Shown: positions 1 to 33,524 of the stretch, in pieces
Layout of the letters: each line of letters opens with the position of its first letter
How positions within the stretch are numbered: the stretch's first letter is position 1
Assembly: GCA_024228495.1 (NCBI GenBank)
Contig: JAAETJ010000297.1
Coordinates: forward strand, 1-33,524
Source: a bacterium
GTDB taxonomy: Bacteria > Pseudomonadota > Alphaproteobacteria > Rhizobiales > JAKIUO01
Length of the DNA: 33,524 nucleotides
Direction of reading: 5' to 3'
The notes under the pieces: model-generated
The model's input: the letters and a program-made list of their open reading frames with translations, nothing else
The model's database searches: none
What the model was told of the DNA's origin: nothing
Program-made: the position numbers and the translations under genes

Positions 1-140
1 AGATGGTGATGCCTGGTGATAATGTCACGGTTGATGTTGAGCTGATTGTGCCGATTGCCATGGAAGATGGCCTGCGCTTTGCAATCCGCGAAGGCGGCCG
101 TACCGTAGGTGCCGGCGTCGTAGCCAGTATTACTGAATAA
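1..140 (+). CDS. tuf: Elongation factor Tu, C-terminal end (partial, cut by window start)
   Basis: Only the last 46 codons are present, read from base 3 to the TAA at 138-140. They encode the end of EF-Tu domain 3, with recognisable family strings [25 protein letters not shown] and a final VVASITE. EF-Tu carries aminoacyl-tRNA to the ribosome in the cytoplasm. Its position directly upstream of rpsJ is the usual str-to-S10 junction in alphaproteobacteria. A hairpin with a T-rich tail follows 16 bases after the stop, so tuf is probably at least partly separated transcriptionally from the S10 genes. Whether this is tufA or tufB cannot be decided here. Confidence 0.95.
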
Positions 141-156
141 AGAAGAGAAGATATAT

Positions 157-188
157 GGAGGTCGGTTTTCCGATCTCCCTTTTTCTTC
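157..188 (+). terminator. Rho-independent terminator between tuf and rpsJ
   Basis: A 9-bp stem (157-165 GGAGGTCGG with 170-178 CCGATCTCC, one G-U pair) closes a TTTT loop. It is followed by the T-rich stretch CTTTTTCTTC. It sits between the tuf stop and the rpsJ ribosome binding site, so it may end tuf transcripts or act as an S10-operon attenuator. Confidence 0.75.
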
Positions 189-208
189 AAAGGAAAGACT
201 GAAATAAA

Positions 209-517
209 ATGCATAGTCAGAATATCCGTATTCGTCTTAAGGCGTTTGACCATAGAGTTCTTGATGCCTCGGCAAAAGAGATCCTCAATACGGCCAAGCG
301 GACCGGTGCTCAAGTCAGGGGTCCAATCCCTCTGCCGACACGGATCGAAAAGTTTACGGTTAACCGTTCACCACATGTGAACAAGAAAAGTCGTGAGCAA
401 TTTGAAATGCGCACCCATAAAAGGTTGTTGGATATTATTGACCCGACCCCGCAAACAGTTGACGCGCTGATGAAGCTCGATCTGGCTGCTGGTGTTGATG
501 TAGAGATCAAACTGTAG
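209..517 (+). CDS. rpsJ: 30S ribosomal protein S10
   Basis: 102 residues, the normal length for S10. The start of the conserved core ([11 protein letters not shown]), the central [17 protein letters not shown] and the end [12 protein letters not shown] match the family throughout. S10 sits in the 30S head and, as NusE, also takes part in transcription antitermination with NusB. The ATG at 209 is preceded by AAAGGAAAG about 11 bases upstream. It is the first gene of the S10 operon and lies just after the tuf terminator; rplC follows after 30 bases. Confidence 0.98.
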
Positions 518-547
518 AGTTAGCACGAGAACAAGAGGAATGGACCG

Positions 548-1279
548 ATGCGGTCAGGACTTATAACAAAGAAAATCGGCATGAGCCGGGTGTTTACGGA
601 TGAAGGGGAACACATTCCCGTCACTGTACTTCAACTCGATAATTGTCAGGTTGTTGCGCAGCGTACAGAAGATAGCAATGGCTATACGGCTGTGCAGCTT
701 GGTGTTGGCACTGCCAAGGTCAAGAATGTCAATAAGGCGCAGCGCGGACATTTCGCCAAAGCCAAGGTTGAGCCAAAGCGCAAGCTTGCCGAATTTCGTG
801 TGAGCGAAGACAATCTGATTGAAGTTGGTGCCGAAATTACCGCCGACCATTTTGTCAAAGGGCAATATGTGGATGTGACAGCATCCTCAATTGGTAAAGG
901 TTTTGCTGGCGCCATGAAACGTCATGGATTTGGCGGACTGCGCGCTTCGCATGGTGTCTCTATATCGCATAGATCACATGGTTCGACCGGACAATGTCAA
1001 GATCCTGGTAAAGTCTTCAAGGGCAAGAAAATGGCTGGCCATATGGGTGCAACAACCATCACCACCCACAATCTGACCATTGTCGATACCGATGTTGACC
1101 GTGGTATTATCCTTGTTAAAGGCGCTGTTCCTGGTGCTAAAGGTGGTTGGGTGACACTATGTGATGCCGTCAAGAAAGCGCTTCCCAAGGATGTTCCAAC
1201 GCCTGCCGCCATTCGTGGTATAAATGGTAGTGCTGGCGAAGCTGACACTAGCGAAGAGGGAGCTGGTGATGAAAGCTGA
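548..1279 (+). CDS. rplC: 50S ribosomal protein L3
   Basis: 243 residues. Family hallmarks are the start [16 protein letters not shown], the central [15 protein letters not shown] and the [20 protein letters not shown] loop that reaches toward the peptidyl transferase centre. It is longer than the roughly 209-residue enterobacterial L3 because of an acidic Ser/Gly/Glu-rich tail after about residue 210, which is common in alphaproteobacteria. The ribosome binding site is AGAGGAATGG. Its last 11 bases overlap the start of rplD, suggesting translational coupling. Confidence 0.98.
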
Positions 1280-1913
1280 TATAACCACACTCGATAACAA
1301 GAAAGCGGGTTCTATCGAGCTGTTGGACGCCATTTTTGGTCTCAAGCCACGACCCGACCTTCTTCATCGCATGGTTCGCTACCAATTGGCTAAGCGCCAG
1401 GCTGGTACGCACAAAACCAAGGGGCGCTCTGAAATTCAGGGGTCGACGAAGAAATTTGTTCGTCAAAAAGGTTCTGGCGGCGCACGTCATGGTAACAGAA
1501 AAGCCAACCTGTTTCGTGGTGGCGGCAAGGGCTTTGGTCCTATTCCACGCTCGCATGCAAGCAAATTGCCAAAAAAGGTAAGGGCTCTTGCTCTTCGACA
1601 TGCACTTTCATCAAAAGTCGTGGCAAATGAATTGATCGTACTCGACAAGGCTTCTGCAAGCGAACCTAAATCCAAAACCCTGCGCAAGCAACTGGAAGGA
1701 TTGGGTTTGACATCTGCGTTGATCATTGATGGCTCGATACTGGAAGAAAATTTTTCTTTGGCTGCTCGTAATATTCCGCGCGTCGATGTGCTGCCGATTG
1801 AGGGCATCAATGTTTATGATATTTTGCGCCGTGAAAAACTCGTACTGACCACAGATGCGGTGAGTGCGCTGGAAAAACGCTTTAACGGTGACAAGGGCGA
1901 GGTGGAAGGATGA
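1269..1913 (+). CDS. rplD: 50S ribosomal protein L4
   Basis: 214 residues from the ATG at 1269. A longer in-frame reading from a GTG at 1224 would lie entirely inside rplC. The start at 1269 gives the family-typical beginning [18 protein letters not shown] and has GAGGGA just upstream. The conserved loop [19 protein letters not shown] and the [19 protein letters not shown] segment line the exit tunnel. In E. coli L4 represses its own operon by binding the S10 leader; whether that happens here is unknown. The gene overlaps rplC at its start and rplW at its end. Confidence 0.97.
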
Positions 1914-2209
1914 TGAGCAACGAAGCCAAGAAATATGATGTCATTCTCGCACCGGTTGTGAGTGAGAAATCGACGCTTTTGTCCGAGTTTAATCAGGTAA
2001 TGTTCAAAGTTGCCGGTTGGTCGACAAAGCCGCAAATCAAGGAGGCAGTTGAAAAACTGTTCGAAGTTAAGGTTGAGGCCGTTAATACGCTCAACCGTAA
2101 GGGTAAAGCCAAGGTATTCAAGGGACGCAAGGGGCGTCAAAGCGATACCAAGTTTGCTATTGTTACACTGAAAGATGGCGAACGCATCGACATCACGTCA
2201 GGCATTTAG
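1910..2209 (+). CDS. rplW: 50S ribosomal protein L23
   Basis: 99 residues. The start region contains [15 protein letters not shown], and the middle has the [19 protein letters not shown] loop typical of L23, which surrounds the tunnel exit and docks trigger factor and SRP. The ATG at 1910 overlaps the rplD stop (ATGA arrangement). A second ATG three bases on, at 1913, is an equally possible start. GGAAGG lies just upstream. A 78-base spacer precedes rplB. Confidence 0.97.
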
Positions 2210-2287
2210 TTTTTGCGCGATCAGTTTTGCCCCGTTGTTTGAGGCAAGGGATACAGCATCGCTTAATCGATCGAGGAGTGCATTTAG

Positions 2288-3127
2288 ATGGCACTGAAGA
2301 CTTTCAATCCAACAACACCGGGCCGTCGTGGTCTGGTACTTGTTGACCGCAGTGGACTGTGGAAGGGAAAGCCCGTCAAGAAATTGACTGAAGGCTTGAA
2401 TGGCAGTGGTGGGCGGAACAATCATGGCCGTGTCACGGCTAGGCGTCGTGGTGGTGGGCATAAACGCACCTATCGCATGATTGACTTCAAACGTCGTAAA
2501 ATGGATATGTCAGCTGTTGTCGAGCGGATCGAATATGATCCAAATCGCACTGCCTTCATCGCGCTCATTCGTTATGAAGATGGCGATTTGTCTTATATTC
2601 TTGCGCCTCAAAGGGTAAGTGTAGGCGATCAGATTGTATCTGGTGAAAAAGTCGATGTGAAGCCTGGTAATGCAATGCCCATTCGCTCTATTCCGATTGG
2701 TACTCTGATCCATAATGTTGAAATGAAAGCTGGTAAAGGCGGACAATTGGCACGTGCTGCAGGCAGTTTCGTACAGCTCGTTGGCCGCGATGCTGGCTAC
2801 GCGATTTTGCGTTTGAAATCAGGGGAGCAGCGCCGGGTACGTCATGAATGCATGGCAACCATTGGCGCGGTGTCGAACCCGGATCACGGCAATATCAAGC
2901 TGGGTAAAGCGGGTCGCAATCGCTGGGCTGGCAAGAGACCATCTGTTCGCGGCGTTGCCATGAACCCGGTGGACCATCCTCATGGTGGTGGAGAAGGTCG
3001 TACCTCTGGTGGTCGCCATCCGGTGTCTCCCTGGGGTAAGCCAACCAAGGGTAAGCGCACGCGTTCAAATCGTGCCTCTGATAAATATATCGTTCGCTCG
3101 CGGCATCTCAAGAAGAAACGCCGTTAG
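2288..3127 (+). CDS. rplB: 50S ribosomal protein L2
   Basis: 279 residues, full length. It carries the L2 signatures [19 protein letters not shown] near residue 40 and the C-terminal [21 protein letters not shown], which holds the conserved histidine important for peptidyl transferase activity. It ends with a basic [14 protein letters not shown]. The start follows the ribosome binding site CGAGGAGTGC. It is followed by an unusually long 111-base gap containing a strong hairpin (3132-3160) before rpsS. Confidence 0.98.
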
Positions 3128-3131
3128 CATC

Positions 3132-3160
3132 TTGGATCAAGAGTTTGGCTCTTGGTTCAA
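3132..3160 (+). other. Strong intergenic hairpin between rplB and rpsS
   Basis: Bases 3132-3143 (TTGGATCAAGAG) pair with 3149-3160 (CTCTTGGTTCAA) over 12 positions, counting two G-U wobbles, around a 5-base loop. What follows is ATAAAAAATTT rather than a clean T tract. It is therefore not a typical terminator and more likely an mRNA processing, stability or regulatory structure. Confidence 0.6.
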
Positions 3161-3238
3161 ATAAAAAATTTGCAAGAGATCGGGCTGTTGGAACTGGCCC
3201 ATAAGATGGTCTCGTGATTTGGTAAGGAGAAAGAGCTA

Positions 3239-3517
3239 GTGACCCGTTCAATCTGGAAAGGTCCGTTTGTTGATGGCTATATGCTGAAAAAAGCAGCGGC
3301 CGCTCGCGAAAGTGGGTCCAATGCTATTATCAAGACATGGAGCCGGCGCTCTACGATCTTGCCACAATTTGTTGGACTGACATTTGGCGTCCACAATGGT
3401 CACAAGCATATTCCGGTCAATGTCACAGAGGACATGATTGGTCATAAATTTGGTGAGTTTGCGCCAACCCGGACCTTTTTCGGGCATGAGGCGGACAAGA
3501 AGGCAAAGAGGAATTAA
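3239..3517 (+). CDS. rpsS: 30S ribosomal protein S19
   Basis: 92 residues, normal S19 length. The beginning [17 protein letters not shown], the [20 protein letters not shown] core and [15 protein letters not shown] are diagnostic. S19 is a 30S head protein that contacts S13 and the A-site tRNA. The start is a GTG at 3239, supported by AAGGAGA about 10 bases upstream and by conservation of the N-terminus. rplV starts one base after its stop. Confidence 0.98.
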
Positions 3518-3518
3518 G

Positions 3519-3911
3519 ATGGGGAAGCGCAAACGCGAAAGACAGCTTGCTGAATATGAGGCAAAGGCTGTAACACGTAATATTCGCACCAGTCTGCAAA
3601 AGCTGAACCTGGTTGCCCAGATGATCCGTGGAAAAAAGGTGAGTATCGCTATTAACGAGCTGACATTCTCTCGCAAAAGGGTTGCCAAGGTTGTTTTGAA
3701 GACCCTGAATTCAGCCATTGCCAATGCTGAAAACAATCACGGCCACGATATCGACAATCTGATCGTCTCAGAGGCCTTTTGTGGAAAAAACCTGGTCATG
3801 AAACGCTGGAAGCCGCGTGCTCGTGGTCGGGTGGCAAGAATTTTGAAGCCGTTTTCAATGCTGACCATCATCGTCAAAGATGTGGAGATGGCTAATGAGG
3901 AGAATGCCTGA
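3519..3911 (+). CDS. rplV: 50S ribosomal protein L22
   Basis: 130 residues from the ATG at 3519. An upstream in-frame start at 3438 would lie inside rpsS and add 27 residues without L22 similarity. AAAGAGGA precedes the chosen start. The conserved part includes [20 protein letters not shown] and the C-terminal beta-hairpin [17 protein letters not shown], which lines the exit tunnel near the macrolide site. It overlaps rpsC by one base (TGATG). Confidence 0.97.
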
Positions 3912-4672
3912 TGGGACAAAAAGTAAATCCAATCGGTATGCGGCTTGGCATTAACCGTACCTGGGATAGTCGCTGGTTTGCTGATGGAGAAGAATATAGC
4001 AAATTGCTGCATGAAGATCTGAAGATCCGTGACTTCGTCATGGAAGATCGTCGTCGTGCAGGTATCTCCAAAGTGATCATTGAGCGGCCGCACAAGAAAT
4101 GCCGCGTGACTATTCATACGGCGCGTCCTGGTGTGTTGATTGGTAAAGCCGGTGCCGATATTGCCAAGCTGAACCAGAAACTGTCGAAATTCACGGATAG
4201 CGATGTTCATGTGAATATCGCTGAAATTCGCAAACCTGAAATTGATGCAACATTGGTAGCTGAGGGCATCGCTCAGCAGCTTGAACGTCGTGTGGCCTTC
4301 AGACGGGCTATGAAGCGCGCCATGCAGTCTGCGCAGCGGCTTGGCGCTCTGGGCATCAGGATTAACAGTTCAGGTCGTCTGGCCGGTGCTGAAATCGCTC
4401 GTATGGAATGGTATCGTGAAGGCCAGGTGCCATTGCATACACTGCGTGCTGATATTGATTATGGTACGGCTTTGTCGAAAACGGCTTATGGCATTATTGG
4501 CCTGAAAGTCTGGATCTATAAGGGCGAAATTCTGGAGCATGATCCCATGGCTCAAGAAAATCGCACCAAGAAAATGCAAGAAGGCGGTGGCGGTGGCCGT
4601 GGTCGCCCAGGTGGTGGTCGTGGTCGTCCAGGTGGTGGGCCTCGTGGACCGGGTGGTGCGCCAAGACGTTAG
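3911..4672 (+). CDS. rpsC: 30S ribosomal protein S3 with Gly/Arg-rich tail
   Basis: 253 residues. The start [20 protein letters not shown], the KH domain motif [13 protein letters not shown] (about residues 75-87) and the C-terminal [20 protein letters not shown] are classic S3. S3 lines the mRNA entry tunnel and contributes to helicase activity. After about residue 222 it has an odd tail made almost entirely of Gly, Arg and Pro (blocks such as GGGRGRPGG), encoded by imperfect direct repeats at about 4585-4665. Translation is coupled to rplV by a one-base overlap. Confidence 0.98.
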
Positions 4673-4762
4673 AATTTGGGACATGGCCTCTGTTGGAATG
4701 CCCGCACGATAATAAAGCGAAACGATGACCGATTGCCGGTGTCGTGATTTGAGGAAAGTAAG

Positions 4763-5176
4763 ATGCTACAACCGAAACGGACGAAGTTTCGCAAGATGTT
4801 TAAAGGACGGATCAAGGGTAATGCCAAGGGTGGCACGAGCTTGAGTTTTGGCAGCTACGGCCTGAAAGCCCTTGAACCTGAGCGGATTACTTCTCGTCAG
4901 ATCGAGGCAACACGCCGCGCCATCACCCGTCATATGAAAAGACAAGGCCGTGTGTGGATCCGGATTTTTCCAGATGTGCCGGTCACTAAAAAACCAACCG
5001 AAGTCCGTATGGGTAAAGGTAAGGGATCTGTTGAATTTTGGGCTGCCAAAGTGAAGCCGGGACGTATCATGTTCGAAATCGATGGGGTTTCTGACGCGGT
5101 TGCGCGTGAGGCGCTGGCTCTGGGAGCCGCAAAACTGCCAATCAAAACACGTGTTGTCCGTCGTTTTGGTGCGTAA
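4763..5176 (+). CDS. rplP: 50S ribosomal protein L16
   Basis: 137 residues, the standard size. It starts [19 protein letters not shown] and contains [20 protein letters not shown] and [20 protein letters not shown], all strongly conserved. L16 helps place the A-site tRNA and organises the 23S rRNA around the peptidyl transferase centre. GAGGAAAG lies 7 bases before the start. The 90-base gap after rpsC shows no clear structure. Confidence 0.98.
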
Positions 5177-5233
5177 GACAAACCGGATCTATTTATATTG
5201 GAGCGCTCTTGGGGCGTTTTGAGGAGACGAGTT

Positions 5234-5446
5234 ATGAAAAACTCAAAAATATTACAAGAGCTGAAAGACATGACGGTCGATCAACTCGGTGATGAAATGA
5301 TAAAATTGAAGAAGGAGCAGTTTAATCTGCGCTTTCAACAAGCGACGGGTCAGCTCGAGAATACGGCACGGATGCGTCAAGTGCGCCGGACCGTGGCTCG
5401 TATCCAGACACTGGTCAAACAAAAGCAGTCATCTGTAGAGGCCTGA
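5234..5446 (+). CDS. rpmC: 50S ribosomal protein L29
   Basis: 70 residues from the ATG at 5234. A longer reading from 5198 would add 12 residues unlike L29, while GAGGAGA just before 5234 is a good ribosome binding site. The helical hairpin with [20 protein letters not shown] followed by [13 protein letters not shown] is the L29 signature. The protein sits beside L23 at the tunnel exit. rpsQ follows after 40 bases. Confidence 0.97.
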
Positions 5447-5486
5447 ACCTTATAGATAAAGGCCTTTTAGGAATTGGAATTAGATT

Positions 5487-5717
5487 ATGCCGAAACGAAT
5501 TTTGCAAGGTGTTGTAGTATCAGACAAGAGCGACAAAACAGTTGTCGTGAAGGTTGAACGCCGCTTCACCCATCCCTTGTTCAAAAAAACTGTTCGTCGC
5601 TCCAAAAATTACAAGGCGCATGACGAAAAGAATGTCCACAAGCAAGGGGATATGGTGAGAATTGAAGAATGTGCTCCCATATCAAAGCACAAGAGATGGA
5701 TGGTTCTTGACGGATAG
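5487..5717 (+). CDS. rpsQ: 30S ribosomal protein S17
   Basis: 76 residues. The beginning [20 protein letters not shown], the [20 protein letters not shown] strand region and [14 protein letters not shown] are typical of S17, an early-binding 30S protein with an OB fold. The ribosome binding site is TAGGAATTGG. It is the last gene of the classical S10 operon, and a 183-base gap separates it from the spc genes. Confidence 0.98.
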
Positions 5718-5900
5718 ACCGTCCTAAACCTGAATTGAGCGAACCTGATATTATGAGAACCATGGTTCTAGCGATATTTGGATCAGATCTGAATTAGAAT
5801 AAACCGGCTGGATTAGCCGATTGTTTGAAGAGCTGCGAGGAAAACCTCAAGGCGTCAAATCATCGAATATAAAAGCCCGCAAGATATTACGAGAATTGTC
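5718..5900 (+). promoter_or_regulatory. 183-base spacer between the S10 and spc gene blocks
   Basis: No gene is visible. It holds a perfect 14-base palindrome AGAACCATGGTTCT (5756-5769) and a short hairpin CGGCT-GGATT-AGCCG (5805-5819). Neither has a T tract, so they are not obvious terminators. I could not pick a convincing -35/-10 pair, although this would be the natural place for an internal spc promoter or processing site. Confidence 0.4.
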
Positions 5901-6269
5901 ATGATACAGATGCAAACCAATCTTGATGTTGCCGACAATTCGGGTGCAAGGCGTGTTCAGTGCATTAAGGTACTGGGTGGATCAAAGCGCAAATATGCAT
6001 CCGTCGGCGATATTATCGTGGTCACTGTGAAGGAAGCCATACCCCGCGGCAAGGTCAAAAAAGGCCAGGTCATGAAGGCCGTGGTTGTGCGCACTGCGCA
6101 TCCTGTGCGCCGCACAGACGGCAGTTCGATCCGATTCGATCGCAATGCTGCTGTGATGATTAATGCCCAGGGCGAGCCTGTCGGAACTCGTATTTTTGGA
6201 CCAGTGACCCGTGAACTTCGCGGTCGCAAACATATGAAAATCGTTTCATTGGCACCGGAGGTGATCTAA
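5901..6269 (+). CDS. rplN: 50S ribosomal protein L14
   Basis: 122 residues, exact family length. [20 protein letters not shown] at the start and the [19 protein letters not shown] segment near the C-terminus are invariant L14 features. L14 forms the intersubunit bridge B8 with 16S rRNA and binds the silencing factor RsfS. The stop overlaps the rplX start by one base (TAATG). Confidence 0.98.
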
Positions 6270-6586
6270 TGGCTATGAAATTTAAAAAAGGCGACAAGGT
6301 TATTGTGACCTCGGGTCGTGACAAGGGGCAGGCTGGATCAATCCTGAAGATGCTGCGCGATGAAGGTCGTGCCGTCGTGCAAGGAGTGAACATGGTCAAG
6401 CATCATCAAAAGCAGACACAGACGGAACAAGGTGGCATCATTTCTAAAGAATCGCCTATTCATCTTTCAAATTTGATGCATGTGGACCCTGCCGATGGAA
6501 AGCCGACAAGAGTTGGCTTTAAAATATTGAAAGACGGACGCAAAGTGCGTTTCGCCAAGCGTTCAGGAGAGGTAATCGATGGCTGA
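6269..6586 (+). CDS. rplX: 50S ribosomal protein L24
   Basis: 105 residues. The KOW motif lies near the N-terminus ([20 protein letters not shown]), followed by [14 protein letters not shown] and the [20 protein letters not shown] end. L24 initiates 50S assembly and sits at the tunnel exit. CGGAGG is in place before the ATG, and the start overlaps the rplN stop. Its last 8 bases overlap rplE. Confidence 0.97.
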
Positions 6587-7133
6587 TGCATATGTTCCTC
6601 GTATGAAGCAGCATTATAATGCTGTCGTACGGGACGAACTGATAAAAGAATTCGGTCTAAAAAACGTCATGCAAGTACCCAAACTTGAGAAGATCATTCT
6701 CAATATGGGTGTCGGTGCTGGCGTTGATGACAAAAAAAAGGTCGCAGTTGCGGCAGATGCCCTGTCATTGATTGCAGGTCAAAAGTCGATTATAACGCGT
6801 TCTCGCAAATCGATTGCTGGTTTTAAGTTGCGCGAAGGAATGGCCGTTGGTACCAAAGTTACGCTGCGTAAAAATCGCATGTATGAATTTATTGATCGCC
6901 TAGTACACATTGCCATGCCACGCATTCGGGATTTCAGGGGATTGAACTCCAAGAGTTTTGATGGACGCGGTAATTTTGCCATGGGAATCAAGGAACATAT
7001 TGTTTTTCCTGAAATCGATTATGACAAGGTCGATCAGATACTCGGGATGGACATTATTGTTTGCACAACGAGCGATAGTGATGATGAGGCGAGAGCCTTG
7101 TTGAAGGGATTTGACTTTCCGTTCAATGACTAA
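6579..7133 (+). CDS. rplE: 50S ribosomal protein L5
   Basis: 184 residues. Typical segments are [39 protein letters not shown] and [21 protein letters not shown]5 binds 5S rRNA and forms the B1b bridge with S13. AGGAGAGG upstream supports the ATG at 6579, inside the end of rplX. In E. coli the repressor S8 acts around the L24-L5 junction; no obvious S8-target mimic was recognised here by eye. Confidence 0.98.
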
Positions 7134-7185
7134 ACATTGGAATAGCATTGATTTAAGACGTTGTTGGAACGGGTTTGAGAGTGAA

Positions 7186-7202
7186 AAAGAGCATTGCTCT
7201 TT
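7186..7202 (+). other. Hairpin directly upstream of the rpsN ribosome binding site
   Basis: AAAGAGC (7186-7192) pairs perfectly with GCTCTTT (7196-7202) around a 3-base loop. It ends one base before the strong Shine-Dalgarno AAGGAGG (7204-7210) of rpsN. It could tune translation of S14 or mark an mRNA processing point; there is no T tract after it. Confidence 0.5.
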
Positions 7203-7215
7203 CAAGGAGGATTGA

Positions 7216-7521
7216 ATGGCGAAACAAAGCGCTATTGAGAATAATCGCAAAAGACAGAGACTGGTCGTTGCTTATGCTGCTCGTCGTGCGAGCCTGAAGG
7301 CGATCATCATGGATCGCAGTAAACCGGCGGAAGAGCGCTTCAAGGCGCAGCTCAAACTGGCGACATTACCACGCAATTCTTCGAAATCGCGTGTTCGCAA
7401 TCGCTGTGAACTAACCGGACGGCCAAGAGGTTTCTACCGGAAAATGAAAATTTCTCGTATTGCCCTGCGGGACCTGGCTTCAAATGGCCAGCTTCCCGGT
7501 ATGGTCAAATCTAGCTGGTAG
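7216..7521 (+). CDS. rpsN: 30S ribosomal protein S14
   Basis: 101 residues, the long zinc-independent form (the short paralogue has CxxC pairs; here only one Cys, in [20 protein letters not shown], remains). The end [15 protein letters not shown] is the conserved S14 C-terminus. It is a 30S head protein next to S3 and S10. The start has an almost perfect Shine-Dalgarno, AAGGAGG, preceded immediately by a small hairpin. Confidence 0.98.
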
Positions 7522-7535
7522 AAGGGAGACGCATA

Positions 7536-7934
7536 ATGACAATGACTGATCCCTTGGGAGATATGCTGACACGTATCCGGAACGCCCAGATGAGAAAAAA
7601 GGGCAAGGTGAAAACACCTGCTTCAAAGCTTCGTGGTAATGTTCTGGACGTGCTGCAAAAAGAAGGTTTTATCCGTGGCTATTCGCAGACCGAATATGCA
7701 GCAGGAAAAACAGAGTTTGAGATTGAGTTGAAATATTATGATGGTGAACCCGTCATTCGCTCGATCACACGGATCTCGAAACCGGGACGCCGCGTTTATT
7801 CTTCGGTGAAGAATATTCCAACGGTTGCCAATGGTCTTGGTGTATCCATTCTTTCAACTCCGCGCGGCGTGATGTCCGATCATGATGCGCGCGAGAATAA
7901 TGTTGGTGGCGAGGTGCTTTGCAGCATTTTTTAG
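7536..7934 (+). CDS. rpsH: 30S ribosomal protein S8
   Basis: 132 residues. It has the N-terminal [20 protein letters not shown] and the C-terminal signature [21 protein letters not shown]8 is a primary 16S rRNA binder of the 30S platform and, in E. coli, the repressor of the spc operon. The ATG at 7536 follows AGGGAGAC; an in-frame ATG at 7542 gives the common MTDPLGDML start and is an alternative. Confidence 0.97.
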
Positions 7935-7997
7935 CCCTATCCCTTTGATCAAAATTGACGAAGGGCCAAGGCGACTATCTTAGAGGTTTTTTTTATT

Positions 7998-8531
7998 ATG
8001 TCTCGTATCGGAAAAAAAGCAGTACCGATCCCCGACGCGGCAACGGCGACGGTCGATGGTCGTACGGTCACCGTTAAAGGTCCCAAAGGTGAACTTTCGG
8101 CTGTTTTGGTCAGTGAAGTGCTTGCCAAAATGACGGATGGTGGTGTTCTGGTTGAGCCGGTCAACAGCTCCAAACGGGCTCGTTCCATGTGGGGCATGTC
8201 GCGGACGATCATTGCCAATCTGGTGGCTGGTGTAACAGATGGTTACACGAAGCACTTGGAGATCAAGGGTGTTGGTTATCGCGCCATCTTGAAGGGTAAA
8301 AATCTACAATTGGCACTTGGCCTGTCACATGATGTTCTGTATCCCATTCCAGATGGTATCGAGATCAAGTGCGCGAGCCAGACGGATATTGAGGTGAGCG
8401 GCATCAACAAGCAACACGTTGGTCAGGTCGCAGCTGAAATCCGTAGATATCGCCCTCCGGAGCCCTATAAAGGCAAAGGTATCAGATATAAAGACGAATA
8501 TGTATTCCGTAAGGAAGGCAAGAAGAAATAG
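7998..8531 (+). CDS. rplF: 50S ribosomal protein L6
   Basis: 177 residues. [20 protein letters not shown] opens the first of two repeated L6 folds. The second contains [19 protein letters not shown] and ends with the diagnostic [21 protein letters not shown]6 lies near the sarcin-ricin loop. The ribosome binding site is weak (TTAGAGG at about 7980-7986), and the run of T just before the ATG is unusual for this cluster. Confidence 0.98.
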
Positions 8532-8580
8532 CGCCCATTAGTTATTGGACGATAGGTTACCTAGATAGGGAACGTGACAG

Positions 8581-8943
8581 ATGTCGACGAATAAGAAAAC
8601 TTTGCAAAAACGCCGCAATAGAGTGCGCAAAGCTCTGCGACGCAATGAGAATACGCGGGCCAGATTGTCGGTACACCGGTCAGGCCAGAATATCTATGCT
8701 CAGATCATTGATGATACCATGAATGTGACAATCGCTTCTGCCTCATCAATAGATAAGGATATGAAGAGTAAACTCAAAAGCGGTAGTGATACCAAGGCTG
8801 CGACCGAGATTGGCAAATTGATTGCCAAAAAAGCCATTGCAGCCGGTGTCAAGGAAGTTGTTTTTGACCGGGGAGCTTTCGTCTATCATGGACGCATCAA
8901 GGCTCTGGCTGAAGCTGCCCGCGAGGGCGGATTGATATTTTAA
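8581..8943 (+). CDS. rplR: 50S ribosomal protein L18
   Basis: 120 residues. The basic N-terminus, the [18 protein letters not shown] strand and the C-terminal [20 protein letters not shown] are family signatures. L18 binds 5S rRNA together with L5. The ATG directly follows GGGAACGTGACAG, giving a moderate ribosome binding site. The 101-base gap to rpsE contains only a weak possible stem (8951-8956 with 8974-8979). Confidence 0.97.
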
Positions 8944-9044
8944 AACGATCGCCCTTGTAAAGCTGTTAAGCAAAAGGGCAAGCAAGCAACCCTTGATAAG
9001 CCATCTGGCTACGGGGTGACGTATGATTTTGAAAGGATGAGAAG

Positions 9045-9635
9045 TTGGCACGAGGTGACGGCAGAGATAGAGGCGGCAGAGATCAAGGTCGTGGTCGCGA
9101 TGAGCGAGAACCAGAGTTTCTCGACAAGCTGGTACACATTAATCGTGTTGCCAAGGTTGTAAAGGGCGGTAAACGCTTTGGTTTTGCTGCTTTGGTCGTC
9201 GTCGGTGATCAAAAAGGTCGCGTTGGATTTGGACATGGCAAAGCACGCGAAGTACCTGAAGCCATTCGCAAGGCCACCGAAGAAGCGCGCAAGACTCTTA
9301 TTCGGGTTCCTTTGCGCGAAGGCCGTACCCTGCATCACGATGTCTCTGGACATCACGGGGCTGGTAAAGTCATCATGAGGGCCGCACCTCCAGGCACTGG
9401 TATTATTGCTGGTGGGCCTATGCGTGCTGTTTTTGAAATGGTTGGTATTCAAGATGTGGTTGCCAAGTCGATTGGTACATCGAACGCCTATAACATGATC
9501 CGGGCAACTTTTGATGCACTTTCGCGCGAAGACAGCCCACGTTCGGTTGCTGCACGTCGCGGTCTGAAAGTAAGCGATATTGTAGGTCGACGTCGTGATG
9601 GCGTGAGCGAAGTAGCTATACCGCAAGAGGGCTAG
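9045..9635 (+). CDS. rpsE: 30S ribosomal protein S5
   Basis: 196 residues starting at a TTG (9045), chosen because GAAAGGATGAG sits just upstream and the N-terminus then begins [11 protein letters not shown], an Arg/Gly/Asp-rich extension common in alphaproteobacteria. The core includes [40 protein letters not shown] and [21 protein letters not shown]5 acts in decoding fidelity and mRNA unwinding. rpmD follows after 31 bases. Confidence 0.97.
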
Positions 9636-9666
9636 ACCTCAGCGAGCGATGAGAAAGAATTGAACT

Positions 9667-9867
9667 ATGGCAAAAGACAAAAAATCGGGTAAAATGGTCA
9701 CTGTAATGCAGACCGGTAGCTCAATCCGGCGTCCCAAGGATCAAAAAGATACCTTGATTGGGCTCGGTCTAAATAAGGTCAGCCGTAAAAGTATCCTTCA
9801 GGATACACCTGCTGTGCGCGGCATGATCAATAAAGTGTCGCATATGGTGCGAATTGTCGATGAATAA
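9667..9867 (+). CDS. rpmD: 50S ribosomal protein L30
   Basis: 66 residues. [20 protein letters not shown] followed by [20 protein letters not shown] is the bacterial L30 pattern, ending in [14 protein letters not shown]30 is a small 50S protein absent from some bacteria. A GAGAAAGAA stretch before the ATG is a modest ribosome binding site. rplO follows 65 bases later, its usual neighbour. Confidence 0.97.
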
Positions 9868-9932
9868 ACCGGGATCGTTTTAAATATCCGTTTTAAACAC
9901 CCGTTGGAAATGAATTTAAGGAATGTTGGACC

Positions 9933-10463
9933 ATGCGGCTCAATGAATTGAGAGATAATCCAGGCGCCACCAAACAACGCAAACGCGTTGGCCGTGGTAT
10001 TGGTTCTGGAACCGGCAAAACAGCCGGACGCGGCCATAAAGGGCAGAAATCACGCTCCGGCGTTGCCATCAAAGGGTTTGAGGGCGGCCAGATGCCTATC
10101 CACAGGCGTTTGCCAAAACGCGGGTTTAACAGTCCAAATCGTAAAAATTTCAATGCTGTTAATCTGGAGCGTATTCAGATCGCCATTGATGCCAAGCAAA
10201 TTGATGCCAAGAAGCCTGTTACGGTGGATGCACTATTGCATGCTGGGGTTATTCGGCGCGCCAAAGATGGCGTCAGATTACTTGGCAACGGTGAATTAAA
10301 ATCGGGTGTTTCCTTTGAAGTGACGGGAGCCTCAAAAGGCGCTATCGCAGCTGTGGAAAAAGCCGGCGGTTCTGTGAAGCTGGTCGAAATGCCTAAAATT
10401 GAGGCCAAAGAAAAAGAAAAAGCCGACTGGCGTCTTGAAAAGCGTAAGAAAAACGCCCAATAA
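9933..10463 (+). CDS. rplO: 50S ribosomal protein L15
   Basis: 176 residues, longer than the roughly 144 of E. coli. The N-terminal half is classic: [20 protein letters not shown], then [20 protein letters not shown] and [15 protein letters not shown]. The extra length is a charged C-terminal tail rich in Lys, Glu and Ala after about residue 155. L15 is a late 50S assembly protein. TAAGGAATG lies upstream of the ATG. A terminator-like fold overlaps the end of the gene. Confidence 0.97.
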
Positions 10464-10502
10464 GATTAGTACACAGGGTGACCTTGTGGGCGCGCCTTTT
10501 TT
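10454..10502 (+). terminator. Possible attenuator/terminator between rplO and secY
   Basis: CGCCCA (10454-10459, in the last codons of rplO) can pair with TGGGCG (10487-10492). The enclosed sequence folds as an imperfect inverted repeat, CACAGGGT-G-ACCTTGTG, and a run of six T follows at 10497-10502. The lower stem is short, so leaky termination reducing secY expression relative to ribosomal proteins is the most I would infer. Confidence 0.35.
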
Positions 10503-10582
10503 CACCTCGTCTTTTTTAATTTTGGCCAGGGCTTAGTTCTGTGGCTTGTGGGGCTCGAATGAGCTAGTCAGGAAACCAACGG

Positions 10583-11917
10583 ATGTCATCGGCAGCAGAA
10601 CAACTTGCCTCCAATCTCAATCTGTCGGCGTTTAGCAAGGCGACCGAGCTCAAGAAACGCATCTGGTTTACGCTAGGGGCGCTTCTTGTCTATCGTCTTG
10701 GCACCTATATCCCACTGCCGGGCATCAATATCTCGGCTCTGGAACAATTATTCAAACAGAACCAGTCTGGCATCCTTGGCATGATGAACATGTTTGCTGG
10801 CGGTGCTGTTGGTCGTATGGCCATTTTTGCTCTTAATATCATGCCCTATATTTCGGCATCGATCATTATCCAGTTGATGACCACTGTTTCTCCCCATCTT
10901 GAGCAGCTCAAGAAAGAGGGCGAGCAAGGGCGTCAGCAAATTAACCAGTATACGCGTTATGGCACCGTTGTTCTGGCTGCCCTGCAGGCTTACGGCATTG
11001 CTGTGGGGTTGGAAGGCGCTGGCAATATTGTGACTGATCCGGGCTGGTTTTTCCGCATGACGGCGGTGATCACTTTGGTGGGTGGCACCGTGTTCTTGAT
11101 GTGGCTTGGTGAGCAGATCACGGCCCGCGGTATTGGTAACGGTATTTCACTGATCATTTTTGCCGGTATTGTCGCCGAATTGCCGTCAGCACTTGTGGGA
11201 ACCCTGGAGCTATCACGTCGCGGTTCATTGTCAGCCGGTCTTCTGATTGCCCTCACTCTCATGGTCTTTCTGGTCATCGGTTTTATCGTCTTTATGGAAC
11301 GGGCGCAAAGACGTTTGCTCATTCAGTACCCCAAGCGCCAGGTTGGTAAAAAGATGTTCCAGGGCGATAGCTCTCATCTGCCATTGAAGCTTAATACAGC
11401 TGGTGTTATCCCGCCAATTTTTGCCTCTTCGTTGCTGTTGCTGCCCATCACGGTTGCCAACTTCTCGTCGGGGGGACCTGAATGGTTGACCAATATCACG
11501 GCACTATTGGGGCGCGGCCAGCCGCTTTATCTGTTGACCTATGTGCTGATGATCCTGTTTTTTGCGTTCTTTTATACAGCCATTGTCTTCAATCCGGACG
11601 AGACGGCTGACAATTTGAAGAAATATGGTGGCTTTGTTCCAGGCATTCGGCCCGGCAAACGCACAGCAGAATATATTGATTATGTTTTAACCAGAATTAC
11701 CGTCGCGGGGGCGGCATATCTGGCACTTGTTTGTATCTTGCCAGAGTTTTTGATTTCCTATGCGGCGGTTCCATTTTATTTTGGTGGCACCTCTTTGCTG
11801 ATCGTCGTCAGCGTGACAATGGACACGGTCGCTCAGGTTCAAAGCCATCTCCTTGCGCATCAGTATGAAGGTTTGATCAAGAAATCCAAACTGAGAAAAG
11901 GATCACGTAGACGATGA
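10583..11917 (+). CDS. secY: Preprotein translocase subunit SecY
   Basis: 444 residues with about ten hydrophobic helices, the central pore of the SecYEG translocon in the inner membrane. Recognisable segments are RLGTYIPLPGINISAL with the first helix, GRMAIFALNIMPYISASIII (helix 2), NGISLIIFAGIVAELP and FNPDETADNLKKYGGFVPGI before helix 8. The C-terminal tail is basic (KKSKLRKGSRRR), as expected for the cytoplasmic side. The last four bases overlap adk as ATGA, so the two genes are translationally coupled. Confidence 0.98.
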   Translation: MSSAAEQLASNLNLSAFSKATELKKRIWFTLGALLVYRLGTYIPLPGINISALEQLFKQNQSGILGMMNMFAGGAVGRMAIFALNIMPYISASIIIQLMTTVSPHLEQLKKEGEQGRQQINQYTRYGTVVLAALQAYGIAVGLEGAGNIVTDPGWFFRMTAVITLVGGTVFLMWLGEQITARGIGNGISLIIFAGIVAELPSALVGTLELSRRGSLSAGLLIALTLMVFLVIGFIVFMERAQRRLLIQYPKRQVGKKMFQGDSSHLPLKLNTAGVIPPIFASSLLLLPITVANFSSGGPEWLTNITALLGRGQPLYLLTYVLMILFFAFFYTAIVFNPDETADNLKKYGGFVPGIRPGKRTAEYIDYVLTRITVAGAAYLALVCILPEFLISYAAVPFYFGGTSLLIVVSVTMDTVAQVQSHLLAHQYEGLIKKSKLRKGSRRR

Positions 11918-12558
11918 ATATTATTTTGTTGGGCCCTCCTGGAGCCGGAAAAGGCACGCAGGCCAAGCGTATCGAAGAAGCCAAAGGCCTCGTACAGCTT
12001 TCAACAGGGGACATGTTGCGCGCAGCTGTTGCCGCTGGCAGTGAAGTTGGCTTGAAAGCCAAGGAAGTCATGGCCTCTGGTGGTCTGGTTTCTGATGAGC
12101 TGGTCATAGGCATTATTTCTGATCGAATTGACGAAGATGATGTTCAGGGTGGCTTCATTCTGGATGGCTTCCCTCGCACCGTTGGGCAGGCAGAAGCACT
12201 TGATGTTTTGCTCGCAGAAAAATCCAAAAATCTTGATGTTGTCATCGAGATGAAGGTGGAAGATGATCCTTTGATCAAGCGCATCACCGGCCGTTCCACA
12301 TGTGGTTCATGTGGCGAAGGGTATCATGATGAGTTCAAAAAGCCGGCAGTTGAAGGAAAGTGCGACAAATGTGGTGCCAATGACTTCGAGAGACGTGCTG
12401 ATGATAATGAAGAAACAGTAAGATCCAGACTGGTTGCCTATCACGAGCAAACAGCACCACTTGTTGATTATTATGGCAAAACTGGCAAACTCAAATCAAT
12501 CGATGGCATGGTGGCCATTGACGATGTGACCACTGCTATGCTGGACATTCTCTCTTAA
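11914..12558 (+). CDS. adk: Adenylate kinase with Cys4 (zinc-type) LID
   Basis: 214 residues, full length. It converts AMP and ATP to two ADP in the cytoplasm. Visible motifs are the P-loop GPPGAGKGTQA (residues 7-17), the AMP-binding LSTGDMLRAA, and FILDGFPRT (81-89). The LID carries four cysteines, C130-x2-C133 and C150-x2-C153, the arrangement that binds structural zinc in Gram-positive and some alphaproteobacterial enzymes but is absent in E. coli. adk next to secY is the usual order. A short inverted repeat follows the stop. Confidence 0.98.
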   Translation: MNIILLGPPGAGKGTQAKRIEEAKGLVQLSTGDMLRAAVAAGSEVGLKAKEVMASGGLVSDELVIGIISDRIDEDDVQGGFILDGFPRTVGQAEALDVLLAEKSKNLDVVIEMKVEDDPLIKRITGRSTCGSCGEGYHDEFKKPAVEGKCDKCGANDFERRADDNEETVRSRLVAYHEQTAPLVDYYGKTGKLKSIDGMVAIDDVTTAMLDILS

Positions 12559-12562
12559 ACTG

Positions 12563-12581
12563 CGAACATTTAAAATGTTCG
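12563..12581 (+). other. Inverted repeat after adk
   Basis: CGAACATT (12563-12570) and AATGTTCG (12574-12581) form a perfect 8-bp stem with a 3-base loop, 5 bases after the adk stop. The following AAGTTTGATTG is only weakly T-rich. It may be a poor terminator separating adk from the alpha-operon promoter, or an operator. Confidence 0.4.
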
Positions 12582-12602
12582 AAGTTTGATTGACCAAAAG
12601 AG

Positions 12603-12631
12603 TTGACGTCTAAGGGCAATTTCGGCTAAAT
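12603..12631 (+). promoter_or_regulatory. Candidate promoter for rpsM-rpsK-rpoA-rplQ
   Basis: TTGACG at 12603-12608 matches the -35 consensus at five of six positions. With a 17-base spacer, CTAAAT (12626-12631) is the -10 candidate, matching only the last three bases. It lies in the largest spacer of the superoperon (271 bases) and would leave an approximately 190-base leader before rpsM, the right place for alpha-operon autoregulation by S4. Confidence 0.4.
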
Positions 12632-12829
12632 AGGCGCTTAATTCTCGAAAATTGATACATATCCGGCCAACGGTAAAATGATACCGATGGCTGGCCGTGT
12701 GTTTTATATGTTGTCGAATGTTCAAAGAAGTGCTTTGAAACCCCGATGATATGCGATTGCATAAGATATTTGACCGTTCCAGCGGTGCGTTTCCCAATGA
12801 AACCATGTGGAACATGACAGGAGAACAAG

Positions 12830-13198
12830 GTGGCTCGTATAGCAGGGGTGAATATCCCGACCAACAAACGGGTGCTAGTTGCACTGCAGTATATCCACGG
12901 GATAGGTGGTAGATTTGCGAAAGATATCTGTCAAAAGGTAAAAATTCCAGCTGAACGGCGAGTGAATGAGCTGACCGATGCCGAAGTCATCCAGATCCGC
13001 GAAGTGATTGATGCCGACTATATGGTGGAAGGTGATCTTCGACGCAACGTTGCCATGAACGTCAAACGCTTGATGGATCTTGGTTGCTACAGAGGTTTGC
13101 GTCATCGTCGTGGTTTGCCGGTCAACGGTCAGCGGACCCATACCAATGCGCGCACTCGCAAAGGCCCGGCCAAAGCGATCGCCGGCAAGAAAAAGTAA
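12830..13198 (+). CDS. rpsM: 30S ribosomal protein S13
   Basis: 122 residues from a GTG at 12830 preceded by ACAGGAGAAC. The N-terminus [14 protein letters not shown] and the C-terminal [20 protein letters not shown] with the basic tail [13 protein letters not shown] are diagnostic. S13 spans the 30S head and the intersubunit bridges and contacts P-site tRNA. It opens the alpha-operon segment. rpsD (S4), present in the E. coli alpha operon, is absent here, as is normal for alphaproteobacteria. Confidence 0.98.
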
Positions 13199-13265
13199 CC
13201 CATATTACCCTTGGCTCGCTTGGTGACAATTTTGCTGGCGGGCATAAACAGGACGGAAGTAGAAA

Positions 13266-13655
13266 ATGGCCAAGGAAAAGACCCGCGTTAAAAAGCGCGA
13301 GCGAAAAAATATCAGCACGGGTGTCGCGCATGTATGTGCTACATTCAATAACACCATGATCACTATCACAGATGCTCAGGGCAACACAATTGCCTGGTCA
13401 ACTGCTGGCACCATGGGGTTTAAAGGATCACGCAAATCCACTCCTTATGCAGCGCAGATGGCTGCCGAAGATGCGGGAAAAAAAGCTCAGGAACACGGCA
13501 TGCGTAATCTTGAAGTTGAAGTCAAGGGGCCTGGGTCTGGACGCGAATCAGCGCTTCGTGCCTTGCAGGCGGCAGGTTTCCAGATCACCTCCATCCGTGA
13601 TGTGACACCCATTCCTCATAATGGTTGTCGCCCACGCAAGAGACGGCGTGTATAA
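13266..13655 (+). CDS. rpsK: 30S ribosomal protein S11
   Basis: 129 residues. Key segments are [40 protein letters not shown] and the C-terminal [18 protein letters not shown], all near-invariant in S11. It forms part of the 30S platform and the mRNA exit channel. ACGGAAGTAGAAA precedes the ATG. It is followed by a 101-base gap with no strong hairpin before rpoA. Confidence 0.98.
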
Positions 13656-13756
13656 CAAGCGATCATTGAGCTACAATCAGAATTTCCGGTCCCCCGAGCC
13701 CCTGGAACGTTCTGTGAATTGTTTTGGCGGGACTAATGAATTAGAAGGTGATGCAG

Positions 13757-14773
13757 GTGATCCAGAATAACTGGCAGGAGCTGATCAAGCCTACCAAGCT
13801 TGAAGTTATCTCAAAAGGCGATATCAACCGTTTGGCGACGATTGTAGCCGAACCATTGGAACGTGGATTTGGTACGACGCTTGGTAATGCCTTACGCCGT
13901 ATACTGCTTTCATCTTTGCAGGGCTCAGCCATTACGTCGGTTCATATTGATGGCGTGCTGCATGAGATTTCTTCGATTTCGGGCGTTCGCGAAGACGTCA
14001 CGAATATCGTTCTTAACATCAAGGGCATTGCCCTTCGTATCCATTCTGAGGGTACAAAACGCATGATCCTTCACAAAGAAGGTCAGGGCGTCGTCACAGC
14101 TGGCGATATAGAAACCGGATCTGATGTTGAAGTACTGAACCCGGAACAGGTTATCTGCACACTTGATGAAGATACCGTTCTGCACATGGAATTCACTGCT
14201 GATACCGGTAAAGGCTATCAGGCGGCTGAACATAACCGGCCTGAAGATGCGCCGATTGGTTTGATCCCGGTCGATAGTTTGTACAGCCCGGTCAAGCAGG
14301 TATCTTATCAGGTTGAAAATACCCGTGAAGGTCAAGTGCTGGATTATGACAAGCTGACCATGCATGTGGAAACAGATGGTTCCATCACGCCTGAGAATGC
14401 GATCGCCTTTGCTGCACGTATTTTGCAGGATCAACTGACAATCTTCGTAAATTTCGAAGAACCAGAAGTGATTGCCGAAGAAGCAAAAGAACCAGAATTG
14501 GCGTTTAATGCGGCCTTGCTGAAAAAGGTCGATGAGCTAGAACTTTCCGTGCGCTCTGCCAACTGTCTCAAAAACGATAATATCGTCTATATCGGCGATC
14601 TTATTCAAAAGAGCGAAACAGCAATGCTGCGTACCCCGAACTTTGGGCGCAAGTCACTGAACGAAATCAAACAGGTGCTTGCCACAATGGGGCTGCATCT
14701 TGGAATGGAAGTTCCTAATTGGCCACCAGAGAATATCGAAGAGTTGGCCAAACGATATGAAGATCAATATTGA
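13757..14773 (+). CDS. rpoA: DNA-directed RNA polymerase subunit alpha
   Basis: 338 residues from the GTG at 13757. This start gives the family-typical [17 protein letters not shown], with AAGGTGAT (13745-13752) as Shine-Dalgarno. GTG 13748 and ATG 13751 are in-frame alternatives that place the Shine-Dalgarno too close or inside the gene. The N-terminal dimerisation domain includes [20 protein letters not shown]. The C-terminal domain, ending in NLG-type [17 protein letters not shown], contains [20 protein letters not shown], which binds UP elements and activators. A hairpin separates it from rplQ. Confidence 0.97.
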
Positions 14774-14788
14774 TCGAAATAACGCGCT

Positions 14789-14814
14789 GATGCGAAAGAT
14801 CGAGTTTTCGCATC
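14789..14814 (+). other. Hairpin between rpoA and rplQ
   Basis: GATGCGAAA (14789-14797) pairs perfectly with TTTCGCATC (14806-14814) around an 8-base loop. It is 10 bases upstream of the rplQ Shine-Dalgarno AAAGGAGAG. With no T tract it is more likely an mRNA stability or translation-control element than a terminator. Confidence 0.5.
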
Positions 14815-14834
14815 CGATTTAAAGGAGAGACGTT

Positions 14835-15272
14835 GTGCGTCATCGCAAAAAAGGGCGTAAGCTCAACAGGACAGCAAGTCATCGTAAAGCGATGTTTGCC
14901 AATATGGCAGCAGCGCTGATCAAGCATGAGCAGATCATGACGACTTTGCCCAAGGCCAAAGAGATGAAGAGGATCATTGATCGTCTGATTACCCTTGGCA
15001 AACGTGGTGATATGCATGCTCGTCGCCAGGCTTTTGCCCGTCTTCGTGATGATGCCATGGTTACAAAGCTGTTTGATGTGCTTGGCGAACGCTATAAAGA
15101 CCGCTCCGGTGGATATGCGCGCGTCATGAGAGCTGGATATCGCTTTGGCGATAATGCCCCTCGTGCTGTTATTGAGCTTGTTGATCGCGATCTTTCTGCC
15201 AAGGGCCTGGATAGCGGACCAGATATGAGCCAGCAAGATGAGGAAGGCGGCGAAGCGGCTGCAGTTGCTTAA
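14835..15272 (+). CDS. rplQ: 50S ribosomal protein L17
   Basis: 145 residues from a GTG at 14835 with a strong AAAGGAGAG upstream. [20 protein letters not shown] is the L17 signature, followed by [20 protein letters not shown] and [20 protein letters not shown]. The C-terminal extension after about residue 120 is acidic and alanine-rich. It is the last gene of the ribosomal array; a strong terminator lies 52 bases downstream. Confidence 0.98.
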
Positions 15273-15324
15273 AGACAAGCAATGCATGCAAGCCTTGAAT
15301 TGGCCTGTAATAAAATCAGACAGG

Positions 15325-15353
15325 AAAAAGCGGCTCATTGGGCCGCTTTTTAT
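15325..15353 (+). terminator. Strong Rho-independent terminator after rplQ
   Basis: AAAAAGCGGC (15325-15334) and GCCGCTTTTT (15342-15351) form a 10-bp perfect stem with a 7-base loop, and the 3' arm runs into T-rich sequence. The A-rich 5' side makes it work in both directions in principle. It ends the S10-spc-alpha transcript. Confidence 0.9.
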
Positions 15354-15357
15354 TTGT

Positions 15358-15386
15358 TTGAAGCTCAAGATATTGAGGTCTATATT
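15358..15386 (+). promoter_or_regulatory. Candidate promoter for the Do-type protease gene
   Basis: TTGAAG (15358-15363), a 17-base spacer and TATATT (15381-15386) give a good sigma70-like arrangement just after the rplQ terminator. The predicted transcript would have a leader of about 85 bases before the ATG at 15478. Confidence 0.55.
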
Positions 15387-15477
15387 TCACCCATCTGTTC
15401 AAACATTAAATCGCCTTGAAAAAATGGGATTTGGAAAACTCAATTTTTTGCCACGCTAGAGAAAATCAAGGGAATCA

Positions 15478-16932
15478 ATGATAAAAATTCTATCCATCAA
15501 AAAAGTGTTTAACGCGAGCCTCGTAATTAGTGCTGTTTGTGCCGTGATAATAATGTCCAATATCATACAACCCCGTCAGAGCAATGCGAAGGACTGGGGT
15601 CTGCCAACCAACCAGGCAGCGATTAAATATTCCTTCGCGCCGATTGTCAAACAAGCATTACCTGCTGTCGTCAATGTCTACGTCCGTCACCGTACAAGAC
15701 GGAACAAAAGGCGCAGCCGTCTTTCTCGCGATCCGTTTTTCCGGCGGTTTTTTGGTGATAGCTTTGGAGTGCCAAAAGAGCGTATTGAAAGTTCGCTTGG
15801 ATCCGGTGTGATCATCGATGCGAGCGGCATAGTGGTGACCAACTATCATGTCATTGAAGGGGCGACCGACAACGAGATCAAAATTGCCATGGCCAATCGC
15901 AAGGAATATCGGGCCGATATCATCCTGAAAGACAAGAAAACAGATCTCGCGGTTGTCAAGATACGTGCGGATGGTGAAAAATTTCCTTTTCTTAGCATCG
16001 CCAATTCAGATGATCTGGAAGTAGGAGATCTGGTGCTTGCCATGGGGAATCCTTTTGGGGTTGGTCAAACTGTGACCAGCGGTATCGTTTCAGCATTGGC
16101 GCGCACCGGTATTGGTGGCGGAGATGCACAATATTTCATTCAAACTGATGCCGCTATTAACCCCGGTAATTCCGGCGGGGCGCTTGTTGATATGAATGGT
16201 GATCTGATTGGCATCAATACGGTGATCTTTTCAAAATCGGGTGGGTCTTTGGGCATTGGTTTTGCCATTCCGTCAAATATGGTAAGCTTGGTAGTCAATT
16301 CTGCCAGGAGCGGACGCAGTGTGCAACGACCCTGGTTTGGTGCCAATGTTAAAAAGGTGACACCAGCGATCAGCGAAGGGCTGGATTTGCCAAAACCTAC
16401 CGGCGTCTACATCAATAGTCTTGGCGACGAAAGTCCGGCTAGAGATGCCGGGCTGAGGGTTGGAGATGTTATTCTTTCAGTCAACAGCCATGCGATAACC
16501 GATGCCAAATCGTTTCGCTATCAGTTCTCGATTAAGGGAACCGGAGGTCGTGCCAATCTGAAAATCTGGCGCAATGGCCGCAACATCACCAAAATGGTCT
16601 CCCTTGTCAGCGCTCCAGAGACCCCGGCCAGAAATGAAACAAGGTTGCGGGGTAATAATCCTTTCTCAGGCGCGCTGGTTGCCAATCTCTCACCGGCACT
16701 CGCGGAAGAAATATCCATGAGTGATCAAACAGGAGTGGTTGTTGTTGGTTTGGGGAGACGCTCCTTCGCCAAACGCATAGGACTTGTGCCAAAGGATATC
16801 CTGCTGCAGATTAACGGTACGGAAATAGAAAGCGTCGCTGATCTCGTTGAGACTTTACGTGGGCGACAGCGTTCATGGCGTTTTACGGTCAAACGGGGCG
16901 ATAATATTCTTTCCATGAGTCTGGGCCGCTAA
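15478..16932 (+). CDS. Periplasmic serine protease/chaperone of the HtrA (Do/DegP-DegQ) family
   Basis: 484 residues. A basic start and hydrophobic stretch (about residues 8-30) followed by a possible SNA cleavage site near 37 indicate export to the periplasm. The trypsin-like domain has the triad H124 (TNYHVIEG), D156 (KTDLAVVKI) and S232 (NPGNSGGAL). Two PDZ domains follow at about 285-370 and 395-480, as in DegP/DegQ. An Arg-rich stretch (residues 70-91) lies where the regulatory LA loop would be. It degrades or refolds damaged envelope proteins. Placement after rplQ is seen in related alphaproteobacteria; DegP versus DegQ cannot be decided here. Confidence 0.95.
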   Translation: MIKILSIKKVFNASLVISAVCAVIIMSNIIQPRQSNAKDWGLPTNQAAIKYSFAPIVKQALPAVVNVYVRHRTRRNKRRSRLSRDPFFRRFFGDSFGVPKERIESSLGSGVIIDASGIVVTNYHVIEGATDNEIKIAMANRKEYRADIILKDKKTDLAVVKIRADGEKFPFLSIANSDDLEVGDLVLAMGNPFGVGQTVTSGIVSALARTGIGGGDAQYFIQTDAAINPGNSGGALVDMNGDLIGINTVIFSKSGGSLGIGFAIPSNMVSLVVNSARSGRSVQRPWFGANVKKVTPAISEGLDLPKPTGVYINSLGDESPARDAGLRVGDVILSVNSHAITDAKSFRYQFSIKGTGGRANLKIWRNGRNITKMVSLVSAPETPARNETRLRGNNPFSGALVANLSPALAEEISMSDQTGVVVVGLGRRSFAKRIGLVPKDILLQINGTEIESVADLVETLRGRQRSWRFTVKRGDNILSMSLGR

Positions 16933-16948
16933 GCGTCATATAACAAAC

Positions 16949-16968
16949 GCCGATGTTTCGGCATTTTC
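16949..16968 (+). terminator. Weak terminator-like hairpin after the protease gene
   Basis: GCCGA (16949-16953) pairs with TCGGC (16958-16962) around a 4-base loop and is followed by ATTTTC. The stem is short, so termination is probably partial and rarA may be co-transcribed. Confidence 0.35.
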
Positions 16969-16987
16969 AAACGAGTGTTCAAGAACC

Positions 16988-18295
16988 ATGAGTGATCTTT
17001 TTGAAAACGCGGGATTGGAAAATGAGGCACCGCGCCCACTTGCCGATCTTTTGCGCCCGCAATCATTAGAAGATATCGTAGGGCAGGATCATTTACTCGG
17101 TGAAGAGGGTTTTCTTGGAGCGATGGTGCGTGCCAGAAAACCTGGCTCTATCATATTCTGGGGGCCACCGGGATCTGGCAAAACCACCATTGCCAGATTG
17201 CTTGCCCATGAAATTGATCTGCATTTCGTACAGATATCAGCCATTTTTTCAGGTGTGAAAGATTTGCGCGCTGTGTTTAACGAAGCGATGGGACGGCACA
17301 AAGCTGGACTAGGCACGCTGTTATTTATCGATGAGATCCATCGTTTCAACAAATCCCAACAAGATAGTTTTTTACCTCATCTGGAGGACGGCACAATTGT
17401 TCTGGTAGGGGCTACGACTGAAAACCCGTCTTTTGAACTCAATCCGGCACTTTTGTCGCGGACCAGTGTTTTGACTTTCAAACGCATAGGTGAGGCCGGA
17501 CTGGAATCCTTGCTCCAAAAAGCCGAAGACCATCTTGGTTGCGCATTGCCGCTTGATAAAGGTGCGCGTGCAGCGCTCATTAATATGGCAGATGGTGATG
17601 GGCGCTCGATCTATAATCTGGTCGAAGATGTGTTGCGCGGTGTTGGGGATGAGCGCGGTGAAATTGATACGAAAAAGCTGGTGTCTCTCGTGCAACGTCG
17701 AGCGCCGATCTATGACAAAAACAGCGATGCTCACTATAATCTTGTCAGCGCCCTTCACAAGAGTATTCGCGGCTCAGACCCCCAAGCTGCTTTGTATTGG
17801 TTCGCACGCATGCTGGCCGGGGGAGAGGACCCCTTGTTTCTAGCGCGCCGGTTAGTGCGCATGGCCGTTGAGGATATTGGTCTGGCCGATCCTCAGGCTT
17901 TGATACAGGCCAATGGGGCGAAAGACGCCTATCAGTTTTTGGGCTCCCCTGAAGGAGAGCTGGCATTGGCGCAAAGCGTTGTCTATCTGGCCACGGCCCC
18001 TAAATCCAACGCCGTTTACAGCGCCTATAAAGAGGCCGTGACGTCTGCGAAAAGTTCAGGGTCCTTGTCGCCGCCTAAAATAATACTCAATGCGCCAAAC
18101 AAGCTGATGAAGCATGAAGGTTATGGTGAGGGCTATGAATATGATCACTCGTGCGAACATGGGTTTTCGGGGCAGGATTATTTTCCCGAGGGCTATACGC
18201 GCCAGAATTATTATCGCCCCGTAGAGCGCGGATATGAGCGAGAAGTACAAAAAAGACTTGACTACTGGGACGGTCTTCGCAAAAAGCGCGGGTAA
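16988..18295 (+). CDS. rarA: Replication-associated recombination protein A (RarA/MgsA AAA+ ATPase)
   Basis: 435 residues. It is an AAA+ protein of the clamp-loader class that acts at stalled replication forks, related to eukaryotic WRNIP1/Mgs1. Visible motifs are the N-terminal RPLADLLRPQSLEDIVGQDH, Walker A GPPGSGKTT (59-67), Walker B LLFIDEIHRF (111-120) and sensor 1 GATTENPSF (141-149). The C-terminal MgsA region includes DPQAALYWFARMLAGGEDPL and the tail PKIILNAPNKLMKHEGYGEG. Length is normal. A small membrane protein gene follows 27 bases later on the same strand. Confidence 0.96.
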   Translation: MSDLFENAGLENEAPRPLADLLRPQSLEDIVGQDHLLGEEGFLGAMVRARKPGSIIFWGPPGSGKTTIARLLAHEIDLHFVQISAIFSGVKDLRAVFNEAMGRHKAGLGTLLFIDEIHRFNKSQQDSFLPHLEDGTIVLVGATTENPSFELNPALLSRTSVLTFKRIGEAGLESLLQKAEDHLGCALPLDKGARAALINMADGDGRSIYNLVEDVLRGVGDERGEIDTKKLVSLVQRRAPIYDKNSDAHYNLVSALHKSIRGSDPQAALYWFARMLAGGEDPLFLARRLVRMAVEDIGLADPQALIQANGAKDAYQFLGSPEGELALAQSVVYLATAPKSNAVYSAYKEAVTSAKSSGSLSPPKIILNAPNKLMKHEGYGEGYEYDHSCEHGFSGQDYFPEGYTRQNYYRPVERGYEREVQKRLDYWDGLRKKRG

Positions 18296-18322
18296 TATAG
18301 ATTTTACATTAAGGAACATTTC

Positions 18323-18547
18323 ATGCAGTGGATGAACGCTATACCATTACCGCTTCTCATTGTCATGTCTCTGACGCTGGGGCTAGCGCCCTTTATGCCT
18401 GAGCCGCATGTGGTCGGAAAATTGCGTATGCTGTTTGCAGGCACTTTGAGCAAACCAACGGATATCTTCGATCTTTTGATGCATGGTACGCCCTGGATTT
18501 TGCTCGGTCTCAAGCTTGTCAGCCTGGGCATTGCTAAATCGAACTAG
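18323..18547 (+). CDS. Small membrane protein, function unknown
   Basis: 74 residues, beginning MQWMNAIPLPLLIVMSLTLG. Two hydrophobic segments (about residues 5-24 and 55-70) flank a conserved-looking loop with PEPHVVGKLRMLFAGTL and DIFDLLMHGTPWILL. I recall close relatives of this short protein in many alphaproteobacteria, often without a firm name; calling it a transporter would be unjustified. AAGGAACA precedes the ATG. It sits between rarA and crcB with short gaps, so it is probably co-transcribed with them. Confidence 0.8.
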   Translation: MQWMNAIPLPLLIVMSLTLGLAPFMPEPHVVGKLRMLFAGTLSKPTDIFDLLMHGTPWILLGLKLVSLGIAKSN

Positions 18548-18560
18548 GGACCTCCTCAAC

Positions 18561-18941
18561 ATGAAGATGATATTGATGGTAGCACTGGGGGGAGCAATCG
18601 GCTCCTCCTTTCGTTATTTGGTCGGTGTCACGGCGACCCGCTTGTTTGGCATGGGCTTTCCGTGGGGCACGTTGATTGTTAATATTGTGGGCTCATTTTT
18701 GATGGGTGCGTTGATTGTGTTATTGGCACTCCGGTTTTCGGTGAGCAACGAGATCCGGGCTTTTTTAGCCATCGGTGTGCTGGGCGGTTTTACGACCTTT
18801 TCAAGCTTTGCACTCGACATTGTTTCGCTCTATGAAAAGAAACAATATTTGGCCTCGATGGGCTATATGAGCGTATCTGTTATATGTTCAATACTTGGCA
18901 TGTTTTTGGGAATGGCCGTTGTTCGCTCCTTTTTGGGCTGA
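18561..18941 (+). CDS. crcB: Fluoride ion channel CrcB/Fluc
   Basis: 126 residues from the ATG at 18561; a longer frame from 18483 overlaps the previous gene and adds unrelated residues. Four hydrophobic helices are visible. The family hallmarks GTLIVNIVGSFLMG (36-49) and GGFTTFSSF (75-83) are intact, the latter holding the phenylalanines that line the fluoride pathway. The protein works as a dual-topology dimer exporting fluoride. No fluoride riboswitch was recognised upstream, and the gap to the preceding gene is only 13 bases. Confidence 0.95.
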   Translation: MKMILMVALGGAIGSSFRYLVGVTATRLFGMGFPWGTLIVNIVGSFLMGALIVLLALRFSVSNEIRAFLAIGVLGGFTTFSSFALDIVSLYEKKQYLASMGYMSVSVICSILGMFLGMAVVRSFLG

Positions 18942-18962
18942 ACTGGTAAGCAGGAAACTGAT

Positions 18963-19964
18963 ATGAGTGGTGTCAAACAGAAAAACATTACTGAAAATGA
19001 AGATGGCATGCGGCTTGATCGCTGGTTCCGTTCGCACTTTCCTCTCATCTCGCAAGGTCAGCTGCAAAGATATTTGCGCAAGGGCGAGGTGCGCGTCGAT
19101 GGCGGCCGCTCGAAAACGTCGAGGCGGCTGATCGCAGGGCAGGAAGTTCGGATACCGCCTTTGCCAGATGAACGGACAGATAAAAAACCACGCACTAAAA
19201 GACTGACGCAAAGAGATATTGAGTTTATTCGGTCGTTGGTGATCTATCGCGATAAGTATTTTATTGCTATCAACAAACCACCGGGCCTTTCCGTGCAGGG
19301 CGGCACCAATCAAGAGCGCCATGTGGACGGTTTATTAGAAGGTCTGAAGTTTGATCATGAAGAGCGCCCCAAGCTGGTTCATCGGCTGGACCGCGATACG
19401 TCCGGTGTCTTGATGTTGGCGCGCTCAAGGGCTTCCGCCATGCTTATTGGCAAGCTTTTCAAGCAGCGCGATACGTCCAAACTCTATTGGGCCGCTGTGA
19501 TAGGCACGCCTCGTCCAGAGAAGGGCGAGATACAGCTGGCTCTAGCCAAGAAGAAAGGCCGCTCAGGCGAAAAAATGCAAGTTTGTTATGAGGGTGAAGA
19601 ACATGGGCAATATGCGGTCTCCAAATATTCTGTACTGGCATCGGCTGGCCAGAGATTCTCTTTTGTCGCCTTAACGCCTATAACTGGCCGCACCCATCAG
19701 CTGCGCGTGCATATGAATGCGATTGATTTTCCCATCGTGGGAGATGGAAAATATGGTGGCACTGACGCTCACCCTGGTGGCGAGGTGCCACGCAAATTGC
19801 ATCTTCACGCTCGCTCATTCAGTTTTATTCATCCAGATACCAAGCGACTAATCATGGTGCGTGCACCACTGCCAGCTCATATGATGACAACCTGGGAGTT
19901 GATGGGGTTTGATCCAGACGGTACTGAAAATCCGTTTGAGGTACCGAGCGGCAAGGGGGCCTAG
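18963..19964 (+). CDS. Ribosomal large subunit pseudouridine synthase, RluC/RluD type
   Basis: 333 residues. An S4-like RNA-binding domain occupies about residues 15-65 (RLDRWFRSHFPLISQGQLQR, then RKGEVRVDG). The RluA-family catalytic domain has INKPPGLSVQGG and HRLDRDTSGVLMLARS, with catalytic D143. The substrate loop FVALTPITGRTHQLRVHM and the KLHLHA motif complete the family pattern. It isomerises uridines in 23S rRNA; RluC is the likely orthology from neighbourhood (crcB, HAD, ATP12), but RluD is not excluded. The next gene begins immediately after its stop. Confidence 0.93.
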   Translation: MSGVKQKNITENEDGMRLDRWFRSHFPLISQGQLQRYLRKGEVRVDGGRSKTSRRLIAGQEVRIPPLPDERTDKKPRTKRLTQRDIEFIRSLVIYRDKYFIAINKPPGLSVQGGTNQERHVDGLLEGLKFDHEERPKLVHRLDRDTSGVLMLARSRASAMLIGKLFKQRDTSKLYWAAVIGTPRPEKGEIQLALAKKKGRSGEKMQVCYEGEEHGQYAVSKYSVLASAGQRFSFVALTPITGRTHQLRVHMNAIDFPIVGDGKYGGTDAHPGGEVPRKLHLHARSFSFIHPDTKRLIMVRAPLPAHMMTTWELMGFDPDGTENPFEVPSGKGA

Positions 19965-20660
19965 ATGAAAGTGGCGAACGTAGAGCCAAAGCTCGTCATT
20001 TTTGATTGCGATGGTACGCTGGTTGATAGTCAGCACATTATTATCAAAGCCATGAGAACGGCGTTTGAAACGCTTGGCCTCACGCCGCCATCAGATCGAG
20101 ATATCCGAGGCATTATCGGCTTGTCACTTACTGTCGCCGTGGACGCGTTGGTTCCTGAAGTGCAAAAAGAAAAACTGCCGCAGCTTTGTGACATCTTTAA
20201 AGCTTCATTTATCGCGCAACGTGAATTACCCTATTTCCATGAACCTTTGTTTTTGGGAGCACGTGAAATATTGCAGGAATTATCGGATCGCGAAGATATT
20301 TTGCTTGGTGTGGCGACGGGCAAATCTCGACGCGGCGTTGATAAGCTATTCGAGCGCGAAAATTTGGGTCAGTACTTCTACAATATCCAGACGGCCGACG
20401 ATGCGCCCTCCAAGCCTCATCCCGGCATGATCTTGCGAGCAATTGAGCAAACCGGGATCAATAGTCGTAACGTGCTGATGATCGGTGATACGACGTTTGA
20501 TATAGAAATGGCCCGCAACGCGGACGTTGAGGCTATTGGCGTGCGTTGGGGATATCATGAGGAGTCTGCGCTCGTTGATGCCGGAGCACATAGCTTGATC
20601 GATCAATTCAGCGAGATCACTGATCTATTGGCAACTTTTGACCAGGCGGCTTGCCAATGA
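19965..20660 (+). CDS. HAD-superfamily phosphatase (phosphoglycolate phosphatase-like)
   Basis: 231 residues. HAD motif I FDCDGTLVDS has D14 and D16, motif II is VATGKS (T118), motif III lysine is K150 in SKPHPGM, and motif IV is MIGDTTFDIEMA with D175 and D179. A helical cap lies between residues 20 and 90. It resembles Gph/PGP-type phosphatases, but the physiological substrate is not readable from sequence. It starts directly after the rluC-type stop and overlaps the ATP12 gene by four bases (ATGA). Confidence 0.9.
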   Translation: MKVANVEPKLVIFDCDGTLVDSQHIIIKAMRTAFETLGLTPPSDRDIRGIIGLSLTVAVDALVPEVQKEKLPQLCDIFKASFIAQRELPYFHEPLFLGAREILQELSDREDILLGVATGKSRRGVDKLFERENLGQYFYNIQTADDAPSKPHPGMILRAIEQTGINSRNVLMIGDTTFDIEMARNADVEAIGVRWGYHEESALVDAGAHSLIDQFSEITDLLATFDQAACQ

Positions 20661-21355
20661 GCCAGAAGATCAAGCGTTTCTATTCAGGGGTCGAAACGAC
20701 TTTCGTTCAATACGGCTTTCAAATTATGCTGGATGATCGCCCGATAAAATCCGCAGGACAGCAAGTTTTGCAGCTTCCCAACAAAAAGATGGCAGAGCAG
20801 ATAGCCGAGGAATGGCGCCAGCAAAAAGAGTTTATTGATTTTGGCAACATGCCTGCGATGCGTTTTGCGAGCGCTGTTGCCGATAATATCATGCCATGTC
20901 CAGATGAAGCACGCGCGGAAATACTCCAATATGCGCATTCAGATCTTCTGTGTTATCGGGTCAGCGAACCAGATAACCTGGTCGAGCGGCAAGCAAGCTT
21001 GTGGGATCCGGTTTTGGATCAATTCAAGGAGGAACTCAGTATAGAATTTGTTACCTCTGGCAGTATCCAATATGTGGAGCAGGGGGGTGAGAGCATGAAA
21101 CGCTTTGAGGCGCTTATCATTCCCCTTGAGGGCTATCAATTGGGAGCTGTTCATTCGGTGACAGTGATGACGGGATCAGCCGCTCTGTCAATCGCTCTTC
21201 ACAATAATTGGCTGACGGTTGAAGCTGCCTGGGAGCATGCCCATCTGGATGAAGATTTTCAGGCCGAGCAATGGGGCGAAGATGAAGAGGCCATCTTGCG
21301 GCGACAGCGGCGACAGGCAGAATTTTACGCCGCTACGCTGGTTTTTGATCGCTAG
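20657..21355 (+). CDS. ATP12-family F1-ATPase assembly chaperone
   Basis: 232 residues from the ATG at 20657, which overlaps the previous stop; a TTG at 20651 would add two residues. Family features are RFYSGVETTFVQYGFQIMLD, AEEWRQQKEFIDFGNMPAMR, the SDLLCYR segment, and the C-terminal AWEHAHLDEDFQAEQWGEDE with the conserved glutamate-rich end. In mitochondria Atp12 binds the F1 alpha subunit during assembly; alphaproteobacteria carry the homologue. The gene ends one base before a convergent hydrolase gene. Confidence 0.93.
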   Translation: MSQKIKRFYSGVETTFVQYGFQIMLDDRPIKSAGQQVLQLPNKKMAEQIAEEWRQQKEFIDFGNMPAMRFASAVADNIMPCPDEARAEILQYAHSDLLCYRVSEPDNLVERQASLWDPVLDQFKEELSIEFVTSGSIQYVEQGGESMKRFEALIIPLEGYQLGAVHSVTVMTGSAALSIALHNNWLTVEAAWEHAHLDEDFQAEQWGEDEEAILRRQRRQAEFYAATLVFDR

Positions 21356-21356
21356 T

Positions 21357-22010
21357 TTACTTGCTGGAACTATCTTCAAGATTATTATGGAGATAACCAT
21401 CGATCACCGCCATCAGATCTTCAATCCGGTTCTCGAAAAAGTGGTTGGCATTTGGAACAACAACATGGCCAATATCGATGCCTTTTTGGGTTTTTAATTT
21501 TTCAACAAGCGTTTGCACGTCTACAGCTGGTACGACCCGGTCGATCTCACCATTGACAATGAGGCCAGAGGATGGGCAGGGGGCCAGGAATGAAAAATCA
21601 TACAGATTGGCTGGTGGTGCTACAGATATAAATCCCTGCAATTCTGGCCGTCTCATCAATAGCTGCATGCTGATCCAGGCACCAAACGAAACACCAGCGA
21701 TCCAACAGCTAGTTGCTTCTTTGTTGATGGCCTGCATCCAGTCGAGGGCTGCTGCCGCGTCCAGCATTTCTCCCGCGCCATTGTCAAACAGTCCTTGGGA
21801 CCTTCCAACACCGCGAAAGTTGAAACGCAAAACGGAAAAGCCGCGTTGCACAAAGCTGTAATAGAGGTGATAGACAATCTGGTTATTGATCGTACCACCG
21901 AATTGGGGGTGGGGATGCAGGACCAGCGCGATGGGTGATTCTGGATCTGTGTTATGATGATAGCGGCCTTCAAGGCGGCCAGCAGGTCCATTAAAGACGA
22001 CCTCGGGCAT
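21357..22010 (-). CDS. Alpha/beta hydrolase (COG2945-like)
   Basis: 217 residues on the minus strand. The fold signatures are LVLHPHPQFGGTINNQIVYH near the N-terminus, RFNFRGVGRSQG, and the nucleophile elbow GVSFGA with S108. D157 (GEIDRVV) and H190 (NANHFF) complete a plausible triad. AGGAG lies 11 bases before the start. Related proteins are common next to suf or rlu genes in alphaproteobacteria, but the substrate is unknown. It converges on ATP12 with a one-base gap and diverges from iscR across a 356-base regulatory region. Confidence 0.88.
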   Translation of the reverse strand: MPEVVFNGPAGRLEGRYHHNTDPESPIALVLHPHPQFGGTINNQIVYHLYYSFVQRGFSVLRFNFRGVGRSQGLFDNGAGEMLDAAAALDWMQAINKEATSCWIAGVSFGAWISMQLLMRRPELQGFISVAPPANLYDFSFLAPCPSSGLIVNGEIDRVVPAVDVQTLVEKLKTQKGIDIGHVVVPNANHFFENRIEDLMAVIDGYLHNNLEDSSSK

Positions 22011-22125
22011 GAGTGTGATGCTCCTGCAATTGTTTTCAGATTGAACTGAATGGTTTTGGTACGTTTGACATGCCTGAAAAATGGACAGTCAAGAAACCAC
22101 CCCTGCGACAAAAGAGGCGGGCTAA

Positions 22126-22150
22126 ATGCTTGACTAATGCAGTCAGGAAT
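22126..22150 (+). promoter_or_regulatory. IscR type 1-like operator upstream of iscR
   Basis: The 25 bases carry the core TGACT-AATGC-AGTCA, a perfect inverted repeat, flanked by ATGCT and GGAAT. Compared from memory with the E. coli type 1 IscR consensus (ATASYYGACT, RWWWY, AGTCRRSTAT), 22 of 25 positions agree. It overlaps a -35-like TTGACT at 22130-22135, so IscR binding would block the promoter, consistent with autorepression of the operon. Confidence 0.75.
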
Positions 22151-22158
22151 TATACATC
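22130..22158 (+). promoter_or_regulatory. Candidate promoter of the isc/suf operon
   Basis: TTGACT at 22130-22135 is a five-of-six -35 element. Possible -10 elements are TATACA (22151-22156, spacing 15) or TACATC (22153-22158, spacing 17), so the exact -10 is uncertain. The resulting leader before iscR would be about 200 bases. Confidence 0.5.
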
Positions 22159-22226
22159 ATAACTATGGAATGTGAATGACCTGTTCAGTTTATACGTCCG
22201 TTTATATTCGAACTGAGCGATGATTT

Positions 22227-22242
22227 TAGACATTTTTGTCTA
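22227..22242 (+). promoter_or_regulatory. Perfect palindrome in the iscR leader
   Basis: TAGACA-TTTT-TGTCTA is a 16-base inverted repeat with perfect 6-base arms, 125 bases before the iscR start. It could be a second operator, for an Rrf2-type or iron regulator, or a small RNA hairpin. It does not match any iron-regulator motif I can recall with confidence. Confidence 0.4.
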
Positions 22243-22366
22243 CACGAATATGCAGGCCAAAAGCAAGTGAATTACGTCATGAGCATTGAAAACAGGGGCT
22301 TGAAACATCTGTTTGCCCCAACAATACGAATTTGGACCGTCTGGCAGCTGTTTATGGATGATTTGA

Positions 22367-22873
22367 ATGAAGCTTAATACCAAAGGTAGATATGCGGTGA
22401 TGGCAATGGCAGATATTGCCAAATGCGGTCAAGGAAAAGCCGGGAACAAGGCGGTTCCAATGGCGCGGATCGCTGAGCGCCAGCATATTTCGCTGCCTTA
22501 TCTGGAACAGCTGTTTTCAAAGCTTCGCCGCGAGGGATTGGTATCAAGTATGCGTGGCCCCGGCGGCGGTTATACTCTGGCGCGCCCTGCTTCCGAGATT
22601 TTTATCGGCGAGATCATGCAAGCAGTTGGTGAACCGGTAAAAATGACGAGGTGCAATCGCGAGAAAAATATTTCCGAAGGCTGCGTTAGCGGGGGTGACT
22701 GCAATACGCATGAACTCTGGAGCGCGTTGAGCGATCATATCTATACATTTCTTGTCAGCATCAGTCTTCAGGATGTCGTGGAAAAAAATGTCGGATCATT
22801 TGTGTCTCTGACCTCAAACCAGCGAGCAGTCATTAAAAAGAGTGACCCTGCAGCGGTCGAGGAGGCGATATGA
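22367..22873 (+). CDS. iscR: Fe-S cluster-sensing transcriptional regulator IscR (Rrf2 family)
   Basis: 168 residues. The winged helix begins MKLNTKGRYAVMAMADIAK, with the recognition region RQHISLPYLEQLFSKLRREG and wing SMRGPGGGYTLARP. The ligands for a [2Fe-2S] cluster are present: C96, C106, C112 and H115 in the order C-x9-C-x5-C-x2-H, versus C-x5-C-x5-C-x2-H in E. coli. This makes a true IscR more likely than RirA or NsrR. It overlaps the desulfurase gene by four bases (ATGA), and a near-consensus IscR operator lies upstream, indicating autoregulation. Confidence 0.93.
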   Translation: MKLNTKGRYAVMAMADIAKCGQGKAGNKAVPMARIAERQHISLPYLEQLFSKLRREGLVSSMRGPGGGYTLARPASEIFIGEIMQAVGEPVKMTRCNREKNISEGCVSGGDCNTHELWSALSDHIYTFLVSISLQDVVEKNVGSFVSLTSNQRAVIKKSDPAAVEEAI

Positions 22874-24081
22874 ACGTCAATCCACGCACGATTGACAGGG
22901 TTTACCTCGATCATAATGCGACCTCCCCTTTGCGCCAAAGGGTGCGGGATGCGATGGTCGAAGCCATGGATATTGCTGGCAACGCGTCTTCCGTGCATGC
23001 CGAAGGACGCAAAGCTCATGCTTTGATTGAGCGATCAAGGGAAAAGATTGCCGCATTGATGGGGGCAGATGCCGATGATGTGTTGTTCACCTCTGGTGGT
23101 ACAGAGGCCAATATAACGGCTTTGTCTCCAGGACTGGTTGCCAAAACGCCAGAAGATCGCGCTAGAGCCCTTTGTTTTGTATCAGAGGTTGAGCATCCAT
23201 CTGTACGCAAGGGCGGGCGGTTTGATCCCTTACAGGTTCGTACGATACCTGTCACACTGTCCGGGATTGTTGATCAGGACGCGTTCATAAAGATTCTCGA
23301 TGCTCATGAGCTTACCCCCTTGGCGGGTGAAAAGAGCAAACATCCATTCATTGTCTCGGTGATGCTTGCCAATAACGAAACCGGTGTTATTCAACCCGTC
23401 ACGGAGATTGCAGGCATCGTGCTTGAGCGTGGCGGATTAATGCATTGTGATGCAGTACAAGCACTGGGACGTATGCCATTCGATCTGGCCTCAATTGGTG
23501 TCGATCTCGTGACGATTGCCGCTCATAAAATTGGCGGACCAAAAGGTGTTGGTGCCCTGGTCGGGCCTGCGATTGATAATGTTTTGAACGATCCCTTGAT
23601 GATAGGCGGTGGTCAGGAGTTAAGACGCCGGGCTGGCACCGAAGATATTGTCTCTATTGCAGGTTTTGCGATAGCGGCCGAGGTTTCGTGTGAAGAGCTT
23701 GCAGATCGTGAAATGGTCAGGTTCCTACGCGATCGCTCTGAGCGGCGCTTGCACAATGAACATCCCGACTTGATTTTTTTTGGCAAGGATACTGACAGGC
23801 TGGACAACACGACATTCATGGCAATACCTGGGATTTTGTCACAAGATATGGTGATCGCCCTTGATCTGGATGGCATTGCAATTAGCGCTGGATCGGCGTG
23901 TTCCTCTGGTAAAGTCAAACAATCAAGTGGTCTTGAAGCCATGGGGGTGAGTGCCGATATTGCACGATGTGCCTTTCGTGTCAGCTTTGGACCACGGAAT
24001 TGGTTGAGTGACGTGGACCGGTTGGTCGCCTCCATCGCCAAAGCAGTCAAACAACATAAAAAAGCCGGAGCGATTGACTAA
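22870..24081 (+). CDS. Cysteine desulfurase, IscS/NifS-like (group I)
   Basis: 403 residues. It is a PLP enzyme that takes sulfur from cysteine for Fe-S assembly. VYLDHNATSPL opens the fold, TSGGTEAN binds PLP phosphate, and the Schiff-base lysine is K220 in AAHKIGGPKG. The catalytic cysteine C344 sits in SAGSACSSGK on an extended loop, which places it in group I rather than with SufS. Its start overlaps the iscR stop. A GAGGAGG ribosome binding site precedes the ATG. This is the first of two desulfurases in the operon. Confidence 0.93.
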   Translation: MNVNPRTIDRVYLDHNATSPLRQRVRDAMVEAMDIAGNASSVHAEGRKAHALIERSREKIAALMGADADDVLFTSGGTEANITALSPGLVAKTPEDRARALCFVSEVEHPSVRKGGRFDPLQVRTIPVTLSGIVDQDAFIKILDAHELTPLAGEKSKHPFIVSVMLANNETGVIQPVTEIAGIVLERGGLMHCDAVQALGRMPFDLASIGVDLVTIAAHKIGGPKGVGALVGPAIDNVLNDPLMIGGGQELRRRAGTEDIVSIAGFAIAAEVSCEELADREMVRFLRDRSERRLHNEHPDLIFFGKDTDRLDNTTFMAIPGILSQDMVIALDLDGIAISAGSACSSGKVKQSSGLEAMGVSADIARCAFRVSFGPRNWLSDVDRLVASIAKAVKQHKKAGAID

Positions 24082-24134
24082 TCGCTGTCTTGGTTTTTGT
24101 ACGCAAATTTGAGAAGTAACAAGGAACTGAGCCA

Positions 24135-25613
24135 ATGGCTGGCATACAGGACGAAACAATTGATCAGGTTAAAGATCTTGACGTCGACAAATATAAATAT
24201 GGTTTCACCACCGATATCGAAATGGACATGGCGCCCAAGGGTTTGTCTGAAGATATTGTGCGCTTTATTTCGGCCAAAAAGAACGAACCTGAATGGATGC
24301 TCGAATATCGCCTTGATGCCTATCGACGCTGGTTGAGCATGGAGGAACCAAGTTGGGCGATCCTCAACTATCCAAAAATTGATTTTAAAGATCTATATTA
24401 CTATGCCGCGCCAAAGCAAAAGGTGGAGCTTGATAGTCTTGATGATCTTGATCCCGTGATTTTGGCTACCTATGAAAAGCTTGGTATTCCGCTCAAGGAA
24501 CAAGAAATTCTGGCTGGCGTTAAAGGCACAAGGAACAAGGTTGCTGTGGACGCGGTTTTCGACAGTGTGTCTGTCGTCACAACTTTTAAAGATGAGCTCA
24601 GTAAGGCTGGTGTGATTTTTTGTCCGATCTCTGAAGCGCTGCAAACGTACCCCGAACTGGTGAGAAAATATCTGGGTTCCGTAGTGCCCGCAACCGACAA
24701 TTTTTACGCGACGCTCAATCAGGCGGTGTTCTCGGATGGCAGTTTTGTCTATATCCCGCCAGGGGTGCGCTGCCCAATGGAGCTGTCTACCTATTTTCGC
24801 ATCAATGCCGAAAATACAGGTCAGTTCGAGCGCACATTGATTATTGCCGACAAGGGCAGCTATGTCTCATATCTGGAAGGCTGTACGGCACCACAGCGCG
24901 ACGAGAACCAGCTTCATGCAGCCGTTGTTGAGCTGATCATCATGGATGATGCGGAAATCAAATATTCAACCGTGCAGAACTGGTATCCCGGCGATGAGAA
25001 CGGCAACGGCGGTATCTATAATTTTGTTACCAAGCGTGCCGATTGTCGGGGCCGTAATTCTAAAGTGAGCTGGACGCAGGTGGAAACTGGTTCGGCCATC
25101 ACCTGGAAATATCCCAGCTGCATACTGCGCGGTGATAATTCGCAAGGCGAGTTCTATTCTATTGCTGTCTCCAATGGTGCACAGCAGGTGGATAGTGGTA
25201 CCAAGATGATCCATCTGGGTAAGAACACGTCCAGCCGCATTATCTCCAAGGGGATTTCTGCAGGCAAGAGCTCCAACTGCTATCGCGGCCTTGTCTCTGC
25301 CCACCGGCGCGCAACAGGGTCGCGCAACTATACCCAGTGCGACAGCCTGTTGATTGGTGACAAATGCTCGGCCCATACGGTGCCCTATCTGGAAGCCAAA
25401 ACGCCAAGCGCCCAGTTTGAACACGAAGCAACGACCTCTAAAATATCCGAAGACCAGCTGTTTTACTGCATGCAGCGCGGCATGAACGAAGAAGAAGCCG
25501 TCGCGCTTATCGTCAATGGTTTTGTGCGTGACGTGTTGCAACATCTGCCCATGGAGTTCATGGCGGAAAGCCAGAAGCTCATTAGTATTAGTCTGGAGGG
25601 CAGTGTTGGGTAG
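24135..25613 (+). CDS. sufB: Fe-S cluster assembly scaffold subunit SufB
   Basis: 492 residues. It is a core component of the SufBC2D scaffold. The N-terminal region has [20 protein letters not shown], and the beta-helix contains [20 protein letters not shown]. Residues aligned to the E. coli sulfur path and cluster site are conserved: C250 (LEGCTAP, E. coli C254), C402 (TQCDSLL, C405) and E431 (FEHEATTS, E434). The N-terminal CxxCxxxC motif of E. coli SufB (region 90-110) is missing, as in many homologues. AAGGAAC is the ribosome binding site. The stop lies within the start region of the next small gene. Confidence 0.97.
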
Positions 25614-25848
25614 ATTGAAAAAAGCCCTTCGGTATATGCAATTAGCCGCATTAATTGTTGCTGCTGTATTTATGACCTGGATGTTTTTCTATGGAGATCT
25701 GAAATGGTCAGCCCTGTTTGATTCAGGAGGCGGGAGAGGAAAAGCTCTTCTTTTCTGGATTGTGATGTCGCCTGTAATTGTAGCTGTTTTGTTGGTTCAC
25801 GCGATCTATAAATTGACCAATGGTGAGACAGCAAATGAAGATGAATAA
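25606..25848 (+). CDS. Small two-helix membrane protein, unknown, inside the suf operon
   Basis: 80 residues from a TTG at 25606, six bases after GGAGG; a GTG at 25603 would add one residue but sits too close to that site. It overlaps the sufB stop by eight bases. A basic start ([12 protein letters not shown]) leads into a hydrophobic helix (about 12-28). A Gly-rich loop with [10 protein letters not shown] follows, then a second helix (about 49-67) and an acidic end, [10 protein letters not shown] recognise no family. Tight coupling to sufB suggests a membrane role tied to Fe-S assembly, but this is inference. Confidence 0.7.
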
Positions 25849-25878
25849 AAGAGAATACCAATTAGGGGTGTTTGTGTA

Positions 25879-25902
25879 GCGTCATTCCTACGAAGGCAGG
25901 AA
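25879..25902 (+). repeat. Dispersed palindromic repeat-like element (GTCATTCC type)
   Basis: GCGTCATTCCT-ACGAAGGC-AGGAA contains the inverted repeat TTCCT/AGGAA, and its wording closely resembles the widespread CGTCATTCC(C/T)GCGAA-type intergenic palindromes seen in many proteobacteria. Only one copy is visible in this window. It lies in the 100-base gap between two small membrane protein genes. Confidence 0.5.
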
Positions 25903-25948
25903 CGGCGAATGTGAGACGGGGAAGGCGAATTAAAGTGCTGGATAGAGT

Positions 25949-26143
25949 ATGGAACAATATATGCTTTTGCTAAAGGGGGCCGGATGGCTAGTGCTGGCAT
26001 TGCTGGCTTTTACCCTGGTGTTCACGAAAGATATTGTGAACTACCTGGGAATGGAAAATACGCTGCAAAGCGTGCTGATTGTTATTTTGCCGTTGGTATT
26101 TCTAGCGGCCGGGATTGAGTTGATAACGCGCCGCCTGAAATAG
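25949..26143 (+). CDS. Second small membrane protein in the suf operon, unknown
   Basis: 64 residues beginning MEQYMLLLKGAGWLVLALLA. Two strongly hydrophobic helices (about 5-25 and 38-58) flank a short loop KDIVNYLGMENTLQS, and the end RRLK is basic. The ribosome binding site is weak (GGATAGAGT). No family is recognised. It is 27 bases upstream of sufC on the same strand. The hydrophobic pattern and sensible ends argue it is a real gene, but a search for homologues would be needed to be sure. Confidence 0.6.
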   Translation: MEQYMLLLKGAGWLVLALLAFTLVFTKDIVNYLGMENTLQSVLIVILPLVFLAAGIELITRRLK

Positions 26144-26170
26144 GATGAACGGTGAAGTAAGGAATTTAGA

Positions 26171-26923
26171 ATGCTGAAAATCGAAAACTTGCACGCAACT
26201 GTCGGAGGGTCCGAGATCCTTCGCGGAATTTCTCTGGAGATACCCAATGGGGAAGTGCACGCTATTATGGGGCCGAACGGGTCTGGTAAGTCCACCTTGT
26301 CTTATGTTCTGTCTGGCCGCGATGGCTATGAAGTGACCCAAGGGACCGCAATGCTCAATGGCACCAACCTACTGGATCTTGAGGTCGATGAGCGGGCCGC
26401 TGCCGGTGTTTTTCTGGCTTTTCAATATCCCCACGAAATCCCTGGCGTCGCGACCTTTATCTTCCTTCGCCATGCCCTTAATTCGGTGCGCGAAGCACGC
26501 GGACAAGAAGAGCTGACAACGCCAGATTTTATGCGCCTAGTCAAAGGCAAGGCTGCCGAGCTCGGCGTTAAGGACGAGATGCTTAAACGGCCATTGAATG
26601 TCGGCTTTTCCGGCGGTGAGAAGAAGCGCATGGAAATTTTGCAAATGGCAATTATGGAGCCGTCTTTGTGCATCCTTGATGAGACCGATAGTGGCCTTGA
26701 TATTGATGCCCTGAAAACTGTTTCGGAGGGCGTTAATGCGTTGCGCTCACCAGATCGCTCTATGCTGGTGATCACCCATTATCAGCGCTTGCTGGATTAT
26801 ATCGTGCCTGACAAGGTGCATGTGCTTTCCAGAGGCCAAATCCGCCACTCCGGCGGCAAAGAACTGGCGCTGGAGCTGGAAAAATCAGGCTATGCAGAAT
26901 TTGTCGGTGAAGACGCTGCGTAA
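26171..26923 (+). CDS. sufC: Fe-S cluster assembly ATPase SufC
   Basis: 250 residues, a cytoplasmic ABC-type ATPase without membrane partner. Walker A is GPNGSGKST (34-42), the Q-loop LAFQYPHEIPG (82-92) is the SufC-specific version, the signature is SGGEKKR (147-153), and Walker B is ILDETDSGLD (168-177). It drives conformational change in the SufBCD complex. The spacing of genes (sufD starts 21 bases later) indicates one operon. Confidence 0.97.
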   Translation: MLKIENLHATVGGSEILRGISLEIPNGEVHAIMGPNGSGKSTLSYVLSGRDGYEVTQGTAMLNGTNLLDLEVDERAAAGVFLAFQYPHEIPGVATFIFLRHALNSVREARGQEELTTPDFMRLVKGKAAELGVKDEMLKRPLNVGFSGGEKKRMEILQMAIMEPSLCILDETDSGLDIDALKTVSEGVNALRSPDRSMLVITHYQRLLDYIVPDKVHVLSRGQIRHSGGKELALELEKSGYAEFVGEDAA

Positions 26924-26944
26924 TTAAAATTTGAGATCAAAGAT

Positions 26945-28294
26945 ATGACTGCTGTTACGAACATTCAAAAGACCGATGTTGAATTGGGGCTGGCCCAACA
27001 GTTCGACGATACGCGCGCCAATCTTCCCGGCAATGACTGGGTGGATACGCTGCGCGAGAACGCTATTCGGAGCTTTGCTAAACTTGGCTTGCCGCACCGG
27101 CGCGTCGAAGCGTGGAAATATACTGACCTGCGCTCAATGCTGAAAGAGGCCAAGACGCCAGCAGACAGCGATCTCAATAGCGTATCAGATGCGGATCTTT
27201 ATCAGGCGCTGGGAGCAGATCTGCATGGGTTGGGCGCTCACCATATCGTTTTTGTCGACGGCATCTATGATGAAGAAAATTCCTTTATCATCGGAGATGA
27301 GGCGGGTCTTGTTCACATGACCTCGCTGGCGGAAACTCTCGACAATCCCCCCGAATGGTTTATGCAAAACTTTAACAAGGTCAACCCTCGTGAGGATGAT
27401 CATGTGGTGGCTCTCAATACCGCCTTCATGCGCGATGGCGCCGTCATAGAGATCGTCAAGAATGCCAAGCTGAAGCGGCCGGTGCATTTGATTTCGGTCT
27501 CAAGTTCGGCAAGTGGGCAAGCCATTACTGAGCGTCACTTCATCCATGTTGAAGAAGGCGCCACTGCCACCATATTGGAAAGCTATGTGCATTTGTGTGC
27601 GCCTGATACACAGCGCAACAGCGTCACAGAGTTAAGTCTCGAAAAAAGTGCCAGGGTTAATCATGTCAAGTTTCAGCTTGAAGGTGTCAAAGCCGCTCAT
27701 TTGTCGAACTGGATGGTGTCGATTAGGGAGAGTGCCAATTATCGCGGATTTCAATTCACCATCGGCGCAAAAGTTTCGCGCAACACGATTAATGTGAATT
27801 TTGATGGCAGCCACTCTGAAGCTGATATTTCTGGCGTCGCCCTTTTGAGGGACGAGCAGCACGCTGACACTACAATGGACATCGTGCATGGCGTGCCTCA
27901 TACGCTAAGCCGCGAGTTGTTTAAAACCGTGGTGGATGATCGTGGCAGAGCAATTTTTCAAGGCAAGCTTACCGTTAAGCCAGACGCCCAGAAAACCGAT
28001 GCCAATCAAATGGCCCACGGCATGCTTTTGTCAGATACCGCCGAATTTGACGCCAAGCCAGAGTTAGAAATTCATGCGGATGATGTGGTTTGCGGTCACG
28101 GAGCAACATCTGGCGAGCTGGATGAGGACATGATGTTCTATATGCGCCAGCGCGGCATGAGCATGGACACCGTTCAGACCCTGCTTATTCTGGCTTTTGT
28201 CGGTGAATCGTTCGATCTTATCGAAGATAAAGAAATCCGCGCGGCCTTTATCGCAATGGCGCAAGCCTGGCTTGGAGGCAAAACTGGTGAATAG
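26945..28294 (+). CDS. sufD: Fe-S cluster assembly protein SufD
   Basis: 449 residues. It is the SufB paralogue that pairs with SufB in the scaffold. HRRVEAWKYTDLRSMLKEAK near residue 51 is the typical N-terminal motif. The C-terminal part has DVVCGHGATSGELDEDMMFY and RQRGMS, where the histidine of GHGATSG corresponds to the region of the cluster-binding H360 of E. coli SufD. Its last eight bases overlap the sufS start, indicating coupled translation. Confidence 0.95.
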   Translation: MTAVTNIQKTDVELGLAQQFDDTRANLPGNDWVDTLRENAIRSFAKLGLPHRRVEAWKYTDLRSMLKEAKTPADSDLNSVSDADLYQALGADLHGLGAHHIVFVDGIYDEENSFIIGDEAGLVHMTSLAETLDNPPEWFMQNFNKVNPREDDHVVALNTAFMRDGAVIEIVKNAKLKRPVHLISVSSSASGQAITERHFIHVEEGATATILESYVHLCAPDTQRNSVTELSLEKSARVNHVKFQLEGVKAAHLSNWMVSIRESANYRGFQFTIGAKVSRNTINVNFDGSHSEADISGVALLRDEQHADTTMDIVHGVPHTLSRELFKTVVDDRGRAIFQGKLTVKPDAQKTDANQMAHGMLLSDTAEFDAKPELEIHADDVVCGHGATSGELDEDMMFYMRQRGMSMDTVQTLLILAFVGESFDLIEDKEIRAAFIAMAQAWLGGKTGE

Positions 28295-29558
28295 CATGAA
28301 TAAATCCGGAGATCAGCTACGTGAAATACTCACCCCAAAACCGATTGATGTGCAAGCGATACGAGCGCAGTTTCCCATATTGTCACGAGAAATACATGGC
28401 AAGCCGCTGGTCTATCTGGATAATGGCGCATCAGCGCAAAAGCCCCAGGTAGTTCTTGATGCGATTCAGCAGGCTTATTCACAAGAGTATGCCAATGTGC
28501 ATCGCGGTTTGCATTTCTTGTCGAATACGGCAACCGATCATTTTGAAAAGGCCCGCAAATCTGTGGCGACATTTCTCAATGCGCCAGATGTCAATGAGAT
28601 CATCTTTACCAGTAACGCTACGGCCGCCATCAATCTGGTGGCATCGTCCTATGGTGGGGTAGCCTTTGAAAAGGGCGATGAAGTTATCCTTTCGGTAATG
28701 GAGCATCATTCCAATATCGTGCCGTGGCATTTCCATCGCGAGCGCAACGGCGTGGTTCTGAAATGGTCTCCTGTGTCGGATGATGGTGACTTCCTCATTG
28801 ATGAGTTTGAAAAACTGCTCAGTGATCGCACCAAGTTGGTGGCTATCACTCATATGTCAAATGTGCTTGGCACCATTGTGCCGATCAAGCAGGTAATTGA
28901 GCTCGCTCATGCCAGAGGGATCCCGGTACTGGTGGATGGCTCACAAGCGGCCGTTCACATGAGTGTCGATGTACAGGAGCTAGATGCAGACTTTTACGTC
29001 ATGACTGGCCACAAGCTCTATGGGCCGTCGGGCATTGGCGCGCTTTATGCCAAGCGTGAGTATCAAGAACGCATGCAGCCCTATATGGGCGGCGGCGAGA
29101 TGATCGAACATGTCACGACAGACGCGATCAGCTACGGCAAGCCCCCTCATAAATTTGAAGCGGGGACGCCGCCGATCGTTCAGGCCATCGGATTTGGAGT
29201 GGCCCTCGACTATATGATGGATATCGGATCAAAGGCCATCGAGGTTCATGAAGAGGACCTCAAAAACTATGCCCGCGAGAATTTGTGTAGGCTTAATGCC
29301 TTGCGTATCATTGGGGACGCCAAGGACAAGGGAGCGATCTTCTCTTTTAATATTGAAGGGGTACATGCCCACGATATCTCTACTTTGCTTGACCGCTCCG
29401 GTATTGCCGTTCGGGCCGGGACCCATTGCGCCGAGCCCTTGATGGCGCGCTTTAACGTCACCTCGACTTGCCGCGCGTCTTTTGCGATCTATAATACCCG
29501 TGATGAAGTTGATGCCCTCTGCGACGGACTGCGGCGAGCCAGCGCGTTTTTTACCTGA
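28287..29558 (+). CDS. sufS: Cysteine desulfurase SufS (group II)
   Basis: 423 residues from the GTG at 28287, eight bases after GGAGG (28274-28278) and overlapping sufD. The ATG at 28296 (420 residues) is an alternative with poorer spacing. PLP is held by K243 in MTGHKLYGPSG; the catalytic cysteine is C381 in RAGTHCAEPLM, on the short loop of group II enzymes. The start PILSREIHGKPLVYLDNGAS is typical. No sufE or sufU gene is visible nearby, so the sulfur transfer partner lies elsewhere or is dispensable. Confidence 0.95.
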   Translation: MNSMNKSGDQLREILTPKPIDVQAIRAQFPILSREIHGKPLVYLDNGASAQKPQVVLDAIQQAYSQEYANVHRGLHFLSNTATDHFEKARKSVATFLNAPDVNEIIFTSNATAAINLVASSYGGVAFEKGDEVILSVMEHHSNIVPWHFHRERNGVVLKWSPVSDDGDFLIDEFEKLLSDRTKLVAITHMSNVLGTIVPIKQVIELAHARGIPVLVDGSQAAVHMSVDVQELDADFYVMTGHKLYGPSGIGALYAKREYQERMQPYMGGGEMIEHVTTDAISYGKPPHKFEAGTPPIVQAIGFGVALDYMMDIGSKAIEVHEEDLKNYARENLCRLNALRIIGDAKDKGAIFSFNIEGVHAHDISTLLDRSGIAVRAGTHCAEPLMARFNVTSTCRASFAIYNTRDEVDALCDGLRRASAFFT

Positions 29559-29566
29559 TAGTCCTG

Positions 29567-30028
29567 ATGAGTAATCCCCGAATAATTGACAACATCAAAA
29601 GTAAAGCTGATGCCATGAATGACCAAACAACAGACGTTAAAGATACAGACGAAACAATCAAGATTCTCTCGATTGCCCAAGGCGGCACTCCGGTTGCAGG
29701 TTCCAAGCTGTCAAAAGAAGAGCTGAACGATTTGCGTCGTAAAATTGTTGCGGCAGTTAAAACCGTGCAAGACCCTGAAATCCCGGTTGATATATATGAA
29801 CTCGGACTTATCTATGTTATTGACGTCACTGATGACAAGAAAGTGCGCATCGATATGACCCTGACCGCACCAGGTTGTCCTGTGGCGGGTGAAATGCCAG
29901 GCTGGGTACACGATGCGGTCAGCGCTATTCCGGAAGTGACAGGCGTTGGCGTCAATATGGTATTTGATCCCCCCTGGGATCCAAATCAGATGTCTGACGA
30001 AGCCCGCCTTGAACTGGGTATGTTCTAG
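29567..30028 (+). CDS. sufT: SUF-associated Fe-S maturation protein SufT (DUF59/MIP18 family)
   Basis: 153 residues. An N-terminal extension of about 60 polar residues precedes the MIP18 domain: VQDPEIPVDIYELGLIYVID, MTLTAPGCPVAGEMPGWV with the conserved cysteine, and DPPWDPNQMSDEARLELGMF at the end. SufT homologues help load clusters into client proteins. The ribosome binding site before the ATG is weak, and a downstream ATG at 29612 is a possible alternative. It follows sufS after 8 bases. Confidence 0.92.
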   Translation: MSNPRIIDNIKSKADAMNDQTTDVKDTDETIKILSIAQGGTPVAGSKLSKEELNDLRRKIVAAVKTVQDPEIPVDIYELGLIYVIDVTDDKKVRIDMTLTAPGCPVAGEMPGWVHDAVSAIPEVTGVGVNMVFDPPWDPNQMSDEARLELGMF

Positions 30029-30047
30029 AAAAATAAAGGTAGTGAAT

Positions 30048-30434
30048 ATGATTGCGACCCCTAAACTGATGACCGTGAGCGACGCGGCGGCTGATCGTAT
30101 AAAGGCGATCATGGCAAAATCAGACGAGTCGCTGGCTGGCCTTCGCATCGGTATCGAGAATTCGGGCTGTGCAGGTGTTGCCTATACGATGGAATATGCG
30201 CAAGAAGCCATAAAAGGCGATGATGTAGTTAAAGATAACGGCGTCACATTGTTTATCGATCAAAAGGCTGTGATGTTTCTACTCGGCACAGAAATGGACT
30301 ACAAGGTCGATAAAATGGCCTCTGGTTTCGTTTTTGATAATCCTAACCAGACCAGCGCATGTGGTTGCGGCGAGAGTGTTGAGCTCACCGCCGTATCGAG
30401 CGATGCCCTCAACAGCTTTATGGCTGGGGACTAA
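30048..30434 (+). CDS. sufA: A-type Fe-S carrier SufA/IscA
   Basis: 128 residues from the ATG at 30048; a longer frame begins inside sufT and adds unrelated residues. The family pattern is the three cysteines C41 (NSGCAGVAY) and C105-x-C107 (SACGCGESV). This carrier hands clusters to apo-proteins. AAAGGTAGTG is the ribosome binding site. SufA versus IscA or ErpA cannot be separated firmly, but the place at the end of a suf operon favours SufA. The next gene starts two bases after the stop. Confidence 0.93.
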   Translation: MIATPKLMTVSDAAADRIKAIMAKSDESLAGLRIGIENSGCAGVAYTMEYAQEAIKGDDVVKDNGVTLFIDQKAVMFLLGTEMDYKVDKMASGFVFDNPNQTSACGCGESVELTAVSSDALNSFMAGD

Positions 30435-30436
30435 AT

Positions 30437-31189
30437 ATGGGCGACGTTTGCGATACGTCTCTTAAAGCAGACTGGCGCGACGCTCCCAATTTTGAGGAGC
30501 GGCGCAACGATCTGATCCCCTCGCTATTGATTATGCATTATACCGGCATGGAAAGTACGCAGGCGGCACTTGATATTTTGTGCAGCCCGGAAAGCAACGT
30601 GTCCTGCCACTATCTTGTTGATGAGCATGGCACGATTACCCAGATGGTCATGGAACAACACCGTGCATGGCATGCCGGTCGCGCCCATTGGGCGGGCAAG
30701 AATGATATCAATTCATGTTCAATCGGTATCGAGATCGCTAATGAAGGACATGTTCTCGAGCTGCAACCATTCCCCGATCAGCAGATCGAGGCGGTCATGG
30801 CACTCTCCAAGGATATTCTAAAGCGTCATGATATCTTGGCACAAAATGTGATCGGACACTCTGATATTGCCCCCGCACGCAAGAAAGATCCTGGGGAAAA
30901 ATTCCCATGGAACAGGCTGCACGAAAACGGCATTGGCCACTTTGTTGAACCAGAACCCATCGGCGATGATCTAGGTTATGGGATCGGTGACACCAATAAA
31001 GAAATCGCCAAGATGCAACATCTGCTGGTGCAATATGGCTATCAGATTAACGAAAATGGTCATTTCGATGAAACATCAGATTTCGTAGTACGCGCTTTTC
31101 AGCGTCATTTCAGACCACTTAAAATTGATGGACGGCTTGACCACTCTACCATCATGACCCTCAATAAGTTGATCGCGACTTTGCCGTAA
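30437..31189 (+). CDS. N-acetylmuramoyl-L-alanine amidase with peptidoglycan-binding domain
   Basis: 250 residues. The Amidase_2 domain (about 25-160) carries the zinc ligands H34 (IMHYTGM), H141 and D151 in IGHSDIAPARKKDPG, plus the catalytic-type glutamate E99 in IGIEIANEGH. A PG_binding_1 helical domain follows at about 180-247 with NENGHFDETSDFVVRAFQ. It cleaves the bond between muramic acid and L-alanine. No signal peptide is visible, so it may act in the cytoplasm on recycled fragments, as AmpD does, though the domain layout is closer to AmiD. It is joined to the suf operon by a two-base gap. Confidence 0.92.
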   Translation: MGDVCDTSLKADWRDAPNFEERRNDLIPSLLIMHYTGMESTQAALDILCSPESNVSCHYLVDEHGTITQMVMEQHRAWHAGRAHWAGKNDINSCSIGIEIANEGHVLELQPFPDQQIEAVMALSKDILKRHDILAQNVIGHSDIAPARKKDPGEKFPWNRLHENGIGHFVEPEPIGDDLGYGIGDTNKEIAKMQHLLVQYGYQINENGHFDETSDFVVRAFQRHFRPLKIDGRLDHSTIMTLNKLIATLP

Positions 31190-31223
31190 GGTGCAACAGG
31201 TTAAATTAGAACAGGGACCCAAT

Positions 31224-31646
31224 ATGAAAGCTGAAATCTACTGGAAACAAAATGTTCGTTTTGACGCGCTGACCCAAACCGGTCATGAAATCATCATGGA
31301 TGGTGCCCCCGATCATGGCGGTAACAACGAGGGCGCCCGCCCCATGGAGCTGTTGCTTATTGGTATGGGTGGCTGTACCGGTTTTGATGTTGTGGGCATC
31401 TTGAGAAAAGCCCGCGCTGAGTTGGCAACCTTAAAAGTCGAACTTGAAGCGGAGCGTGCTGATGACGTCCCGGCCGTTTTTACAAAAATTCATGTGCATT
31501 TCATTCTGACCGGTTCGGGGCTGAAAGGAAATCTCGTCGAGCGGGCGATTGAGATATCGGCAAAAAAATATTGTTCAGCTTCTATTATGCTCGGACAGAC
31601 AGCAGATATTACCCATAGTTTCGAAATCATCGAACAGGCCGCATAG
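31224..31646 (+). CDS. OsmC-family protein (YhfA-like)
   Basis: 140 residues from the ATG at 31224, with AGGGA six bases upstream; a GTG at 31191 would add 11 residues with a poor ribosome binding site. The family pattern is RPMELLLIGMGGCTGFDVVG with C51, and KKYCSASIML with C117, the two cysteines used in peroxide reduction by OsmC/Ohr proteins. The YhfA branch is closer than Ohr. Being the last gene of the suf-amidase run suggests a link with oxidative stress, but this is inference. No terminator is seen before the tRNA gene. Confidence 0.9.
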   Translation: MKAEIYWKQNVRFDALTQTGHEIIMDGAPDHGGNNEGARPMELLLIGMGGCTGFDVVGILRKARAELATLKVELEAERADDVPAVFTKIHVHFILTGSGLKGNLVERAIEISAKKYCSASIMLGQTADITHSFEIIEQAA

Positions 31647-31659
31647 GGCCAAAAATAAA

Positions 31660-31688
31660 TTGCATATTACGAGCAATAGCCCCATAAG
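31660..31688 (+). promoter_or_regulatory. Candidate promoter of the tRNA-Leu gene
   Basis: TTGCAT (31660-31665), a 17-base spacer and CATAAG (31683-31688) precede the tRNA by 24 bases. The boxes are moderate matches but spacing and position suit a tRNA promoter. Confidence 0.4.
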
Positions 31689-31712
31689 TTTTCACAACAT
31701 TGAGCAAGTTTC

Positions 31713-31799
31713 GCGGGCGTGGTGGAACTGGTAGACACACAGGACTTAAAATCCTGAGGCCTTTGTGCCGTGCGGGTTCGAGTCCCGCCGCCCGCACCA
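31713..31799 (+). tRNA. tRNA-Leu (anticodon UAA)
   Basis: An 87-base gene with encoded CCA. The acceptor stem is GCGGGCG with CGCCCGC, followed by A and CCA. The anticodon arm is CAGGA-CTTAAAA-TCCTG, giving anticodon UAA. The long variable arm (GAGGCCTTTGTGCCGT region) is that of a class II tRNA, and the T arm is GCGGG-TTCGAGT-CCCGC. It reads UUA leucine codons. The 3' end is a typical integration target, and the flanking recombinase remnant suggests it has been used as one. Confidence 0.97.
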
Positions 31800-32362
31800 T
31801 TTCAAACTTCCCCTGTTGGAAGTCTCCTAACACCTTGAATGGTAAGGTGGTTTTTGGTGTTCGAGGTCCATTTTCTCGACAATAGGCAACGCGCTCGCAA
31901 AACGCCAGTTTGAGGACAGTTCTCTTCAAAGGTAGTGAGTCGGATTCCCATAGTTTCCAAGGGCTTGCCAGAAAGTTAAGGGCGTGTTCGAGGTGCTCCT
32001 CGAAACTGCCGTAAGAAACAGGCTTTTCGTTCAGTTTTTCACGCATGACTAAGCGCTTATTCTCAAGATTTCCGATCTTCGTTTCATAGGCCGCTATGAC
32101 GCTTGCGTTGGTCGCATCCATCAATCGATTCACAAGATTCTCAATTTGCACCTCAATGGCTTTTGCCTCACGTTTTAAATGATTGATGAGATGTTCACCC
32201 TGCGCAGAGCGTTGATTCCATGCCGATTTGAACATGGCAGTGGCAAGGGTGAATAACCTGTCTCAATCGGCAGCCCTTGCGACTGCATTTTCAACATTGA
32301 ACGGGACATTGCTCGCTTCCTTTCCACATCTGTTGGGGAGGAAGCGGTGTCAGATCAAGTCG

Positions 32363-32382
32363 AAACTAATACAAATTAGTTT
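32363..32382 (-). other. Inverted repeat over the stop of the coiled-coil gene
   Basis: AAACTAAT (32363-32370) and ATTAGTTT (32375-32382) are perfect 8-base arms around a 4-base loop, overlapping the TAA of the minus-strand gene. It may act as a weak terminator, but no T tract follows on the minus strand. Confidence 0.35.
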
Positions 32383-32939
32383 CCTTCTAAGGCTTTAATT
32401 TTTGCTAGTGCCGTTTCTGCGTGTTTACGTGCTTCTTTTTCCAAGCCAATAGTTTTTTGTGCAGACTGTAGCTGGGTTTCTGCTGCTTTCAGCTTTTTAG
32501 TCAGCCCTTCAGAAATGGATTTTTCCATCTTCAGTGTACTCTTCGTTTCCGCAAGACTTTTAGTGTTCGCAGCTACCGTAGCCTTGGCGTTTTGCAGTGC
32601 TGCCTTAGCAACGGAAAGCTCGTCACTGCTTTTTTTGATAGCAGCCAAGTTATTGGCCTGCGCCGCTTTTAACTGAGTTTTGCTGGTCATAAGTGCTTTC
32701 TCAGTAGTGGCATTTTCAGCTTTTTCTTTATCCAGCGCAACTTGGAGAGTAGAGACTTTGCGCTTGGCGGTTTCCAGAAGTGATAGGTTTGAAGCAGACT
32801 GTTTATTCGTATCTTCAGCTTTGGCGCTGATTGATTTTACTTGCTGCATAGCACTGCTATATTCCGAAGAAAACCAGGCTGTTCCTATCAGACCTGCGAC
32901 AGCAATCAGCCCTAGAATGATGTTAGTAGTTGAACGCAT
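32376..32939 (-). CDS. Membrane-anchored coiled-coil protein, unknown
   Basis: 187 residues on the minus strand, preceded by AAGGGAG eight bases before the ATG. It has one N-terminal hydrophobic helix (about 7-24, IILGLIAVAGLIGTAWFSS) followed by an almost continuous coiled coil of about 150 residues rich in Ala, Lys, Glu, Gln, Ser and Thr, with no Cys. The expected topology is an inner-membrane anchor with a periplasmic rod. No family is recognised. It lies between a recombinase remnant and an IS element, so it is probably cargo of the integrated element. A perfect 8-bp inverted repeat (32363-32382) covers its stop codon. Confidence 0.75.
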   Translation of the reverse strand: MRSTTNIILGLIAVAGLIGTAWFSSEYSSAMQQVKSISAKAEDTNKQSASNLSLLETAKRKVSTLQVALDKEKAENATTEKALMTSKTQLKAAQANNLAAIKKSSDELSVAKAALQNAKATVAANTKSLAETKSTLKMEKSISEGLTKKLKAAETQLQSAQKTIGLEKEARKHAETALAKIKALEGN

Positions 32940-33350
32940 ATTTATGCTCCCTTAGTGGTGAAATATTTATTTTCCCGTGCCTAATTATGTCAGACCGTCA
33001 AATACACGTCCACCATTACGATTACGTATGATTTTTAATAACCGTGAGCTCTTTTTACTTAAAATATTCCGTCAATTTGGCATCGTCATAGACAGAAATA
33101 CTTTCTGGGTGAGTTGTTTCTGTACTTGCCGCGGACTACTTTAAGTCGTCCTTCGCCACGCAATGGCTCCAATAATATACCTGTGCCAAGAAAATTGCCG
33201 TCTTTAGGTCTCTGGTCCTCAGGGAGCGACGCTTTTCTCTGGGCTTATCCAATGGCAATGTCCCGAAGAATGTTGAAATAGGTGGTGCGGCGTTGCCCGC
33301 CTTGAGCGTGTAAGCGCGAGGTGTCTTATCTCAAAAAGGAGAGCAACGCC
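32940..33350. other. 411-base region between the coiled-coil gene and the transposase
   Basis: It contains the candidate promoter near 32984-33012, an unexplained minus-strand reading-frame fragment ending at a TGA at 33086-33088, and presumably the left end of the IS256-family element somewhere after about 33200. I could not identify the inverted repeat of the IS without its other end. Confidence 0.5.
32984..33012 (-). promoter_or_regulatory. Candidate promoter for the coiled-coil gene
   Basis: Read on the minus strand: TGGACG (33012-33007), a 17-base spacer and CATAAT (32989-32984). The -10 matches five of six. The predicted leader before the ATG is about 40 bases. Confidence 0.45.
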
Positions 33351-33524
33351 ATGACCAAGACTAACACAAAGCCTCAAGCCATTGCCATCCCATTGCCAAG
33401 CCCACAAGAGGCTTTCGATGATGTTCGAGATAGTTTTGAGCGCTTCTGCCTGCTTTCGGGCATCGAGGCGATGGAGCAGATGCTGGAAGAGGATGCGGGC
33501 ACCCTTTGTGGCGACCGCCACAGC
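33351..33524 (+). mobile_element. IS256-family (Mutator-type) transposase, N-terminal 58 residues, cut by window end
   Basis: The ATG at 33351 follows AAAGGAGAG. The 58 visible residues run open to the window edge and include QEAFDDVRDSFERFCLLSG, IEAMEQMLEEDAGTLCGDRH, which match the start of IS256-type transposases of alphaproteobacteria (the LxGDRH/CGxRH segment precedes the conserved body). The DDE catalytic domain is outside the window, so intactness is unknown. It lies next to the tRNA-linked recombinase remnant, marking this end as mobile DNA. Confidence 0.8.

Follow-up and report, generated by a model that had tools for sequence, protein, structure and literature searches.

A probable type 1 IscR operator within the core promoter of an iscR-iscS-suf operon from a member of the Rhizobiales

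That IscR represses its own expression by way of type 1 sites is well documented for Escherichia coli and Pseudomonas aeruginosa (PMC12594620, PMC6599224), and a type 1 consensus, ATASYYGACTRWWWYAGTCRRSTAT, is printed in PMC6599224. The E. coli iscR promoter contains two adjacent sites, 25 bp apart, which agree with this consensus at 24 and 22 of 25 positions; the second of these contains TTGACC. In P. aeruginosa, site B of the iscR promoter is reported as a TTGAC-containing 25-mer at -42 to -18 (PMC6599224), with an extra site A upstream. Among alphaproteobacteria, the IscR of Rhodobacter sphaeroides, described as having a single cysteine and an Iron-Rhodo-box (PMC4618611), binds and represses its own iscR promoter (PMC4618611, PMC6956336). 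The isc-suf promoter P2 of that organism is described with an IscR box at -36 to -19 and a predicted Irr box at -13 to +1 (PMC6956336). The Caulobacter IscR carries Cys3His ligands; when iron is plentiful it represses isc-suf, and its binding peak there covers the -35 element (PMC11475020). At the isc-suf promoter, the same ChIP study reports little resemblance to its Type II motif. That alphaproteobacterial iscR genes are preceded by both an IscR box and an Irr box had already been predicted by Rodionov et al. (2006), as cited in PMC6956336, where Rhizobiales are stated to lack IscR homologues.

Here we analyze a 33,524-nucleotide stretch of DNA, hereafter the window, from a bacterium of the order Rhizobiales. 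A ribosomal-protein cluster and several other genes are followed by a minus-strand hydrolase gene, a 356-bp intergenic region and the iscR operon. The genes that concern us are as follows.

21357-22010, minus strand: alpha/beta-hydrolase gene, divergent from iscR (Pfam hydrolase families)
22367-22873, plus strand: iscR, Rrf2-family regulator (PF02082 above cut-off; ligands C96, C106, C112 and H115)
22870-24081, plus strand: iscS-like cysteine desulfurase (NifS/IscS family matches, none over its curated cut-off)
24135-25613, plus strand: sufB (NF008773, 898.9 bits, above cut-off)
26171-26923, plus strand: sufC (TIGR01978 above cut-off)
26945-28294, plus strand: sufD (TIGR01981 above cut-off)
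28197-29558, plus strand, as the listed ORF: sufS (TIGR01979 above cut-off)
29567-30028, plus strand: SUF-associated DUF59-type protein, SufT-like (TIGR02945 above cut-off)
30048-30434, plus strand: sufA/iscA-type carrier (TIGR00049 above cut-off)

The true start of sufS is probably downstream of that of the listed ORF, because the match to the family only sets in at residue 54. The sufA/iscA-type gene appears to start at an internal Met codon at 30048, within an ORF listed from 29946; against TIGR01997, scanned from 30039, the carrier scores 123.8 bits, below the cut-off of 136.2. Between sufB and sufC, at about 25636-25848 on the plus strand, lies a short reading frame likely to encode a membrane protein. 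The gene order iscR-iscS-like-sufBCDS-sufT-like-sufA differs from the iscRSUA-hscBA-fdx-iscX operon of E. coli. The R. sphaeroides locus is alike in operon type, in the IscR box placed over the promoter and in the upstream hydrolase gene on the opposite strand (PMC6956336).

The original prediction credited the downstream iscR product with all cluster ligands. The Cys3His set is indeed present, and C96, C106, C112 and H115 are invariant in all 22 aligned sequences; the three cysteines and one histidine are shared with the IscR of Caulobacter and set this protein apart from that of R. sphaeroides. The best-scoring family is TIGR02010, at 170.5 bits, which is below the curated equivalog cut-off of 207.55, so that by this model alone the protein would be called IscR-like; we name it IscR on the basis of its ligands, its synteny and its 47% identity to E. 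coli IscR, whose structure (4hf0) is also the nearest solved one. The DNA-contact residues of E. coli IscR are given as S40, Y41, E43, Q44 and R59 (PMC11475020). Four of the five are kept here, as Y45, E47, Q48 and R63; the fifth differs, S40 being replaced by P44.

We next describe the element proposed as the IscR target.

22126-22150, plus strand: type 1-like IscR operator, a 25-mer (22/25 consensus positions, shuffles, conservation and co-occurrence with iscR)

Its sequence is ATGCTTGACTAATGCAGTCAGGAAT, and the core TGACT-AATGC-AGTCA, at 22131-22145, is a perfect inverted repeat, as had been claimed. The agreement at 22 of 25 positions given in the original prediction also holds against the printed consensus. 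The runner-up 25-mer in the whole window reaches 18/25, and when the intergenic region (22011-22366, 356 bp) was dinucleotide-shuffled 5000 times, no shuffle scored above 20/25. Consensus, predicted role and ligand set are thus those of the E. coli iscR promoter, with the differences that the window has one site instead of two, and TTGACT in place of TTGACC; it likewise has no counterpart of the extra P. aeruginosa site A. The window copy is nonetheless weaker than those of its genus mates on a pooled matrix (24.7 versus 32.4-32.8; training median, 27.3), and has ATG instead of ATA at its left end.

The bare 10-base palindrome was rejected as evidence, for its genome-wide frequency is that of chance: TGACT-N5-AGTCA has one exact match in the window (22131-22145); the 5.1-Mb draft genome contains it twice and the reversed control pattern once, and the second genomic copy sits within a 519-residue reading frame. 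A search of the same genome for further type 1 sites, using a 21-base pattern with at most three mismatches, likewise gave 36 forward matches versus 39 for the reversed control, and fewer than two mismatches were seen only at the iscR site. Among the 28 scored of 69 other genomic places, the best (C297:711) reached 18.6, versus 25.8 for the iscR site, and falls in a long reading frame. Because the matches are at control level, and the best of those scored lies inside a reading frame, we claim no wider IscR regulon. The 5' leader holds a further inverted repeat, TAGAC-N6-GTCTA (22227-22242). We weighed it as a second operator but discarded it, since one genus mate (L006) keeps it whole but in two others (L004 and L005) it is broken.

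A scan of related genomes for the motif upstream of iscR, as the original prediction had proposed, bears out its conservation. Four of the five genus genomes contain iscR, and all four have the site, at 22-23 of 25 positions. The fifth genome (88% complete) yielded no iscR and no iscS-like gene; since both are absent, the operon was probably not assembled there. For the wider comparison we used an independent matrix, trained on 26 sites from gammaproteobacterial, betaproteobacterial and other non-alphaproteobacterial loci, all of which show a site of 18-25/25, and a site was called at p≤0.01 relative to the shuffles of its own locus. This matrix finds the site in 4/4 genus loci, in 60 of the 67 other IscR loci of the order, in 38 of 54 named alphaproteobacterial loci and in 36 of 69 further loci of the class, of which six matches are on the minus strand and are probably due to chance. 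From the 139 genomes of the class with a match, this set draws on 43 regions and on 26 of 29 fetched loci, those left once duplicates were removed. The order sets exclude three Rrf2 matches taken not to be IscR (L030, L031 and L032; 33-35% identity); the duplicates L126, L133, L139 and L190 were also left out, and in L207 tblastn detected no IscR.

Sites of the same kind and in the same place occur in loci of Rhizobiales, Hyphomonadaceae/Robiginitomaculum, Caulobacter, Brevundimonas, Neoroseomonas and beta- and gammaproteobacteria, with the right half decayed in Caulobacter and Brevundimonas; in the Caulobacter loci L060 and L067, the left half (ATACTTGAC) is like that of the window and the right half (GCTTGGTCTT) is not. 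No site was found within 600 nt of iscR in 16 of the 54 named alphaproteobacterial loci and 33 of the 69 class loci, and none was seen near iscR in many loci of the Azospirillum, Thalassospira and Rhodospirillales type. In several of these site-less loci the hydrolase gene is about 1 kb from iscR, and another gene therefore probably lies in between. The suggestion that an enterobacterial-like site is unusual in an alphaproteobacterium does not survive this comparison. Such sites are found in loci of Rhizobiales, Hyphomonadaceae/Robiginitomaculum and Neoroseomonas, and sites of this type had been predicted before (PMC6956336). The site is an ordinary one, and this type of switch is long known and common among relatives.

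The presence of the operator also follows that of the regulator. Among 61 relatives, 34 lacked an IscR match at E≤1e-25; 27 of these were searched with the iscS-like protein, and 26 gave loci. All 26 have sufB nearby, and 23 have the divergent hydrolase gene upstream, as in the window. An independent-matrix score of at least 8 is reached by 62 of the 71 IscR-bearing loci of the genus and order, versus 0 of the 26 IscR-less loci; for a score of at least 5 the counts are 67/71 and 2/26. Fisher p values for this contrast overstate the independence of the loci, which are related. The two IscR-less exceptions, L302 (7.8) and L304 (5.0), score above the weakest IscR-bearing loci. The IscR operator, therefore, tracks the iscR gene.

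The promoter elements assigned to iscR are the following.

22130-22135, plus strand: TTGACT, -35 element of the iscR promoter, within the operator (register over 71 loci)
22153-22158, plus strand: TACATC, -10 element, separated from the -35 element by a 17-nt spacer (positions 28-33 of the site frame, 71 loci)

TTGACT had been proposed as a -35 box covered by the operator, an assignment supported by the constant 17-nt spacing between it and a TATATC-like -10 element over the 71 loci. TTGA is invariant, C9 is present in 99% of the loci and T10 in 92%; the -10 composition at positions 28-33 is T83 A100 T87 A76 T69 C55 (percent). TTGACT-N17-TATATC is thus a fixed core promoter joined to the operator across the 71 IscR loci. 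The -10 element reads TATATC in three genus mates, and the TACATC of the window is poorer. Directly after it comes a near-invariant stretch, CATAACTATGGAATGTGAATGACC, shared by the four genus genomes with one base differing in L004; beyond this stretch, the 5' region has diverged among them. Based on this arrangement, transcription is predicted to start near 22165, which would place the operator at about -39 to -15, in comparison with -42 to -18 for site B of P. aeruginosa and -36 to -19 for the IscR box of R. sphaeroides.

Could the repeat mainly represent a strong -35 region, with its palindromy incidental? TTGACT is a good -35 sequence, the bare palindrome occurs at chance frequency, and TTGAC persists, anywhere on the operon strand, in 19 of the 23 syntenic IscR-less intergenic regions. 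Conservation over the 71 loci, however, extends beyond the -35 and -10 elements, to T18 (100%), C19 (90%), G21 (94%) and the AT-rich ends; TTGACT is retained without the right half in the IscR-less loci L310 and L312; and shuffles never attained the observed consensus agreement. We consider this explanation highly improbable.

Another explanation is that the operator mainly serves a promoter of the divergent hydrolase gene, and iscR only secondarily. A candidate for such a promoter overlaps the right edge of the operator.

22149-22176, minus strand: candidate divergent promoter TTCACA-N16-TATAAT (11/12 consensus match)

This element is contained in the near-invariant stretch behind the iscR -10 element, which takes the place held in many relatives by an Irr-box-like element. 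In the genus, its TATAAT is identical in 4/4 loci and TTCACA in 3/4. Because shuffles yield on average 1.0 promoter-like match in the same scan, it is put forward as a hypothesis only: plausibly, TTCACA-N16-TATAAT drives the hydrolase gene, with transcripts starting inside the IscR operator, and the hydrolase gene may thereby share this operator. An upstream antisense promoter, P5, is reported to drive a putative hydrolase gene in R. sphaeroides (PMC6956336), and the divergent hydrolase is widely kept in alphaproteobacteria: it is found upstream in 67 of the 70 other loci of the order (a count that includes the three non-IscR rows), in 53/54 named alphaproteobacterial loci and in 49/69 class loci. 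However, it is found in 0/26 gammaproteobacterial, betaproteobacterial and other loci, all 26 of which have the site; and the site vanishes with iscR, whereas the hydrolase gene remains in 23 of the 26 IscR-less loci. The hydrolase as the main client of the operator is therefore very unlikely.

The main rival to IscR is a RirA-like Rrf2 repressor, for which 22126-22150 would be, or would also be, an iron-responsive operator (IRO box). The RirA operator is defined as TGA-(N9)-TCA in PMC6386902, and TGACTAATGCAGTCA (22131-22145) fits this definition exactly; the IRO box of Rhizobium leguminosarum fhuA, given as TGACTAAAATAATCAT in PMC10510648, has its first seven bases in common with it. All five genus genomes encode a RirA-like protein, at 130-145 bits, under the cut-off of 193 bits; it may also be of the NsrR type (99.7 bits; cut-off, 182). 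In addition, TGA-N9-TCA is found in the intergenic region of three of the 23 syntenic IscR-less loci, namely L294 (TTGACGGCAAGGGTCA), L302 and L304 (TTGACTAGTGTTGTCA), and the genome of L304, G026, has the highest RirA score (290 bits) among the 27. Against this reading, a TGA-N9-TCA core is nothing out of the ordinary among IscR sites themselves, being present in 8 of the 26 gammaproteobacterial, betaproteobacterial and other loci and in 15 of the 54 Irr-box-bearing loci of the order. Also, six IscR-less genomes have RirA above the cut-off, but only in G026 is the pattern intergenic. Finally, in its recognition segment the RirA-like protein of the genus has SKAHLVKC, as opposed to SLPYLEQL in IscR. 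A RirA box at this position is thus unlikely, albeit less so than the two explanations above. As for the IscR-less loci, TTGACTAGTGTTGTCA is located 148 nt upstream of iscS in L304, and TTGACGGCAAGGGTCA 164 nt upstream in L294; the sequences suggest that in L304, and perhaps in L294, another Rrf2 protein can occupy the position of IscR.

It had also been noted that in alphaproteobacteria other iron regulators often take the role of IscR. To score Irr boxes we used TTTAGAA-N3-TTCTAAA, which we take to be the consensus, over 14 positions. With a threshold of at least 10/14, an Irr-box-like element such as TTTAGAATNNTTCGAA follows the -10 element, within 60 nt of the site, in 54 of the 67 order-level IscR loci that do not belong to the genus, where shuffles predict 2.7. 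Both kinds of site thus occur together in most of these loci, and the notion that Irr simply takes over from IscR is not borne out. Outside the order the element is seldom seen (in 6 of 54 named alphaproteobacterial loci, 6 of 69 class loci, and 0 of 26 gammaproteobacterial, betaproteobacterial and other loci), and several of the six named loci that have it are titled Rhizobiales, Bradyrhizobiaceae or Hyphomicrobium. One IscR promoter, L011 (G049), has a 13/14 element in a 99%-complete genome in which a FUR-family protein was not found.

In the genus of the window, by contrast with R. sphaeroides and its predicted box, none of the four loci showed an Irr-box-like element in the 60 nt that follow the site (best, 7-8/14), nor did one appear over 360 nt upstream of iscR (best, 8-9/14). 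The genus is not alone in this: the element is likewise missing from L007, the relative closest in IscR identity (62%), and from 12 other loci of the order. A link between the absence of the Irr box and an A at position 20 of the site is unsupported (Fisher p = 0.15). Irr itself is encoded in the genome of the window (L228; NF045678, 205 bits versus a cut-off of 150). A one-mismatch Irr-box-like site lies upstream of its rubrerythrin gene, with similar one-mismatch sites in three other genus genomes; across the five genus genomes, patterns with at most two mismatches show no excess over the reversed control (16 versus 16 in the genome of the window). The individual sites suggest a use of Irr boxes elsewhere in the genus, which the counts do not demonstrate.

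The IscR-less sister lineages present the mirror image of the genus, in that iscR and the operator are lost and the Irr box is kept. Among the 23 syntenic intergenic regions, 19 have an Irr-box-like element (at least 10/14; 1.2 expected from shuffles) and 16 a strong one (at least 12/14; 0.005 expected); over a fixed 450 nt in the IscR-less loci, the counts are 20 and 16, respectively. The importance of such boxes is tempered by R. sphaeroides, in which Irr is reported not to bind the predicted Irr box at the isc-suf promoter in vitro, and the effects to be no more than about two-fold (PMC6956336).

Taken together, these data make it very probable that the 25-mer at 22126-22150 serves as a type 1 IscR operator within the core promoter of the iscR-iscS-suf operon, through which holo-IscR would repress its own synthesis. 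The autorepression put forward in the original prediction is supported by the conservation of the site, by the promoter register and by the disappearance of the site from loci that have lost IscR. By analogy with known IscR proteins, we infer that binding and repression depend on the cluster. A [2Fe-2S]-IscR dimer would bind the inverted repeat, covering the -35 box and the spacer, and would thereby exclude RNA polymerase from the promoter; under iron or sulfur shortage, or upon cluster damage, IscR would lose its cluster, and the site would be freed and the operon induced. Since the genus promoter is missing an Irr-box-like element, cluster status sensed via IscR is probably its main direct iron input.

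What is mildly new is that this promoter has no Irr box although Irr is encoded, together with the mirror pattern in the IscR-less sisters. More tentatively, and with the odds somewhat against it, these observations can be joined in a single scenario, in which an ancestral promoter under both IscR and Irr was reduced to IscR alone, cluster status replacing Irr, and in which a TGA-N9-TCA operator shared by the divergent iscR and hydrolase promoters may admit a RirA-like paralogue.

Among the matches listed in a literature search that covered mainly journals without subscription, no title concerned IscR promoters of Rhizobiales. An IscR match at E≤1e-25 is present in 73 of the 297 sampled genomes of the order, four of them from the genus of the window, which qualifies the statement in PMC6956336 that Rhizobiales are without IscR. 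The present analysis extends the set of organisms with predicted IscR control of iron-sulfur assembly by a lineage of the Rhizobiales type. Within one order, the same operon is preceded by an IscR operator and an Irr box, by the operator alone, or by the Irr box alone, and this three-way series of promoters is suited to testing how two iron sensors combine or replace one another.
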